Under the pieces are notes generated by a model. The model did not search any database. It had not been told where the DNA came from and saw only the letters and a list, made by a program, of their open reading frames with translations. The translations under genes and the position numbers were made by a program. Of a DNA stretch of 64,000 bases, positions 1 to 64,000 are shown piece by piece. How positions within the stretch are numbered: the stretch's first letter is position 1; each line of letters begins with the position of its first letter. Origin of the DNA: Companilactobacillus formosensis (lineage in GTDB: Bacteria > Bacillota > Bacilli > Lactobacillales > Lactobacillaceae); assembly GCF_005405305.1 (NCBI RefSeq), contig NZ_BJDU01000001.1, forward strand, positions 370,791 through 434,790, written 5' to 3'.

Positions 1-142
1 TGCTTTACTTCATCATCCAATAATTGGAATTATCTTGATTCTTTTAGGGGTATTAGGATTATGGAACTACTTGATTATTGGTATTGGGGTAATTGTAGGT
101 GGGATAGTTTTCTTAGTCATATCACAATTCTTTAATAATTAA
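1..142 (+). CDS. C-terminal end of a membrane protein (partial)
   Basis: Reading in frame 2, the first 142 bases encode 46 residues ending at a TAA, and the start lies outside the window. The fragment is almost entirely hydrophobic, with two membrane-type stretches rich in Ile, Leu and Gly, and ends in SQFFNN. A rho-independent terminator follows directly, which supports a real gene end. The family cannot be named from this fragment. Confidence 0.6.
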   Translation, partial: ALLHHPIIGIILILLGVLGLWNYLIIGIGVIVGGIVFLVISQFFNN

Positions 143-148
143 TCTGAA

Positions 149-174
149 GCAGGACAATTTGTCCTGCTTTTTTT
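149..174 (+). terminator. Rho-independent terminator
   Basis: An 8-bp stem GCAGGACA/TGTCCTGC with a 3-nt loop is followed by seven T residues. It ends the partial upstream gene. Confidence 0.85.
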
Positions 175-234
175 AATCAAAAAAATATCGTTTATAAATA
201 CTTAAATCTATATTAAAGATATGAAGGTGAAAAA

Positions 235-1164
235 ATGTTAACGATATTAATTGGTTTGATAATTGGAATTGGTTTGCCAATCCAAACAAGTATTAATTCT
301 CGACTAAAAATTTCAGTGGGATCGCCCTTTGTAGCTTCGTTGATATCATTCTCATTAGGAACATTGTTTTTGGCACTTATTACGATATTTATTGATAAGT
401 CGTTATTCTTCCCTTTAACTCTATTTGAAAGAGAACCAGTTTGGCTATGGTTAGGCGGCTTGTTAGGAGTGATTTATTTAACATCCAATATTCTTTTATT
501 TCCTAAACTCGGTAGTGTGCAGACCGTAATAATGCCAATTTTAGGGCAGATAATTATGGGGTTAATAATTGATAACTTTGGACTGTTTGGTTCACTAGTT
601 AAGCCATTGAAATGGAATAGAGTTGTTGGAGCAATATTGGTAATTGTTGGTGTAATTGGAGCAGTATCCATCAACCAAATCATTGCGTATCGTCATAAGC
701 AATTTTTACCTGATAAATCAGATAATCTTTGGTTCTATCGTTTAATTGGAATAGTGGTGGGGATGTTTAGTGCTACGCAAACTGCTATTAATGGTCATTT
801 AGGAATAGTTTTAAATTCTTCAGTTAAAGCAGCTTTTGTTTCGTTTTTTGTCGGCACAATTTCTCTGATTGTTATCGTTACAATAATTCATCCACATTTA
901 AATTTTCAAAGAAGTAAAGAGACTCCTTGGTGGATCTGGTTAGGTGGATTTATTGGCGCACTATTTGTCTTAGGAAATGTTTATTTGGTCCCCAAGATTG
1001 GGACAGGATTAGCAGTAGTGATTGTATTGGTTGGATTGATTATTGGTAGTTTATTGATAGATCAATTTGGTTGGCTTAATTCAAATAAGAATCCCATTGC
1101 TTTTGCTCAAATAGTTAGTTTATTAATTATGATTTTTGGTGTAATTATCATCCGACTTTTATAA
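235..1164 (+). CDS. DMT superfamily transporter, YdcZ/DUF606 type, fused double unit
   Basis: This 309-residue integral membrane protein has about ten hydrophobic segments. It is built from two homologous halves: the motif QTSIN at residues 17-21 recurs as QTAIN at residues 182-186, each near the start of a half. This is the signature of the YdcZ (DUF606) branch of the drug/metabolite transporter superfamily, where single-unit proteins are about 150 residues, so here two units are fused. A Shine-Dalgarno AAGGTG precedes the ATG. The substrate is unknown. It is monocistronic, between a terminator and the pyruvate oxidase promoter. Confidence 0.85.
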   Translation: MLTILIGLIIGIGLPIQTSINSRLKISVGSPFVASLISFSLGTLFLALITIFIDKSLFFPLTLFEREPVWLWLGGLLGVIYLTSNILLFPKLGSVQTVIMPILGQIIMGLIIDNFGLFGSLVKPLKWNRVVGAILVIVGVIGAVSINQIIAYRHKQFLPDKSDNLWFYRLIGIVVGMFSATQTAINGHLGIVLNSSVKAAFVSFFVGTISLIVIVTIIHPHLNFQRSKETPWWIWLGGFIGALFVLGNVYLVPKIGTGLAVVIVLVGLIIGSLLIDQFGWLNSNKNPIAFAQIVSLLIMIFGVIIIRLL

Positions 1165-1222
1165 GTAACAAGTTAAAAAGTTAACAAGAAAGATTATTTG
1201 ATTTTTTATCAAAAGTATTCGA

Positions 1223-1236
1223 TGATAGCGTTTACA
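1223..1236 (+). promoter_or_regulatory. cre site (CcpA operator) of pyruvate oxidase
   Basis: TGATAGCGTTTACA fits every fixed position of the catabolite-responsive element consensus TGWNANCGNTNWCA. It overlaps plausible promoter hexamers: TTGATT at 1198 with GATGAT 17 bp downstream, or TTTACA at 1231 with TATTTA 17 bp downstream. It lies about 45 bp before the pyruvate oxidase start, a position expected to repress during growth on preferred sugar. Confidence 0.8.
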
Positions 1237-1280
1237 AGGGTAGACGATAAACCTATTTAAAAAAGAGGGAAAGTGTAATT

Positions 1281-3041
1281 ATGACAAAAATGATAGCTGG
1301 ACAAGCTTTAGTAAAAGTTCTTGAAGATTGGGGCGTCGACCATATTTATGGTGTACCTGGCGGTTCTATCAATCATACTGTTGAAGGTCTATATTTAGAA
1401 AAAGATAAAATTAAATATATTCAGGTTCGTCATGAAGAAGTCGGTGCTATTGCTGCTTCATCCGATGCTAAATTTACTGGAAAAATTGGTGTTGCTTTTG
1501 GTTCAGCAGGTCCTGGTGCCACTCATCTATTTAATGGTTTGTATGATGCCAAGATGGATCATGTTCCCGTATTAGCTTTGGTAGGACAAGTTCCTCAAGA
1601 AAACATGAATACTAATTATTTCCAAGAAATGGATGAAGGACCTATGTTTGAGGATGTGGCAGTCTACAATCGTACCGTCACGACCTCTGAACAAATTCCT
1701 TACGTAATCAATCAAGCAATTCGTGAAGCTTATCGTCAAAATGGTGTAGCGGTAGTTATTTTGCCTGAGAATTTGACGACTGAAGAAATTGACTATGTAC
1801 CTGCTAAAACTCCAAAAATTGTTAAAAATAATTACTCACAAAAAATTGATCAAAAAGATATCGACAATACTTTGAAACTTCTCAAGGAAGCTAAGCATCC
1901 ACTAGTTTATGCTGGTCGTGGTTTGTTAGGAGCAAAAGAAGTTTTGACTAAGTTTTCGGAACAGTTCAATATTCCAGTGATGAATACCGTTCCAGCAACT
2001 GGAGTGATCAGTACTGACCATCCTAATTTCATTGGGACTTTTGGACGTTTAGGAAGTAAATCAGGGTTTGAAGCCTTGCAACATACGGACTTGATTCTCT
2101 TTATCGGTTCAGAATTTCCATTTGCCAGATTTTGGCCAGAAGGCGTCAAAATTATCGATGTTAATAATAATCCTTATGATATTGGAAAGACAGTCGATGT
2201 TGACTATGCTGTCATTGCCGATGCTAAGAGTTATTTACAAGCTTTGATTGATACTAAAGAGACTTTACCAGCAGGTACTTGGTTGAAAGCTAATCAAGAA
2301 AATAAAGCTAACTGGGATAAGTGGTTGGATAAATTAGCTGAAGATGACAGTCAAGGTTTGAATCCAGAGACCATTACCAAGAAAATTGCCGAAATGGCTG
2401 GTCCAAATGATACTTACGGTGTCGATACTGGTAATGTTTCTGAATTTGGTGTCCGTGGTTTGCCAATGAATCACAATCAACGTTTTGCTTTATCAGGTTT
2501 GTTTGCCACAATGGGCTTCGGTCTACCAGCAGGATTAGCTGGGGCTTTGAGTGTGCCAGAAGGACAAGCTTGGACATTGTCAGGTGACGGTGGTTTTTCA
2601 ATGGTTGCACCAGACATCATTACGGAAGCTAGGTATGGCTTGCCAGTAATTAACGTAGTCCTGTCTAATGAAAGATTAGGCTTTATTTACTATGAACAAG
2701 TAGCTTCCAAACAACATCTGTATGGAGTTGATCTGACCGGTGCCGATTGGGCCAAAGTTGCTGAAGGTTTAGGTGGAATTGGATTCACTGTCAAATCCAT
2801 CAAAGATGCCGATGAGGTTTTTGCCAAGATTAAAGAATTGCAAGCTAATGGCAATAAGAAACCAATTGTAGTCAATGCTGTTATCAAACAAGATGATCCG
2901 GTAGCGACAGCCTTTATGCCTTTAGATCCAAAATTGTATGGTCAAGAAGCTGTAGATGCATATGCTAAAAAGTACCACATTGATGTTAAAGAACAACCAT
3001 CTTTGGGAGAAATTTTACGAGCCCAAGGAGATAATGATTAG
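1281..3041 (+). CDS. pox: Pyruvate oxidase (acetyl-phosphate forming)
   Basis: Cytoplasmic ThDP- and FAD-dependent enzyme converting pyruvate, phosphate and oxygen to acetyl phosphate, CO2 and hydrogen peroxide, which gives extra ATP through acetate kinase. At 586 residues it has the usual length and three-domain plan. The N-terminal Pyr domain carries the activating Glu in RHEEVGAIAAS. The central domain binds FAD. The C-terminal PP domain carries the ThDP/Mg motif starting SGDGGFSM. The stretch VGQVPQENMNTNYFQEMDE is typical of pyruvate oxidase rather than acetolactate synthase. The start has the Shine-Dalgarno AGAGGGAA. A perfect cre site upstream suggests CcpA repression. Confidence 0.93.
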   Translation: MTKMIAGQALVKVLEDWGVDHIYGVPGGSINHTVEGLYLEKDKIKYIQVRHEEVGAIAASSDAKFTGKIGVAFGSAGPGATHLFNGLYDAKMDHVPVLALVGQVPQENMNTNYFQEMDEGPMFEDVAVYNRTVTTSEQIPYVINQAIREAYRQNGVAVVILPENLTTEEIDYVPAKTPKIVKNNYSQKIDQKDIDNTLKLLKEAKHPLVYAGRGLLGAKEVLTKFSEQFNIPVMNTVPATGVISTDHPNFIGTFGRLGSKSGFEALQHTDLILFIGSEFPFARFWPEGVKIIDVNNNPYDIGKTVDVDYAVIADAKSYLQALIDTKETLPAGTWLKANQENKANWDKWLDKLAEDDSQGLNPETITKKIAEMAGPNDTYGVDTGNVSEFGVRGLPMNHNQRFALSGLFATMGFGLPAGLAGALSVPEGQAWTLSGDGGFSMVAPDIITEARYGLPVINVVLSNERLGFIYYEQVASKQHLYGVDLTGADWAKVAEGLGGIGFTVKSIKDADEVFAKIKELQANGNKKPIVVNAVIKQDDPVATAFMPLDPKLYGQEAVDAYAKKYHIDVKEQPSLGEILRAQGDND

Positions 3042-3076
3042 ATTGAACTATCAGAATTGCTAATAAACAAGTAAAA

Positions 3077-3115
3077 TAAAAGACGAGATAAATTTATTTC
3101 GTCTTTTATTTTTTT
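3077..3115 (+). terminator. Rho-independent terminator after pyruvate oxidase
   Basis: The stem ATAAAAGACGA/TCGTCTTTTAT is followed by a T-run. Confidence 0.8.
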
Positions 3116-3128
3116 ATGAGGTAATTAT

Positions 3129-3443
3129 ATGAAAATCAATAATTTAGAGGATTTAAAAAAAGCCATTGATAATAAAGAAAATGGCTTTGAAGTGGAGCAA
3201 TCCGCTTTTGAATTTTGTGATGAGATTCATCGTGAACAAGTAATGGGTAGTGGTGCTGAATGGTCAATTGCTACAACTGCTGGTTGGATGGGATTAGTAA
3301 CTGGATTTAATCATTGGGTTCACCGTAAGTTTATGAGTGAAACCAAAAAGCAACGTGAAGACATGAAACACATTATTATCAAAGAATACATTATTAAAAA
3401 AACTGATCAAACCGACAATTATGAATTAGTTTTGAGGAAATAA
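3129..3443 (+). CDS. Small hypothetical protein
   Basis: This 104-residue protein is not recognised. The start has the Shine-Dalgarno GAGG eight bases upstream. Residues 55-69 contain a short hydrophobic Gly/Trp-rich stretch (TTAGWMGLVTGFNHW) that could be a weak membrane segment or amphipathic helix, while the rest is charged and probably helical. It sits between two terminators, so it is transcribed alone or by read-through from pyruvate oxidase. Confidence 0.65.
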   Translation: MKINNLEDLKKAIDNKENGFEVEQSAFEFCDEIHREQVMGSGAEWSIATTAGWMGLVTGFNHWVHRKFMSETKKQREDMKHIIIKEYIIKKTDQTDNYELVLRK

Positions 3444-3444
3444 A

Positions 3445-3490
3445 AAATGGTAGTTCATTCAAATTCAATTGAATGACTACCATTTTTTTA
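3445..3490. terminator. Bidirectional terminator
   Basis: A long inverted repeat with arms ATGGTAGT..CATTCAA and TTGAATGACTACCAT is flanked by A-runs and T-runs. It can end both the small plus-strand gene and the minus-strand pst operon, whose last codons it overlaps. Confidence 0.8.
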
Positions 3491-4282
3491 ACCAAAGTTA
3501 CCGGAAACGTAATCTTCAGTTGCTTGCATTTTAGGTTTAGTGAAAACATTTGCTGTCGTATTGTATTCGATAATATGACCTAGATGTAGAAAAGCTGTGT
3601 AATCACTAATACGAGAGGCTTGTTGCAAGTTATGTGTAACGATAATAATTGTGTAATTTTTCTTCAAAGTTTCCAATGTTTCTTCAATCTTAGAAGTGGA
3701 AATTGGGTCCAAAGCACTGGCTGGTTCATCCAATAGCAAAATATCTGGATGCATGGCAATCGAACGAGCGATACAGAGACGTTGTTGCTGACCACCTGAT
3801 AAGGCTAAAGCACTTTTATCGAGATCATCTTTTACTTCATCCCAAAGGGCAGCGTCTTTTAGACTTTGTTCCAAGCGTTGTTCTAAGATTTCTTTTTTTG
3901 TGATACCAGCATTCTTCAATGCAAAAGTGATATTTTCACGAATAGATTTGGCAAAGGGATTAGGTCTTTGAAAGACCATTCCAATGTGCTTTCTAACTTC
4001 ATAAACGTTGATTTTTGGTGAATTGATATCGAGGTTGCGATACATTATTTCACCGTCAACCCGAGCACGTTTGTCATTCATACGATTCAAACAACGTAAA
4101 AAAGTTGATTTACCACAACCGGAAGCACCAATAAGAGCAGTGATTTCAAAGCGTGGAAATTCAAGATTGGCATCGAAAATAGCATGATTGTTACCATAGT
4201 ATACTTGTAAATCTTTAGTCGTGAGTGCCTTTTCTTCTGCAATATTAGTGATAAAGGATTCGTTTAAATTGTATTCTTTCAA
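3488..4282 (-). CDS. pstB: Phosphate ABC transporter ATP-binding protein PstB
   Basis: Cytoplasmic ATPase subunit (264 residues) that powers the PstSCAB high-affinity phosphate importer. Visible motifs are Walker A GASGCGKST, Q-loop VFQRPNPFAKS, ABC signature LSGGQQQR, Walker B ILLLDEPASALD and the switch His in THN. The Q-loop and LNRMND region are typical of PstB. It is last in a minus-strand operon, 10 bp after pstA. Only one pstB is present and there is no phoU here, although many Firmicutes operons carry two pstB copies and phoU. Confidence 0.95.
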   Translation of the reverse strand: MKEYNLNESFITNIAEEKALTTKDLQVYYGNNHAIFDANLEFPRFEITALIGASGCGKSTFLRCLNRMNDKRARVDGEIMYRNLDINSPKINVYEVRKHIGMVFQRPNPFAKSIRENITFALKNAGITKKEILEQRLEQSLKDAALWDEVKDDLDKSALALSGGQQQRLCIARSIAMHPDILLLDEPASALDPISTSKIEETLETLKKNYTIIIVTHNLQQASRISDYTAFLHLGHIIEYNTTANVFTKPKMQATEDYVSGNFG

Positions 4283-4292
4283 AAATGAGACC

Positions 4293-5180
4293 TCATTTCG
4301 TAGCGGTAATTTTTTTGTAGAGTTGGTTTCCTAAGAAACGAGCACCTAGGTTAAAAATCAAAATAACGATAATTAATACGGCAGAAGAAGCACTAGAAAT
4401 CAGATGAGAATCCGGAGTGACACTTTCAGTATTAACTTTCCAAATGTGGACTGCCAAAGTTTCTGCTGGACGCATAGGATTTAAGAAGCTTGTACTGGAA
4501 AAGATATTCCAATTTGTGTAATCAACAGTAGGAGCACTTTGACCAGCAGTGTAAATTAAGGCAGCGGCTTCACCAAAGATTCTTCCGGCACTAAGAATCA
4601 AGCCAGTCAAGATACCAGGTAAAGCGGCTGGCAAAACAATTTTGGTAGTAGTTTTCCAATTAGAAAGTCCCAGTGACATTCCAGCTTCTCTTTGTAAGTT
4701 GGGTACACTATGAAGAGATTCTTCAATATTTCTAGTTAAAAGGGGCAAATTGAAGAAGGTTAAAGCAATTGCCCCAGAAAGAATTGAGAAACCAAGATTT
4801 AATTTGATAACAAATAGCAAGTAGCCGAATAATCCGACTACAACTGAAGGTAGAGAACTCAAAACTTCAACACTGGTTCTGATTAAATCAGTGAACCAGT
4901 TGTCTTTGGCATATTCGGATAAGTAAATTCCAGCTCCTAAACCGATTGGTAAGGAAACGATGATTGTAAGTACTAATAAGTAAAGTGAATTGAAGAGTTG
5001 ATCTCTAATTCCACCACCGGCACTGAATGATTGAGCAGCAGAAGTTAAGAAATGCCATGAAATATCGGGAACACCATTAAAAAGAATGTAACCCAAAATA
5101 GCAACTAGAATTAAAATGACTGCCACCACTAAAGCGTAGATAATGCCTGTGGCTAGATGATCGTATTTTTTAGCATTCAT
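4293..5180 (-). CDS. pstA: Phosphate ABC transporter permease PstA
   Basis: Integral membrane permease of 295 residues with about six transmembrane helices. The binding-protein-dependent transport (EAA) loop reads REAGMSLGLSNWKTTTKIVLPAALPGI, shown here only as the family landmark around residues 166-192. With PstC it forms the phosphate channel. Its ATG directly follows the pstC stop, so translation is probably coupled. Confidence 0.93.
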   Translation of the reverse strand: MNAKKYDHLATGIIYALVVAVILILVAILGYILFNGVPDISWHFLTSAAQSFSAGGGIRDQLFNSLYLLVLTIIVSLPIGLGAGIYLSEYAKDNWFTDLIRTSVEVLSSLPSVVVGLFGYLLFVIKLNLGFSILSGAIALTFFNLPLLTRNIEESLHSVPNLQREAGMSLGLSNWKTTTKIVLPAALPGILTGLILSAGRIFGEAAALIYTAGQSAPTVDYTNWNIFSSTSFLNPMRPAETLAVHIWKVNTESVTPDSHLISSASSAVLIIVILIFNLGARFLGNQLYKKITATK

Positions 5181-6098
5181 TTAGAAACGACCTCTCTTTC
5201 CAATGAATTTAACTAGCATGTTTAAAATCAAAGACATCAATAACAAAATCAAGGCTAATGACCAAAGTGCGTTGTTGGGTAAAGTTCCCATGACTGTATT
5301 ACCAATGTCAGTAGTTAATTTACTAGTCAAAGTTGATGCAGGTGAAACTAAGTTCTTAGGCAATAAAGCTGCATTACCGATAACCATTTGCACGGCTAAA
5401 GCTTCACCAAAAGCTCGTGCCATTCCGAAGATAATAGCTGTCAAGATACCAGGAACGGCAGCTCTTAAAACAACTTTGTAAATAGTTTGCCATCTAGTAG
5501 CTCCAAGAGCTAATGAAGCTTGACGATAAAAGAGTGGAACGGCATTTAAACTATCGACTGATAGAGACGTTATCGTAGGTAAGATCATGACGAAGAGGAC
5601 TAAAGTACCTGAAAGAATACCAAATCCAGTTCCACCGAAAATACCTCTAATGAAAGGAACGATAACTGATAAACCGATGAATCCATAAACAACAGAAGGG
5701 ATACCAACTAGTAATTCGATAACTGGTTGAAGAATCTTGCTGCCTCGTTTGCTGGAAAATTCGGCCATGAAAATTGCAACTCCTAAAGCAAAAGGTGTTG
5801 CTAGTAATGCGGCTAGTAAAGTAACACTAAAGGAAGTAACAATCATTGGCAAAGCACCAATATCAGGATGTCCTTTAGCATCAGTAGCACCAGGATTCCA
5901 ATTTGTTTTAGTTAAGAAATCAAAGACGTTTACATGGTTTTGGGTAAAGGTAGCTAAACCTTTAGAAGCGATAAAGTAAAGAATACAAGTAACTAATAAA
6001 ATGATTAAACCAATGCAGATGTAACAAATTCCTTTACCAAAGTAGTCTTGGAAGGTGGCCTTAGATTTTGTCTGTAATTTTTTTTGAATATCATCCAT
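5181..6098 (-). CDS. pstC: Phosphate ABC transporter permease PstC
   Basis: Partner permease of PstA, 305 residues, with about six membrane helices and a cytoplasmic N-terminus. The conserved EAA-type loop ALGATRWQTIYKVVLRAAVPG is near residues 194-214. The family landmark GIPSVVYGFIGL lies in the middle of the protein. A good Shine-Dalgarno (GGAGG) precedes the ATG. It is separated from pstS by a stem-loop that probably lowers expression relative to the binding protein. Confidence 0.94.
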   Translation of the reverse strand: MDDIQKKLQTKSKATFQDYFGKGICYICIGLIILLVTCILYFIASKGLATFTQNHVNVFDFLTKTNWNPGATDAKGHPDIGALPMIVTSFSVTLLAALLATPFALGVAIFMAEFSSKRGSKILQPVIELLVGIPSVVYGFIGLSVIVPFIRGIFGGTGFGILSGTLVLFVMILPTITSLSVDSLNAVPLFYRQASLALGATRWQTIYKVVLRAAVPGILTAIIFGMARAFGEALAVQMVIGNAALLPKNLVSPASTLTSKLTTDIGNTVMGTLPNNALWSLALILLLMSLILNMLVKFIGKRGRF

Positions 6099-6126
6099 AG
6101 GGAGAACCTCCTATATAAAAATATAA

Positions 6127-6170
6127 AAAAAGAACCTCGACCAAGATTGGGCAAGGTTGAAGTTCTCTTT
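6127..6170 (-). terminator. Intercistronic stem-loop between pstS and pstC
   Basis: Imperfect arms AGAACCTCGACC and GGTTGAAGTTCT are flanked by T-runs on both strands. Because it lies inside the operon, partial termination or mRNA protection would give an excess of the PstS binding protein over the permease. Confidence 0.65.
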
Positions 6171-6176
6171 TTTCAG

Positions 6177-7082
6177 TTATTTAACGTCGCTAACTGTTCC
6201 TTTAGAATCTTTTTGAACCTTCATATTGTGAATACTGATGTAACCCATGTCTTTAACAAGTGAGCTTTGAACATCTTTAGAATTCATGTAGTCTAGGAAC
6301 TTAGCAGTAGCACCTTCAGCTTTGCCGTTAGTGTACATATGTTCATATGACCAGATCTTCCACTTGCCTGATTCAACATTTTCGTCAGTAGGTTGTACTT
6401 TATCGATTGAGATTGATTGTACTTTATCAGTAATGTATGAGAATGCTAGATAACTAATAGCACCTGGTGTACTTTCAACAATCTTTTGAACGGTACCATT
6501 TGAATCTTGTTCTTGTGATTTAACAGCTTCGGCACCTTTTAGAACAGCTGCTTCGAATGTTGCACGAGTACCACTACCTTTGGCACGGTTAACAACAGTA
6601 ATTTTTTCATCTTTACCGCCAACTTCTTTCCAGTTAGTGATCTTACCAGTAAAGATTTGTTTTACTTGATCCATTGTCAATGATTTAACGTTTGCATCTT
6701 TGTTAACTACTGGAGCCATACCAACAACGGCAACCTTGTGGTCAACAAGCTTCTTAGCATCGATACCATCTTTTTCTTCAGCGAAAATATCTGAATTACC
6801 AATAGTAACTGATTTGTCTTGAACTTGACTTAAACCAGTACCAGAGCCACCACCTTGAACAGTGATATCAACTTTGCTGTTACTCTTTTGGAAGTTAGCA
6901 GCAGCTTTTTCAACTAGTGGTTGTAAAGCTGTTGATCCAACGGCGGTAATCTTGCCTGAAGTTGTGTTGCTATCGCTCTTTGAAGTAGCACTGGTTTTGC
7001 TATTCCCATTACCGCAACCAGTTAGAACGAGCATTAAAGCGGCGAAACCTAATACCAATGAAATAATAGTTTTCTTTTTCAT
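6177..7082 (-). CDS. pstS: Phosphate-binding lipoprotein PstS
   Basis: Extracellular lipid-anchored phosphate receptor of 301 residues. It has a signal peptide with lipobox LVLTGC (Cys near residue 23) followed by a Ser/Thr/Asn-rich linker. Phosphate-contacting signatures are visible: VGSTALQPL, GGGSGTG and NRAKGSGTRATFE. It is the first gene of the pst operon and diverges from a response-regulator gene. The promoter region carries TGTAAA-type direct repeats at 11-bp spacing, compatible with PhoP-like activation under phosphate limitation. Confidence 0.95.
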   Translation of the reverse strand: MKKKTIISLVLGFAALMLVLTGCGNGNSKTSATSKSDSNTTSGKITAVGSTALQPLVEKAAANFQKSNSKVDITVQGGGSGTGLSQVQDKSVTIGNSDIFAEEKDGIDAKKLVDHKVAVVGMAPVVNKDANVKSLTMDQVKQIFTGKITNWKEVGGKDEKITVVNRAKGSGTRATFEAAVLKGAEAVKSQEQDSNGTVQKIVESTPGAISYLAFSYITDKVQSISIDKVQPTDENVESGKWKIWSYEHMYTNGKAEGATAKFLDYMNSKDVQSSLVKDMGYISIHNMKVQKDSKGTVSDVK

Positions 7083-7153
7083 TTCTAAAACCCCTATTCA
7101 AATTCGTATTGATAAAATCATTTACCTAACACTTATAAAGATAAAGGTGACGT

Positions 7154-7191
7154 GTATATATAATGTTTATTTAATGTAAAAGTTTTGTAAA
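7154..7191 (-). promoter_or_regulatory. PHO-box-like direct repeats and -10 region of pstS
   Basis: On the plus strand three hexamers lie at exact 11-bp steps: TGTTTA (7164), TGTAAA (7175) and TGTAAA (7186). Read on the minus strand they are TTTACA-type repeats, like the Bacillus PhoP box TTAACA-like repeats at 11-bp period. A TATATA -10 candidate lies at 7156-7161 for pstS, and no consensus -35 is present, which fits an activator-dependent promoter. The binding factor is inferred, not shown. Confidence 0.55.
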
Positions 7192-7308
7192 GTTGTGAAA
7201 AAAATATACATTTGCTTTGTAGACTAAAAAGTGAACTGAAACGGCAAATACTGCAATATAACAACATTTGTAAATGTATATATTGAAATACAATATTGAA
7301 TTTGGCTA

Positions 7309-7343
7309 ATGTAAATGACCACCATTATTTACATTGCTATAAT
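7309..7343 (+). promoter_or_regulatory. Promoter of the response-regulator gene with inverted repeat
   Basis: An extended -10 TGCTATAAT ends at 7343. Just upstream lies a perfect inverted repeat ATGTAAAT (7309-7316) and ATTTACAT (7327-7334) with 10 bp between the arms, replacing a -35 box. It uses the same TGTAAA core as the pstS-side repeats, so the regulator may control its own gene. Confidence 0.55.
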
Positions 7344-7458
7344 CAAGGTGTGATGTAGCTACAGTTAGTGTTTGTTTCAGGAAACCTCATGTAAAGATTC
7401 CTTAGTATTGTAAAGATGAAATTTTTGAGTATTAAGGATTTGGAAGGAAGTCGAGTAC

Positions 7459-8196
7459 ATGCAACCGCTAGTATTGTTGAGTAATAAACTACCACTATTT
7501 ATAGAAATCAATCGAAGCTTTAATAAACAAGGTTGGTTTCTTCAAAATATTACTGATCCCGAAGAAGTAGAAGAATTAGCTGAAAAAGAAGAAATTGCAG
7601 GTCTATTGTGGGATTTCACAATTACAGATTTGAATAGTTCAATTAAGATCCTGAAGTCTTTGCGCAATAAGATTTCTGGTCCCATTATTGTTTTGGCACC
7701 TGCAAAAGAGAAAAAAAGACGTTCTTTGTTTTACAACATTAATATTGATAGCTTCATCACTAAACCATTTGAATATCCAGAATTAGTTGCTAAAGTTAAG
7801 CAATTATTTTGGGTCTATAATAAGTTCTCTATTAGAAGAGAAAAGCATCCAATTAAAAAAGGTTCCAAGAAAAATACTATTAAATATAATGATATTGTGA
7901 TTGATTTTAAGCATTATCGTGTCACACATAATGGTTATGATATTGGTCTGACACCTAAGGAATTCAGTTTGTTTTGGTATTTAATCCAACATCGTGGCAA
8001 AGTAATGAGTCGAGACCAACTCTTAGAGGGAGTATGGGGGTATGATTCGATTGGTTCTAGCCGAACAGTCGATATTCATATTAGTCATCTGCGTGATAAG
8101 TTAGCAGAGAAATCTAAATCGCAAAATTGTATTAAAACAGTTCGAGGTTTTGGGTATGTATTGGATAATAAATATCCATTAGTATCTGAAAGCTAA
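7459..8196 (+). CDS. Orphan OmpR/PhoB-type response regulator with degenerate receiver
   Basis: This 245-residue protein has a receiver-like domain (about residues 1-118) and a C-terminal winged-helix DNA-binding domain (about 140-235). The latter carries the OmpR/PhoB landmarks LTPKEFSLFWYL, SRDQLLEGVWG, SRTVDIHISHLRDKL and IKTVRGFGY. The receiver keeps an Asp in LLWDF and the Lys in ITKPF. It lacks the acidic pair of beta-1 (LLSNK instead of a DD motif), and the switch Thr is replaced (LAPAK). No histidine kinase gene adjoins it. Divergence from pstS suggests it controls phosphate uptake, possibly without phosphorylation. Start chosen from the Shine-Dalgarno GGAAGGA. Confidence 0.85.
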   Translation: MQPLVLLSNKLPLFIEINRSFNKQGWFLQNITDPEEVEELAEKEEIAGLLWDFTITDLNSSIKILKSLRNKISGPIIVLAPAKEKKRRSLFYNINIDSFITKPFEYPELVAKVKQLFWVYNKFSIRREKHPIKKGSKKNTIKYNDIVIDFKHYRVTHNGYDIGLTPKEFSLFWYLIQHRGKVMSRDQLLEGVWGYDSIGSSRTVDIHISHLRDKLAEKSKSQNCIKTVRGFGYVLDNKYPLVSES

Positions 8197-8197
8197 A

Positions 8198-8240
8198 AAA
8201 GCGTTCGCTAGAAAAATTTCTTAGCGGACGCTCTTTTATT
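8198..8240. terminator. Bidirectional terminator
   Basis: The stem AGCGTTCGCTA/TTAGCGGACGCT is preceded by A-run and followed by a T-rich tract. It separates the convergent regulator and P-type ATPase genes. Confidence 0.8.
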
Positions 8241-10893
8241 AGTTATTTATTTTTAAACGGATCATTTTGTCGATTTCAGTAATCAAGAGGACTACTGCAC
8301 CGGCAACGATTGCCATGCTCCATTCAACTAAACCGATATTTCCGGTATAGAAGATTTTTTGCATGAATGGTACGTAAGTTAAGAACAATTGGAGTAATAA
8401 CATCAAGCCAACGAATACGAAGACTTTAGAGTTAGAGAAGAGTTCTTTTGATAGTGCCAGTTTAGGAGTTCTGATGTTAAATAGGTAGAAAATTTTACCT
8501 AAAATCAAGGTGTTGACCATAGTGGTACTTGAAATAGCGTCACTAACACCGATGTTATTGAGATAAGTGTCGATGATCAAACTGACTGCCGCAATCAGAA
8601 TCGCTACGTAGGTCATTTGGAAAATATCGTGGTGATTCATCAACTTGCTACCGGTTTTACGCGGTTTACGAGTCATGATGCCTTCTTCAGCCGGTTCAAA
8701 AATCAGAGCAAATTGAATAGTGATAGCTGATACCATATTGATCCAAAGCAATTGTGAAGGCTGCAATGGAATTTCCTGTTTGGTCAAAATAGCATAAGCT
8801 ACGATCAAACCTTCAGAAAAAGAAATAGGTAACAGGTACAAAATACTTTTCTTGATATTGTCAAAAATTCGACGACCTTCTTTAATTGCAGAAGACATTG
8901 TAGCAAAGTTGTCGTCAGTTAAAATCATATCGGCGGAATCTTTAGCAACGTCGGTTCCCTTGATACCCATAGCGACACCGATATCGGCACGTTTTAAGGC
9001 AGGGGCATCGTTGACACCATCACCAGTCATGGCAGTGACCTTGTTGTTTTTTTGCAGTGCTTCGATGATTTCTAATTTGTTACTTGGAGTAGTTCTGGCA
9101 AAGACTTGATTCTTATCAGCGGCAATGATTTTTTCATCGTCTGATAAAGCATCCCATTGAACACCAGTAATAGCGTTTATTTCGTCAGCTAAACCAAGTT
9201 TTTCACCAATGGCTTTAGCGGTAATAGCATTGTCACCAGTGATCATTTTAACTTGAACGCCGGCAGTACGCATGACTTTCAATGATTCGATAACTTCCTC
9301 ACGAGGTGGATCGATGATTGCCACAACGCCTAAGAAGTTCAGACCATCGACAATCATTTCATGGGTAACTTTGTCAGTTGTGGGAGTTTGTTTTTCGTAA
9401 CCTACGGCAATGACACGTTTTCCCTCAGCTGAGAACTGTTGGATTTTTTTAAGCCAGTAATCATAGTTGAAATTAGGATCTTGTTTTTTAGCCATATCCA
9501 AAAGCTTATCTGGAGCACCTTTAACAAAAAGCGTGCGTTGATTATCTTTATCTTTGACTAATTTACCGATATAACGATAGTCAGAGTCGAAAGGTAAAAT
9601 ATCGACTTCTTCGTATTCGGGCTTTTGTTCAAAATCAAAGACCTTATGATAAAGCGTCAAGAAAGCTCCATCAGTTGGTTCACCATTGATGATCCATTGA
9701 CCATTTTCGTGTGACAAATTAGTGTCGTTAGCGTAGTATCCAGCTTCTAAAAAGAGTTTTAGTTCTGGAGTGATTTCAACGGGTTGATTGTTTTGAGTAA
9801 TTTGACCAGTTGGCTCATAACCAGTTCCACTGACTTGTAGTTCTCGGTCGCCAATTAAAATATCGGTTACAGTCATTTCATTTTTAGTCAAAGTACCAGT
9901 TTTGTCAGTTGCAACGACGTCAACAGAACCCAAAGTTTCAACTGCAGGTAAAGTTTTGACGATGGTATTTTGTTTCTTAGCCATGTCACTAACACCTTTA
10001 GCCAAAATAACAGAAGTCGTGGCTGGCATACCTTCTGGGATTGCACCAACCATCATGGCCACAACAGCCAGAGCTAAAACGGGTAGAGCATAGGTATCAA
10101 AGACTAAACCAATGATGAAAATTAAAATTGATGCAGCCACGATAAAGTAAGAAACTTTAGTTCCTAGGCCATCGATAATTTGCATCAATGGAGTTTTGCG
10201 TTGTTTAACAGAACTTACTTCGGTCGAGATTTTACCAATTTCAGTATCTTTAGCTGTGGCTACGACTACACCACTACCACTACCGTTAGTAACAGCAGTC
10301 GAAGCAAAAGCCATATTGAGTTGATCAGCTAAAGCAATGTTTTCTCCATCGAGTTTTGAATCAATTTTTTCGACCGAATTAGATTCACCGGTCAAAGCTG
10401 ATTCTTGGATACGTAAATTATCAGAGTCGATGATTCTAAGGTCAGCTGGAACATTATCACCAGCTTCTAAAAAGACTGTATCACCGACAACTAGATCTTC
10501 GGCTGGAACATCTTTTCTTTGACCATCACGGTAGACAGTCGCTTCGATCGACAACATCTGTTTAATTTTTTCTAGGGCATCTGAAGCATTGGATTCCTGA
10601 TAGTAACCAATGATAGCGTTGATAACAACTACCAAGCCGATAATGATCGAATCAGAGTAGTGACCCATCAATAATGTGATAATGGTAGAGGCAATCAAGA
10701 CGTAGATGACCATATTGTTGAATTGACGCAAGAAAATTTTCCACTTTGGAGTTTTCTGCGACTCTAGTTTGTTAGGACCGTTTTGAGCTAGGCGTTTCTT
10801 AGCCTCGTCACTTGTAAGTCCTTGTTTAAAATCATTTGTGTTATATGTTTCTTTTATTTCATTAAATCCTATCTGATAGGGTTTAGTTTTCAT
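8239..10893 (-). CDS. P2-type cation-transporting ATPase (CtpF/Pma-like subgroup)
   Basis: Polytopic membrane pump of about 884 residues. The phosphorylated Asp is in DKTGTLTK (about residue 330). Also visible are the N-terminal cation ATPase domain, the actuator TGES motif, the M4 ion site AIPEGMPA, the nucleotide motif VKGAPDKLL and the hinge TGDGVNDAPAL. In M6 the SERCA-type calcium signature NxxTD is replaced by WINMVSAITI, so classical Ca2+ specificity is doubtful; the subgroup resembles mycobacterial CtpF. The second in-frame ATG (10893) is chosen because AGGAG touches the first one. The unusually long leader is structured. Confidence 0.88.
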   Translation of the reverse strand: MKTKPYQIGFNEIKETYNTNDFKQGLTSDEAKKRLAQNGPNKLESQKTPKWKIFLRQFNNMVIYVLIASTIITLLMGHYSDSIIIGLVVVINAIIGYYQESNASDALEKIKQMLSIEATVYRDGQRKDVPAEDLVVGDTVFLEAGDNVPADLRIIDSDNLRIQESALTGESNSVEKIDSKLDGENIALADQLNMAFASTAVTNGSGSGVVVATAKDTEIGKISTEVSSVKQRKTPLMQIIDGLGTKVSYFIVAASILIFIIGLVFDTYALPVLALAVVAMMVGAIPEGMPATTSVILAKGVSDMAKKQNTIVKTLPAVETLGSVDVVATDKTGTLTKNEMTVTDILIGDRELQVSGTGYEPTGQITQNNQPVEITPELKLFLEAGYYANDTNLSHENGQWIINGEPTDGAFLTLYHKVFDFEQKPEYEEVDILPFDSDYRYIGKLVKDKDNQRTLFVKGAPDKLLDMAKKQDPNFNYDYWLKKIQQFSAEGKRVIAVGYEKQTPTTDKVTHEMIVDGLNFLGVVAIIDPPREEVIESLKVMRTAGVQVKMITGDNAITAKAIGEKLGLADEINAITGVQWDALSDDEKIIAADKNQVFARTTPSNKLEIIEALQKNNKVTAMTGDGVNDAPALKRADIGVAMGIKGTDVAKDSADMILTDDNFATMSSAIKEGRRIFDNIKKSILYLLPISFSEGLIVAYAILTKQEIPLQPSQLLWINMVSAITIQFALIFEPAEEGIMTRKPRKTGSKLMNHHDIFQMTYVAILIAAVSLIIDTYLNNIGVSDAISSTTMVNTLILGKIFYLFNIRTPKLALSKELFSNSKVFVFVGLMLLLQLFLTYVPFMQKIFYTGNIGLVEWSMAIVAGAVVLLITEIDKMIRLKINN

Positions 10894-10919
10894 TGACATC
10901 TCCTAGTTTTTTGAGTTAA

Positions 10920-11095
10920 AAAAAGCGCATTGCTATAAAAGTAATGTGCCAAACTCAGCAACGGATGCGATAGAAGAAATATATAAGATTCGTTTTCAGT
11001 TAAAGTTCACTCCCTCAATTATCTGTATCAATAAAGATAGCAGGTTCACCTATATCATGTCAATATTAGAGTTTCTTTAAGAGTATTAATTTTGG
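10920..11095 (-). promoter_or_regulatory. Structured leader of the cation ATPase gene, possible riboswitch
   Basis: On the minus strand the leader starts near an AGGTGAACCT element and contains a CTATC..GATA stem, a GGGAGTGAAC block and a TCGCATCCGTTGCTGAG block. It ends in an imperfect hairpin GCACATTAC/GCAATGCGC followed by seven T residues about 30 nt before the start codon. This is the layout of a transcription-attenuating metal-sensing leader. Parts recall the M-box and yybP-ykoY classes, but I cannot match either consensus, so the class is left open. Confidence 0.4.
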
Positions 11096-11141
11096 GAATT
11101 CGGGATATACCAATATAAAATTAATCTAGTCCAATTATGCA

Positions 11142-11156
11142 TTGAAAACGTTTAAC
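11142..11156 (+). promoter_or_regulatory. cre-like site upstream of PTS gene
   Basis: TTGAAAACGTTTAAC fits the alternative CcpA consensus WTGAAARCGYTTWWN at all positions. A likely promoter for the downstream PTS gene is TTGCAA (11190) with TATTGT 17 bp later (11213-11218). This places the cre near -76, a position often linked to activation rather than repression. Confidence 0.6.
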
Positions 11157-11189
11157 TAGCTTACATACACGAAAATAAATGTAAAACTA

Positions 11190-11218
11190 TTGCAATTGTC
11201 GATGTAGACCAGTATTGT
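11190..11218 (+). promoter_or_regulatory. Predicted sigma-A promoter of PTS gene
   Basis: TTGCAA and TATTGT are separated by 17 bp, about 48 bp before the ATG. Confidence 0.45.
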
Positions 11219-11265
11219 TGAATTCGTTATAAAATTCTTTTTTATTTGGGGAGGAAAATAGGAAA

Positions 11266-13242
11266 ATGAAAACCTATCTTCAAAGAATGGGTCGATCTCT
11301 TCAATTGCCAGTTGCAGTTTTGCCTGCAGCAGCTTTACTTGAAGGAATTGGTCACTGGCTTCCACAAAATTGGGGTCTAGCACAATTTCTCCAAGTTGGT
11401 GGATCGGCTATTTTAGGTCAGTTAGCCTTATTATTTGCCGTTGGATTATCACTTGGGATGTCCAAAGCTAAAGATGGTGCCGCCGCTATGGCTGGGGTAG
11501 TTGCTTATATAGTTCCTACCTATGTATTAGCACCAAATCAAGTTGCACTATTATTGGGAATAAAAGTTAGTGCTGTCAATCCGGCTTTTAATGCTATTGC
11601 CGGGAATGTCTTTATTGGTATCATTGCTGGGTTGATTGCCGCAGCTTTGTTTGACCGTTTCCATGAGACAAAATTGCCAATGGCTTTGTCATTTTTCAGT
11701 GGAAAACGTTTAGTGCCAATTTTAGCTACACTTGTAATGCTGTTAGTTTCCGTCGTCTTATTATTTGTTTGGCCGGTATTATATGATGCCTTGATTTCAT
11801 TTGGTAAATTCATCGTTAACTTAGGCTGGATCGGTGCAGGATTGTTTGGCTTCTTCAATCGTTTGTTAATTCCAACTGGATTGCATCAAGCATTGAATCA
11901 AGTCTTTGAATTTAATATTGCCGGTATTAACGATATTGGTAATTTCTGGGCTAATAAAGGAACCAAGGGAATTACTGGTATGTACTTAGCTGGATATTTC
12001 CCAGTTATGATGTTTGGATTACCCGCCGGAGCTTTAGCAATTTATAAGAATGCTTTACCAGAGAAAAAGAAGACCACAGCTGGTTTAATGTTAGCTGGTG
12101 CGTTTGCTTCATTCTTCACTGGTGTAACTGAACCCTTAGAATTCTCATTCATGTTCGTTGCTTGGCCACTTTATGTAATTCACGCAATCTTTACTGGATT
12201 ATCGATGGCATTTGCCGCCTTTATGCATTGGACAGCTGGATTTACTTTCAGTGCTGGGTTAGTCGATTATATTTTGAGTTTCCATATGCCAATTGCTAAT
12301 AAACCTTACATGTTACTGGTTCAAGGTTTAGTTATGGCAGTAATTTATTACTTTGGTTTTGACTTTGCAATCAAGAAGTTTAATTTAATGACTCCTGGTC
12401 GTGAGAAAACTATTGATGATGCACCAGTTGAAGAAGTTGCTACTTCAGATTCTGATGATAAATATATGGTCATGGCCAAAAAAGTTTATGCTGGAATTGG
12501 TGGTCACGATAATATTAAAGTGATCGACAATTGTACAACACGTTTACGTCTACAATTAAATGACACTGGAAATGCTAATAAATCTCAAATTATGGATGCT
12601 GGCGTTTCAGGAGTTAATGTTTTAGATAAAACAAATATTCAAATTATTGTCGGAACTGAAGTTCAATTCGTAGCTGACGATTTGAAGAAATTGTTTGATC
12701 AAAATGCCAAAGTTGAAGCTATTGATTCAAAATCAACTGAATCAGCAAAAGCAACTACTACTAGCGATGTTAAATCTGGACAAGTCGATACCTTCTATAG
12801 TGTTGCTAACGGGCAAGTTGAGGATATCGAAGAAGTTTCTGATCCAACCTTTGCTCAAAAGATGCTTGGAGATGGCTATGCAGTCATTCCAAGTGATGGC
12901 AAGATTGTTGCGCCTGTTGATGGTACGATTGAAAGTATCTTCCCAACTAAGCACGCTTTAGGTATTAAAACTGATAGTGGCTTAGAAGTCTTAGTTCATA
13001 TGGGAATCGATACAGTTCAACTAAAAGGCGAGCCTTTCGACATTAAAGTTGAAGCTGGTCAAAAAGTTAAACATGGCGATCAATTGGCTCAAGTAGATTT
13101 GGATAAGATAATTCAAGCTGACAAAAAGACTGATATGATGGTAATTATTACTAACATGCCAAACGTTGCTTACTTGAAGTATCAAGTTTTGGACCAAAAG
13201 ACAAAATTGAATCAAATTGTTTTAAAATCAACAACTAAATAA
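11266..13242 (+). CDS. PTS IICBA permease, glucose/N-acetylglucosamine family
   Basis: A 658-residue three-domain phosphotransferase permease that imports and phosphorylates a hexose. The IIC membrane domain (about residues 1-390) begins with the family landmark LPVAVLPAAALLEGIGHWLP. The IIB domain follows, with phospho-Cys 423 in DNCTTRLRL. The C-terminal IIA domain has APVDGTI and active His 578 in VHMGID. Domain order C-B-A matches NagE/PtsG-type proteins. N-acetylglucosamine or glucose is the likely sugar, but the sequence does not decide. A cre-like site upstream suggests CcpA control. Confidence 0.88.
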   Translation: MKTYLQRMGRSLQLPVAVLPAAALLEGIGHWLPQNWGLAQFLQVGGSAILGQLALLFAVGLSLGMSKAKDGAAAMAGVVAYIVPTYVLAPNQVALLLGIKVSAVNPAFNAIAGNVFIGIIAGLIAAALFDRFHETKLPMALSFFSGKRLVPILATLVMLLVSVVLLFVWPVLYDALISFGKFIVNLGWIGAGLFGFFNRLLIPTGLHQALNQVFEFNIAGINDIGNFWANKGTKGITGMYLAGYFPVMMFGLPAGALAIYKNALPEKKKTTAGLMLAGAFASFFTGVTEPLEFSFMFVAWPLYVIHAIFTGLSMAFAAFMHWTAGFTFSAGLVDYILSFHMPIANKPYMLLVQGLVMAVIYYFGFDFAIKKFNLMTPGREKTIDDAPVEEVATSDSDDKYMVMAKKVYAGIGGHDNIKVIDNCTTRLRLQLNDTGNANKSQIMDAGVSGVNVLDKTNIQIIVGTEVQFVADDLKKLFDQNAKVEAIDSKSTESAKATTTSDVKSGQVDTFYSVANGQVEDIEEVSDPTFAQKMLGDGYAVIPSDGKIVAPVDGTIESIFPTKHALGIKTDSGLEVLVHMGIDTVQLKGEPFDIKVEAGQKVKHGDQLAQVDLDKIIQADKKTDMMVIITNMPNVAYLKYQVLDQKTKLNQIVLKSTTK

Positions 13243-13270
13243 TAGTTTTTTCACCCTTCATAATTCGCTT

Positions 13271-13307
13271 AAAAGCCTACGGAATCTAGTTTCCATGGGC
13301 TTTTTTT
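13271..13307 (+). terminator. Rho-independent terminator after PTS gene
   Basis: The stem AAAAGCC..GGAA/TTCC..GGGCTTTT is followed by a T-run. Confidence 0.75.
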
Positions 13308-13331
13308 ATTTGCCAAAAGCCATTTTTACTA

Positions 13332-13359
13332 TTGACTAAAACGTTTTCAACTGTTAGAT
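13332..13359 (+). promoter_or_regulatory. Promoter with embedded cre site
   Basis: The -35 TTGACT (13332) and -10 TTAGAT (13354) are 16 bp apart. Between them, 13336-13350 reads CTAAAACGTTTTCAA, whose reverse complement fits WTGAAARCGYTTWWN at all positions. A cre inside the core promoter predicts CcpA repression of the DUF4867 gene. Confidence 0.6.
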
Positions 13360-13398
13360 TGTGTTTGAAATGAACATTAACAAACATGGGGGAAAAGT

Positions 13399-14079
13399 AT
13401 GAGTACATTAGAAGATTTCCAAAAAAAGAATCCAGACTACAAGATCCTCTCCATTGATGATCCTGATTTTAAGAAATACGGAAAAGTTTATACTAAGTAT
13501 GATATTAGTGAAGTAAAAGATTATATGGATAAGAATGTTAAGATTTCAAGTCCAAGTAATTTCTACACACCATCGAATAAAGACCTCGAAAAAATTCCGG
13601 CAATTCAAGAAATGGGTAAGGACATTTACGCCTTTATGCCAATTGAAGCTGGTGAATGCACAGGTCAATCAACAAACTTCTCAGCTATTGAATATCACCA
13701 AGGTAGCGAAACTAATATTATGTTGACTGATGTCATCATGGTCTTAGGTCAACGTTCAACGCTAGATACAAAAGGTGAATACAGTCCTTCAGAAGATGGA
13801 CAAATTTTCTTCGTTCCTGCAGGGACAGTTGTTGAATTTTATAGTACAACGTTGCACTATGCACCAATCAAAGTTCATGATTCAGGATTCTCAATCATCG
13901 TTATCTTGATCAAGGGTTCAAATGAAGAATTGCCAGCTGACTTTAAGAGTGACAACAAACGTATCGTTAAACAAAACAAATTCCAATTAGTTGATCCTAG
14001 TCGTAAAGATAAGATTGCTATTGGGGTTGAAGTTGGTTTGACAGGTAAGATGATTGAAATGACACCTTTAGATAAATAG
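13399..14079 (+). CDS. DUF4867 family protein
   Basis: A soluble 226-residue protein recognised as DUF4867-like, with no signal peptide or membrane segment. The central part (about residues 75-175) has beta-rich cupin-like features, including DGQIFFVPAGTVVEFYS and a His-containing strand LHYAPIKVH. Function is not established. Relatives often sit near carbohydrate uptake genes; here it lies between two PTS loci and has its own cre-controlled promoter, which suggests a role in sugar metabolism. The start follows the Shine-Dalgarno GGGGGAAA. Confidence 0.7.
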   Translation: MSTLEDFQKKNPDYKILSIDDPDFKKYGKVYTKYDISEVKDYMDKNVKISSPSNFYTPSNKDLEKIPAIQEMGKDIYAFMPIEAGECTGQSTNFSAIEYHQGSETNIMLTDVIMVLGQRSTLDTKGEYSPSEDGQIFFVPAGTVVEFYSTTLHYAPIKVHDSGFSIIVILIKGSNEELPADFKSDNKRIVKQNKFQLVDPSRKDKIAIGVEVGLTGKMIEMTPLDK

Positions 14080-14118
14080 TTTTTCTAAGATTTAGCCTAA
14101 TTACTCAAAAAACACAAA

Positions 14119-14174
14119 AGAACCTTATTGGAATAGCAGTTATTGTTACTGCATCTAATAGGGTTCTTTTTTTA
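14119..14174 (+). terminator. Rho-independent terminator after DUF4867 gene
   Basis: Outer stem AGAACCTTATT/AATAGGGTTCT and inner stem GCAGT/ACTGC are followed by a T-run. Confidence 0.85.
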
Positions 14175-14320
14175 GTCTAGAAAAAATACCGAAGCATTGT
14201 TCACAAAAAAATGAAGAAATGTATTTACTAAAAAAATAAAAGGTATAGTCTACATCATGTTACACACAAAAAACATGTGAAAAATCTTGAATTGAAAAAA
14301 ATATACTTTATAAACTAAAT

Positions 14321-14372
14321 TGAAAATGCTGATATAAAAGGGTCTAGACCCGTAAAATCATGAAAATGCTGA
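14321..14372 (+). repeat. Direct repeats flanking a palindrome upstream of the mannose PTS operon
   Basis: TGAAAATGCTGA occurs at 14321-14332 and again at 14361-14372, exactly 40 bp (about four helical turns) apart. Between them is the perfect 12-bp palindrome GGGTCTAGACCC (14340-14351), strikingly GC-rich in a roughly 25% GC region. It looks like an upstream regulatory module; the binding factor is unknown. Confidence 0.5.
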
Positions 14373-14575
14373 AAAGATAGAAAGATTTTCAAATATCACA
14401 AACTGTTTAAAATCATTCTTAAAAAAATAGAATTGGTTTTGACCATTTAATACCTATTTTTCAAATAACTTGATTTAATAGCTTTAAATTAAGGACCAAA
14501 AAGCCAAAAACTATATTGTTAATTTTATAACAAAAGTTTAAATTTGTTTTTATTTGCTTATTTTTGTTAAAAAGG

Positions 14576-14712
14576 CTGTTTTTTTTCTGAAAAAATGATA
14601 TTATGTAAGGGTTCACATGAAGGGTGAGCTCTATTAAAGCGGTTTATTTAGAAATTATTCTATTTTTATTGTCAAATCGATCATAAATGGGTGGTCAAAG
14701 TAAGCGCTTTAA
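14576..14712 (+). promoter_or_regulatory. Predicted promoter and downstream cre-like site of the mannose PTS operon
   Basis: An extended -10 TGATATTAT ends at 14604 and lacks a clear -35. This gives a leader of about 130 nt. Within the leader, 14698-14712 reads AAGTAAGCGCTTTAA, two mismatches from WTGAAARCGYTTWWN, so CcpA could block elongation there. I searched for a sigma-54 -24/-12 element (TTGGCAC..TTGCT) and found none. The rest of 14175-14575 is very AT-rich with no supported gene. Confidence 0.5.
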
Positions 14713-14739
14713 TGACATAAAAATAAAGGAGGATTAAAC

Positions 14740-15708
14740 ATGGTTGGAATTGTTATTGCAAGCCATGGTGACTTTGCCGACGGTATCAAGATGTCTGGTT
14801 CAATGATTTTCGGTGAACAAAAAGATGTTCAATCCGTTACATTGCAACCAAGCATGGGGCCTGATGACCTTAAAGCAAAATTGGAAAAAGCTGTCTCAGC
14901 TCTTGAAGATCAAGAACAAGTTTTGTTCTTAGTTGATCTCTGGGGAGGAACACCTTTTAACCAAGTAAATGGTTTGTTCGAAGCACACAAAGATAAGTGG
15001 GCCATCGTCGCTGGTCTAAACTTACCTATGTTGATTGAAGCTTATGCTTCACGTATGTCAATGAATTCTGCACATGAAATTGCTGCACATATCATTGAAA
15101 CAGCCAAGGAAGGTGTGAAGGTTCGTCCAGAATCTCTACAACCTAAAGAAGCTAAGGCTGCTCCAAAACAACAAGCTGTCTCAGGTGGTAAACCTGGTAA
15201 GATGAAGTATGTTTTGGCACGTATCGACTCACGTCTATTGCATGGTCAAGTTGCTACTGCATGGTCTAAGTCAGTTTCACCAACACGTATCATTGTCGTT
15301 TCAGATAATGTTGCTAAGGATGATTTGCGTAAACAATTGATTATGCAAGCCGCCCCAGTTGGTATTCACGCACACGTTATTCCAATTGATCAAATGATCA
15401 AGATTGCCAAAGATGACAAACACTTTGGTGGCGAACGTGCACTATTGCTTTTCGAAACACCACAAGATGTTAAGAGAGCTATTGACGGAGGAGTTCCATT
15501 GGAAACAGTTAATGTTGGTTCAATGGCTCACTCAGTTGGTAAAGTTCAACCTAACAAAGTTTTGGCTTTCGACCAAAATGATATTGATACATTCAAGGAT
15601 ATGGAAAAAGAAGGCATCAAGTTTGATGTTCGTAAAGTTCCTACAGACTCAGAAGATAACCTTGATAATATCATGAAGAAAGCTCAAGACGAGTTGAACA
15701 AAAATTAA
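14740..15708 (+). CDS. manX: Mannose-class PTS IIAB protein
   Basis: Cytoplasmic phosphotransfer protein of 322 residues with an N-terminal IIA(Man) domain (phospho-His 9 in IASHGDF) and a IIB domain (phospho-His 168 in RIDSRLLHGQV). They are joined by an Ala/Pro/Lys-rich linker near residues 135-155. It passes phosphate from HPr to incoming glucose or mannose through the IICD membrane complex. It is first in an operon with IIC and IID, has a strong AAGGAGG Shine-Dalgarno, and its codon use looks highly expressed. The operon is likely the main glucose uptake route. Confidence 0.94.
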   Translation: MVGIVIASHGDFADGIKMSGSMIFGEQKDVQSVTLQPSMGPDDLKAKLEKAVSALEDQEQVLFLVDLWGGTPFNQVNGLFEAHKDKWAIVAGLNLPMLIEAYASRMSMNSAHEIAAHIIETAKEGVKVRPESLQPKEAKAAPKQQAVSGGKPGKMKYVLARIDSRLLHGQVATAWSKSVSPTRIIVVSDNVAKDDLRKQLIMQAAPVGIHAHVIPIDQMIKIAKDDKHFGGERALLLFETPQDVKRAIDGGVPLETVNVGSMAHSVGKVQPNKVLAFDQNDIDTFKDMEKEGIKFDVRKVPTDSEDNLDNIMKKAQDELNKN

Positions 15709-15747
15709 TATATATTCTTATAGAGATAAAACGGAGGATTAATAATC

Positions 15748-16569
15748 ATGCAATTAAATGCTATTCAGATTATTCTTGTCGTTTTAGTATCATTCCTAGC
15801 TGGTATGGAAGGTATTTTGGATGAATTCCATTTCCACCAACCAGTTATCGCATGTACTTTAATCGGCTTAGTTACGGGTCAATTGATCCCTTGCCTTATC
15901 CTTGGTGGTACATTACAAATGATCGCCTTAGGTTGGGCTAATATCGGTGCTGCCGTAGCACCTGATGCTGCTTTGGCAGCTGTTGCTTCAGCTATTATTT
16001 TAGTTCTTGGTGGTAAAGGTCAAGCTGGTGTTGGTTCAGCTATTGCTATCGCTGTTCCTTTGGCTGTTGCCGGATTACTACTAACAATCCTTGTTCGTAC
16101 TATCGCAACTGGTATTGTTCACATCATGGATAAAGCTGCCGAAGAAGGTAACTTTAGAAAGATTGATATGTGGCAATATATTGCTATTTGTTTACAAGGT
16201 CTACGTATCGCTATCCCTGCCGCATTGATTCTTGCTATCGGTGCTGGTCCTGTGAAAGCATTGCTAGATGCTATGCCTACTTGGTTGACAGATGGTTTGT
16301 CAATCGGTGGTGGTATGGTTGTTGCTGTTGGTTACGCAATGGTTATCAATATGATGGCTAGTCGTGAAGTATGGCCATTCTTCGCTATTGGTTTCGTACT
16401 TGCTACAGTTACAGATCTAACACTTATCGGTCTTGGTACTATCGGTATTTCTATGGCGCTTATCTACTTGAAATTATCTAAATCAGGTGGTAATGGCGGT
16501 TCATCAAACGGTGGTGGAGGAAACTCCAACACAGGTGATCCAGTCGGCGACATCATAGATAACTACTAA
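15748..16569 (+). CDS. manY: Mannose-class PTS IIC permease
   Basis: Membrane subunit of 273 residues with many hydrophobic helices. It carries the family landmarks FLAGMEGILDEFHFHQPVI, LGGTLQMIALGW and VASAIILVLGGKGQ. With IID it forms the translocation channel and, in related bacteria, the docking site for class IIa bacteriocins. The C-terminus ends in a Gly/Asn/Ser-rich tail after about residue 247, longer and lower in complexity than in many homologues. The gene starts 39 bp after manX with a GGAGG site. Confidence 0.93.
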   Translation: MQLNAIQIILVVLVSFLAGMEGILDEFHFHQPVIACTLIGLVTGQLIPCLILGGTLQMIALGWANIGAAVAPDAALAAVASAIILVLGGKGQAGVGSAIAIAVPLAVAGLLLTILVRTIATGIVHIMDKAAEEGNFRKIDMWQYIAICLQGLRIAIPAALILAIGAGPVKALLDAMPTWLTDGLSIGGGMVVAVGYAMVINMMASREVWPFFAIGFVLATVTDLTLIGLGTIGISMALIYLKLSKSGGNGGSSNGGGGNSNTGDPVGDIIDNY

Positions 16570-16588
16570 GAGGGAGGAACTCATAAAA

Positions 16589-17500
16589 ATGGCAGATCAA
16601 GTTAAAATTTCTAAAAGAGATAGAATCGCTGTTTGGTGGCGTTCAACATTCCTTCAAGGTTCATGGAACTACGAACGTATGCAAAATGGTGGCTGGACTT
16701 ATTCATTAATTCCAGTATTGAAAAAATTATATAAGACAAAAGAAGATCGTGCTGCTGCATTGAAGCGTCACATGGAATTCTTCAACTGTCACCCATACTT
16801 AGCTTCACCTATTTTGGGTGTTACTATGGCCTTGGAAGAGGAACGTGCAGGCGGTGCTCCAATCGATGACGTTACTATTCAAGGTGTTAAAGTTGGTATG
16901 ATGGGTCCTCTAGCTGGTATCGGTGATCCTGTGTTCTGGTTCACTGTTAAGCCAATTATTGGTGCCTTAGCTGCTTCACTTGCTATGACTGGTAATATTC
17001 TTGGACCAATCATTTACTTCGTTGCATGGAATGCTATTCGTATGGCCTTCATGTGGTATACACAAGAACTTGGTTACAAAGCCGGTTCAAAGATTACAGA
17101 AGACGTTTCTGGTGGTGTTCTACAAGACATCACAAAGGGTGCTTCAATTCTAGGTATGTTCATTCTAGGTTCATTGATCAACCGTTGGGTTACTGTTAAA
17201 TTCACACCAACAGTTTCAACTGTTAAGCTAGATAAAGGTGCTTATATTGACTGGTCACATCTACCATCAGGTGCTCAAGGAATCAAGGAAGCTTTGATTC
17301 AACAAAAAGCTGGTCTTTCATTGACAGCTCACAAGGTAACAACATTGCAAGATAACTTGGATCAATTGATCCCTGGTTTAGCTGCTTTGCTTCTAACATT
17401 ATTCTGCATGTGGTTACTAAAGAAGAAAGTTTCACCAATCGTTATTATTCTTGGTTTGTTCGTTGTCGGTGTTGTCCTACACGTACTTCACGTTATGTAA
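16589..17500 (+). CDS. manZ: Mannose-class PTS IID permease
   Basis: The IID membrane subunit (303 residues) partners IIC. Family landmarks seen are FLQGSWNYERMQNGGW, FFNCHPYLASPILGVTMALEE and MGPLAGIGDP. A C-terminal hydrophobic hairpin follows a variable region near residues 195-255. It is the last gene of the IIAB-IIC-IID operon, followed by a strong terminator. Confidence 0.94.
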   Translation: MADQVKISKRDRIAVWWRSTFLQGSWNYERMQNGGWTYSLIPVLKKLYKTKEDRAAALKRHMEFFNCHPYLASPILGVTMALEEERAGGAPIDDVTIQGVKVGMMGPLAGIGDPVFWFTVKPIIGALAASLAMTGNILGPIIYFVAWNAIRMAFMWYTQELGYKAGSKITEDVSGGVLQDITKGASILGMFILGSLINRWVTVKFTPTVSTVKLDKGAYIDWSHLPSGAQGIKEALIQQKAGLSLTAHKVTTLQDNLDQLIPGLAALLLTLFCMWLLKKKVSPIVIILGLFVVGVVLHVLHVM

Positions 17501-17520
17501 TAATTCGAAACTTTCATTTT

Positions 17521-17553
17521 GGGGTGAACTCTTTGGAGTTCAGCCCCTTTTTT
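17521..17553 (+). terminator. Rho-independent terminator of the mannose PTS operon
   Basis: The GC-rich stem GGGGTGAACTC/GAGTTCAGCCCC is followed by six T residues. Confidence 0.9.
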
Positions 17554-17580
17554 GATAATAAATAAGTTCAGACGTATAAT
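17552..17580 (+). promoter_or_regulatory. Promoter of manO
   Basis: TTGATA (17552) and TATAAT (17575) are separated by 17 bp, 33 bp before the manO start. This is one of the best sigma-A promoters in the window, so manO can be transcribed separately from manXYZ. Confidence 0.7.
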
Positions 17581-17612
17581 ACGATTCAGGAAGTTAAAGG
17601 AGTAGATTTTAG

Positions 17613-18005
17613 ATGGTTGAATCAATCAATACGAAAGCAGATTTAGTTGAAAAAGCTACCTCGCATTTGGGAATGACCGATTATGGCAAAATCATGATTG
17701 GGGATAAGGGTTTTGAATTTTATGACGATCGTGACGTTAATAATTACATTCAAATTCCTTGGACTGAAGTGGATTTAGTTATTGCTTCAATTATGTTTGG
17801 TGGCAAGTGGATACCACGTTTTGCACTTCAAACTAAGAAGAATGGAACTTTTTCTTTTTCTTCACGTGATCCGAAAAAAGTTTTACGTGCAATTAGGGTC
17901 TACATCGAGCCGGACCGTATTGTACGTTCGTTGAGTTTCTTCCAAGTTGTGGCGCGGGCTTTTAAGCGTAATCCTAATAAGAAGAAAAAAAATAAAAAGA
18001 AGTAG
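17613..18005 (+). CDS. manO: DUF956 family protein ManO
   Basis: A 130-residue cytoplasmic DUF956 protein of the type found directly after mannose PTS operons in lactic acid bacteria and listeriae. It shows the landmarks IPWTEVDLVIASIMFGGKWIPR and FSFSSRDPKKVLRAI, compatible with a PH-like fold. The tail is Lys/Asn-rich. Homologues are thought to modulate mannose PTS activity or expression. It has its own consensus promoter. Confidence 0.85.
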   Translation: MVESINTKADLVEKATSHLGMTDYGKIMIGDKGFEFYDDRDVNNYIQIPWTEVDLVIASIMFGGKWIPRFALQTKKNGTFSFSSRDPKKVLRAIRVYIEPDRIVRSLSFFQVVARAFKRNPNKKKKNKKK

Positions 18006-18014
18006 AAATAATGG

Positions 18015-18071
18015 GAATATTATTGGAATTGTGGCGAGATAATTGCTGCACTCTAGTAATGTTCTTTTTTT
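18015..18071 (+). terminator. Terminator after manO
   Basis: Arms GAATATTATTGGA and TCTAGTAATGTTC pair over 13 bp with G-U pairs, with a T-run from 18065. Confidence 0.7.
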
Positions 18072-18074
18072 ATA

Positions 18075-18139
18075 AAAATCGCTAATTGAGAAAACACGGT
18101 AATTTATTGCCGTGATGAATCAATGATTTATGCGATTTT
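18075..18139. repeat. Nested inverted repeat at the left end of the IS remnant
   Basis: Outer arms AAAATCGC/GCGATTTT enclose the strong hairpin CACGGTAA-TTTA-TTGCCGTG (18095-18114). Sub-terminal hairpins of this kind are expected at IS200/IS605 left ends, so this is the probable left boundary of the element. Confidence 0.5.
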
Positions 18140-18211
18140 AGATGTTTTTACAAACATACGTTCCCTCTAATGTGATATAATTACACTACAAAATCATGGG
18201 AGGAGGTTCAT

Positions 18212-18941
18212 ATGGTCTTAAAGGGCATTAAATTACGTATCTATCCCGATAGTTACCAGAAGGAACTGATTGAATATAACTTTGGCGCTAATCGTTTCGT
18301 TTGGAATAATATGTTAGACATGATGATCAAACGTCATGAAAATAATCCTGATTTGAAATCTTTGAAAGCATTTGATTTGAATTACATTTTAACAACTTTC
18401 TAAAAAGAAACGCTATTGGGAAAAAAGATTAGCTAGAAGACGTACGCAAGCTCTAAAGGATATCCAGTATAAAAAGAAGTTTGGATTGATTGATCCAAAA
18501 CCCTTAGAACAATATTCCAACTATATGAAAGCTAAACTAATGGTAGCTAAGTATAGTGAGAAAATTGCTAATCAAAGAAAAGACTATCTCCATAAAATAA
18601 CTCGTGAATTAGTTGAGAATAATGATTTGATTGTTATTGAAGATTTGAAAACCAAAAATCTTCTTGGTAACCATAAATTATCACGTGCTATCGCTAATCA
18701 ATCATGGAGAGCATTAAGATTAATGCTTGAATACAAATGTGAATGGTATGGTAAGAAATTTCTGGTTGCTAATCCATTCAAAACTAGTCAAATCTGTTCT
18801 AATTGTGGTTACGATGATGGTAAACATGGGTTAGATATAAGAAAATGGGATTGTCCTAGTTGCGGTATTCATCATGATCGTGATATTAATGCAAGTAAAA
18901 ACATTTTGAACAATGGCTTGGAACAAGCCTTAGTAAGATAG
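18212..18941 (+). pseudogene. tnpB: tnpB (IS605 OrfB) with internal deletion and frameshift
   Basis: The first 63 codons encode a TnpB N-terminus (GIKLRIYPDSYQKELI..NRFVWNNML) and then stop at 18401-18403. From about 18402, in another frame, the C-terminal half resumes (KRYWEKRLARRRTQALK..). It keeps the RuvC-II Glu (VIEDLKTKNL), both zinc-ribbon CxxC pairs (CSNCG, CPSCG) and the RuvC-III Asp (HDRDINASKN). The segment with the RuvC-I Asp is missing: about 240 codons remain of the usual 370-400. Nuclease activity is therefore lost. A good Shine-Dalgarno (GGGAGGAGG) still precedes the ATG. Confidence 0.85.
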
Positions 18942-18944
18942 TTC

Positions 18945-19028
18945 TAGCCTCTACCGACTAGTTGAAATACTAGTTGGCAAGTATGGAATGTTCCTAGAAG
19001 CTCGGTACTTTAGTGCCGATGTAGTTCA
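18945..19028 (+). ncRNA. Retained right-end element with likely omega-RNA (reRNA) scaffold
   Basis: In IS605 families the 3' end of tnpB and the right end are transcribed as the guide RNA of TnpB. Two stem-loops and the characteristic final stem-loop followed by GTAGTTCAT are all preserved here, although the tnpB gene is dead. The assignment follows from family knowledge and hairpin placement. Confidence 0.4.
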
Positions 19029-19080
19029 TGCCAAAAAGTATATTATTTAATAAATCAGAACTTTATTTTGGAAAAAGTGA

Positions 19081-19120
19081 CTAGATTGTCTTACCTTATA
19101 GATAGTAAAAGACAATCTAG
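19081..19120 (+). promoter_or_regulatory. 12-bp inverted repeat abutting a Shine-Dalgarno site
   Basis: CTAGATTGTCTT and AAGACAATCTAG form a perfect 12-bp stem with a 16-nt loop. Its last bases AG are the first bases of the Shine-Dalgarno AGGTGA (19119-19124) of the next gene. Folding would partly occlude ribosome binding, or the stem could end transcription arriving from the IS remnant, although no T-run follows. Confidence 0.5.
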
Positions 19121-19129
19121 GTGATTGAA

Positions 19130-19663
19130 ATGGACAGAGAATTGAATTTTGAAAGAAAAATCAGTTTTGAACCATTATTGATCAGTATCTTTTTTGGTAT
19201 CGTTGTGACAATTATTGTATATGCTTTGTTCTCAACGATGCCAATTTTTGCTTTAGCTGGTGGGATCCTAGCTTTTGGGATTGATAGTTTAGTAATTTTC
19301 CCTAGGTCATTGGAGAGATTTTATGATTATTGGAGCGTTGATGAAACTGGAATTTATTATTCGGATTATGACACTTGGTCGAAGCAACTGCTGGCAATTT
19401 TTTTACCGATGAGTAGACAATTAAAAAAGATTCCTTTTGAGCAAATTAGAAGTTTTGTGATTGTTGATGGTAAAAATATTATGAATACGCAAACTTCCAA
19501 TGGTGGCAAATTGAATGATTCCTGGGTTCGCAAGACGCATAATTTAATTGTTAGCACCGATAATAAAAATATTTGTTTGCGTTGTGCTTGGACAAGTACC
19601 AATCTTCCAGTATCTGAAAATGAGTTAAAAAAATTAATTAGTTTTTTGAATTCAAAAATGTAA
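19130..19663 (+). CDS. Two-TM membrane protein of unknown function (paralogue of 26172-26690)
   Basis: This 177-residue protein has two N-terminal hydrophobic helices (about residues 16-57) followed by a soluble domain of alternating strands, likely PH-like. The landmark YYSDYDTWSKQLLAIFLP aligns with the second copy near 26.4 kb. The ATG at 19130 is chosen because AGGTGA is five bases upstream; an earlier in-frame GTG at 19121 has no ribosome site. A YcxB-like family is possible but unproven. Confidence 0.65.
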   Translation: MDRELNFERKISFEPLLISIFFGIVVTIIVYALFSTMPIFALAGGILAFGIDSLVIFPRSLERFYDYWSVDETGIYYSDYDTWSKQLLAIFLPMSRQLKKIPFEQIRSFVIVDGKNIMNTQTSNGGKLNDSWVRKTHNLIVSTDNKNICLRCAWTSTNLPVSENELKKLISFLNSKM

Positions 19664-19701
19664 AAAGGCGAGTGATCCGTTGAAGGGTGCTCGTCTTTTT
19701 T
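19662..19701 (+). terminator. Rho-independent terminator
   Basis: The stem AAAAAGGCGAG/CTCGTCTTTTT with a T-run overlaps the end of the preceding gene. Confidence 0.75.
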
Positions 19702-19870
19702 AAACAAATAAATTTTTGAAATACAATTTGAAGGGTAAGCTCTACAAGGAAGATAACAGTGTTTTCATGCAGAACAAGTATTTCAACAATCAAAGAATAC
19801 TTTATCGAACGCGTTTCATGTCAAGAGAATTTTCTATATAATTTATTTAAAAGAAATTAAGGGGAGTCGT

Positions 19871-20611
19871 ATGAAATTATTTAAAAATAATGTTACAAAA
19901 ATTATCATTGCAAGTTTGATTTTTCCCATTACCTTGACGATAATCGGTTTAATTTTGAGTAAACAGTCGGTTAACAGCTTTGCTCAAGCGTTAGCAGATT
20001 TAGTAGTCTTTTTGGTGGCTTACTTGCTGAATCGCCAATATTTTCAGGAGAAAGTCTTTTGGTTTAATCAAAAAAATGGTTTGGCACAATTATCGACGGC
20101 TTTTCCAGCTTTGATTATTGTGGCTTTTTTAAATTCTCCAGTCTTGTTAGTGAATGATTTTCAAGTTAAGTTCCAAGTAATTTTGATTTGCTTGTTAGTT
20201 GGTTTAGCTGAAGAATATATTTTTAGAGGATTGTTGATTAGTTTATTTTTAAAAGCTAATCACAATAATGCTTTTGGTGCGGTAATTGGTTCGAGTATTT
20301 TATTTGGCTTGATCCACATTACGAATTTAAAAGCTTTGCCACTCGGCTATGTTTCCGCTCAGATGATTTTTGCGGCTGCAATTGGAATTTTGTTTGGAAC
20401 AATTTACGTCAAAACCCATAATTTATCAATTGTCATTGCTTTGCACGCTTTTCGAGACATGTTCCCAATGTTCTCTAGTAAATTGATGAAGCAAGCCTCT
20501 CAGACGAGTTTTAACATGGCTAGTTTATACGTTATGGTCGTATTTTTAGGTATTACTTTGTTCATTTCGTACATTCAATTACAAAATTTTGATATAAAAA
20601 AAGCTGAATAA
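19871..20611 (+). CDS. CPBP family intramembrane glutamic endopeptidase
   Basis: A membrane protein of 246 residues with about seven to eight helices and the CPBP (CAAX protease, Abi) motifs: EEYIFRG with Glu 114-115, FGLIHITN, and a later His in IALHAFRDM. Such proteases mature or remove membrane peptides; in lactobacilli several act in bacteriocin self-immunity, but no bacteriocin gene is visible nearby. It starts after GGGGAG. A TATAAT at 19837 with a weak -35 is the likely promoter. Confidence 0.85.
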   Translation: MKLFKNNVTKIIIASLIFPITLTIIGLILSKQSVNSFAQALADLVVFLVAYLLNRQYFQEKVFWFNQKNGLAQLSTAFPALIIVAFLNSPVLLVNDFQVKFQVILICLLVGLAEEYIFRGLLISLFLKANHNNAFGAVIGSSILFGLIHITNLKALPLGYVSAQMIFAAAIGILFGTIYVKTHNLSIVIALHAFRDMFPMFSSKLMKQASQTSFNMASLYVMVVFLGITLFISYIQLQNFDIKKAE

Positions 20612-20626
20612 GAATTCAGCTTTTTT
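20596..20626. terminator. Bidirectional terminator
   Basis: The stem AAAAAAGCTGAAT/ATTCAGCTTTTTT serves the convergent CPBP and DUF5067 genes and overlaps the CPBP stop codon. Confidence 0.85.
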
Positions 20627-21374
20627 AGTCTAATTTAAGTGGTTGAGTGCTGTCTAACCAAGCATTAGTTTGGATATTTTTGAAGTACATCGTGACTTCA
20701 GAAGTGGTGTCGTTAACTTTTACTAGTAAAGCACCGTCAAAACTCTTTCCTGGTAGGACTTGACCGCTGTTTGTAGAATTGATCAAGCTGGCATTGTCGC
20801 CAGTTGCAGTAGTAGGACTTAATTGTTTATCATTTTGTTTAAGCATGATGGCGTTATTTTGAACTTGCTGTGGAATTTCATTACTGTTGGTTTTGTTAGT
20901 ATAGTTGTACTTGACCATTAAGGCAGCATCCCCGTTAGCATCTTTGATCAACTTAACTTCATTAGAGATTTTGAAGGTATACCAATCAGTGTCATAAACT
21001 AAATCATTATAAGTCCCAGGATTTTGGATTTTGGTTTGTTGCTTTGGTTCCTCTTGTTTTTGAACTTTTTGTTCCGGTTGTTCTTTAGTTACTTTTTCAG
21101 CTTGGTTAGTTTTAGCGGACTTTTTAGTAGATTTTTTCTTTTTAGTATTTTTCTTTGGTTTAACTTTTTCAATCTTATGAGTTGTCTGCTCGGTACTTTC
21201 GGTATTGCTATTATTAGAAGAATTGACTCTCCAAATAATAAATAAGCCAATTATGATAACTAAGATTAAAATAATTGAAATCAAGAATGGTTTCTTTTTA
21301 TAAAATGGTTGTTTTCTACGTCGAAATGCTTCACGAGTCATACGAGATCTATTATTATTATTTTCCCTTTTCAT
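20625..21374 (-). CDS. Membrane-anchored extracellular DUF5067 domain protein
   Basis: A protein of 249 residues. A basic, Asn-rich cytoplasmic N-terminus (about residues 1-28) precedes one transmembrane helix (about 29-49). A low-complexity Lys/Glu/Gln linker follows (about 55-115). The extracellular beta-sandwich domain (about 120-249) contains AALMVKYNYTNKTNSN and VLPGKSFDGALLVKV, typical of DUF5067/DUF4352 immunoglobulin-like domains. The function is unknown, presumably at the cell surface. The Shine-Dalgarno GGGGAG supports the start. Confidence 0.75.
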   Translation of the reverse strand: MKRENNNNRSRMTREAFRRRKQPFYKKKPFLISIILILVIIIGLFIIWRVNSSNNSNTESTEQTTHKIEKVKPKKNTKKKKSTKKSAKTNQAEKVTKEQPEQKVQKQEEPKQQTKIQNPGTYNDLVYDTDWYTFKISNEVKLIKDANGDAALMVKYNYTNKTNSNEIPQQVQNNAIMLKQNDKQLSPTTATGDNASLINSTNSGQVLPGKSFDGALLVKVNDTTSEVTMYFKNIQTNAWLDSTQPLKLD

Positions 21375-21572
21375 AAATGCTGGCTCCCCTGTGAATAAAT
21401 CGTTACGTTTATAATATCATAATTAACTCTTAGAATTTGATTATCAAAAATATGCTTAGTTTTTTTTAAACAATACGATTTTTACATAGGGTGTTGAACT
21501 GCTATTTGAAAAGTGGTATAAATATCTGGTCGAAGTTAATGAGATAGTTATTTTGCATAGAAAGGGGTCACA

Positions 21573-21785
21573 ATGATGTTGTTTTTTGGTAATCATGGCG
21601 ATTATGAAGTTACTTGTAATTTTTTGAGCAAAGAAGGCCAAACAATTGCTGAGAAGCGCATTTGTCACAATACTTCCAAGAAAGAAGCCCGTGACGGTAT
21701 GAGAGACTATATTACAAATAGATTCTCTGATATCATTGATGTAGCTCATCCCATTAAAGTTGTTGCTAAGCTAACAACTAAATAG
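21573..21785 (+). CDS. Small hypothetical protein
   Basis: Seventy residues, not recognised. The Shine-Dalgarno AAAGGGG is five bases before the ATG, and a strong terminator follows the stop, which argues for a real gene. The sequence looks like a compact alpha/beta domain (start MLFFGNHGDYEVTCNFL, Cys at about 15 and 31) without a signal peptide or membrane helix. It is monocistronic. Confidence 0.6.
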   Translation: MMLFFGNHGDYEVTCNFLSKEGQTIAEKRICHNTSKKEARDGMRDYITNRFSDIIDVAHPIKVVAKLTTK

Positions 21786-21802
21786 AAGGATAATATAATT
21801 AA

Positions 21803-21837
21803 GAAGGCGAGGTTTTGAGGAACCCCGTCTTTTTTTA
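21803..21837 (+). terminator. Rho-independent terminator
   Basis: The stem AAGGCGAGGTT/GAACCCCGTCTT is followed by seven T residues. Confidence 0.85.
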
Positions 21838-21882
21838 CACTTTTTTGCGGTGATTGATTATGATAGAGAAGGAGGCAAAAAT

Positions 21883-22761
21883 ATGGATCATGAAAAAATA
21901 ACAGGTAAACGTTTCTTTTATGTCACAGCTTTGAATATCATTATTACAATCACTGAATTCGTTGGTGGTTTTGTTTCAGGAAGTCTTGGCTTGATTTCTG
22001 ATGCTTTTCATAATTTGGAAGATTCCTTATCAATTGTCATCTCGTATGTTGCCAATGTGATTGGGCAAAGAAAAAATAACGCCAAGAAGACTTTTGGCTA
22101 TAAGAGAGCAGAAATTTTGGCAGCTTTTGTCAATTCAATTGTTCTAGTCATTATTACTGTGATGATGGTCTTCGAATCATTTAAACGTTTGAATCAACCA
22201 CAGCATATTGATGGTAAATTGATGATGATCGTATCGATTATTGGTTTGATTGCCAATTTAGTTTCAATGCTGATGTTGATGTCAGGGTCGAAACATAATT
22301 TAAATATCAAAGCGACGTTTCTACATATGTTGACTGATACCTTATCCTCAGTCGGAGTTTTTATTGCATCTATTTTTGTTATTTTGTTCAATTGGAATTG
22401 GGTCGATCCGTTAATTACAATAGTTATTGCCATTTGGCTCTTAAAAGAAGCCTATACAGTAGTTTCAGAAACTATTAACATTCTTATGGAGGCTAGTCCA
22501 AAAATCGATTTAACGGCAGTTGAAGCCGAAATTATGACAATTCCCGAAATTGTTCGAGTACATCACATGCATGTTTGGATGATTGATGAAAATCATATTA
22601 TGCTTGATGCTCATATTAATGTTTTGAAAAATTGCAATATGAAAGAATTGGATACCTTGTACGATCAAGTAGACCAGTTGTTGCTCGATAAATTCAATAT
22701 TACCCATGTAACTTTACAGGCAGAGTGTTCTAGAGGCCTTGATAATTCGTTGATTGATTAA
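21883..22761 (+). CDS. Cation diffusion facilitator (CzcD-like Zn/Cd exporter)
   Basis: A membrane antiporter of about 292 residues with six helices and a cytoplasmic C-terminal domain. Metal-site motifs are visible: SDAFHNLED in TM2 and HMLTDTLSS in TM5, which give the HxxxD-type tetrahedral site typical of zinc transport. VHHMHVW in the C-terminal domain is also typical of the CzcD branch. The ATG at 21883 is chosen because AAGGAGG lies seven bases upstream; an upstream GTG at 21850 lacks a ribosome site. The role is metal detoxification. Confidence 0.9.
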   Translation: MDHEKITGKRFFYVTALNIIITITEFVGGFVSGSLGLISDAFHNLEDSLSIVISYVANVIGQRKNNAKKTFGYKRAEILAAFVNSIVLVIITVMMVFESFKRLNQPQHIDGKLMMIVSIIGLIANLVSMLMLMSGSKHNLNIKATFLHMLTDTLSSVGVFIASIFVILFNWNWVDPLITIVIAIWLLKEAYTVVSETINILMEASPKIDLTAVEAEIMTIPEIVRVHHMHVWMIDENHIMLDAHINVLKNCNMKELDTLYDQVDQLLLDKFNITHVTLQAECSRGLDNSLID

Positions 22762-22825
22762 TTTAGAAACCAAACTGTGCTAAGATTAAAAGGTAATTTT
22801 ATATGAAAGTTGGGAATGTCATAAT

Positions 22826-23500
22826 ATGGTAAAACTTGTCATGGTAAGACATGGAGAGAGTATTGCTAATGCTTTGAATCAATATACAGGATGGAATGAT
22901 GTTGATTTGACGCATGAAGGTGTAATGCAAGCACATGAAGCTGCAAAAAAACTCAAAGGTTTTTATTTTGATCACGTACATACATCAGTTTTACGGCGTG
23001 CTATTAAGACAGCCTACATTATTCAAGATGATTTAAACCTTAATTATGTGCCAATAACTAAGACTTGGCGCTTAAATGAACGTCACTATGGAGCTTTGAG
23101 AGGGCTTAATAAAGATGACACGAGAAGAGAATACGGTTTGGAACAAGTTCACTTGTGGCGTCGAAGTTTTTATTCAGTTCCCCCCGCTTTAAGTAAACCG
23201 GATCCAACAACTGGTCCTTATAAGTATTTTGATAAAAATATGATGCCAGTTGCAGAGAGTCTCTATGAAGCTTACCAACGGATAGTTCCTTACTATGTTG
23301 ATCATGTGGCCCCAGGACTTTTAGATGGGAAAAATCAATTGATCGTGGCTCATGGAAGTACGATTAGGGCTTTGATCAAATATATTGAAGGTATTAGCGA
23401 TAAAGATATCGATGGAGTAGAAGTGGCTAATGGAACTCCGCTAATTTATGATTTTGATGATAAATTGAAGATAATTAATGATAATCGTCAACGCTATTAA
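22826..23500 (+). CDS. gpmA: 2,3-bisphosphoglycerate-dependent phosphoglycerate mutase
   Basis: Glycolytic enzyme interconverting 3- and 2-phosphoglycerate, 224 residues. The phospho-His motif VRHGESIAN is at residues 7-15, the partner motif RHYGALRGLNK is in the middle, and the second catalytic His is in VAHGST. Length and motifs match the cofactor-dependent GpmA of lactobacilli. The gene is monocistronic between the CDF exporter and a strong terminator; the Shine-Dalgarno is weak. Confidence 0.92.
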   Translation: MVKLVMVRHGESIANALNQYTGWNDVDLTHEGVMQAHEAAKKLKGFYFDHVHTSVLRRAIKTAYIIQDDLNLNYVPITKTWRLNERHYGALRGLNKDDTRREYGLEQVHLWRRSFYSVPPALSKPDPTTGPYKYFDKNMMPVAESLYEAYQRIVPYYVDHVAPGLLDGKNQLIVAHGSTIRALIKYIEGISDKDIDGVEVANGTPLIYDFDDKLKIINDNRQRY

Positions 23501-23539
23501 TAATGAAATGGTATAAATAAAATTGTTTTAGAAAATATT

Positions 23540-23591
23540 TGAAAGTGCTTGCTAGTCTAAGGATGGCAATGAATGCACTTTCATTTTTTTT
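23540..23591 (+). terminator. Rho-independent terminator after gpmA
   Basis: The stem GAAAGTGC/GCACTTTC is followed by A and eight T residues. From here to 23839 no gene is supported. That stretch holds the likely promoter of the next gene, TTGACT (23693) with TATTCA 17 bp later or TTGTCT (23726) with TATGAT. Confidence 0.75.
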
Positions 23592-23839
23592 GCTTTTTTG
23601 AGAGAAAATGCTTTCTTTTTTCAAATAATGTTGTAAACTATTTAAATGGTCTAGATGAGTTTTACACATTTTTTTGTGCCAAAAAGACTTATTTGACTAA
23701 ATTTGTTCGTAATAATATTCATTTTTTGTCTGAGTAATAAATATTATATGATGAGAAACACAGTTCCTTATATATGAAATATATGCCACGTTAAAAAAAT
23801 AATTATTACTAATATTCGTTTGCTGAAAAGGAGTTTGCT

Positions 23840-24700
23840 ATGAATATTTTAATTGCTTTAATACCAGCCTTAGGTTGGGGTTTCATGCCAATCATCACTG
23901 GAAAAGTGGGTGGTTCTCCAGTTAACCAAATGTTTGGTATCGGTGCTGGTGCTACAGTTGTCGGCTTGATTTCCTACTTAGTTACCCAACCAAGTGTTAG
24001 TACACAGGCTTTCTGGTTCTCTGTTTTATGTGGGGCCTTATGGACTATCGGTCAAATTGGTCAGTTCATTTCTTTCAAGCGTATCGGTGTATCCGGTACA
24101 GTTCCACTATCAACTGTTTTTCAATTAGTTGGTAATTCAATCATTGGGATGTTGATCTTTGGTGATTGGAACAGTGCCCATGCCAAAATTATCGGAATCA
24201 CAGCTTTATTGATCGTTGTTGTTGGTGCTTTATTGACATCAGTTACAGACAGCTCAACATCTCAAAAGATGGAATTTAAGGATGCCTTGTTCCTTCTATG
24301 TACTACAGTAGGTTTTTGGATTTATTCATCATTTCCAAACATGTCAATCGTCAAGAATGAAAGTAGTACAGGAATTTTCCTACCTGAAATGCTAGGTATT
24401 TTATTAGGTGCTATTATTTACGCCTTGTTTACAGATCGTAATTCTTTCAAACAAAAGCAACAGTATCAAAATATTATTGCTGGTATTGCTTGGGGAATCG
24501 CAGCTTTTGCTTATATTTTCTCAGCCAAAGCTAACGGTAATACATCAGCCTTCATTTGGACTCAATTAAACGTTGTAATCGGTACATTCGGTGGAATTAT
24601 CGTCTTGCACGAGCACAAGAGTCATCGTGAATTAACCTTTACGATCTTAGGTATCGTTTTAATTGTTATCGGTAGTGTCGCTACTTCATTTGCATCTTAA
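23840..24700 (+). CDS. GRP-family sugar transporter (GlcU/RbsU-like)
   Basis: An integral membrane protein of 286 residues with ten predicted helices, DMT superfamily glucose/ribose porter family. Landmarks are LIPALGWGFMPIITGKVGG, LWTIGQIGQF and GVSGTVPLSTVFQLVGNS. It imports glucose or ribose by proton symport without phosphorylation, so a kinase is needed elsewhere. It starts after AAAAGGAG and is monocistronic. Confidence 0.88.
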   Translation: MNILIALIPALGWGFMPIITGKVGGSPVNQMFGIGAGATVVGLISYLVTQPSVSTQAFWFSVLCGALWTIGQIGQFISFKRIGVSGTVPLSTVFQLVGNSIIGMLIFGDWNSAHAKIIGITALLIVVVGALLTSVTDSSTSQKMEFKDALFLLCTTVGFWIYSSFPNMSIVKNESSTGIFLPEMLGILLGAIIYALFTDRNSFKQKQQYQNIIAGIAWGIAAFAYIFSAKANGNTSAFIWTQLNVVIGTFGGIIVLHEHKSHRELTFTILGIVLIVIGSVATSFAS

Positions 24701-24703
24701 TAT

Positions 24704-24735
24704 AACAGCTGATCTGTTGATTGGCTGTTTTTTTT
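24704..24735 (+). terminator. Rho-independent terminator
   Basis: AACAGC/GCTGTT is followed by a run of eight T residues. Confidence 0.7.
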
Positions 24736-24802
24736 AACCATTGTAGAAAAATGAATTCGCTTCCATTATAATGAGAATTAACTCAAAGTAGGAGGAATGA
24801 TT

Positions 24803-25609
24803 TTGATCAAACATATTTTTTCCGATATGGATGGAACTCTTTTACAAAGTGATTGTAAAATCAGTGAAAACAACGTCCAAACTATTAAGGAAAGTCAAAT
24901 TCCATTTACATTAGTTTCAGCTCGTTCACCAATGGAAATGACCGAAGTCATTGATAAACTTGATTTAGATGAGCCACAGATTGGCTTCAACGGTGGTTTG
25001 ATTTTTCAAAAACAAGATCAAGGCTTGAAAATTCTCAGCGAACACACATTAAATATTGATAGTGTAAAGAAAGTAATTACTTTAGTTGATGAACAATTTC
25101 CTAAAGTTAGTCGTAGTTTTTACGATATTGATAATTGGTATGTCGATAAATTCGATAAAGGTGTTAAATATGAGCAAAAAATGGGCGGACAGACACCTAA
25201 ACTAGTTGATTATGTTTCTTTGTTAAAACAACCTGATGTAAAAGTTTTTAAAATCATGCTATTAGCATTCGATGCGATTGAGATGAAACAATTGATTGAA
25301 AAACTGGAATCTATTAACTCTGGTGACATGAGTATTAAACAATCTGGAGAATATTACCTCGAGATTACCAGTCATTTGGCTCAGAAGTCACGTGGCATCA
25401 AATACATTCAAGACTTGGAAAAATTGCTTAAAAAGGATATGGCGGCTTTTGGCGATGGCTTCAACGATTTATCGATGTTAGAAATGGTCGGAACGCCAGT
25501 TGTCATGGATAATGCCTTAGAAGGCGTGAAAGAATATGGCAAGTACATCACGAAGAATAATGATGAAGATGGCGTAGCCTATGGTATAAAGAAGTTTCTT
25601 CAAAAATAA
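24803..25609 (+). CDS. HAD superfamily phosphatase, Cof type
   Basis: A cytoplasmic hydrolase of about 268 residues. The nucleophile motif FSDMDGTLL is at residues 6-14. Motif II Ser/Thr is in LVSARS, and the Lys and Asp motifs are seen in QKSRGIKYI and FGDGFNDLSM. The C2B cap places it in the Cof/YidA group, which dephosphorylates sugar phosphates or flavin nucleotides. The TTG at 24803 is chosen because GGAGG is seven bases upstream, while the ATG at 24797 is only one base from it. Confidence 0.85.
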   Translation: MIKHIFSDMDGTLLQSDCKISENNVQTIKESQIPFTLVSARSPMEMTEVIDKLDLDEPQIGFNGGLIFQKQDQGLKILSEHTLNIDSVKKVITLVDEQFPKVSRSFYDIDNWYVDKFDKGVKYEQKMGGQTPKLVDYVSLLKQPDVKVFKIMLLAFDAIEMKQLIEKLESINSGDMSIKQSGEYYLEITSHLAQKSRGIKYIQDLEKLLKKDMAAFGDGFNDLSMLEMVGTPVVMDNALEGVKEYGKYITKNNDEDGVAYGIKKFLQK

Positions 25610-25611
25610 CT

Positions 25612-25656
25612 AAAAAAGGTCTTACTAGAAAAATTAATTCTGGTAAGACCTTTTTT
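25612..25656. terminator. Bidirectional terminator
   Basis: The long stem AAAAAAGGTCTTAC..GAA/TTC..GTAAGACCTTTTTT lies between convergent genes. Confidence 0.9.
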
Positions 25657-25658
25657 AG

Positions 25659-25946
25659 TTAAGCTTTAGTAGCTTTTAAAATGTGATGTTGTAAATATTT
25701 AGATTCACCATAGCCAGTGTTGATAAAGGAGAATTTTTGAGCATTGTAAATGAAGTTGACTCGATCTTCACCATAAAACTTATCGATGGTTAAATCAGTG
25801 ATCTCTGAAAAAGGAATAACGATATGGCGCAAGGTCTTCATGCCTCTGACTAAGGTCATTGATAGTTTATCTTTTCCAAACTCATAATCAACATAGCCCT
25901 TAAATGTTTCTGAATCGCGTTGAGTAATTTGAATATAAGTGAACAT
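25659..25946 (-). CDS. Small hypothetical protein, probable PH-like fold
   Basis: A soluble protein of 95 residues beginning MFTYIQITQRD. It consists mainly of beta-strand-like segments with a C-terminal helix, including IVIPFSEITDLTIDKFYGEDRV, and is reminiscent of small bacterial PH-like domains. The family is not recognised. The ATG at 25946 is preferred; a TTG-initiated extension of 15 residues is possible but has no ribosome site, and neither start has a strong one. It ends at a bidirectional terminator. Confidence 0.6.
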   Translation of the reverse strand: MFTYIQITQRDSETFKGYVDYEFGKDKLSMTLVRGMKTLRHIVIPFSEITDLTIDKFYGEDRVNFIYNAQKFSFINTGYGESKYLQHHILKATKA

Positions 25947-26171
25947 AATAATCACTTGCTTCTTTCTATGACTTGAATTGATCAATGACAAATAAATTAA
26001 TATCGTTGATTAACTTTGATTATATTTAGTCAATAAAGAAATAAAAGATTGTTAACCCTTTCTATTACAACTTGTCTATTTCAGAGCAATTTCTTTGATA
26101 TAACGTTTATTTTAATTTAAATTTATTAACGAAATAATAAATGACTAAGAATTTAGAAGTAGGCGGTTAAG

Positions 26172-26690
26172 ATGGAAAAAAGTTTTGCAAGAAAATTGAA
26201 TTGGAAGCCATTGTTGAATAGTTTGATTTTTGGAGCCGCTATCGGTTCCTTTGTTTATATTGTTTCTAAACATGATTTGACTATGGGAATAACCTTTGGT
26301 CTGATAGGATTTTTGATTCAAAGCATAGTGATTTATCCACGCTATTTGCCTAGTCTCTATGGACAATGGAAAATTACCGAAGGAAATGTTTCTTATTACG
26401 ATTACAGTACTTGGACTAAAAGAATCAAAGCAATTTTCTTACCATTGGCCAAGAAGCAAAAAGTGATTTCCTTCGACGATATTTTGTCCTATTCATTAGT
26501 TGTAACTAAGAAGTCTAACAAGTGGACGCCACACTATATCGTCTTAAAAGTCGATGATGGACATGATGTGGCTCTGGACTTATCTTGGAATTTATTGAAG
26601 TCAGGTGCCCCACAAAAAGATGTTGAATGGGTAGTCGATTTTATTACTAATAAATTAAATCAAAAGACAGTTAAAGTTTTGCAAGCATAG
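26172..26690 (+). CDS. Two-TM membrane protein of unknown function (paralogue of 19130-19663)
   Basis: A protein of 172 residues with two N-terminal helices (about 15-55) and a soluble PH-like domain. The segment YYDYSTWTKRIKAIFLPLAK matches the landmark of the 19.1-kb gene, and the whole proteins align end to end, so the two arose by an old duplication. The function is unknown. The Shine-Dalgarno is weak (TAGGCGG) and a terminator follows. Confidence 0.7.
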   Translation: MEKSFARKLNWKPLLNSLIFGAAIGSFVYIVSKHDLTMGITFGLIGFLIQSIVIYPRYLPSLYGQWKITEGNVSYYDYSTWTKRIKAIFLPLAKKQKVISFDDILSYSLVVTKKSNKWTPHYIVLKVDDGHDVALDLSWNLLKSGAPQKDVEWVVDFITNKLNQKTVKVLQA

Positions 26691-26721
26691 AAAAAAGCCC
26701 TCACATTGTGAAGGCTTTTTT
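26691..26721. terminator. Bidirectional terminator
   Basis: The stem AAAAAAGCC.TCAC/GTGA.GGCTTTTTT lies between convergent genes. Confidence 0.9.
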
Positions 26722-26722
26722 G

Positions 26723-28807
26723 TTATTCGTCGTCATCGTCATCAATTTCGTCATCAATTTGAATATCTTTCAAAGCGGAACGATCTTTTCTAACAAGACG
26801 TAAACGATTAAGTGAGACTTTGCCAAGAACTAGTGGAACACGTTCTTCAACAACATCACTATAGGAAAGTCCAAACCAAGTAGCAGGCGAGATAAATTTC
26901 TGCAGAATCAAACGCATATTAATAATGCTCTTATTCAAACTACTGATCTTAGTATCTGGTGAAATAACTTCTTTGATAATAACAAAGGAGAAGTCACCAA
27001 CTTCACGATCTGGGATAGTTGTATATTTCTGTGGCTGTGGCTTGATTTCACCATTTGACATCATGTCATTAACAACTTGACGAAGGTAGACGTTAACCTT
27101 TTGATCAACTCTAAATCCTAAGTATAGTTGTACGCTGACCATATAGTCAGTATCGAAAGTTTCAACACTATAAGCGGCTGTATAAGGTTCATCAGTAACA
27201 TTAACAGTTACGAACCAATAAACTTGAGCACGTTTAGGACGCTTATCAAGGATTGAATAAAGAATATTCTTCTTGATACGATAACCGTCATGAATCTTAG
27301 TCAAATAAACTAAGTTAGTTGTATATAGTGGATAACTAGGATCTTTTCTCAAGTCATTTAATTGATGCTTAAAAGCTAACAAGGAAACGAAATGACTTCT
27401 AAATGTATTGTCGTCCTTGAGTCTTTCACCGTATCTCCAAACGAACATAACGATAATAAGCAAAGCAGCGATGAACATGGTAATGTAAGCACCGTGAATG
27501 AACTTACTACTGTTAGTTACAAAGAAGATACTTTCAATGATGAAGAAGAAACTAATGATAACGGTGGTAAAGAAGCGGTTAGCACGTTTCATCAACAACC
27601 ATTGATGCAAGAGGATCGTAGTCATTAACATAGTAATAGTAATTTCTAGACCGTAAGCATTAGACATGTTTTCTGAAGTTTTGAAATAGAAAACAATGAA
27701 TAAACAAACAACCCAGATAATTGAGTTAACAGTTGGAATATAAAGTTGACCCTTGAAATTTGTAGGATAATAAGTCTTCAGACGAGGGAACATTCTTAAC
27801 TTCGTAGCTTCTGATACTAGGGTATACGAACCAGAAATCAAAGCTTGAGAAGCAATGATGGCTGCCAAAGCTGATAAAAAGATTCCAAAGAGTCTAAAAT
27901 CAGCTGGGATAGATTGGTAGAAAGGATTCATGGAAGAACCCATTTGTTGCAAACTGTGATTATCACGAACACCAATTATCCAAGCAGCTTGACCTAAGTA
28001 ACTAAGCAATAAACAAATCTTTACAAAAGGCCAACTAGTATAAATATTAGGACGACCAACGTGTCCCATATCGGAGTACAAAGCTTCAGCACCAGTAGTA
28101 GCCAAGAAGATACTACCTAAAATGAAAACTCCTCTGATGTTAACAGGACTTCTGAGCAATTCAAAAGCATAATAAGGGTTCAAGGCTCTGATGATAGTCC
28201 AATCTGACGATAGGTTGAAAATACCAATTACGCCTAAGAAGCCAAACCAAATCAGCATGATAGGACCAAAAGCACGTCCGATAAGTTGTGTCCCAAATCT
28301 TTGAATGAAGAAGAGGGTCGACAAGATGATGATTGTTACAATAATAACTTGGTTTTGGGTGCTGATTAAGACCATGTTACTGATTTTAATACCCTTTAGC
28401 CCTTCAATCGCAGCAGTAACGGTAACAGCTGGAGTCATCATACCATCGGCTAAGAAAGTTGCTCCACCAATCATTGCTGGAATGATTAACCATTTAGCAC
28501 GTTTTCTAACCAAGGTGTAGAGGGCAAAGATACCACCTTCACCACGGTTATCGGCACGTAGAGCAATCAAAACATACTTGATTGTCGTTACCAAAGTCAG
28601 TGTCCAGAAAATTAATGAAACACTACCTAAAATAAAATTAGTGGACATTTTTTCTAGTCCACCATTCCCAACCATCAAAGAATGCATAACATATAGAGGA
28701 GATGTACCAATGTCCCCATAGACGATTCCTAAAGCAATTAAGAATCCAGCTATGCTCATCTTTGAATGGGGGTTATTTTTCAAAGAATTCAGTTGTGTCT
28801 TTTCCAT
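26723..28807 (-). CDS. kup: KUP family potassium uptake transporter
   Basis: A proton-coupled potassium importer of about 694 residues. Twelve membrane helices occupy roughly residues 25-450, and a long cytoplasmic C-terminal domain ends in an acidic Asp/Glu tail. The landmarks GIVYGDIGTSPLYV and RADNRGEGGIFALY are unmistakable. In related lactic acid bacteria Kup proteins are inhibited by cyclic di-AMP. The ATG at 28807 is chosen because GGAGA lies about ten bases upstream, which removes ten residues from the longest frame. Confidence 0.94.
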   Translation of the reverse strand: MEKTQLNSLKNNPHSKMSIAGFLIALGIVYGDIGTSPLYVMHSLMVGNGGLEKMSTNFILGSVSLIFWTLTLVTTIKYVLIALRADNRGEGGIFALYTLVRKRAKWLIIPAMIGGATFLADGMMTPAVTVTAAIEGLKGIKISNMVLISTQNQVIIVTIIILSTLFFIQRFGTQLIGRAFGPIMLIWFGFLGVIGIFNLSSDWTIIRALNPYYAFELLRSPVNIRGVFILGSIFLATTGAEALYSDMGHVGRPNIYTSWPFVKICLLLSYLGQAAWIIGVRDNHSLQQMGSSMNPFYQSIPADFRLFGIFLSALAAIIASQALISGSYTLVSEATKLRMFPRLKTYYPTNFKGQLYIPTVNSIIWVVCLFIVFYFKTSENMSNAYGLEITITMLMTTILLHQWLLMKRANRFFTTVIISFFFIIESIFFVTNSSKFIHGAYITMFIAALLIIVMFVWRYGERLKDDNTFRSHFVSLLAFKHQLNDLRKDPSYPLYTTNLVYLTKIHDGYRIKKNILYSILDKRPKRAQVYWFVTVNVTDEPYTAAYSVETFDTDYMVSVQLYLGFRVDQKVNVYLRQVVNDMMSNGEIKPQPQKYTTIPDREVGDFSFVIIKEVISPDTKISSLNKSIINMRLILQKFISPATWFGLSYSDVVEERVPLVLGKVSLNRLRLVRKDRSALKDIQIDDEIDDDDDE

Positions 28808-28931
28808 ATAAATAATCTCCAAAATTAAACAGTTCAACCGGAATTATAACATTGAAATTGATAGTATGAAACCACATAATTTTGGTCTAGTGAGATTCCA
28901 TATATATCAAGGCATTTATGAACTTTTGGTA

Positions 28932-31352
28932 CTATTTGTGAATTGGAACGATCAATGATGAATCTTTGGTTTGAACTGTATATTTAATATCTTGATTACC
29001 ACGAACCGTCATTCCAAAATCAGTTGCATAGACGATTAAGCCAAGTTGATGTCCCTTTAGTAGCTTATAAAATGTCGGTTGTAATTCAACACTCACATTA
29101 TAAAAAACATTTGGTTTTAGTTCATCTACTTTATAATTGTTTTCGCGATTTTGTAAATTAAGATGACCTTTAGATATCATTTTGAAAGGAGTTTCCTTAC
29201 CGTAAGTAAATTCACGTAAGTCATCTTCACGCCAATCATAGGTTCCAGCTAAGCTATTCTTAGAAATTAGTGTTGGTGAAACGTTTAATCGTTTAGCTAA
29301 TCCGTAGTCGACTAGTTGAAAACTTAAAAGACCAATATTTTGGCTAGAAGAAACTTTCAAATTAACTAGTGTTTTACCATCAATCGTTAAATTGTTATCT
29401 AATGGTGCAGTCTTAAAGAGTAGACGATTCTCAAGTAACTTCTCATTAGAAGATAGTAGTTCATTTTCCCAAGTATCGTTATGCTTAGCATAAAAATCAA
29501 AGGACTTTTTGTCTAATTGGTCATTGAAAGATAATTCTTGCTTTTTGGAAGCATCAGTAGTTAATTTATCATTTGATAAATTGTATTTGATTTGCTCATT
29601 TTCACTGTTAGCCCAGTCTTGATAGCTATTCCAAGTTTCTGCTTTTGTGTTGTCCTGAATGATAACATTAGGAATTATTTCCTTAGCCTGATTATCTACT
29701 CCAAGTAGTTCATGAGTGAGCCATAGGTTAATGATATCGTTATAGTCGATTGATCTGAAAGCATTGATGTAGATATGTTGTCCTTGATGTAAAATCAGTT
29801 TTTGCGTAACGCCGTTATGTTTGATGCCGTTCCACAAGCGTTCAACATTTCTTGGCTTGACATTCCAATCATTAAGACCATGGACCATGAAGACATCGGC
29901 AGTGATGTTTTTGAAGTTTTTGTGGTAATTTCTAGCATCCCAAAAGGTGTTGTAATTGCCAGTTGTTCGATCTTGTCCGTGGTTGATTTTTTCGATTTGT
30001 TCTTTCCAAGTATCTTTAACATTATGGAAGTCACCAGGTTGAAGACGACGACTGAATGTTTCCTCAGCTAAGACATCAGCATCTTCACCAGGAAATCCAC
30101 CAGGAGCGATAACAAGTCCACCGTCACGGTAGTAGTCATACCAACTAGAAATAGCAGCCTCACTGATGATTGTCTTCAAGCCGTAAACACCGGTTGTTGC
30201 TGCGGCGGTGGCCAAGGTTCCTAAATATGATCTACCCGTCATAGCGATACGTTTGTTAGACCACCAAGCTTTAATTTCGATATTGTCGATACGATTAGTA
30301 AAAGCAGGCAATTCGCCAGTCAACCATTTAATGATAGAAATAGTTGAAGTAGTTTCGTCAGGATCACCAGTAGTTCTTAGGCCTTCGGAATCTTTGGTTC
30401 CAATTCCTGCCATGTAGACGACCGCAAAGCCTCGAGCTAAGAAATAGTCATTCATTGTATAAGAACTTTCACGAGAAAAATCTTCTTCAGCTCGCTTAGT
30501 TTGACCATTAATGACACGTGGATGAGGGAGCTTTGTTGATGATTCGTGATACTCAATATCGCTGTATTGTAGGTTGTTAGGCTCTTTGTGTTGAAGCGCT
30601 ACGTTAACGTTATGAGTTAGTTTTTCGCCGGTTTCATCGTTGGTTCCTTGATTGTAAGGACTGGCTGTGTAAAGAACGGGAACTTTTAAGCCGTTCTCAG
30701 TGGCTTGAGGACGCAAAACTTCAGCTTTTAATAAATCACGTTTGCCGTCGTGGTCAGTATCTTGAGGAGATTCAACGTAAACGACCTCACGAATTAATTT
30801 ATGGGGATCAAAAACAGGTAAGGTTTTGCCGTTGAATAATAAGGGATGGTTAACTTTGCCATAGAATTTTACGAAAAAACCTTTGGTAGCTAAAAAGTCG
30901 ATGAAGGTTTGACCATTTTTATTATGAGTGGCTAATAACCAATACCAAGCTGATTTTAATTCATCTATCGAAAATGAATCGGTGTTGTGATCAGCAATCA
31001 TTAATTGAATCTTTTTCATTGCACCTAAGGGATCACTAAAACTGAAATCTACATCTGGATTAAATTTTAGTAATTGTAAAGCGACATTATAAAAAGCGCT
31101 GACAGAAACATTTGTTGCAGAATCTAAGTATTCATTTAAATTCAAAGAGTCAGTTGCCATATAGGTTTTTAATTTTTCCTCAAAAGCTGATGATGTTTTA
31201 GCTTCTAAAAAACTTTTGCTTAAAAAACTTTTCCATAATTTGATTGGATCGGTCTCTGATTCGTTATCTTTATCTAGAAAGCCGATTGTTTGAAGTTCAA
31301 CCAATTGATCTTTGTATTCAGTTGGACGAATTGCAAATTGATTATTTTTCAT
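28932..31352 (-). CDS. pepX: X-prolyl dipeptidyl aminopeptidase PepX
   Basis: A cytoplasmic serine peptidase (family S15, 806 residues) that releases X-Pro dipeptides from peptides such as those of casein. It has the PepX-type N-terminal helical domain, the alpha/beta-hydrolase core with nucleophile motif GRSYLGT, the Asp region [13 protein letters not shown] and the His region HQGQHIYIN, and a C-terminal jelly-roll domain. The length is typical. An AAGGAG site precedes the start. It lies next to the pepC gene but behind that gene's terminator. Confidence 0.95.
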
Positions 31353-31438
31353 TAAACAGACAACTCCTTCTTTGATATTAATTTCATTATAAGACAGTGA
31401 AAGGGTTTTACATAGATATTACGATAGAATTTGGGTAC

Positions 31439-31472
31439 ACAAAAACCTCGCTAGAATATCTAACGAGGTTAA
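31439..31472 (-). terminator. Rho-independent terminator of pepC
   Basis: On the minus strand AACCTCGTTAGA/TCTAGCGAGGTT is followed by a T-rich tract. Confidence 0.8.
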
Positions 31473-31484
31473 TTGACTTAATAG

Positions 31485-32828
31485 TTAGGCAAGAGCACCC
31501 ATTGGATCCCATGGTGCAAGAACTTTAGGTTCTTTGGATTCTTTTTCGAAAGTATCCTTCAAATCTTCTGGTAGATACTTCTTGTTGATAACTAGTTGAT
31601 AAACGTATTCGTCAAACCATGAGTCACTCATAACAAAGTAACCCTTGTTTCCGACTTTTTCACCCCATGAGTTTTCAACTTTCCACTTCAATGGGTTGCC
31701 GTTTTCGTCCAAATCAACACCGGTGATAACCATAGCGTGAGTCATCATACTTTCGATGTAGTCAAGACGTTCTGCCTTAGTCATTGAAAGATCAGTGTTT
31801 AGCAAGCCTTCAAGATCATAGATATTTGTATCCATGATACCAATCTTACGATCAGAACTTTGACCAACATCACTACCGAACCAAACTGTTTCACCAGCTT
31901 GAAGTTGTTTGATGGCTAATTTCTTGAAGTCATTGATTTCAAGATTCAAGTGACGAACTTGACGACCACCAACGACGTTACCAAGCATTTCAACCGTATA
32001 GACGTGATTGTATGGTTTGTCAGCTGTTGGAGCATTGATAGTTGAGATGTAGCTGTCTAAGTCCCAACCAACGTATTTCTTGAAGAATTCTTGAGGTGTA
32101 ATACCAACTTCCTTGTGATAGTTCTTATCGTCATCACGGTAAGCCCAGTCAAACTTAGTTGGAGGAACGCCGACTGTGTAAACTAAAATCTTGTAGATTT
32201 CGCTTAATAGTTCGTTCTTTTTACGTTCAATGTCTTCTTCTGATTTGTTGTCGTTAACTAAGTTACGTAAGATGATGGCACCTTTACGTAATTTCTTGTT
32301 AAGAACGTTGTTTAGTTCAGATGAATTTTTACGACTGAAAGTATCAGGCATAACGCTCTTAGGAACTAATCCATATTTTTGAACAAGTGCCATGACCATA
32401 TCCCATTGACCACCATCTTGTTGAGGTGTTGTCATTAAGAAGTCAACTTTGCGGTCACCTGTTGGAAGGGCGGCAGTGTTAATAACATTTTCGAAGAAGT
32501 AGTTAGATTTTTCTAACTTATCCCAGAAAAGCATGTAACCTTGTGACAATTCAAAGCCCTTGATTTTGAATTCATTTTGAACAGGGTGTCTCATAGTATT
32601 CAAAGCAGCGAAGACCCAGCAGAGTCCAGAACGCATTTGGTCAGCAACTTTACCAGTGTCTAGTTCGACTGAAAAAGTTGGATCCATAGCAATTTTAGAT
32701 TCGATAGTTTCACTTGATTTGAAAAGTCCGTTGTTGATTACAGCGTTTTTGATAGCTGCTGAAGCGGGTGTTTTTTCAAATGCTGTTTGAAAATTAGTTA
32801 AATCTGATGATGTAATTTCTTTAGTCAT
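31485..32828 (-). CDS. pepC: C1-family aminopeptidase (PepC/bleomycin hydrolase type)
   Basis: A cytoplasmic papain-like cysteine peptidase of 447 residues. The catalytic Cys is in SGLCWVFAALN, the His in THAMVITGVD and the Asn in ENSWGEKVGNKGY. It completes amino acid release from peptides. Lactobacilli carry paralogues with aminopeptidase (PepC) or endopeptidase (PepE/G) activity, and these are not separable with certainty from sequence alone. The C-terminus ends PWDPMGALA, similar to the PepC tail that plugs the active site. Confidence 0.9.
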   Translation of the reverse strand: MTKEITSSDLTNFQTAFEKTPASAAIKNAVINNGLFKSSETIESKIAMDPTFSVELDTGKVADQMRSGLCWVFAALNTMRHPVQNEFKIKGFELSQGYMLFWDKLEKSNYFFENVINTAALPTGDRKVDFLMTTPQQDGGQWDMVMALVQKYGLVPKSVMPDTFSRKNSSELNNVLNKKLRKGAIILRNLVNDNKSEEDIERKKNELLSEIYKILVYTVGVPPTKFDWAYRDDDKNYHKEVGITPQEFFKKYVGWDLDSYISTINAPTADKPYNHVYTVEMLGNVVGGRQVRHLNLEINDFKKLAIKQLQAGETVWFGSDVGQSSDRKIGIMDTNIYDLEGLLNTDLSMTKAERLDYIESMMTHAMVITGVDLDENGNPLKWKVENSWGEKVGNKGYFVMSDSWFDEYVYQLVINKKYLPEDLKDTFEKESKEPKVLAPWDPMGALA

Positions 32829-32852
32829 GCAATATTCTCCTCTGTTTGAAAT

Positions 32853-33542
32853 TTATCTGATATTATCGATTACTTTTGGACCATCCTCATAACCGACGAT
32901 AATAGTATTAACTATATCAAGAAATAGGCCATGTGCAACTATTCCAACTTGGTGATCTAACCAGTCAGCTAAAAGATGAGGATGATTGATCGTACCAACT
33001 TTTAAGTCGATAACGTAATTTTTGTTGTGAGTTAAGACACGTTTGCCATTTTCATCGAGACGAAATTCTGGCTTTAAATCTTCTTTTTGCAAGTCTTCAA
33101 AAGTCTTTTCGCAACCAAATGGAATTACTTCCAAAGGTAGTGGAAAACTACCCAATGTATCGGCCATTTTCGATTGATCAACGATCCAAATATTTTTAAT
33201 TGAGTTAGTAGCAACCATCTTTTCTAGCAAGTGGGCAGCACCGCCACCCTTGATTCCTTGATAGTTTTTGTCGATTTGATCAGCACCATCAATTGTTAAG
33301 TCGATGTGGTCAACGTCGTTCAAATCTTTGGTTGGAATGCCTAAAGATTGAGCTTGTTTTTCAGAACGGGATGAAGTAGTTACAGCAACGATATTCTTGA
33401 TTTCGCCACTTTGATATCTTTTACCCAATTCTTCAATCATATAGTAAACAGTAGAACCTGTACCTAGACCAACTACGGTATTACTCTTGATGTAATCAAC
33501 AGATTTAACACCAACGGCTTTTTTTAATTCATCTTGATTCAA
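32853..33542 (-). CDS. rpiA: Ribose-5-phosphate isomerase A
   Basis: Pentose phosphate enzyme interconverting ribose 5-phosphate and ribulose 5-phosphate, 229 residues. Active-site motifs are [20 protein letters not shown] and IKGGGAAHL. The start is a TTG placed directly after the TAG of the upstream acetyltransferase gene. Its Shine-Dalgarno (GAAGGGGG) lies inside that gene, so the two are translationally coupled. Confidence 0.94.
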
Positions 33543-33845
33543 CTAATTTTCCCCCTTCAATAGCTCTTGGTAATTGTCAGCTAAAAGAAATCTGATTTCT
33601 GGCTTTTTTTCAAAAGCAGCTTTGGCATATTCACAGACTGGAACTACTTTGAGACCCTTTAAGTCAGAAAAATCCAACATAGCATTCAAAAGTTTACCAG
33701 CTAGACCTTGACCTCGATAATTGTCGTCAACGTAGGTGTGATCGATTGAGACAACACCATCTTTAACAGTTGAGTAAGTGATTTCTCCAATCATTTTGTC
33801 GTTGTCTTCGAAGTAGAAACGACCGTCCTCATGTTTCATTTCCAT
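33543..33845 (-). CDS. Small GNAT-like N-acetyltransferase (YjdJ type)
   Basis: One hundred residues, a minimal GCN5-related fold of the YjdJ/Gcn5-like subgroup. The acetyl-CoA loop is VDDNYRGQGLAGKLL and is followed by the conserved VCEYAKAAFEKKPE with its Cys. The substrate is unknown. It has an AGGAGG site seven bases before the ATG and forms an operon with rpiA. Confidence 0.82.
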   Translation of the reverse strand: MEMKHEDGRFYFEDNDKMIGEITYSTVKDGVVSIDHTYVDDNYRGQGLAGKLLNAMLDFSDLKGLKVVPVCEYAKAAFEKKPEIRFLLADNYQELLKGEN

Positions 33846-33976
33846 ATAATTACCTCCTGCTAGATTAATTTAATTTTATATTACTCTATTATAAGTAGAA
33901 AGTCAGTGTAATGAATAGTTTTATAGCGTCTAAAATGCTATTATTTTAGTTATCTAATGCTGAAGGAGTTTTCGAT

Positions 33977-34519
33977 TTGACAAAAAAACGTGGATTTGAA
34001 ATTGTGAAAAAATACGAGGGACAAGGTATTAATTTGCCAGTTCGTCAGACTAAAAACGCTGCTGGTTATGATATTGAAAGTGCAGAGGATTTCGTAGTAC
34101 CTTCAATCTGGAAATTTGGAGTTTTGAATGTTTTGAAGTTTATTTTGAACAAGGGTAAGATGGACGATTCAAAACTTGCTGAAGTTCAAAAATCAATCAA
34201 GCCAGTTCTAGTTCCAACGGGTATCAAAGCTTACATGCAAGATGACGAGGTTTTGATCATTGCCAGTCGTTCCAGCAATCCTTTGAAACGTGGACTTTCG
34301 ATTCCTAATGGTATTGGTGTAGTTGACGCAGACTACTATAATAATGATAGTAATGAAGGTGAATTGTTCGTTCAATTGATCAACTTTTTCCCTATGGATT
34401 ATAAGGTTAAAAAAGGTGAACGATTGGCTCAAGGAATTTTTATTAAATATCTTACAACCGATGATGATGAAGGTGGATTAAAGAAACGCCTTGGTGGATT
34501 TGGTTCTTCAGGAATATAA
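33977..34519 (+). CDS. dut: dUTP diphosphatase (dUTPase)
   Basis: Hydrolyses dUTP to dUMP and pyrophosphate, keeping uracil out of DNA and supplying dTMP synthesis. All five motifs are recognisable in 180 residues: [43 protein letters not shown] and GGFGSSG. It is longer than the minimal enzyme because of an insert around residues 45-75. The start is TTG with AAGGAG eight bases upstream. It is first in a run with radA and yacL. Confidence 0.9.
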
Positions 34520-34539
34520 TTAAGAAAGGAACTATTTTA

Positions 34540-35910
34540 TTGGCTAAAGCTAAAACAAAATTCGTATGTCAAAATTGTGGCTACGTCTCACCGAAATATT
34601 TAGGTCGTTGTCCTAATTGTGGTGTTTGGAATCAAATGGTTGAAGAAGTCGATCAAGCAACTGTCAAAGCCAGCGCTACACCTAGTCGTCGTGTGAGTGA
34701 TTTGGAATCTAAACCAGTTAAAATTGGGGACGTTTCTTTTGAAAAAGAGCCTCGAATCAAAACTGATATGGACGAATTGAATCGAGTACTCGGTGGCGGA
34801 ATCGTGCCGGGTTCTTTGATTTTGATTGGTGGAGATCCAGGAATTGGTAAATCAACGCTTTTGACTCAAGTTTCGGGACAACTTCAGAAGACCGGTGGCA
34901 AAGTTTTGTACGTTTCCGGTGAAGAGAGTGCCTCACAAATTAAAATGCGAGCTGATCGTCTAGGTATTAAGGGTGATAATTTATACATTTACCCACAGAC
35001 TGATATGAGTTACATTCGTCAAACTATCGATGATATGAAACCAGATTTCTTGATTATCGATTCTGTGCAGACAATGGATGAACCAGAGATATCTTCTGCT
35101 GTTGGTAGTATTTCCCAAATTCGTGAGGTAACGGCTGAATTGATGAATATTGCTAAACAACAAAATATCACTGTCTTTGTTGTAGGGCACGTGACTAAAG
35201 GTGGCGCTATCGCTGGTCCAAAGATTTTGGAACACATGGTAGATACAGTGTTGTATTTTGAAGGAGATACTCATCATAGTTATCGAATTTTACGTTCCGT
35301 CAAGAACCGTTTTGGTTCAACTAACGAAATTGGTATTTTTGAGATGCGGACGAAAGGATTAGTTGAAGTGGCTAACCCCTCAGAGATTTTCTTAGAAGAA
35401 CGTTTAGCCAATGCCAATGGTTCTGCGGTGGTAGTTTCAATGGAAGGAACAAGACCAATTTTGGTTGAGATTCAATCTTTGATTACCCCAACTGTTTTTG
35501 GCAATGCTAAGAGAACTGCGACTGGATTAGATCACAATCGAGTTTCTGTTATCATGGCGGTACTAGAAAAACGTGGTAATTTGATGCTCCAAAACCAAGA
35601 TGCTTATTTGAAATCAACCGGTGGCGTAAAATTAGATGAACCGGCAATCGATTTGGCTTTGGCAATGTCAATTGCTTCTAGTTACAAAAATATGGGCATA
35701 CCTGGAACTGATTGCTTTGTTGGTGAAGTTGGCTTGACGGGTGAAGTTAGACGAGTCAATCGAATCGATCAACGTGTCAATGAAGCGGAAAAACTCGGTT
35801 TCAAACGAATCTTTATTCCTAAGAATAATCTTGGCGATTGGTCAAAAGATAATAAGATTCAAATCATCGGTGTCAGTACCGTGTCAGACGCTATGAACAA
35901 AATATTCTAA
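34540..35910 (+). CDS. radA: DNA repair protein RadA
   Basis: A hexameric DnaB-like helicase that promotes branch migration in homologous recombination, 456 residues. Visible are the N-terminal zinc finger CxxC..CPNC, Walker [11 protein letters not shown], the KNRFG motif and a C-terminal Lon-like domain. The start is TTG, preceded by AAAGGA. It is 20 bp after the dUTPase gene and upstream of yacL, the order usual in Bacilli. Confidence 0.95.
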
Positions 35911-35927
35911 AAATTAAGGAGGTTTTT

Positions 35928-37217
35928 ATGCGAAAAATTGTAATAAATATAGTTTTTGCTTTGCTAGGTATTGCAGTCGGAATTACGATTTTACCTAGTT
36001 TGTGGGAAATTTTCGGTTTAGCAGGAATTGCTTTTATCAATAACGGCTATTTTGAAGGACTTATTGGATGTATTATATTTTATTTTTTGTCGTTCTTGTT
36101 TGTTAGACCAATTATGGATTTGAACCAAAAAATTGAAAAATATCTAAATTCTAGATCACCTGGTTGGATCATTTATGGTGCAACTTTTCTAATCGTAGGT
36201 CTAGTTTTGGCAAATATCATTTCAATTCCTTTTTACATGATGCACAATATGTTTTCTAATGTGATTCCGGTAATTTTAATGATTGTCTTTGGTTGGATTG
36301 GTTTTCGAATGGGAACTAGTCGTCGAAATGACTGGACTAATTTCTCCATTACTAAACGAAATAACAAAGCTAATGATAAGAGCGACCAGATTGCTGCTGA
36401 AGGTGAAGTAACTCGTCGTTCTGCCAAAAAAGATTTTTATCCATATAAGATTTTGGATACTTCAGTAATTATTGATGGTCGGATTCACCAATTAGCTGAA
36501 ACTGGCTTTTTGGAAGGTAAGTTGATGATTCCGGATTTTGTTGTTCATGAATTGCAATTAATTTCCGATTCCAGCGATAGCCAAAAGCGTGAACGTGGAC
36601 GTCGTGGTTTGGACATTTTGAACGAAATGAAAATGGATCAAACTATTAATTATGAAACAACAACGCGAGATTATGATAATATACCAGAAGTTGACATGAA
36701 ATTACTTAAATTAGCCAAAGAAATTGGTGGTGCCGTCATGACAAATGATTATAATTTAAGTAAGGTAAGTGAATTTCAAAATGTTCAGGTACTTAACATT
36801 AACGAACTAGCCAAAGTCTTGAAACCAATGATTTTGCCAGGAGAGGCAATGACTGTTAAAGTTATAAAAGAGGGTACTGAAAGAGAGCAAGGTGTCGCAT
36901 ACCTAGAAGATGGTACGATGGTCGTTGTTGAAGAAGGTAAATACTTTATCAATAAAGACGTCGAAGTCATCGTAACTAGTGCATTGCAAACTGATGCTGG
37001 TAAAATGATATTTGCAAAGCCTAAACATTCAATACATGGTATCCAGGAAAAGAGTAGTGCCAAGGAGAATTCAAACAACCATAACGGTAACAATAACCAT
37101 AACGGCGGTAACCGCAATAATGGAAATCGTAACCGTAACAATGGCAACCGGAATTCGAATAAAAACAACTCGAGAAATAAAAGGGGAGAACACAGAAATG
37201 GCAAAAAAGTCAGATAA
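35928..37217 (+). CDS. yacL: PIN/TRAM domain membrane protein YacL with low-complexity tail
   Basis: A protein of 429 residues. Four N-terminal helices (about 1-125) precede a PIN nuclease-like domain (about 170-285, with acidic residues in [10 protein letters not shown] and [10 protein letters not shown]) and a TRAM domain (about 300-360). The last 55 residues are almost only Asn, Gly, Arg, His and Lys, an RNA-binding-like basic tail not part of the core family. The coding end overlaps gltX by 20 bp. The function in the family is unsettled, possibly RNA binding or cleavage. Confidence 0.9.
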
Positions 37218-38694
37218 TAAAATTCGTGTAAGATATGCACCAAGTCCAACAGGTCACTTGCACATTGGGAATGCTAGAACAGCTATCTTTAACTACTTGT
37301 TCGCACGTAGTCACAAGGGAACTTTCGTTATCCGTATTGAAGATACAGATACAAAGAGAAACGTTAAAGGTGGAACAAAGAGTCAACTAGAAAACCTTAA
37401 ATGGCTTGGCGTTGATTGGGATGAAGGTCCAGATGTCGGTGGTGACTATGGTCCATATCGTCAATCAGAAAGAAAAGAAATTTATCAAAAATACATTGAT
37501 GAATTACTAGAAAAAGGTTTAGCTTACAAATCATATCTGACTGAAGAACAACTACAAGCAATGCGTGAGGATCAAGAAGCTCACGGACAAATGCCTCACT
37601 ACGAATACGAATTCGAAGGTATGTCTGACGAAGAGAAAGCTGCTAAGATCAAAGAAGCAGAAGATGCTGGTGTTCAACCAGTTGTTAGATTCCACGTACC
37701 AGTTGGTAAGAACTACGAATGGGACGATATCGTAAAGGGTAAAGTTTCAATTGGTTCAGATACTATCGGTGGAGATTGGGTTATCCAAAAACGTGATGGT
37801 ATGCCAACTTACAACTTTGCGGTTGTTATTGATGACCATTTGATGGAAATCAGTCATGTTCTTCGTGGTGATGATCACGTTGCCAACACACCAAAACAAT
37901 TGATGATTTACGATGCCTTAGGCTGGGAAGCTCCAAAATTCGGTCATATGACATTGATCATCAATACTGAAACTGGTAAGAAACTAAGTAAACGTGATGA
38001 ATCAATCCTACAATTTATCGAACAATATCGTGAATTAGGTTACCTACCAGAAGCTATGTTCAACTTCATTACACTTCTAGGCTGGTCACCAGTTGGTGAA
38101 GACGAATTATTTACTCGCAAACAATTTATCAAGATTTTTGACGAACACCGTTTGAGTAAATCACCTGCCAAATTCGACCAAAAGAAACTAGAATGGGTCA
38201 ACAACCAATACGTTAAACACGCTGATGTTAGTGAAATCACTGACTTAGTACTTGCTAACTTGATTGAAGCAAAACGTGTCCAAGAAAATCCAAGCACTGA
38301 TGAAATTCAATGGGTAAGACATTTGACAGAACTATACATGCCACAAATGTCATATACTCAACAAATCGTTGACTTGGCTGATGTTTTCTTCAACCAACCA
38401 GAACACTTAACAGATGATGAACAAAAAGAATTAGCTGACGATGATGCTAAGACTGCTATTGAAGACTTGAAAGGTAAGTTAGAAAAATTGCCACGTTTCA
38501 CAGCTGCTCAAATCATGGATGCTATTCAATCAGTTCGTGCTGATACTGGTGTTAAGGGTAGAAAACTATACATGCCAGCTAGAATTGCTGCTACTAGAAC
38601 AATGCATGGTCCAGCAATTGCTGAAACTATCGAATTGTTTGGTAAAGAACAAGCTCTTGCAAATATCGACAAGACTTTGAACGAAATGAAATAA
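37198..38694 (+). CDS. gltX: Glutamyl-tRNA synthetase
   Basis: A class I aminoacyl-tRNA synthetase of 498 residues that charges tRNA-Glu and, in most Firmicutes, tRNA-Gln for later transamidation. The HIGH-type motif is HLHIGNART and the KMSKS-type motif is KLSKRD. The ATG at 37198 is chosen for the GGGGAG site nine bases upstream; it lies inside the end of yacL, so expression is probably coupled. No T-box leader is present upstream. Confidence 0.96.
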
Positions 38695-38721
38695 AGCGCG
38701 AAAAAAACTAAAAGAAAAGAA

Positions 38722-38765
38722 AAAGAGGTTGAAGGAAAACTTAGTTTGCCTCCAAGCTCTTTTTT
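38722..38765 (+). terminator. Imperfect terminator between gltX and cysS
   Basis: AAAGAG.TTG.AGG/CCT.CAA.CTCTTT with two mismatches is followed by a T-run. It may allow partial read-through to cysS, which has no obvious promoter of its own. Confidence 0.6.
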
Positions 38766-38780
38766 ATATAGGTGAAGATT

Positions 38781-40187
38781 ATGTTGAAAATTTTCAATAC
38801 ATTGACCCGTGAAAAAGAAGAATTTAAACCAATAACACCTAATCAAGTCAACATGTACGTCTGTGGTCCTACCGTGTACAACTACATTCACATTGGTAAT
38901 GCTCGTTCGATCGTAGCATTTGATACAGTTCGTCGTTATTTGGAATTTTTAGGCTACAAGGTAAAATTTGTATCTAACTTCACTGATGTTGATGACAAAA
39001 TGATTAAAGAAGCTAATCGTGAAGGAATCACTGTTCCAGAAGTTGCTAATCGTTTTATCAAAGCCTTTTATGAAGATATTGCCGCTATCAATGTTCAAAA
39101 AGCGACTATCAATCCTAGAGCTACTGACAATATTCAAGATATTATCGACTTTGTCAAAGTTTTAATTGATAAAGGCTATGCTTATGAATCTGATGGGGAT
39201 GTCTTTTATCGAGCTAGAAAGTTTAAACATTACGGAGAGCTTTCTGACCAAAATATCGATCAATTAGTTGAAGGTGCCAGTGAACACATTGGTGAAGCTG
39301 AATTTGATAAGAAACAAGATCCAATCGACTTCGTGCTTTGGAAAAAAGCTAAACCAGGTGAAATCAAATGGGACTCTCCTTGGGGTGAGGGTCGTCCAGG
39401 TTGGCACATTGAATGTTCAGTAATGTCGACTAAATATTTAGGCGAGACCTTTGACATTCACGGTGGTGGTCAAGATTTAGAGTTCCCACACCATGAAAAT
39501 GAAATTGCTCAAAGTGAAGCTAAGACGGGCAAGAAATTTGTTAATTATTGGATGCACAATGGCTTCGTAACAGTTGAAAACAATGAAAAAATGAGTAAGT
39601 CACTCGGCAACTTTGTCACAGTTCATGATTTAGTTAAGAAGACGAACCCACAAGTTTTGAGATTCTTCCTTTCATCAACTCATTACCGTCGTCCACTCGA
39701 ATATTCCCAAGCTAATTTGCAAAAAGCTGCCGATAATTTGGACAAGATCAAGACAGCTTATAACAATTTGAAATTCAGATTGGATGATGCTAAAGATACG
39801 GATGATGCAGAAATTGCTACTCAAACACAAGACATTATTGAAGACTTTAAGACTGCCATGAATGATGACTTTAACGTTCAAAATGGTTTGACAGAAATCT
39901 TTAATTTGGTCAGTTTGGCTAACAACTATTCGTCAAGAGATACGGTTGCTAAAAATGCTGTAAATGTTATCCTAAAAGCTATGGCTGATTTGACAAGTAT
40001 TCTCGGAATCAACTTGGATAGTCAACAAGACCTTTCTGAAGAAATTCAACAAATGGTCGATCAACGTGACCAAGCTCGTGCCGATAAAGATTTTGCTACG
40101 AGTGATAAATTACGTGACCAACTAAAAGATATGGGCGTAATCTTAGAAGATACCCCTCAAGGAACACGGTGGCATATTAATGACTGA
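38781..40187 (+). CDS. cysS: Cysteinyl-tRNA synthetase
   Basis: A class I synthetase of about 468 residues. The zinc ligand Cys and HIGH motif appear in [16 protein letters not shown] and the KMSKS motif in EKMSKSLGN. Start at ATG 38781, five bases after AGGTGA; an upstream GTG would overlap the ribosome site. It overlaps mrnC by 8 bp, the usual cysS-mrnC-rlmB order. Confidence 0.96.
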
Positions 40188-40593
40188 TGTTAAGAAATTT
40201 AATGGTGTAACTTTGGCTTATTTAGGCGACGCTGTTTATGAAGTATTTATTCGTGAACATTTGTTGTCCAAAAATATCGTCAAAGTAAATGAATTACAAC
40301 ACCAAGCCAAACATTACGTATCAGCGAAAGCTCAAGCTTCATTGATAACTTTGATGCTCGATAACGATGTTTTGACTGAACAAGAAGTAAGGATTTACAA
40401 GAACGGGCGTAATGCCAAGAAGCAAACTAAAGCAAAGAATACAAGTGTTGTCACTTATCATATGTCCACTGGTTTTGAAGCCGTCTTTGGTTACTTGGAT
40501 ATTACTGGAGACAAAGAACGTGTTAAAGAACTTGCATTGTGGTGTATAAATGAAGTAGAAAGTGGTGCAGCAGATGACCGGAAATTCGAATAG
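40180..40593 (+). CDS. mrnC: Mini-ribonuclease III
   Basis: A protein of 137 residues that consists of an RNase III catalytic domain without a double-stranded RNA-binding domain. The motif [18 protein letters not shown] carries the catalytic acidic residues. The family matures 23S rRNA in Bacilli. It overlaps both neighbours, cysS and rlmB. Confidence 0.93.
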
Positions 40594-41350
40594 AAATAAT
40601 AACAGTGAAGAAAAAGAATTAGTTTATGGAGTTCATTCAGTAATTGAATTATTGAAATCTTCAACAGCTGATCAACGTGTCAATAAAGTTTTAGTTCAAA
40701 AGGGACTTTCAAGTGAACACATCGCAGAAGCTATTAAATTAGCTAAACGTGACCGTTTGATCGTTCAAGAAGTACCTAAGAACAAGTTGGATGATATTAG
40801 TGAGGGTGGCAATCACCAAGGAATGGCAGCCTATATTGCCCCTTATCAATACGCTGAAATGCAAGACATCTTTGACAATGCCAAGAAGAAAAATGAAGAT
40901 CCTTTTATTTTGATTTTGGATAAAATTGAAGATCCTCATAATCTCGGTTCAATCATGCGTACAGCCGATGCTGTAGGAGTTCATGGAATCATCGTGCCAA
41001 AGCATCGTTCAACTGGACTTACTTCAACCGTTGCTAAGACTTCAACGGGTGCTATTGAATACGTGCCAGTGGTCCGTGTAACTAACCTAGTTAATACGAT
41101 CAAAGACTTGAAGAAGAAAAATGTCTGGGTCTTTGGTACAGCTATGGAAGGTGACAATTACCGTAACTGGAATGCCAAAGGAGCAGTTGCTCTAATCATT
41201 GGTAACGAAGGTAAAGGAATCTCACCACTAGTTCTCAAACAAGCTGATCAAACTTTGAATATTCCGATGGTCGGACACGTGCAAAGTTTGAATGCTTCCG
41301 TTGCGACTGGTATTTTGTTGTATCAAGCTTTTGCTTCCAGAAATGCGTAA
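40574..41350 (+). CDS. rlmB: 23S rRNA (guanosine-2'-O-)-methyltransferase, TrmH family
   Basis: A SPOUT methyltransferase of about 258 residues. An N-terminal substrate-binding domain (VYGVHSVIELL) is followed by the knotted domain with LDKIEDPHNLGSIMRTADA, IGNEGKGISPLV and IPMVGHVQSLNASVATGI. The start is uncertain: the ATG at 40574 is used here, and a GTG at 40562 is in frame; neither has a strong ribosome site, which fits coupling to mrnC. A terminator follows. Confidence 0.9.
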   Translation: MTGNSNRNNNSEEKELVYGVHSVIELLKSSTADQRVNKVLVQKGLSSEHIAEAIKLAKRDRLIVQEVPKNKLDDISEGGNHQGMAAYIAPYQYAEMQDIFDNAKKKNEDPFILILDKIEDPHNLGSIMRTADAVGVHGIIVPKHRSTGLTSTVAKTSTGAIEYVPVVRVTNLVNTIKDLKKKNVWVFGTAMEGDNYRNWNAKGAVALIIGNEGKGISPLVLKQADQTLNIPMVGHVQSLNASVATGILLYQAFASRNA

Positions 41351-41358
41351 TTTATATT

Positions 41359-41390
41359 AAACGAATGATTAAATTTCATTCGTTTTTTTT
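41359..41390 (+). terminator. Rho-independent terminator after rlmB
   Basis: The stem AAACGAATGA/TCATTCGTTT is followed by eight T residues. Confidence 0.9.
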
Positions 41391-41471
41391 GTAAACAAAT
41401 GTTCTCTTTTAATGCGGGAAATAGCAATGTTATTCTAAAAATATAAAATTATTCCCACAATAACACACTAA

Positions 41472-42029
41472 ATGTATAGCCTAGAATCACTATGGATTGA
41501 ACAAGTCAGAACTAATAGAGATTCACCAGCCCTAGATAAACTAGTGAAGAAATATCATCCGATGATCGATAATTTAGCTAAGCATTATTACATTGTTGGC
41601 TTTGATCGTGAAGACTGGTATCAAGAGGCTTTTATTACTTGTTATGAGACTTGCCAAATTTTTGATGGCACCAGTGGCTCGAGATTTGGTAGCTTCTTTA
41701 AGATGAAATTTGAACGGCGAGTTATTGATTTGATCAGACGCGAAAATGCGAGTAAGAGAAAAATCAATGGAATGACAGAGCCTTTAGAAGTTCATCCTAA
41801 TCAACAACCAATTGACGGTCATCGTTACTTAATAGAAGTAAAAGATCAAGTTGAAATCTTGACTAAAAGTATGAGTAAACTGGAATTAACAGCGATGCAA
41901 TTCATCTTAGGCAAGATAACTATGGAACAAGCTTGTAAGAAAGAGTCGTGTACTCCTAAAAAAATTCAAAATGCGATTTATCGCTTGAAATATCTGATTT
42001 TGAAACGAGACGATACAGATTTGTCATGA
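41472..42029 (+). CDS. sigH: Sigma-H/ComX-like sigma factor
   Basis: A sigma-70 family protein of 185 residues. Region 2 includes VGFDREDWYQEAFITCYE and FKMKFERRVIDLIRRENASKR; the C-terminal region 4-like part is weak. Its position before rpmG-secE-nusG matches sigH of Bacillus and the ComX-like factors of lactobacilli, which control competence genes. No Shine-Dalgarno is visible before the ATG (upstream CACACTAA), and a TATAAA-type -10 at about 41442 would give a leader of only about 17 nt. Translation is therefore probably poor or conditional. Confidence 0.85.
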   Translation: MYSLESLWIEQVRTNRDSPALDKLVKKYHPMIDNLAKHYYIVGFDREDWYQEAFITCYETCQIFDGTSGSRFGSFFKMKFERRVIDLIRRENASKRKINGMTEPLEVHPNQQPIDGHRYLIEVKDQVEILTKSMSKLELTAMQFILGKITMEQACKKESCTPKKIQNAIYRLKYLILKRDDTDLS

Positions 42030-42099
42030 GTTTGCAATGGACAAACAACCTTCCAGAGTTTACAATTAATAAGATTAAGAATAGATTTTGGAGATAAAC

Positions 42100-42249
42100 A
42101 TGGGATTAAGAAAAGTCGCATTAGCTTGCACTGTTTGTGGTTCACGTAACTACACAATCAGCGAGAACCCAAACCGCACAGAACGTCTAGAAGTTAAAAA
42201 GTTCTGTAAGCACTGTGGAAAACACACGTTACATAAAGAAACAAGATAA
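42100..42249 (+). CDS. rpmG: 50S ribosomal protein L33
   Basis: Forty-nine residues, [18 protein letters not shown] then FCKHCGKHT, with two CxxC pairs that bind zinc (the C+ form). A GGAG site lies eight bases before the ATG. It sits directly before secE as in other Bacilli. Confidence 0.95.
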
Positions 42250-42262
42250 GCTGGAGGAACAA

Positions 42263-42448
42263 ATGAAACTATTTAAATTTTTTGGTAGTGTCAATAAAGA
42301 AATGAAATTAGTTGTTTGGCCTACATTTAAAGAAAATAAGCGTGATACATGGACTGTTATCGCTACATCATTAATGTATGCAATCTTCTTTGCCATAGTT
42401 GATTGGGGTCTAATTAAACTATTACAAACCTTTATCATGGGTAAATAG
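42263..42448 (+). CDS. secE: Preprotein translocase subunit SecE
   Basis: A single-helix subunit of the Sec translocase, 61 residues: an amphipathic cytoplasmic part (FFGSVNKEMKLVVWPTFKENKRDT) and one C-terminal transmembrane helix. The ATG at 42263 has GGAGG five bases upstream. Confidence 0.95.
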   Translation: MKLFKFFGSVNKEMKLVVWPTFKENKRDTWTVIATSLMYAIFFAIVDWGLIKLLQTFIMGK

Positions 42449-42449
42449 A

Positions 42450-42478
42450 TTGTAAGAATGCTAAAAATTTGCTATGAT
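42450..42478 (+). promoter_or_regulatory. Promoter between secE and nusG
   Basis: TTGTAA (42450) and TATGAT (42473) are 17 bp apart, with TGC extending the -10. The predicted start near 42485 is only a few bases before a terminator-like hairpin. Confidence 0.7.
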
Positions 42479-42491
42479 ATTAGCAATCAGA

Positions 42492-42525
42492 AAAACTTCG
42501 ACTGTGGTTCGGAGTTTTTTTATTT
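42492..42525 (+). terminator. Terminator or attenuator before nusG
   Basis: AAACTTCGAC/GTTCGGAGTTT with G-U pairs is followed by seven T residues. It stops secE transcripts and, because a promoter lies just upstream, would also attenuate nusG transcription. Confidence 0.7.
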
Positions 42526-42543
42526 TGAATTTTGGAGGAAATT

Positions 42544-43089
42544 ATGGCTGAAGCTGGCGAAAAACAATGGTATGTTTTGCATACCTATTCAGGATATGAA
42601 AACAAAGTTAAGGAAAATCTAGAATCACGTGCTCAATCAATGGGTATGGAAGATTACATTTTCCAAGCAGTTGTTCCTGAAGAAGAAGAAACAAAAATGA
42701 AAAACGGTAAAGAAAAGAAAGAAATGGAAAAAACTTTCCCTGGTTACGTTTTAGTACAAATGGTTATGAGTGATGAATCATGGTTTATCGTTCGTAATAC
42801 ACCAGGCGTTACTGGATTTGTCGGCAGTCACGGTTCAGGTAGTAAGCCTGCACCACTATTACCCGAGGAAATTGATAGCATCATGAAACAATACGGCATG
42901 AATGCTAATAAGCCATCTGACTTTGAAGTTGGCGAAACAGTTAATATTACTGATGGTGCCTTTTCAGATACAACTGGTAAGATCACTGAAATCGATGATG
43001 AACACAGAAAACTTAAAGTTGACGTTGATATGTTTGGACGTATGACTTCAGCTGAACTTGATTTCACATCAGTTGAAAAACAAAAATAG
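42544..43089 (+). CDS. nusG: Transcription termination/antitermination protein NusG
   Basis: An RNA polymerase-binding elongation factor of 181 residues. The NGN domain reads QWYVLHTYSGYENKVKENL with FPGYVLVQM; the C-terminal KOW domain carries VGETVNITDGAFSDTTGKI. The ATG at 42544 has GGAGG upstream. Its leader contains an attenuator-like hairpin. Confidence 0.96.
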   Translation: MAEAGEKQWYVLHTYSGYENKVKENLESRAQSMGMEDYIFQAVVPEEEETKMKNGKEKKEMEKTFPGYVLVQMVMSDESWFIVRNTPGVTGFVGSHGSGSKPAPLLPEEIDSIMKQYGMNANKPSDFEVGETVNITDGAFSDTTGKITEIDDEHRKLKVDVDMFGRMTSAELDFTSVEKQK

Positions 43090-43092
43090 TTA

Positions 43093-43121
43093 TTGAAAAG
43101 ACTAGTAGGCCGTGCTACTAT
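43093..43121 (+). promoter_or_regulatory. Promoter of rplK-rplA
   Basis: TTGAAA (43093) and TACTAT (43116) are 17 bp apart with a TGC extension. Transcription would start near 43128, about 80 nt before rplK. Confidence 0.65.
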
Positions 43122-43148
43122 ATAACGGTATGTTTTTGACACATACAT

Positions 43149-43183
43149 GTGGGAGAGAAAATTTTTATTCTCATCATGACCAC
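43149..43183 (+). promoter_or_regulatory. L1-binding-site mimic before rplK
   Basis: GTGGGAG (43149-43155) and ATGACCAC (43176-43183) flank an AGAAAA..TTTTCT-type hairpin. The pattern GTGGGAG..GACCAC copies the L1-binding region of 23S rRNA helix 76 (GGUGGGAG..AAAUACCACC). L1 binding would repress translation. Confidence 0.65.
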
Positions 43184-43208
43184 ATCACGGAACAAGGAGG
43201 TATGCACC

Positions 43209-43631
43209 GTGGCTAAAAAAGTTGCTAACGTAGTAAAATTACAAATCCCTGCTGGACAGGCTACTCCAGCTCCTCCAGTTGGTCCTGCACTAGGACAAGC
43301 TGGTATTAACATTGTTGCCTTTACAAAGGACTTCAATGCACGTACACAAGATCAAAAGGGTATGATTATCCCTGTTGTTATCTCAGTATACGAAGACCGT
43401 TCATTCGATTTCGTTACTAAGACACCACCAGCTGCAGTTCTATTGAAGAAAGCTGCTGGCGTTGAAAAGGGCTCTGGCGAACCTAACACAAACAAGGTTG
43501 CCACAGTTACTGAAGACCAAGTTCGCGAAATTGCTGAAACCAAGATGAAAGACCTAAACGCTGCTAGTGTTGAATCTGCAATGCGTATGGTTGCTGGTAC
43601 TGCAAGAAGTATGGGCTTTGAAGTAAAGTAA
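43209..43631 (+). CDS. rplK: 50S ribosomal protein L11
   Basis: A 140-residue protein of the ribosomal GTPase centre. Landmarks are [28 protein letters not shown] and a C-terminal rRNA-binding domain. The start is a GTG at 43209, eight bases after the perfect AAGGAGG. Confidence 0.97.
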
Positions 43632-43679
43632 AAGACTAGATTGAGCAGTTTACAAAGAATGTGAAAGCATTCTTAACAA

Positions 43680-43707
43680 GTGGGAGGGGAAAACCCCGTA
43701 AGACCAC
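43680..43707 (+). promoter_or_regulatory. L1-binding-site mimic before rplA
   Basis: GTGGGAG then a GGGG/CCCC stem then GTAAGACCAC: a second copy of the L1-site pattern, 21 bp before the rplA start and just upstream of its AAGGAGG. It suggests direct autogenous control of L1. Confidence 0.65.
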
Positions 43708-43727
43708 AAAGCAAGGAGGAACTTAGC

Positions 43728-44408
43728 ATGGCTAAGCATGGAAAAAAATATACAGAAGCATTAAAACAAGTAGATAAAAACAAAAGTTATACTGCTGAAG
43801 AAGCTGTAGAACTATTGAAGAAAGTTGACTACGCTAAATTCGATGCAACTGTTGAAGTTGCTATCAATTTGGATGTTGATCCTAAACAAGCTGATCAACA
43901 AATTCGTGGTGCTATCGTACTACCTAACGGTACAGGTAAAACTCAAAAGGTTATCGTCTTCGCTGAAGGACAACAAGCTAAGGATGCAGAAGCAGCCGGC
44001 GCTGATATCGTTGGTTCAGACGACCTTGTAGAAAAGATTCAAGACGGCTGGTTGGACTTTGACGTTGCCGTTGCTACACCACCTATGATGGCCAAAGTTG
44101 GTCGTTTAGGTCGTGTTCTTGGACCTAAAGGTTTGATGCCTAACCCTAAGACAGGTACAGTTACAATGGATGTTACAAAGGCTGTTAATGATATTAAAGC
44201 CGGACAAGTTACATACCGTGTAGATTCAAATGGTCTTATCCACGCACCAATCGGTAAGATGTCATTTGATACAAACAAGATCGTAGAAAACTTCAATTCA
44301 TTCTACGGTACAATTGCTAAAGCACGTCCTGCATCATTGAAGGGTAACTATATTGTCAGTGTAAACATGACATCTACATTTGGACCTGGTCTAAAGATCA
44401 ACGCTTAA
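43728..44408 (+). CDS. rplA: 50S ribosomal protein L1
   Basis: A 226-residue L1-stalk protein and known translational repressor of its own operon. Landmarks are [10 protein letters not shown] and [19 protein letters not shown]. The ATG at 43728 has AAGGAGG eight bases upstream; a longer GTG-started frame runs through the regulatory stem and is rejected. Confidence 0.97.
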
Positions 44409-44414
44409 TAAGTG

Positions 44415-44443
44415 TTGACTAATTACCAAAATAATGATAAATT
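44415..44443 (+). promoter_or_regulatory. Promoter of rplJ-rplL
   Basis: TTGACT (44415) and TAAATT (44438) are 17 bp apart, directly after rplA and upstream of the L10 leader. Confidence 0.6.
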
Positions 44444-44449
44444 ATCATA

Positions 44450-44560
44450 GTTGATTTCTACCGAAGACTCAGGTGATGAAAGTCTTAATATCCTGCCGAG
44501 GCCAGAAGATTATTTCACTTAATCTCTGTGTCCTTAGGGCACAGGGATTTTATATTTTTA
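44450..44560 (+). promoter_or_regulatory. Ribosomal protein L10 leader with terminator
   Basis: The leader contains the L10(L12)4 binding landmarks CCGAAGACTCAGGTG and TCCTGCCGAGGCC. It ends in a stem CTCTGTGTCC/GGGCACAGGG followed by TTTTATATTTTT. This is the Rfam L10-leader type. L10-L12 complex binding regulates rplJL. Confidence 0.85.
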
Positions 44561-44610
44561 GCCGAATTTGTAGAAGATTAACTAAAAAATTGTGGAGGTG
44601 AAACGTAATA

Positions 44611-45117
44611 ATGAAGCAAGAAGTATTAGCACAAAAACAAGCAGAAGTAGATGAAATTGCTAAGCAACTTACAGGCGCAAAATCAGTAATCGTTGTTGAT
44701 TACTTAGGTCTAACAGTTGAACAAGCAACTGAAATGCGTGCTGAATTACGTGAACAAAATGCTACTATGCAAGTTGTTAAGAATACAATCTTGAGACGTG
44801 CAGCTGAAAAAGCTGGTGTTGAAGGTCTAGAGAAGTTCTTCGTTGGACCTACAGCTATCGCTTATTCTGAAGAAGATCCTGTTGGACCTGCTAAGATTGC
44901 TGCTAAGTTTGCCAAAGATGTTGACGCCGTTGAAATCAAGGGTGGAATCATCGAAGGTAAAGCTGCATCTCTTGACGAAATTCAAGAATTAGCTACATTA
45001 CCAGACAGAGATGGCTTGCTATCAATGTTGGTATCTGTATTACAAGCTCCTGTACGCGACTTTGCTATGGTTGTTAAAGCACTCGCTGACAAAGAAGACG
45101 ACGGACAAGAAGCTTAA
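44611..45117 (+). CDS. rplJ: 50S ribosomal protein L10
   Basis: A 168-residue base of the L10-L12 stalk. Landmarks are SVIVVDYLGLTVEQATEMR and NTILRRAAEKAG, with the C-terminal helix that holds L12 dimers. GGAGGTGAAA precedes the ATG. Confidence 0.97.
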   Translation: MKQEVLAQKQAEVDEIAKQLTGAKSVIVVDYLGLTVEQATEMRAELREQNATMQVVKNTILRRAAEKAGVEGLEKFFVGPTAIAYSEEDPVGPAKIAAKFAKDVDAVEIKGGIIEGKAASLDEIQELATLPDRDGLLSMLVSVLQAPVRDFAMVVKALADKEDDGQEA

Positions 45118-45160
45118 TTACATTAACTAAAAAAACTCATAATATTTGGAGGATACAATA

Positions 45161-45529
45161 ATGGCTTTAGATACACAAAAGATTATCGATGATTTAAAAG
45201 ATGCATCAATTCTAGAACTTAACGACCTTGTTAAGGCTATTGAAGACGAATTTGACGTTAAGGCTGCTGCTCCAGTTGCTGCTGCCGGTGCTGCTGGTGG
45301 CGACGCTGCTGCAGAAAAGGACTCATTTGACGTTGAACTTACAGAAGCAGGTCAAGAAAAGGTTAAGGTTATCAAGGAAGTTCGTGGTATCACAGGACTT
45401 GGCTTGAAGGACTCAAAGGACCTTGTTGATGGTGCTCCTAAGGTTATCAAGGAAGGCGTTGCTAAGGCTGACGCTGATGACATGAAGTCAAAACTAGAAG
45501 CTGTTGGTGCAACAGTTACATTGAAGTAA
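45161..45529 (+). CDS. rplL: 50S ribosomal protein L7/L12
   Basis: A 122-residue acidic stalk protein. It has an N-terminal dimerisation helix, an Ala/Gly-rich hinge ([17 protein letters not shown]) and a globular factor-binding domain ([21 protein letters not shown]). The ATG at 45161 has GGAGG eight bases upstream. A terminator follows. Confidence 0.97.
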
Positions 45530-45548
45530 TACACTTTATGTTAAAATT

Positions 45549-45573
45549 AATCCTCGTAAGAGGATTTTTTTTT
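45549..45573 (+). terminator. Rho-independent terminator after rplL
   Basis: AATCCTC-GTAA-GAGGATT is followed by a T-run. Confidence 0.9.
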
Positions 45574-45598
45574 ATCCAAAAAAGGAAGGATGAAACCT

Positions 45599-46201
45599 AT
45601 GGCTAATCAATATTTTGAAAATACTCCTAGTGTGGAGCATGAAGTTAAGAATTTCAATTTTACTTTACGTAAGCATAATTTAGATTTTATGTCTGACAGT
45701 GGGGTTTTCTCCAGACAAACGATCGATTACGGTTCACGAGTACTAATTGAAGCAATTGATTTCCAGAACATTCCTAATGGCAATATCTTAGACGTTGGCT
45801 GTGGCTATGGTCCAATCGGTTTGGCTTTGGCTAAAGAGCAAACTAAACGAGAGATAACTATGGTTGACGTTAATCTAAGAGCATTAGATTTGGCTAAGAA
45901 AAATGCCGATAACAACCAAATTAAAAACGTTGAGATTTTTGAATCAGATACTTATGATAAGGTATCAGGCAAATATGCATTGATTGTTTCTAATCCACCA
46001 GTTCGTGCTGGTAAAAAAGTTGTCAATTCAATTTTGGCTGACTCAAAAGACTATCTCGAACCAAATGGTGAATTGTGGATCGTCTTGCAAAAGAAACAAG
46101 GTGCTCCTTCAGCTAAAAAACTAATGGATGAAACTTTTGGCAACGTTGAAGTAGTCACACGTGATAAAGGATATTATATTTTGAAAAGTAAATTGATTTA
46201 A
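45599..46201 (+). CDS. Class I SAM methyltransferase (RsmC-like)
   Basis: About 200 residues. The SAM-binding motif is LDVGCGYGPIGLALA and the catalytic NPPxR motif is VSNPPVRAGKK, which is typical of the RsmC/RlmG group of N2-guanine rRNA methyltransferases. The single-domain length matches the Bacilli YbxB-type protein encoded after rplL. Start ATG 45599, eight bases after GGAAGGA. Confidence 0.88.
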   Translation: MANQYFENTPSVEHEVKNFNFTLRKHNLDFMSDSGVFSRQTIDYGSRVLIEAIDFQNIPNGNILDVGCGYGPIGLALAKEQTKREITMVDVNLRALDLAKKNADNNQIKNVEIFESDTYDKVSGKYALIVSNPPVRAGKKVVNSILADSKDYLEPNGELWIVLQKKQGAPSAKKLMDETFGNVEVVTRDKGYYILKSKLI

Positions 46202-46244
46202 ATTACTCCTGAATATGGTATATTCATGTTGGAGGCGTTTACTT

Positions 46245-46559
46245 ATGAAGAAAAAAATCGTAATTGGAATCATTATTTCTGCAATTTCTGCAGGTACAAT
46301 TTTAACGGTATCATCTGTAATTCATCTTTTGAAAAATAAGACGATTCAAAATGATCGCAAGCAATTGGAAGAATATGTTGATAAATATCTTCACGGTAAC
46401 GAAAAATTAATGGCTTTTGTCGGTACACTATCCGATGATCAAGTACGTGAATTGATTGATATCTTGGAAACTTTGAAAAAAGAACAAGAACAATTAAAAA
46501 TCAAAGCACCAGTATTTCCCAAATATTTAGAAAAGAAAGTAACTAATTTAATCGGTTAA
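46245..46559 (+). CDS. Small membrane-anchored hypothetical protein
   Basis: About 104 residues: a basic N-terminus, one transmembrane helix (about residues 5-27) and a charged helical cytoplasmic or extracytoplasmic part with coiled-coil tendency (ELIDILETLKKEQEQLK). The family is not recognised. Start ATG 46245 with GGAGG nine bases upstream. The stop lies two bases before tadA, so the pair is probably co-transcribed. Confidence 0.7.
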   Translation: MKKKIVIGIIISAISAGTILTVSSVIHLLKNKTIQNDRKQLEEYVDKYLHGNEKLMAFVGTLSDDQVRELIDILETLKKEQEQLKIKAPVFPKYLEKKVTNLIG

Positions 46560-46561
46560 AA

Positions 46562-47038
46562 ATGATATTTTCAGAAGATAAAATAAATGAGTACATGGAT
46601 TTAGCATTAGAAGAAGCAAAAAAAGCTGAGTCTAGAAGAGAAGTTCCTATTGGTTGTATCATTGTGGACAATCAGACTGGTGAAGTTATTGCTCGTGGCT
46701 CAAACGAACGTGAGGAAACCCAAAATGCTATTAAGCATGCTGAGATTATTGCAATTGAAGCAGCTTGTGCAAAAGTTGGGAGCTGGCGTCTGGAACACAC
46801 GAGTTTGTTTGTCACGCTGGAACCTTGTCCAATGTGTGCTGGAGCGATTATTAATAGTCGTATTGAGGAAGTTATTTATGGTGCCAAGGATCCTAAAGCA
46901 GGGTCAGTTGGTTCCATTAATAATTTGTTGGCTGAGACCCGCTATAATCATCAACCAGAGGTGTTAAGTGGAGTCAAAGACCAAGAGGCAGCTGATCTTC
47001 TTCGCAATTTCTTTCGAGAAATTCGTCGCAAAAAGTAG
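46562..47038 (+). CDS. tadA: tRNA-specific adenosine deaminase TadA
   Basis: Deaminates A34 of tRNA-Arg(ACG) to inosine; 158 residues. The zinc-site motifs are KHAEIIAIE (HAE) and EPCPMCAGAI (PCxxC). No clear ribosome site precedes the ATG, so coupling to the preceding gene is likely. Confidence 0.95.
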   Translation: MIFSEDKINEYMDLALEEAKKAESRREVPIGCIIVDNQTGEVIARGSNEREETQNAIKHAEIIAIEAACAKVGSWRLEHTSLFVTLEPCPMCAGAIINSRIEEVIYGAKDPKAGSVGSINNLLAETRYNHQPEVLSGVKDQEAADLLRNFFREIRRKK

Positions 47039-47070
47039 AAAAAATTTGTGATTTATAGTATCATAGTTAT

Positions 47071-47160
47071 TGCCGTAAGGCCTTAGGGCAATGGTGCTCT
47101 TGCGAATCGTGTCAGGTTCGGAAGAAAGCAGCACTAAGTAAGGTGTGCCATGTGCCTTTT
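47071..47160 (+). ncRNA. ffs: Signal recognition particle RNA, small bacterial type
   Basis: The domain IV signature GTCAGGTTCGGAAGAAAGCAG is present at 47111-47131 in the split form GTCAGGTTCGG then AAGAAAGCAG, with flanking complementary arms (AAGGC..GCCTT and GGTGCT..AGCAC). The position between tadA and dnaX is typical of Bacilli. The ends are estimated from the outer pairing. Confidence 0.9.
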
Positions 47161-47175
47161 GTTATGTATATTAGC

Positions 47176-47207
47176 CTCCTAATCTATTCCGGATTAGGAG
47201 TTTTTTT
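47176..47207 (+). terminator. Rho-independent terminator after SRP RNA
   Basis: CTCCTAATC/GATTAGGAG is followed by seven T residues. Confidence 0.9.
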
Positions 47208-47248
47208 GTGTTAAAATTTACATATCAGATTTTTTTGAAGGAGAAAAA

Positions 47249-48955
47249 ATGGCATATCAAGCACTTTATCGAGTTTGGCGTCCCCAAACTTTTTCTGACG
47301 TAATTGGCCAAGATGTCATTACTCAGACTCTGAGAAATGCGGTGGCTAGCAATATGACTAGTCATGCGTATTTGTTCAGTGGGCCACGTGGTACTGGGAA
47401 GACATCCTGTGCAAAGATTTTAGCTAAGGCAGTCAATTGTCTTAACCCCCAAGATGGCGAGCCTTGTAATGAATGTGAAATTTGTTTGGCAGCAAACGAA
47501 AATCGCTTAAATGACGTGATTGAAATTGATGCGGCCTCAAACAACGGTGTCGAAGAGATCCGTGACATTCGTGACAAAGTTAAATACGCTCCAACTGAAG
47601 CTAAATATAAAGTTTATATCATTGATGAAGTTCATATGCTTTCTCAAGGTGCATTCAATGCCTTACTGAAAACATTGGAAGAACCACCAGCAAATGTTAT
47701 GTTTATTTTGGCAACAACTGAGCCCCAAAAGATTCCTGCAACAATTATTTCTAGAACACAAAGTTTTAATTTCAGAAGAATTTCTAAACAAGATATTCTG
47801 AAACGAATGACTTTTATTTTAAATGACAAGAACATTAAGTATGACGAAGAAGGCTTAGACATTATCGCTGCTTCTGCTGAAGGTGGAATGCGTGATGCCT
47901 TGAGTATTTTGGATCAAGCTTTATCGTATGGCGATGATGAATTAACCCTCAAAAATGCTCAAGAAGTAACCGGCGCTTTGAGCAATGAACAAATTGTTTC
48001 TTATATGACGGCGATTGCTGAGAACAAGCCTGCTCAAGCTTTGACTAGTTTGTATCAAATTTTGGAGAGTGGTCGTTCGGCGTTACGATTTACAGAGATG
48101 ATCATTCGAGTTTGTCGTAATTTGATTTTGTATAATTCCAATTCCGATTTATCTAAGCAGATGGATAGTTCAATTATGACAAAAGAATTATTGGCAATTG
48201 CGGATAAATTTGATAATGACCGCTTGTTCTACATCGTTGATCAAGTCAGTGCAACCCAAAAGAATCTCAAGAATTCCAATCAGACTGATATCTACATGGA
48301 AATTTTAACTGTTAAGATTTCTGAACCTCAGGTCGCAAAAACTGCAGCTCCAGAGGCGGAGGCACCAGTTGAAAATGAAGTCATCGATAAATTACGTGAC
48401 GAAGTTTCTCATCTACAAAATGAAGTCAAGGACTTGTCTAGCGGTGCGATCGTGCAAAAGAGTAGTTCAAAGCCTAGACCTCATCATCGTGCTAACAACA
48501 ATACCCGCTTGAACAAGACTGCAATTTACAAAGTTCTCGGCAGTGCTACTAAGAATGATTTGGCGGCAGCTAGAGATATGTGGCCAGAACTAATGAGTAT
48601 GCTTTCAATTTCACAACGTGCTATGATGAGAGTCGCACAACCGGTTGCTGCATCTTCAGAAGGCATCGTAGTCGCTTTTGATTACGCCATGTGGTTCGAA
48701 CAAGTTCAAGATGATAGTGACTTTTTGCAATCTTTGACCGACAATGCTAGTAGGTTGTTGAAAAAAGATTGTCAAATAGTTCTCGTGCCTAAGGTCGACT
48801 GGCCTAAAATAAGAAAAGAATATATTGATAATAATATTGATTCAACCAAGAAAAACACGGTAAAATCTAATAAAGAAACTAAAAAAACTGATCCCACCGT
48901 TGATGAAGCATTAAAATTATTTGGTGACGATATAGTTGATGTAAAAAATGACTAG
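47249..48955 (+). CDS. dnaX: DNA polymerase III subunits gamma/tau
   Basis: Clamp-loader ATPase, 568 residues. Walker A is GPRGTGKTS, the zinc-binding Cys cluster is NCLNPQDGEPCNECEIC in two pieces around residues 63-79, and Walker B/SRC regions follow. The C-terminal tau part is variable and Lys-rich. It heads the dnaX-ybaB-recR-yaaL run usual in Firmicutes. Confidence 0.95.
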   Translation: MAYQALYRVWRPQTFSDVIGQDVITQTLRNAVASNMTSHAYLFSGPRGTGKTSCAKILAKAVNCLNPQDGEPCNECEICLAANENRLNDVIEIDAASNNGVEEIRDIRDKVKYAPTEAKYKVYIIDEVHMLSQGAFNALLKTLEEPPANVMFILATTEPQKIPATIISRTQSFNFRRISKQDILKRMTFILNDKNIKYDEEGLDIIAASAEGGMRDALSILDQALSYGDDELTLKNAQEVTGALSNEQIVSYMTAIAENKPAQALTSLYQILESGRSALRFTEMIIRVCRNLILYNSNSDLSKQMDSSIMTKELLAIADKFDNDRLFYIVDQVSATQKNLKNSNQTDIYMEILTVKISEPQVAKTAAPEAEAPVENEVIDKLRDEVSHLQNEVKDLSSGAIVQKSSSKPRPHHRANNNTRLNKTAIYKVLGSATKNDLAAARDMWPELMSMLSISQRAMMRVAQPVAASSEGIVVAFDYAMWFEQVQDDSDFLQSLTDNASRLLKKDCQIVLVPKVDWPKIRKEYIDNNIDSTKKNTVKSNKETKKTDPTVDEALKLFGDDIVDVKND

Positions 48956-48966
48956 GAGGAATTATT

Positions 48967-49296
48967 ATGAGTAAAGGAATGCCAAATATGGGTGGAATGG
49001 GTGGCAACATGGCCAATATCATGCGCCAAGCCCAAAAGATGCAAAAAGAAGTTCAAGCTACAACTGAAGAACTTAATAAGACAGAATATACTGGTAAATC
49101 AGTCGATGACTTTGTCGTTGTTAAAGTTACAGGTGACAAGAAAATTGCTGATATGACAATCAGCGACAAGATTATCGATCCAGATGATCCAGATACATTG
49201 CAAGATATGTTGATCGATGCTTTGAACAATGCTTTCAAGGCTGTTGATGATGACAAACAAGCAAAATTAGGTAAATACACAAACGGGTTGATATAA
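48967..49296 (+). CDS. ybaB: YbaB/EbfC nucleoid-associated protein
   Basis: A 109-residue DNA-binding dimer. It has a Gly/Met-rich N-terminus ([15 protein letters not shown]), a coiled-coil region and the family landmark [21 protein letters not shown]. The stop overlaps the recR start (TAATG). It begins after AGGAGG. Confidence 0.93.
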
Positions 49297-49895
49297 TGAA
49301 ATATCCAGAACCAATTTCGAAATTAATCGATAGTTATATGATGTTGCCGGGTATTGGTCGCAAGACTGCTACTCGAATGGCATTTTTCACGCTTGGCATG
49401 GACAAAGACCAAGTTAAGGAATTCGCTGATAATTTAATTTCCGCTAAGACAGATTTGAAGAAATGTAAAATTTGTGGAAATATTACCACTGAGGATATTT
49501 GTCCAATTTGTAGTGATAAGAGTCGTGATCAATCAACTATTTTAGTCGTTGAACAAGCTAAAGACATCATGTCCTTAGATGATATGAACGGCTATAATGG
49601 CTTGTATCACGTCCTAGGAGGGGTCTTATCGCCAGTTGATGGAGTTGGCCCAGAAGATTTGAATATTAAGATGTTGCTTAATCGTTTGAAGCAAAACCAA
49701 AGTGTTAAAGAATTGATTATTGCTACAAATGCAACGCCAGAAGGGGAAGCAACCGCTCAATATTTAGCCAAATTAGTTAAGCCAGCAGGAATAAAAGTAA
49801 CTAGATTGGCACATGGTTTAGCAGTCGGATCAGACATTGAATATGCCGATGAAATGACGTTAAAGAGTGCCGTTCTAGGTCGCAGGGAGATTTAA
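49296..49895 (+). CDS. recR: Recombination protein RecR
   Basis: A DNA repair clamp of 199 residues acting with RecF and RecO. It has a helix-hairpin-helix ([14 protein letters not shown]), a C4 zinc finger ([16 protein letters not shown]) and a Toprim domain ([22 protein letters not shown]). Confidence 0.96.
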
Positions 49896-49896
49896 C

Positions 49897-50184
49897 ATGT
49901 TTGGTAGAAAAAAAGTGTCCGTCCAAAAGATGGAAGACGATCGCCTCTTAGATAATATTCACCAGATTCAAAGACGAATCGGGAATACCCAAAGAATGAT
50001 TAATAATTCAGTGGATGTAGACGATACGACAAGAATTCATTTGAAATTAGATCAATTGAAGTATCAATTTTTGTATTTAGAAGCTAGAAGAAGAAAGGCC
50101 CAAGCTAAGGCTACGACCAATATTATTTTTGGTGAAGAAGATACTTTCTTGAAGCAACCTAGTCGAGCTGAAAAGCACTGGTAG
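49897..50184 (+). CDS. yaaL: YaaL family protein (DUF2508)
   Basis: A highly charged helical protein of 95 residues, encoded directly after recR as in other Bacilli. It lacks membrane segments and has coiled-coil potential between residues 10 and 70. Its function is unknown. Confidence 0.85.
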   Translation: MFGRKKVSVQKMEDDRLLDNIHQIQRRIGNTQRMINNSVDVDDTTRIHLKLDQLKYQFLYLEARRRKAQAKATTNIIFGEEDTFLKQPSRAEKHW

Positions 50185-50198
50185 TGTTTTTAACTGCC

Positions 50199-50267
50199 GT
50201 CCTCCATAGCAAAGAAAATTTGGCTGGAACGTAGTGGGCATGACTTGGAGCCTTTGCTATTCCGGAC
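50199..50267 (+). ncRNA. Candidate structured RNA between yaaL and tmk
   Basis: Three nested inverted repeats enclose a GC-rich core: GTCC (50199)/GGAC (50264), ATAGCAAAG (50206-50214)/CTTTGCTAT (50252-50260) and GGCT (50222)/AGCC (50249). The element is about half GC while its surroundings are mostly AT. No T-run follows, so it is not a simple terminator. The class is unknown; a repeated intergenic element or small RNA is possible. Confidence 0.45.
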
Positions 50268-50300
50268 TAGATTCTAGCTTTATAATTTGATAAAAAAACA

Positions 50301-50370
50301 AATAGCATTCATATTATTGGAATGTAGTTCTTCTGAATAGAACTATATTCTATGTATGAATGCTATTTTT
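50301..50370. terminator. Long two-part hairpin, probable terminator
   Basis: The outer 13-bp stem AATAGCATTCATA/TATGAATGCTATT is followed, after a small internal loop, by a 12-bp stem GAATGTAGTTCT/AGAACTATATTC (one G-U) with a 7-nt loop. TTTTT follows on the right, and AAAAAAA precedes it. It is far longer than an ordinary terminator and could be a small mobile or processing element. Confidence 0.55.
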
Positions 50371-50475
50371 GACTTCGATTTATTTTTAATCAAAACTAAA
50401 TAACAACTTGCCATGAGTTTCATTTATTTCATTTTTCAAGTAAAATGGTAGTAATCATTTAAAAGGGGTTATATA

Positions 50476-51126
50476 ATGTCAGGAATATTTATATCATTTG
50501 AAGGACCAGACGGAGCGGGCAAAACGACTGCACTTGAGAAGCTATTGCCACTTTTGAAGGAGAGAACTGATAAAGAAGTCGTTCTTTCTCGAGAACCCGG
50601 TGGCAGTATCATTGCTGAAAAAATCCGAAAAATTATTTTGGATATTCATGATGAAGAAATGGACCCTAGAACAGAAGCTCTATTGTACGCAGCAGCAAGA
50701 CGTCAACATTTAGTTGATGCTGTTTTGCCAGCTTTGGATGAAGGCAAAGTTATGTTGAGTGATCGCTTCGTTGATAGTTCGATTGCCTATCAAGGTGGTG
50801 GTCGTCAAATTGGTACGAAAGAAGTTACTGAAATCAATGATTTTGCTATCGATGGTCACTTGCCTGACTTGACGATTTACTTTGACGTGACACCAGATGT
50901 TGGTCTTAGTCGAATTAGAAAAGACCACGAAGGCGCAATGGATCGTTTAGAAAAGGAAGCTTTATCATTCCATCAACGAGTTTATGATTCATACATGGAA
51001 ATAGTTAAAAAAAATCCTGATCGAATCAAAACTATCGACGCCGCCCAACCTGTGGAAAAAGTCGTTGCTGATGCTTTAGATGTTATAATTAAAAGATTTC
51101 CCGATGTTTTTAATGGAGGAAAATAA
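50476..51126 (+). CDS. tmk: Thymidylate kinase
   Basis: Phosphorylates dTMP to dTDP; 216 residues. The P-loop is EGPDGAGKTTALE, the DR(Y/F) motif is LSDRFVDSSIAYQG and the LID region is RIRKDHEGAMDRLEKE. The ribosome site is AAAGGGG. It heads a five-gene run through rsmI. Confidence 0.96.
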   Translation: MSGIFISFEGPDGAGKTTALEKLLPLLKERTDKEVVLSREPGGSIIAEKIRKIILDIHDEEMDPRTEALLYAAARRQHLVDAVLPALDEGKVMLSDRFVDSSIAYQGGGRQIGTKEVTEINDFAIDGHLPDLTIYFDVTPDVGLSRIRKDHEGAMDRLEKEALSFHQRVYDSYMEIVKKNPDRIKTIDAAQPVEKVVADALDVIIKRFPDVFNGGK

Positions 51127-51129
51127 ATT

Positions 51130-51456
51130 ATGAAATTAATTGTTGCAATTGTCCAAGATAAAGATAGCCAGCACTTAGAAACTAACTTGGTAAAAGCTAA
51201 TTTCCGTGCTACTAAATTGCCATCAACTGGTGGATTTTTGAAAGCCGGAAACTGTACCTTCTTGATTGGTGTTGAAGAAGAAAAAGTTGACGATGTCCTA
51301 GCTGTTATCAAGAAAACTAGTCACACTCGTTCACAATACGTTACACCAACATTCTTGATGCCAGAAGCTGCTTCAAGCATGGCTGACCCAGTTGAAGTCC
51401 AAGTCGGTGGTGCTACTTGCTTTATTTTGCCGGTGGATAAATTCGTGAGATTTTAA
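51130..51456 (+). CDS. darA: Cyclic di-AMP receptor DarA/PstA (YaaQ, DUF970)
   Basis: A PII-like trimeric signal protein of 108 residues. Landmarks are MKLIVAIVQDKD, ATKLPSTGGFLKAGNCTFLIG and GGATCFILPVDKFVRF. The family binds cyclic di-AMP, linking it to potassium, osmotic and carbon balance. It starts 4 bp after tmk. Confidence 0.93.
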   Translation: MKLIVAIVQDKDSQHLETNLVKANFRATKLPSTGGFLKAGNCTFLIGVEEEKVDDVLAVIKKTSHTRSQYVTPTFLMPEAASSMADPVEVQVGGATCFILPVDKFVRF

Positions 51457-51458
51457 CA

Positions 51459-52412
51459 ATGGAAAGTTTAGTAAAAGAACAACCGCGCGTAGTTCATGAG
51501 TTCCAAAAAATCATTTCATCCAATATGTTGTCGCATGCCTATTTGATCGATAGTGCTTCATCGAAGGTCAGACAACAAATGGCAATTTGGTTAGCGCAAA
51601 GTCAATTTTGTGATAACTTAGTAGATGGAGCACCGGACCAGACGTGTCAAAAATGTCAGACGATTGCTTTAGGTGATAATCCAGATGTTCTGGAAGTTAA
51701 GACTGATAAGAGAAGTATCGGTGTCGATGACATTAAGTTTTTCAAAAAAGAAGCTAATATGGCCGCTACTCAAGGTAAACGTCGAATTCTGATTATTGAT
51801 GAAGCAGAGAAAATGACTGTCCAGGCTGCTAACAACCTATTGAAAACAATCGAGGAACCAGAAGGTAATTTGATGATTATTTTGTTGGCAGAATCTGCTA
51901 AACAGTTGTTGCCGACGATTCAATCACGAGTCCAAATTTTTCATTTATCTAATCAGAGTAATGAAGATGAGATAACGGCATTAGTTAACTTAGGATTTAA
52001 AGAAGAACAGGCTAAACGTGCTTTAAAAGTCACTGATATTAAATATTTAGAATCTATCGACGGTGAAAAATTTCAAGCATATACCACTGTTATAACTAGT
52101 TGGTTGAAAGAAATTAACAAACAAAAAATAAATTCATTTGTGGACATACAGACTGACGTTATGCCGTTAGTAGAGAATAAGGATCAACAACATTTATTTT
52201 TCGACATGTTGAATCAAATTTTTAGTGATATATTATCAATAAGGTACAATTTAGAAAAGTCGACATTAACATCTGTGGATATCTTGTCAAATAAAAGTAT
52301 TAAACGAGTTATCCAAATGTCAGATGATTTATTCACAGCGCAACAAATGTGGAAAAGTAATGTTTCGTTTCAAGCTATTTTAGAAGATTTGTCATTAAAA
52401 TTTGTGGATTAG
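51459..52412 (+). CDS. holB: DNA polymerase III subunit delta'
   Basis: A clamp-loader subunit of 317 residues, homologous to the DnaX N-terminus. It has a zinc cluster (CDNLVDGAPDQTCQKCQ) and DEAEKMTVQAANNLLKTIEEP. It lacks a functional Walker A, as is normal for delta'. It follows darA by 2 bp. Confidence 0.93.
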   Translation: MESLVKEQPRVVHEFQKIISSNMLSHAYLIDSASSKVRQQMAIWLAQSQFCDNLVDGAPDQTCQKCQTIALGDNPDVLEVKTDKRSIGVDDIKFFKKEANMAATQGKRRILIIDEAEKMTVQAANNLLKTIEEPEGNLMIILLAESAKQLLPTIQSRVQIFHLSNQSNEDEITALVNLGFKEEQAKRALKVTDIKYLESIDGEKFQAYTTVITSWLKEINKQKINSFVDIQTDVMPLVENKDQQHLFFDMLNQIFSDILSIRYNLEKSTLTSVDILSNKSIKRVIQMSDDLFTAQQMWKSNVSFQAILEDLSLKFVD

Positions 52413-52423
52413 TAGGTGAAATC

Positions 52424-52789
52424 ATGGCAGAGAAAGATTTATATGATGAATTTGAGACAATCACAGATCAACTAAATGATATAAGTAAAAAAGTTTCTTT
52501 GCTTAAAGAAGAATTGTCAAAGACTCTAGAAGAAAAAGAAGAGTTAAAGATTGAAAACAAAAATCTTCGCAAGCATTTAGAAAAGATGGGTTATGAAGAT
52601 AAGGATTTTAATGGTAATAAATTATCCTATTCACGATTGAATCTAGAAAGTTTGTATCGTAAAGGATTTCATGTTTGCCAACAATTTTATGGAACCCATC
52701 GTAAGGACAAAGAAGAATGTATTTTCTGTACTAATGTCCTTTATGGAAGCAACAAGAAGAGCAAGAAAAAAGCAATTAAGAACAGATAA
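52424..52789 (+). CDS. yabA: Replication initiation control protein YabA
   Basis: A 121-residue regulator that binds DnaA and DnaN to limit initiation. It has an N-terminal leucine-zipper coiled coil (about residues 5-60) and a C-terminal zinc module FHVCQQFYG..ECIFC. Confidence 0.93.
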   Translation: MAEKDLYDEFETITDQLNDISKKVSLLKEELSKTLEEKEELKIENKNLRKHLEKMGYEDKDFNGNKLSYSRLNLESLYRKGFHVCQQFYGTHRKDKEECIFCTNVLYGSNKKSKKKAIKNR

Positions 52790-52803
52790 GGGGAGCTATT
52801 TGA

Positions 52804-53673
52804 ATGAAGGAACAAAGAAGTTTTGTTGATAATTCGAAGGGCTGCCTTTTTTTAGTGCCAACACCAATTGGTAATTTAGAAGACATGACTTTTCGAGCTG
52901 TTAACACGTTAAAAGATGTCGATTTGGTCGCTGCAGAGGATACTCGTAATACTAAGAATTTATTAAATCATTTTGAAATACCAACAGAATTAATAAGTTT
53001 TCATGAACATAATACTGCTCAACGTATTCCAGAATTAATAGAAAAAATGAATCAAGGACTAAAAATAGCTCAAGTAAGTGATGCTGGAGCACCCTCAATC
53101 AGTGATCCGGGAAAAGAATTAGTTAAGGCTGCTATCAAAGAAGAGATTCCCGTTGTGCCATTGCCAGGAGCAACTGCTTCAATCACAGCTTTAATTGCTT
53201 CAGGAATCAGTCCACAACCATTTTATTTCTACGGATTCTTACCTCGTAAGGGAAAAGAAAGAACTCAAGCTTTAAACAATCTAGCTAATCGTGAAGAGAC
53301 AACCATCGTTTATGAATCACCTTATCGAGTTAAAAAGACGATTCAAGATTTGATCGACAATTTTGGCGGTGACAGACAAATCACTTTAGCTCGCGAGTTG
53401 ACGAAAATTCATGAAGCCTTTCTACGTGGCAGTTTGGATCAAGTGGCAAGTTATTATGAAGAAAATGACCCTAAAGGCGAATACGTTTTGATTATTGCTG
53501 GAAAGCCCGAAGAAGTCACTCAAGCTGAGTCTGACGACGATTTGGTGGGCTCAGTCGATAAGTTGATAGCACAAGGATTAAAACCTAACAAGGCTATTAA
53601 AGAAGTGGCTTCACAAAATGGTTTAAAGAAACAAGAAGTTTATAATTTGTATCATGGAATTGGAGAAGAGTAA
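52804..53673 (+). CDS. rsmI: 16S rRNA (cytidine-1402-2'-O)-methyltransferase RsmI
   Basis: A tetrapyrrole-methylase-fold enzyme of 289 residues. Landmarks are LVPTPIGNLEDMTFRA, AAEDTRNTKNLL, SDAGAPSISDPG and PLPGATASITALIASG. It ends the tmk-rsmI run, 14 bp after yabA. Confidence 0.95.
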   Translation: MKEQRSFVDNSKGCLFLVPTPIGNLEDMTFRAVNTLKDVDLVAAEDTRNTKNLLNHFEIPTELISFHEHNTAQRIPELIEKMNQGLKIAQVSDAGAPSISDPGKELVKAAIKEEIPVVPLPGATASITALIASGISPQPFYFYGFLPRKGKERTQALNNLANREETTIVYESPYRVKKTIQDLIDNFGGDRQITLARELTKIHEAFLRGSLDQVASYYEENDPKGEYVLIIAGKPEEVTQAESDDDLVGSVDKLIAQGLKPNKAIKEVASQNGLKKQEVYNLYHGIGEE

Positions 53674-53675
53674 TC

Positions 53676-54419
53676 GTGACTGAAAAAAGAACCTTTTCAA
53701 TCGAGATGGAAGTACCTTATTATTTCGTAAACTTTACCGGCGACATGCGTTTGTCAGCCTTAGTCGATGCAATGCTATTGACGTCAGAAAAACAGTTGCA
53801 TCAGGCAGATATCGATAGTAGCGAAATGGTAAAGAATAACGGCTTAGGTTGGGTCGTTGTGCAATATCATATGGATATCGATAAGATGCCAAGACTTGGT
53901 CAAAAAATCAAAATCACGACCCAAGCAACGAGTTTTAATAAGTATTTCTTCTATCGTGATTTTTGGATCGACGATGAAGAAGGCAACCGTATGGTCAGTG
54001 CTACTAGTGCTTTTGTCTTGATTGATATCAAACAACGTAAGATTGTCAGTGCGGCTGATCGATTGGATGATTTGTTTGGGGCAGTTGAAACTACTAAGCT
54101 CAAACGTTTCAACCGGGTCAAAGTACCGGATGAGTTTGATTTTCAACAAGCTCAACATATCGGCTACTACAATATCGATGTTAATAAACATGTTAATAAT
54201 TCATATTATTTCGATTGGATGGTCGACACTTTAGATATCGATTTTATTGGCAGTCATCAATTAACTAGCATGGATATTAAGTACGACAAAGAGCTCAATA
54301 TAAAAAGCCAACCAGTCGCATATGCTAAATTAGATAATACGAACAATAAATCTATTCATTGGATAAAGAACGGTGACGTGCTGAACGTTGTTGCTCAATT
54401 CAATTGGAAAAATAAGTAA
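53676..54419 (+). CDS. Acyl-ACP thioesterase (FatA/FatB family)
   Basis: A double hot-dog thioesterase of 247 residues that releases fatty acids from acyl carrier protein. Family marks are GLGWVVVQYHMDIDKMPRLG, FYRDFWI and the catalytic Asn/His region NIDVNKHVNNSYYFDW. The start is GTG, two bases after rsmI, with GGAGAAGAG upstream. Confidence 0.9.
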   Translation: MTEKRTFSIEMEVPYYFVNFTGDMRLSALVDAMLLTSEKQLHQADIDSSEMVKNNGLGWVVVQYHMDIDKMPRLGQKIKITTQATSFNKYFFYRDFWIDDEEGNRMVSATSAFVLIDIKQRKIVSAADRLDDLFGAVETTKLKRFNRVKVPDEFDFQQAQHIGYYNIDVNKHVNNSYYFDWMVDTLDIDFIGSHQLTSMDIKYDKELNIKSQPVAYAKLDNTNNKSIHWIKNGDVLNVVAQFNWKNK

Positions 54420-54435
54420 ATTGCAAACAAAACAC

Positions 54436-54463
54436 TTGTTTACAGAAAAAATAGTGCTATGAT
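54436..54463 (+). promoter_or_regulatory. Promoter of the folT transcript
   Basis: TTGTTT (54436) and TATGAT (54458) are 16 bp apart, with TGC extending the -10. The start is predicted a few bases before the riboswitch. Confidence 0.65.
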
Positions 54464-54483
54464 AGACGAGTACTAAAAAATTT

Positions 54484-54625
54484 GGAGTAGGATTCAAGGC
54501 GTTAAGTGCTGGTGGAACGGAATGTGAACACCGGACAAAGAGTTATCTCGCGATCTTGTTTCCGCATTCGCCACTTTATATACGTCTTAAGCCTATATCT
54601 GGTGGCAGCTCCGTCTAGGAGATGT
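54484..54625 (+). promoter_or_regulatory. Tetrahydrofolate (THF) riboswitch before folT
   Basis: The aptamer landmarks GGAGTAGG, GGCGTTAAGTGCTGGTG, CGGAATGT and CACCGGAC occur in the order of the THF riboswitch, closing with GGTGGCAGCTCC (54601-54612). AGGC.TTAAG pairs with CTTAAGCCT. The closing CTCC can pair with GGAG at 54484 (P1) or with the folT ribosome site GGAG at 54618, so ligand binding should change translation. The gene downstream, a folate transporter, supports the call. Confidence 0.78.
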
Positions 54626-54630
54626 CGATT

Positions 54631-55155
54631 ATGAACAGTAGAAGTACAGTAATAAGCGTGCAAGAAGTCACTTGGATGGCATTGTTGATCGCAATGCAGA
54701 TGGTGTTATCAAAGCTTTCCGTCGGGAGCAACACCTTGAAAGTCGGCTTTAGTTTCATTGCAATAGGATTATTAGGTTATTATTTTGGACCAGTGAAAGC
54801 TGCCATGGCAAACGTATTAGCTGATATTATCAGTAATGTTGTAATGCCATCAAGTGGTGGATTCTTCTTAGGATTCACTTTCTCAGCTTTAGTCGCTGGC
54901 GCAATTTATGGTTACATGCTTTACAACCATAAAGTAACAGTTTGGAGAAGTTTGGTAACAGTGCTTTTGATCACAGTAGTTGTCAATACTGGATTGAACA
55001 CGATATGGATTCACATGATGACAAACGTTCCATATTCAGCATTGTTGATTACCAGACTACCAAAGGAAGCATTCAGTTTGGTTTACCAGACAGGGCTTTT
55101 GTATATCGTCCTTAAGTGGATTGATAATTCGAAATTTAATAAAATCGGCCAATAA
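54631..55155 (+). CDS. folT: Folate ECF transporter S component FolT
   Basis: A membrane substrate-binding subunit of about 174 residues with six helices. It works with a shared EcfA1A2T module not encoded here. Marks are FSFIAIGLLGYYFGPVKAAMANVLADIISN and the arginine/lysine-containing TRLPKEA near the last helix. The ATG at 54631 is nine bases from AGGAG; the ATG at 54622 touches it and is rejected. Confidence 0.88.
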   Translation: MNSRSTVISVQEVTWMALLIAMQMVLSKLSVGSNTLKVGFSFIAIGLLGYYFGPVKAAMANVLADIISNVVMPSSGGFFLGFTFSALVAGAIYGYMLYNHKVTVWRSLVTVLLITVVVNTGLNTIWIHMMTNVPYSALLITRLPKEAFSLVYQTGLLYIVLKWIDNSKFNKIGQ

Positions 55156-55172
55156 GTGGTCGGTTTTTTTTT
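55141..55172 (+). terminator. Rho-independent terminator after folT
   Basis: AATCGGCC/GGTCGGTT with G-U pairs is followed by a long T-run, overlapping the last codons of folT. Confidence 0.85.
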
Positions 55173-55221
55173 ATCCTAAATTCTGTGTTAAAATAAATTC
55201 TATTAAGAATGAGGGATAAAT

Positions 55222-55944
55222 ATGAAAATATTAGCATTTGATACATCTAATAAACCACTTTCTGTCGCAGTAGTTAGTGATGGCAAGGTTTTGGCACAGA
55301 TGGAATCTACAGAAAAAAAGACACATAGTGTAACACTTTTGCCAGATATTCAAGCTTGTCTAAAAAAGGCTGGTTTGACTGCCCAAGAATTAGACTTGAT
55401 TGCAGTAGCTAAAGGTCCAGGCTCATACACAGGAGTAAGAATTGCTGTGACTGTTGCCAAAGTTTTGGCTGATACTTTGAATAAGAAATTAGTTGGGGTT
55501 TCCAGTTTGAAATTATTGGCAGCTAATGGGGATAAAGCACACATCCTAGTGCCATTGATGGATGCTAGAAATGACAATGTTTTTGCTGGAGTTTACCAAG
55601 TTAATCGGGATGATTTGAGAAATATTATTGAAGATCACCACACTTCGATGGCTAAGTTGTTTGAGTCATTACAAGATTACAATCAAGATCAACTTGAATT
55701 TATCAATGCAACGCCAAGATTACAGGAATTAATTCAAAATCAATTTCCCAAAGCAAAAATTATTATGAGTGAAAATTCATTGCCAGATGCATCCAAGTTA
55801 GCTCAGTTAGCCGAAAATACTAAACCTGTCGAAAATATCGACGATTTTGTACCAACTTACTTACGTTTAACACAAGCTGAACACGATTGGTATGCTAAGG
55901 GACATAAGGATGACGGCAATGTTTCCTATGTTGAAGAAGTTTAA
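55222..55944 (+). CDS. tsaB: tRNA t6A synthesis protein TsaB
   Basis: A 240-residue ASKHA-fold partner of TsaD in threonylcarbamoyladenosine synthesis. Marks are LAFDTSNKPLSVAVV and AVAKGPGSYTGVRIAV. It lacks the metal-binding His pair of TsaD, as expected. It overlaps rimI by 26 bp. Confidence 0.94.
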   Translation: MKILAFDTSNKPLSVAVVSDGKVLAQMESTEKKTHSVTLLPDIQACLKKAGLTAQELDLIAVAKGPGSYTGVRIAVTVAKVLADTLNKKLVGVSSLKLLAANGDKAHILVPLMDARNDNVFAGVYQVNRDDLRNIIEDHHTSMAKLFESLQDYNQDQLEFINATPRLQELIQNQFPKAKIIMSENSLPDASKLAQLAENTKPVENIDDFVPTYLRLTQAEHDWYAKGHKDDGNVSYVEEV

Positions 55945-56461
55945 GAGTTTTTTTACTAGTAACAAAACTCCGAAATTTGATTTTGAAGAAAAAGTAGTAA
56001 CGATCGAAGATCAAAAGTTTGTTTTGAGAAAAGCGGTTCAAACTGACGATATTCAATATATGCAGATTCAAGAGACCATTTATCCCATTCCGGTTCCATG
56101 GCCCATCGATATTGTAAAAATGGAGATCGACAACAAGAATGCCTTATATTTGTCACTTGTCTATCGAGAGAAAGTCGTGGCATTTATTGGTATTTCTTTG
56201 AGTGACAAGATTGAATCCCACATTACTAATTTGGCGGTTCATGTTGACTATCAAAATATGGGCATTGGACATTTGTTGTTGAATCAAGCTTTTAGTTACT
56301 GTCGAGAACGTAAGTTTGAAAAAATGTCATTAGAAGTTGATGTCACTAATAAACCGGCTTTGGCATTATATGAAGCTTTTGGTTTCAAGACTAAGACCGT
56401 TCATAAAAAGTATTATTTTAGAAATCATCACGACGCTTTGGAAATGATGGTTGATTTATAA
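55919..56461 (+). CDS. rimI: Ribosomal protein alanine N-acetyltransferase RimI-like
   Basis: A GNAT enzyme of about 180 residues. The acetyl-CoA motif is [17 protein letters not shown] and the C-terminal part is [23 protein letters not shown]. The ATG at 55919 is chosen for AAGGA eight bases upstream; several in-frame ATGs nearby make the exact start uncertain. The order tsaB-rimI-tsaD is standard in Firmicutes. Confidence 0.88.
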
Positions 56462-56472
56462 GGGAGATTACT

Positions 56473-57495
56473 GTGAAAAAAGATACATTAATAATGTCAT
56501 TTGAAAGTAGCTGTGATGAAACTAGTGTCGCTGTTATCAAAAATGGTAAGGAAATATTATCAAATATAATTGCGACCCAAATTAAGAGTCACCAACGTTT
56601 CGGAGGAGTCGTACCAGAAGTTGCCAGTCGTCACCACGTTGAAGAAATCACTAAGTGTATCAATTTGGCTTTAGATGAAGCTAAGGTTGGTTATGAAGAT
56701 TTGGACGCTGTGGCCGTTACTTATGGACCAGGTTTAGTTGGTGCTTTGTTGATTGGTATCATGGCTGCTAAGACGGTTGCTTTTGCCCACAACTTACCAT
56801 TGATCAAAGTTAACCATTTGGCAGGACATATTTATTCAGCTAATTTCGTAACTGAATTACAATATCCATTCATGTCCTTGTTGGTTTCCGGTGGACACAC
56901 TGAATTAGTATTAGTTACAGCTCCCGGAGTTTTCAAGACTCTTGGCGATACTCGTGACGATGCTGTTGGGGAAGCTTACGACAAGATTGGTCGAGTTTTA
57001 GGAATCAACTATCCAGCAGGTAAAAAAGTTGACCAAATGGCTGCTGTCGGTAAGGATACCTTTGATTTCCCACGTGCTATGGTGCAAGAAGATAATTTGG
57101 ACTTCAGTTTCAGTGGTTTGAAGAGTGCTTTTATCAATACCGTTCACCACGCTGATCAAGTTCATGAAGAATTGAACAAAGATGACCTTGCTGCCAGTTT
57201 CCAAGGGGCCGTTTTGGATATTTTGAGTAACAAGACTTTCCGTGCTCTAAAGCAACACCCCGTTAAGCAATTAGTTGTTGGTGGAGGAGTTTCTGCTAAC
57301 CAAGGTTTGAGAAAACGTTTGGCAAAAGATATCAAGGAAAAAAATTTGGATATGGAATTAGTCTTTCCACCATTGAGGCTTTGTGGTGACAACGCCGCAA
57401 TGATTGGTGCTATGGCTCAGATTCAATTTGATAAAGGTGACTTTGCGGAATTGGATTTAAACGCTGATCCTAGTTTAGATTTTGATATGGAATAA
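56473..57495 (+). CDS. tsaD: tRNA t6A transferase TsaD
   Basis: Transfers the threonylcarbamoyl group to A37 of ANN-decoding tRNAs; 340 residues. The ASKHA marks are [14 protein letters not shown], the metal-binding HHVEEI and NHLAGHIYS, and VSGGHTEL. It starts with GTG after GGGAG. Confidence 0.96.
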
Positions 57496-57503
57496 TTTAT
57501 AGG

Positions 57504-57540
57504 GATGCTATCGAAGTTTTTATCGATGGCATCTTTTTTT
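57504..57540 (+). terminator. Rho-independent terminator after tsaD
   Basis: GATGCTATCGA/TCGATGGCATC (11 bp, one G-U) is followed by seven T residues. It separates housekeeping genes from the CRISPR-Cas locus. Confidence 0.92.
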
Positions 57541-57541
57541 G

Positions 57542-57577
57542 TTTACGTCAATTTTGAAGAAAATATTATGATATATT
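57542..57577 (+). promoter_or_regulatory. Tentative cas9 promoter
   Basis: TTTACG (57542) and TATTAT (57564) are 16 bp apart, about 45 bp before the cas9 start; further -10-like hexamers (TATGAT, TATATT) overlap. The -35 is weak, so the exact start is uncertain. Confidence 0.4.
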
Positions 57578-57620
57578 CTAATCAGCAATTTTTTTAATTA
57601 AGACACAGAAGGGTGTAAAA

Positions 57621-60600
57621 ATGACAGACAGGATCAGTTTAGGACTAGATATTGGTGTTGCCTCAGTTGGATTTAGTGTATTAGATATTGATAAAGGAAA
57701 GGTGATTGAATTAGGAGCTAGGTTGTTTAATGCAACTGTTGCTGCTGGAAACCAAGACCGCCGTGATATGCGTGGTGCTCGACGGTTATTGAATCGTAAT
57801 AAACAACGTCGTCAAGATACTAGTAAATTATTTAAAAAATTTGGTTTAATAGAAGATTTTGATGAAGATAGCTTTTATGACAATTTTAATCAAAATTTGA
57901 ATCCTTATGAGTTGCGAGTTAAAGGATTGACTGAACAATTAACTAAAGAAGAATTAGCCGAGAGTTTGTATCAAATTGTTAAACGCCGGGGGATTAGCTA
58001 CGCCTTAAAAGATGCGGATGCTGATGAAGGTGGGACTGACTATTCAGCTAGTTTAAAAATCAATAGTCAAGAATTGGCAGAAAAGACTCCAGCCCAAATT
58101 CAATTACAACGTTTGAATGATTACGGCAAAGTTAGAGGACAAGTGGTTGTTGGAGATGATCCTGATAATCAAAAAGTATTATTAAATGTCTTCCCAACGA
58201 GTGCTTATGAAAAAGAAGCTAGACAAATTATCAAAACCCAACAACAATTTTATCCAGAAATTTTGACCGATGAATTTGTAGAAGAATATTGTCAGATTTT
58301 GACAAGAAAAAGAGATTATTTTGTTGGACCTGGTAATGAGAAGTCTCGAACTGACTATGGGATTTATAAGACCGATGGTCGGACTTTGGATAACTTATTC
58401 GAGGAATTAATTGGTCACGATAAAATTTATCCAGACGAATTGAGAGCTTCAGCTGCGTCTTATACGGCACAATTATTTAATGTTTTGAATGACTTAAATA
58501 ATTTGAGGATTTTGGGTTATGAAGATGGTAAATTAACCCAAACTGATAAAGAAAATATAATTGCGGAAATTAAAAGCAATACAACAGTAGTGAACATGTT
58601 GAATGTCATCAAAAAAGCTGTTGGTTGTCAAAAAGATGATATTAAAGGTTTTCGACTTGATGAAAAAGATAAACCTGAAATAAGTTCAATGTCTATTTAT
58701 CGCAAAATTCACAAAGACATGCTTAAAGTTGGAGTTGATATTAGTGATTGGCCGCTAGAATTTGTTGATCGTTTGAGCTTTATTCTGACATTGAATACTG
58801 AGAATGGAGAAATCAGAAAACAAATTAATAGACGTTTAGTTCCTGATTTTGACTTCTTGAATGACGATTTGATTCAGTTGATCATTGATAATAAAGATAG
58901 CTTTGACATCAAAACAAATAATAAATGGCATCGTTTCTCATTGAAGACTATGAACAAGTTGATACCGGAAATGTTCGAACGTCCAGTTGAACAGATGACC
59001 TTGTTGACAGAAATGGGATTAATTAAGAAAGACACTAAACGTTTTGAAAATAACAAGTATTTACCATACAAAGAAATTGCCAGTGATATTTTTAGTCCGG
59101 TTGCGTCTAAAGCTGTTCGTGAAGCCTTGAAGATTGTTAACGCGGTATTAAAGAAGTATGGACATATTGATTACATCGTTGTTGAAATGCCACGTGATAA
59201 AAATTTGGATGAAGAGCGAAAGCAAATTGCAGATTTTCAAAAGAAAAATAAAAAAATCAAAGACGCTGCGTTCAAGGACTTCGTTAAAGCGGTTGGCAAT
59301 GAAAGAAATGTGAAGATTGCTCTTAGTAAAAATCGTAAACTCCAGATGGGAATTCGTCTGTGGCATCAACAACAAGGTATTGATCCCTATAACGGTGAAG
59401 AAATCGATGCCAGTGATTTAATCAGCAATCCTGATAAATTTGAAATTGATCACATTATTCCACAATCTATTTCGTTTGATGACGGTATCAATAATAAGAC
59501 ACTGTGCTTTGCTTCAATGAATCAAGTTAAAGGTCAAAAAACACCATATGAATTTTTAAATGAAGGCCATGGGCAAGGCTATGCTAAGTTTAAAGCAATG
59601 GTCAGTAAGAATAAGAACTTTAGTAAAGCTAAACGTGACAATTATCTTTTTGAAGAAAATGTTAGTAACATTGAAACTAGAAAGAGGTTCTTATCACGTA
59701 ACCTAGTCGATACAAGATATTCTTCTCGAGTGGTACTTAATAGTTTGCAAGAATTCTTCCGTGAAAAGTCGGCTGACACCAAAGTGACGGTCATTCGTGG
59801 TAAATTCACTTCTAACATGCGTAAACATTGGCACATTGATAAAACTCGTGATACTTTCCATCATCATGCCATTGATGCTTCAATTATTGCTGCTACACCG
59901 TTTTTGAGAATGTGGAAAAAAGGAAGTACGATTTTCCCAACTAAGGTCAACGAAACTTCAATCGATATTGAAACTGGTGAAATTTTAGACGATAAGAATT
60001 TCGATAAAGTGATGTATGAGGAACCTTACAGTGGATTCATTTCAGAAATTATGAATGCTGATGATAGAATTAAATTTTCACATCAAGTTGATAAGAAGAT
60101 GAATCGTAAAGTTAGTGATGCAACAATTTATTCGACACGAATCGGTAAATTAGCCAAAGATAAAAAAGATGCCGAATATGTTGTGGCAAAAGTGAAAGAC
60201 ATTTATAGTGTTGATGGATACGATAATTTCAAAAAAGTTTATGAAAAAGATAAAACTAAGTTCTTGTTGTACAAGTATGATCCTAGAACGTTCTCCGAAC
60301 TGGAAAAAATTATTGCCGATTATCCAGATAAAATTGAAAAGGTTCAAACAAATGGCAAAGTTAAAGCTGTAGATATTAGCCCATTTGAACTATATCGAAG
60401 AGATCACGGAATGGTTAGAAAGTATTCCAAAAAAGCTAATGGTCCAACTATCAAACAGCTTAAGTATCTTGATAAGAAATTAGGCTCACATATTGATATC
60501 ACACCGCACAATGCTAATAATAAGCATGTTGTTTTACAGTCATTGAAACCCTGGAGGACGGATGTTTATTTGAATCACGAAACTGGTGAATATGAAATCA

Positions 60601-61013
60601 TGGGGATTAAGTATTCTGATTTGAAGTTCAATAAGAATGAAGGATATGGAATTAAGAGAAATAAATATTTAGAAATTAAGAAACGAGAAAAAGTTTCTGA
60701 CGGTTCCGAATTTGTATTTAGTTTGTATCGTAAGGATAGAGTTAAGATTCAGAATTTTAAGACTGATGAATTCGTTGAATTATTGTTTTGGTCTAGAACT
60801 ATGGAAAAGAATAAAGGATATGCGGAGTTAAAGCCAATTTTTAAATTTTCAACAGAAAATAACAACTGGCCAATATATGGAAATGCTAAAAAACAAATAT
60901 TAAAAAAATTAATACCCAAAGATTGTAGGATTTGGAAGGCAAATACAAATATTTTAGGTGATACATATTATCTTGAAAAAGAGTCAAATTATCCACAAAA
61001 AATTCTTGATTAA
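57621..61013 (+). CDS. cas9: CRISPR-associated endonuclease Cas9, compact type II-A
   Basis: An RNA-guided DNA endonuclease of 1130 residues. RuvC-I has Asp 10 in LGLDIGVASVGF, followed by the Arg-rich bridge helix RRDMRGARRLLNRNKQRRQ (about 51-70). RuvC-II has Glu 522 in VVEMPRDKN. The HNH domain has His 611 in FEIDHIIPQS with later Asn residues. RuvC-III has His 748 and Asp 752 in FHHHAIDAS. A wedge/PAM-interacting C-terminus follows. All catalytic residues are present. The size matches the Streptococcus thermophilus CRISPR1 group rather than the 1360-residue group. The ribosome site is AGAAGGG. Confidence 0.96.
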   Translation: MTDRISLGLDIGVASVGFSVLDIDKGKVIELGARLFNATVAAGNQDRRDMRGARRLLNRNKQRRQDTSKLFKKFGLIEDFDEDSFYDNFNQNLNPYELRVKGLTEQLTKEELAESLYQIVKRRGISYALKDADADEGGTDYSASLKINSQELAEKTPAQIQLQRLNDYGKVRGQVVVGDDPDNQKVLLNVFPTSAYEKEARQIIKTQQQFYPEILTDEFVEEYCQILTRKRDYFVGPGNEKSRTDYGIYKTDGRTLDNLFEELIGHDKIYPDELRASAASYTAQLFNVLNDLNNLRILGYEDGKLTQTDKENIIAEIKSNTTVVNMLNVIKKAVGCQKDDIKGFRLDEKDKPEISSMSIYRKIHKDMLKVGVDISDWPLEFVDRLSFILTLNTENGEIRKQINRRLVPDFDFLNDDLIQLIIDNKDSFDIKTNNKWHRFSLKTMNKLIPEMFERPVEQMTLLTEMGLIKKDTKRFENNKYLPYKEIASDIFSPVASKAVREALKIVNAVLKKYGHIDYIVVEMPRDKNLDEERKQIADFQKKNKKIKDAAFKDFVKAVGNERNVKIALSKNRKLQMGIRLWHQQQGIDPYNGEEIDASDLISNPDKFEIDHIIPQSISFDDGINNKTLCFASMNQVKGQKTPYEFLNEGHGQGYAKFKAMVSKNKNFSKAKRDNYLFEENVSNIETRKRFLSRNLVDTRYSSRVVLNSLQEFFREKSADTKVTVIRGKFTSNMRKHWHIDKTRDTFHHHAIDASIIAATPFLRMWKKGSTIFPTKVNETSIDIETGEILDDKNFDKVMYEEPYSGFISEIMNADDRIKFSHQVDKKMNRKVSDATIYSTRIGKLAKDKKDAEYVVAKVKDIYSVDGYDNFKKVYEKDKTKFLLYKYDPRTFSELEKIIADYPDKIEKVQTNGKVKAVDISPFELYRRDHGMVRKYSKKANGPTIKQLKYLDKKLGSHIDITPHNANNKHVVLQSLKPWRTDVYLNHETGEYEIMGIKYSDLKFNKNEGYGIKRNKYLEIKKREKVSDGSEFVFSLYRKDRVKIQNFKTDEFVELLFWSRTMEKNKGYAELKPIFKFSTENNNWPIYGNAKKQILKKLIPKDCRIWKANTNILGDTYYLEKESNYPQKILD

Positions 61014-61033
61014 TCACGATGATATGGTATTAT
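61006..61033 (+). promoter_or_regulatory. Predicted tracrRNA promoter
   Basis: TTGATT (61006) and TATTAT (61028) are 16 bp apart, with TGG before the -10. The -35 overlaps the last codons of cas9. The start is predicted near 61040. Confidence 0.55.
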
Positions 61034-61039
61034 TTTTAC

Positions 61040-61178
61040 TTGTAAGGGACGCCTTATGCGTATGTGCGCACGTACGGTTTAGATTTTGATTTTACTCTTT
61101 TAAAATCTTTTAAGATCTACAAAAATAAGGATTTATTCCGAATTTACCACCTATTTTAAGTAATAGGTGGTTTTTTTT
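61040..61178 (+). ncRNA. tracrRNA
   Basis: The anti-repeat at 61090-61125 is complementary to the CRISPR repeat. Its first 25 bases (61090-61114) match the repeat complement without error; a short bulge and TACAAAAA follow. Then come a nexus hairpin (GGA-TTTA-TTCC, 61129-61139) and a terminator ACCACCTATT/AATAGGTGGT (61146-61171) with eight T residues. Upstream of the anti-repeat the predicted transcript contains a 50-nt extension with an 18-bp palindrome. Location between cas9 and cas1 is typical of this type II-A group. Confidence 0.9.
61059..61076 (+). repeat. Palindrome within the tracrRNA 5' extension
   Basis: CGTATGTGCGCACGTACG is self-complementary over all nine pairs, with one T-G pair. 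It is the most GC-rich short element around the locus. It could be an RNA stem or a binding site for a dimeric protein. Confidence 0.6.
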
Positions 61179-61195
61179 AATTTGGAGGAATGTCT

Positions 61196-62104
61196 ATGGC
61201 TTGGAGAATTGTTCATATCAAGGAAGGGGATGTTCTAAGACTTCGTTTAGATAATTTAGAAGTTTTGAAGCAAGATAATAAGGTCTTTATTCCACTGTCT
61301 GATATTACGATGGTGGTTTTAGAAGGCAATCGAACGATGTTATCGACTAAACTTATGTCACGAATGAGTCAAAATAATGTTGGACTAGTAATTTGTGATG
61401 ATAAGTACTTGCCAGTAGGGATTTATTTGCCTTACGGACAGTATCATCATTATTCTAAACGAGTGATTAAGCAGTCTTCTTGGAGTGATGAACAAAAGGG
61501 AATCATTTGGCAAGAAGTTATTGGACAGAAAATGCACAATCAATTAGCTTTTGCTCAGTATAGTGGTGTTGAGACTGAGAGATTAGAGTTGATGGAAGAT
61601 CTGATCAATGACTTACAAATTGGTGATACGACTAATCGTGAAGGTCATGTAGCTAAGGTTTACTTTGATTCTTTATATGGTAAAAGTTTCACTAGGGATG
61701 ACGATTGTTTGATCAATGCGGCAATGAATTTTGGTTATGCAATACTTCGTTCTTGTATGGCTCGAATTGTAGTTGGCAATGGTTTGGTCACGATGCTTGG
61801 TATCTTTCATCGGAATGAGTTTAACAGTTTTAATTTAGTTGATGATTTGATGGAACCTTATCGACCGTTAATGGATTATTGGGTCAATAAGAATGTGCTT
61901 GATGATAAAGAATACTTGAGTTATGAATCGAGATTGAAAATTATTGAGTTTATGAATCAAAAGATAAAAATCAATAATAAGAAGATGACAATTGATAATT
62001 CAATGCAAGAGTACGTTCAGAGTTTCATCAGTGCTATTGATGAAACTGATCCTAGTTTAGTTATAAAGATTGGACTAAATAATTTTGTAGGAGAGGAAAG
62101 TTGA
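61196..62104 (+). CDS. cas1: CRISPR-associated integrase Cas1
   Basis: The spacer-integration nuclease, about 302 residues. The metal-binding residues Glu 149 (REGHVAKVYF), His 205 (GIFHRNEFN) and Glu 220 (DDLMEPYRP) are present. The ATG at 61196 is chosen because GGAGG is seven bases upstream; an ATG at 61190 is one base from it. It overlaps cas2 by four bases. Confidence 0.95.
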   Translation: MAWRIVHIKEGDVLRLRLDNLEVLKQDNKVFIPLSDITMVVLEGNRTMLSTKLMSRMSQNNVGLVICDDKYLPVGIYLPYGQYHHYSKRVIKQSSWSDEQKGIIWQEVIGQKMHNQLAFAQYSGVETERLELMEDLINDLQIGDTTNREGHVAKVYFDSLYGKSFTRDDDCLINAAMNFGYAILRSCMARIVVGNGLVTMLGIFHRNEFNSFNLVDDLMEPYRPLMDYWVNKNVLDDKEYLSYESRLKIIEFMNQKIKINNKKMTIDNSMQEYVQSFISAIDETDPSLVIKIGLNNFVGEES

Positions 62105-62424
62105 AATATCAAAATATGAGAATGTTGTGTATGTTTGATTTACCCGTTGATACTCCGCAAGAACGTCGTCAGTACCGTGTTTTCCGCAAAGAACTGTTAA
62201 GAAATGGCTTTACAATGTTGCAGTATTCAGTTTATTATCGTGCAGTTCAAAACCGCGCTGCTGGGAAAAAATATGAAACTGCCATTAAGAGATTTTTACC
62301 CGTACACGGTGAGGTGAGATTGATTTCAGTAAGTGAGAAGCAATTCAATGATATGCAAATTTTAGTCGGTTCCAGAAGTAAGCAGGAAACCTTAGTCGGC
62401 AGTAAGGAATTGGTGATTATATGA
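62101..62424 (+). CDS. cas2: CRISPR-associated protein Cas2
   Basis: The Cas1 partner in spacer acquisition, 107 residues with a ferredoxin-like fold. Marks are MRMLCMFDLPVDTPQERRQYRVFRK in two parts and MLQYSVYYRAV. The start is taken as TTG 62101, four bases after GAGAGG and coupled to cas1; an ATG at 62116 is the alternative. The stop overlaps the csn2 start (ATGA). Confidence 0.92.
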   Translation: MKYQNMRMLCMFDLPVDTPQERRQYRVFRKELLRNGFTMLQYSVYYRAVQNRAAGKKYETAIKRFLPVHGEVRLISVSEKQFNDMQILVGSRSKQETLVGSKELVII

Positions 62425-63443
62425 TTTTGAATATTGAATTAGAAAACCAAAAGTTTCTGGAATTGGATTTTGAAGATGAAATTTATATCACCGGAGAAAA
62501 TCGTCAAAAAATTTGGCAAGTTTTTCGTAGTTTATATTATTATTTCAATAAAGATCCGAAGTTGACGACCAATGTATATGGGGAAAATAGAATTGAAGTT
62601 ACTTGCGATGATGAAGCTGTCTCAGTGAAAAATACTTTGCCATTCTTTATTCATAATCGAGAAAGCATCTACCAGCAAATGCTTTATAAAAAGGATACAT
62701 TGCTATTTGATTTCTTGAATAGCTTTGAGAATGATTTAGAGATTGATCGCTCAATTGAACAATTGAATGATGAACTTTTGAAGATAGAAATCTTATTGCA
62801 GCGACAATTAGATAATTACTCTAATAATCTTCAAAGCGAGTTTCTGAATTTTTCTTATGCGGATTTACTTAAAGCCAAGTTATTTATGGGTTATAAGGAA
62901 AAAGGAATGGATTATCCATTGGAGTTTATGGATACAGAACTGCTATTAGATGAATTCTTGAACTTTTTGAAGTTTCGATTGGAAAATACTGGTCTGCCGG
63001 TTTGGTTGATATTTTATAATCTAGATAGTTTTATTAGTTCTAAAGATATTGAGCCTTTTTTGATTGAAGTTAAAAAGTTAGTAAGAGAATATGATTTGAA
63101 GCTAATTTATTTAGGAAATGATTTGAATAATGTGCCACTTGATGCTAGTGAAATAGATAATGTTGTAGTATCTACCAATGAATTTCATCAATTGCTACCA
63201 ATCGATGAATTAATGAGATCAATTCAATTGTATTATCCAAATGAATTGCAGTTGTCAAAAGATGAAATTGCACATTCTTTAAAGAGGATTGTTCCCTTAA
63301 TTGGAAGTACTGAAAAAGTTTTTATATCTAACCAAGATTTGGTATTATTAAAAGTAATGAATGAGATTTTAGGCTATGAGACGTCATATGATTTAAGAAC
63401 TCAATCATTAACAGATGCAGAAACCAAATTTTTGGAAGATTAA
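62421..63443 (+). CDS. csn2: Type II-A adaptation protein Csn2, long form
   Basis: A 340-residue protein at the last cas position, which identifies it with the long Csn2 form of the CRISPR1-type systems (short forms are about 220 residues). Such proteins form tetrameric rings on DNA ends during spacer acquisition. Visible are ITGENRQKIWQVFRSLYYYFN near the N-terminus, a helical middle part and the LIYLGNDLNNVPL and VSTNEFHQLLPIDEL regions of the C-terminal core. Sequence identity to named families is low, so the call rests on position, length and pattern. Confidence 0.85.
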   Translation: MILNIELENQKFLELDFEDEIYITGENRQKIWQVFRSLYYYFNKDPKLTTNVYGENRIEVTCDDEAVSVKNTLPFFIHNRESIYQQMLYKKDTLLFDFLNSFENDLEIDRSIEQLNDELLKIEILLQRQLDNYSNNLQSEFLNFSYADLLKAKLFMGYKEKGMDYPLEFMDTELLLDEFLNFLKFRLENTGLPVWLIFYNLDSFISSKDIEPFLIEVKKLVREYDLKLIYLGNDLNNVPLDASEIDNVVVSTNEFHQLLPIDELMRSIQLYYPNELQLSKDEIAHSLKRIVPLIGSTEKVFISNQDLVLLKVMNEILGYETSYDLRTQSLTDAETKFLED

Positions 63444-63470
63444 TTAACGGATTAAAATTTTGAGTTTGAG
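63432..63470 (+). promoter_or_regulatory. CRISPR leader end and possible crRNA promoter
   Basis: Only 27 bp separate csn2 from the first repeat. They end in GTTTGAG, close to the ATTTGAG anchor known at type II-A leader ends. TTGGAA (63432) and TAAAAT (63453) are a weak promoter candidate. The functional leader must overlap the end of csn2. Confidence 0.5.
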
Positions 63471-64000
63471 GTTTTTGTACCTTAAAAGATTTTAAAAGAG
63501 TAAAACTTATGCTAAGGCTAATTTAAGGTACTTTGAGTTTTTGTACCTTAAAAGATTTTAAAAGAGTAAAACCATAAAGCAATTTATTGACCACAGCAAT
63601 GTGTTTTTGTACCTTAAAAGATTTTAAAAGAGTAAAACCGCCGCCCCGTTTCCTAGTGCTTTGATCATGTTTTTGTACCTTAAAAGATTTTAAAAGAGTA
63701 AAACTTATTTGAACCACCGTTAAAAAAACTGAATGTTTTTGTACCTTAAAAGATTTTAAAAGAGTAAAACCCCTTTTTAACGTCGTTCTTTGGTACCTCG
63801 GTTTTTGTACCTTAAAAGATTTTAAAAGAGTAAAACTGGGGGTCGTTTTGGGAATCATCTATTCAAGTTTTTGTACCTTAAAAGATTTTAAAAGAGTAAA
63901 ACAAAGTGTATACGACCTGTCAACCGTGGCCGGTTTTTGTACCTTAAAAGATTTTAAAAGAGTAAAACTATCGTCAACAAGGAAGTTAAGAGATTGCTGT
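63471..64000 (+). CRISPR. Type II-A CRISPR array (truncated by window end)
   Basis: Eight identical 36-bp repeats start at 63471, 63537, 63603, 63669, 63735, 63801, 63867 and 63933, and a ninth begins at 63999. The repeat starts GTTTTTGTACCTTAAAAG and ends AAGAGTAAAAC, with about 22% GC. All eight spacers are exactly 30 bp and all differ; several (spacers 3 and 7) are much richer in GC than the host. The leader side is at csn2, so spacer 1 is the youngest. The array continues beyond the window. Confidence 0.99.

Follow-up and report, generated by a model that had tools for sequence, protein, structure and literature searches.

With high confidence, we regard the cas genes near the end of the window, the 64,000-nt stretch of Companilactobacillus formosensis DNA analyzed here, as a chromosomal type II-A CRISPR–Cas locus, complete and probably active, of the Streptococcus thermophilus CRISPR1 branch, that of St1Cas9 and the long Csn2, with a predicted PAM of NNANAAW. 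What this analysis adds is the inference of the PAM from related species together with a candidate residue rule for one of its positions; the locus itself is not unusual. The gene content is that of type II-A, in that a cas9–cas1–cas2–csn2 operon, with all four genes on the plus strand, adjoins an array inside which the window ends. Its elements, with gene families assigned using Pfam, NCBIfam, and PADLOC profiles, are as follows:

57621..61013, plus strand: cas9, the compact type II-A effector of 1130 aa (open reading frame; TIGR01865 Cas9, 671 bits)
61190..62104, plus strand: cas1, type II, 304 aa (open reading frame; TIGR03639, 295 bits)
62101..62424, plus strand: cas2, 107 aa (open reading frame; TIGR01573, 73 bits)
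62421..63443, plus strand: csn2, 340 aa, the long (St) form (PF16813 Cas_St_Csn2, 72 bits)
63464..63470, plus strand: leader end GTTTGAG, from comparison with the leaders of relatives
63471..64000, plus strand: CRISPR array of 36-nt repeats and 30-nt spacers, continuing 426 nt past the window end

Ordinary chromosomal genes flank the cas9 locus upstream, in a genome of 2.47 Mb in 25 contigs that was searched for arrays around its two cas9 loci. With its start at 63471, the array falls outside the interval of the original prediction (57621–63443); read on into the genome, it comprises 15 repeats and 14 spacers followed by a terminator. Its 13 leader-side repeats are identical, and decay is confined to the distal end, where the two terminal repeats are degenerate and enclose a spacer of 26 nt, all others being 30 nt long. 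The leader end GTTTGAG is one base off the ATTTGAG shared by the 15 relatives whose corresponding locus has an array. A leader motif of the ATTTGAG type has been tied to S. thermophilus CRISPR1 and the long Csn2 (PMC5382924), and here its GTTTGAG form lies next to a GTTTTTGTAC repeat, as expected of this branch.

The gap between cas9 and cas1 (61014–61189) contains a putative tracrRNA composed of an anti-repeat, an invariant nexus, and a terminator, with the following features:

61028..61033, plus strand: TATTAT, an inferred −10-like element of the extended kind, shortly before the presumed 5′ end of the tracrRNA
61042..61057, plus strand: GTAAGGGACGCCTTAT, a small, nearly invariant hairpin at the presumed 5′ end of the long tracrRNA
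61090..61125, plus strand: tracrRNA anti-repeat, pairing with its own repeat
61147..61178, plus strand: tracrRNA intrinsic terminator, ACCACCTAT...ATAGGTGGT T8, one pair of which shows a compensatory change

Neither this RNA nor the second, large-Cas9 locus of the genome was mentioned in the original prediction. A TG-TAtnAT-like pattern recurs at the −10-like element in most of the 16 aligned loci, and the GTAAGGGACGCCTTAT hairpin is present in streptococcal and other lactobacillar loci too. Alignment and folding of the same 16 loci gave the tracrRNA fold little covariation support beyond the terminator, as most pairs never vary. The stronger evidence for the putative tracrRNA is the match between anti-repeat and repeat, whose predicted pairing is a hallmark of type II-A: the anti-repeat scores highest against the repeat of its own species in 15 of the 16 loci, with a mean of 29.2 for own repeats vs. 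20.1 for others. When the 5′ part of the tracrRNA was compared by eye with the regions upstream of cas9, with autorepression in mind, no match to a cas9 promoter was noticed.

The original prediction described an 1130-residue Cas9 with all of its RuvC and HNH catalytic residues, paired with a long, 340-residue Csn2 in the architecture of S. thermophilus CRISPR1, and closer analysis upholds this description. The catalytic residues D10, E522, D610/H611, N634, HHH 747–749, and D752 align with St1Cas9, which is also the best solved relative of the window Cas9 (PDB 6rj9; 1009 bits over residues 5–1126) at 47% identity over the whole length; the PDB match to SaCas9 scores weaker. In a maximum-likelihood tree of 69 rows, from which SaCas9 was left out, the window Cas9 falls within a Companilactobacillus clade (support 99), and a 41-row St1-like clade (support 100) takes it in along with St1Cas9 and streptococcal and other Lactobacillales enzymes. 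Cas9 phylogeny, a check proposed with the original prediction, thus groups the window enzyme with the St1-like proteins and not with the large lactobacillar Cas9s. Compact lactobacillar Cas9s also form another group, unrelated to this one, which occupies 10 rows and is ~24–29% identical to St1. The tree tool raised a warning about long branches meeting; this applies to where the large and the other compact groups connect and leaves the position of the window row unaffected.

It is scarcely conceivable that the compact enzyme is a large, ~1360-aa lactobacillar Cas9 shortened by deletion in this lineage, even though large Cas9s predominate in the family and the same genome holds one. The tree places the window Cas9 far from the large ones, which are set apart on a branch of length 2.24 with full support; the compact protein and St1Cas9 can be aligned from one end to the other, while St1Cas9 aligns with the large Cas9s over partial stretches only, at ~22–28% identity; and the genome's own large Cas9 belongs to a separate locus, whose short Csn2 is of another Pfam family, PF09711. 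As for Csn2 in the window, its length and PF16813 match are those of the St family (~320–350 aa), and its sole solved relative by sequence is STU0660 of S. thermophilus (PDB 3zth, 350 aa; E 9e-12). Cas9 phylogeny, St-type Csn2, repeat, tracrRNA nexus, and leader motif together support the assignment of the locus to a lactobacillus branch of the S. thermophilus CRISPR1 system, apparently an immunity system of an ordinary, known type.

The likeness to S. thermophilus CRISPR1 extends to the gene order, the WED/PI2 domains of the compact Cas9 (PDB 6rj9 and 6m0v), the GTTTTTGTAC repeat, the ATTTGAG-type leader, the glutamine at St1 position 1084, and the placement of the tracrRNA between cas9 and cas1, with a common 5′ element and an AUAAGG...CCGAA nexus. 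The window locus differs in the modest identity of its Cas9, in a Csn2 only weakly similar by sequence to STU0660, and in a tracrRNA whose 5′ part is longer and bears a lineage-specific palindrome.

The compact Cas9 proved not to be rare in the genus, to which all named relatives in the genome collection belong. It occurs in 17 of 36 Companilactobacillus species, with 62–90% identity to the window Cas9, and C. futsaii, nantensis, halodurans, keshanensis, and other relatives share the locus layout. Beyond the window's own genome, the locus is found in 16 congeners, most copies being intact and a few decayed. A published survey already describes II-A Cas9s of this short kind (<1250 aa) from lactobacilli, and the window locus belongs among them by size class, subtype, and host family; the main text of the survey gives no PAM for the Companilactobacillus branch (PMC6070500). 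The companion statement, that many lactobacilli carry a large Cas9 with a short Csn2, agrees with a hand count of full-length Cas9s in 301 sampled Lactobacillaceae genomes, which gave ~101 large vs. ~27 compact.

By analogy with its family, Cas1, Cas2, and Csn2, with Cas9 reading the PAM, would insert 30-nt spacers beside the leader end GTTTGAG. The array transcript would then pair with the tracrRNA from the cas9–cas1 gap and be cut by RNase III, and the 1130-aa Cas9 with its dual RNA would cut both strands of matching phage DNA, Gln1092 being predicted to read A at PAM position 3, where arginine orthologs go with G. The parts of this scheme that can be traced in the sequence are the gene content, the catalytic residues, the anti-repeat match, the leader motif, the polarity of the array, and the prophage matches of orthologs beside a fixed 3′ motif. 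Could the locus be a relic, with frames intact and function lost, leaving immunity to the second, large-Cas9 locus? In some congeners the locus is in decay (csn2 is split in G005, cas9 is broken in G006, and G033 carries stops), and the locus' own spacers match few known targets. Against this stand four intact genes, 13 identical leader-side repeats with decay only distally, and an anti-repeat that matches the repeat, so that a relic seems most improbable and a probably active type II-A locus is the reading retained here.

The PAM, according to the original prediction, could not be read from the window. This is true of the window itself; the orthologs, however, allow it to be inferred. Taking the best target per ortholog spacer at ≤3 mismatches yielded 32 spacers, whose targets are mobile and chromosomal DNA in congeners, the protospacers lying mostly in prophages. 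Their 3′ flanks carry A or G at +3 in 28 cases, A at +5 in 26, A at +6 in 30, and A or T at +7 in 25, and their 5′ flanks show nothing comparable. AA at +5/+6 in particular is present for 25 of the 32 (binomial P ~1e-17 at a 12% background). As read from these flanks, the clade PAM is NNRNAAW. Positions 5 and 6 also vary in the clade, as the streptococcal glutamine ortholog L225 has AC, not AA, in all four of its targets. When whole arrays of other genera served as queries against phages, mini-CRISPR elements in S. thermophilus phages swamped the output, which left only streptococcal spacers usable in such searches.

The proposed spacer search for the PAM gave a clade motif with the orthologs and was uninformative with the window's own targets, which are few, diverged, or self. 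Four matches were obtained, one to the host itself with 1 mismatch and three with 3–4 mismatches, and their 3′ flanks read AATCTAA, TGCTAAA, GGAATTA, and GATTCAG. Among them, a single flank shows AA at +5/+6 and a single flank A at +3; they therefore do not directly confirm the PAM of the window enzyme. The self target, matched by spacer 6 with one mismatch, lies in a flavodoxin-like gene (PF12682; contig C2 247452); its flank AATCTAAT (AATCTAA) is devoid of the PAM motif, and self-tolerance is thus expected. Spacers of the window and close relatives had no match in a phage collection, and those of the window had none among plasmids, no hit in eight exact 20–25-nt pattern scans of IMG/VR contigs, and, across 398 Lactobacillaceae genomes, matches only to self and to one congener.

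Within the R of the clade PAM, the choice between A and G tracks a residue of the PAM-interacting domain, where Gln1092 of the window Cas9 corresponds to Gln1084 of St1Cas9. Within the genus, glutamine at St1 1084 goes with A at +3 in 8/8 targets, and arginine with G in 15, A in 4, and T in 2 (Fisher P 1.2e-4, a test that is not blind, as the split was noticed in the same data). Two sets followed up after the rule had been framed gave A at +3 in 6/7 for streptococcal glutamine orthologs and G in 7/8 for arginine orthologs of another lactobacillar genus (≤3 mismatches). Pooled, A occupies +3 in 14/15 targets of glutamine orthologs vs. 5/29 of arginine orthologs (P 1.3e-6), the latter having G in 22/29 and A or T in 7/29. 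These Fisher tests treat spacers as independent, and the spacers come from 13 orthologs; counted per ortholog, A is the majority in 6/6 glutamine enzymes and G in 6/7 arginine enzymes. Among the relatives, this strip of the PI domain alternates between glutamine and arginine types even within the sister pairs window/G026 and G007/G005. When alignment columns were filtered for those separating the within-genus groups, only window residues 1077, 1078, 1083, and 1091–1093 remained, and the neighbors of 1092 may accordingly share in the effect.

It is likely, judging from these alignments and flanks, that one position (Gln/Arg at St1 1084, window 1092) switches PAM +3 between A and G in the St1-like clade, with repeated flips among sister species of Companilactobacillus. 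The compact Cas9s of the genus would then make up a natural series with matched A- and G-type PAMs, in which the window enzyme would be of the A type. As the window Cas9 has glutamine, its PAM is predicted to be 5′-NNANAAW-3′. The published PAM of St1Cas9 is NNAGAAW, compared to which the prediction is looser at +4. There is a smaller though appreciable chance that the enzyme's PAM is looser than, or otherwise different from, NNANAAW, for instance NNNNAA, or NNRNAAW with no rule at +3. Its own diverged targets do lack a consistent A at +3, and arginine orthologs tolerate A or T there, as counted above; the near-uniform A of the glutamine orthologs, including that of C. futsaii from the neighboring sister pair, speaks for NNANAAW instead. 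Compact Cas9s suit small delivery vectors, and the PAM limits their use. In this food-associated genus, intact St1-like enzymes are numerous and their natural targets allow the PAM to be inferred, and the candidate rule is simple: glutamine would read A and arginine G at +3.

In C. kedongensis, an intact Cas9 is accompanied in tandem by another whose RuvC is inactivated. The solo repeat lying between these two cas9 genes was examined as a guide: no target for it turned up in the locus or in the genome at 13 nt, and it more probably marks where a deleted array once ended.

The second type II-A locus of the window's own genome encodes a 1362-aa Cas9 with a PF16595 PI domain and a 234-aa PF09711 Csn2, and its leader ends in CG. 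It is a copy of the large (~1360 aa) lactobacillar II-A type, which has the subtype in common with the compact locus and differs in clade, PI domain, Csn2 family, and leader end. S. thermophilus has a CRISPR1 and CRISPR3 pair, and the compact and large loci residing in one genome echo this pair.

Companilactobacillus kedongensis (locus L032, on contig G015:C7) has a second St1-like Cas9 gene, immediately upstream of its intact cas9:

L032, about 13109-16462, minus strand: second St1-like Cas9, 1119 aa, open frame

In its RuvC domain, D is replaced by N, E by Q and HHH by HYY, while the D/H/N residues of HNH are retained, and dN/dS against its relatives is about 0.07-0.1. The protein may be a natural RuvC-dead nickase. 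The gap between the two cas9 genes holds a single repeat and a terminator, probably the remnant end of a deleted array; the sequence upstream of the lone repeat had no other match in the C. kedongensis genome.

In some congeners the locus is decaying. In G005 (L027 4851-7564), csn2 is interrupted by about 1.6 kb; in G006 (L040), cas9 is broken into three pieces with stops; and in G033 (L039), cas9 has two stops and only a single repeat is present. The array of G029 (L037) comprises 47 spacers, and the threefold occurrence of one spacer block within it is a large internal duplication. The window genome carries a further type II-A locus, with about 8 repeats in its array:

Contig C8, L003 5225-11885: second type II-A locus, with a Cas9 of 1362 aa and a Csn2 of 234 aa

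Spacer 4 of the array of the congener G031 (L031), which adjoins an intact Cas9, perfectly matches the genome's own prophage at L100 position 6432, among tail, terminase and endolysin genes. The PAM beside the target is good (TCGTAAAT). One would expect an anti-CRISPR or silencing.

The clade PAM, NNRNAAW, has AA at +5/+6. In contrast, the Cas9 at L225 (G594), a close St1 relative of the Gln type (Gln at St1 residue 1084), is associated with a different PAM, with AC at these positions in all 4 of 4 protospacers (flanks TAAGAC, CAAAAC, AGATAC and CAAAAC). A second, only distantly related group of compact Cas9s, of 1078-1135 aa, occurs in other lactobacillar genera (L146-L150, L160-L164); its identity to St1Cas9 is about 24-29%.

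Alignment A1, of the tracrRNA-bearing cas9-cas1 gaps of 16 loci, covers the following element and its relatives:

Window 61042-61075: presumed tracrRNA 5′ part

Within it, GTAAGGGACGCCTTA is invariant and common to streptococci too. In lactobacilli it is followed by a palindrome whose sequence varies while its self-complementarity, judged by eye, is kept. Elsewhere, the window holds other RNA elements:

44443-44562: L10 leader
47082-47164: small SRP RNA
54481-54575: THF riboswitch, preceding an ORF for a membrane protein (54622-55155)

CRISPR arrays of other genera matched many S. thermophilus phage records over short repeat-like stretches (for example, KY705257.1 883-985 and MH892366.1 25907-26012), which are apparently mini-CRISPR elements.
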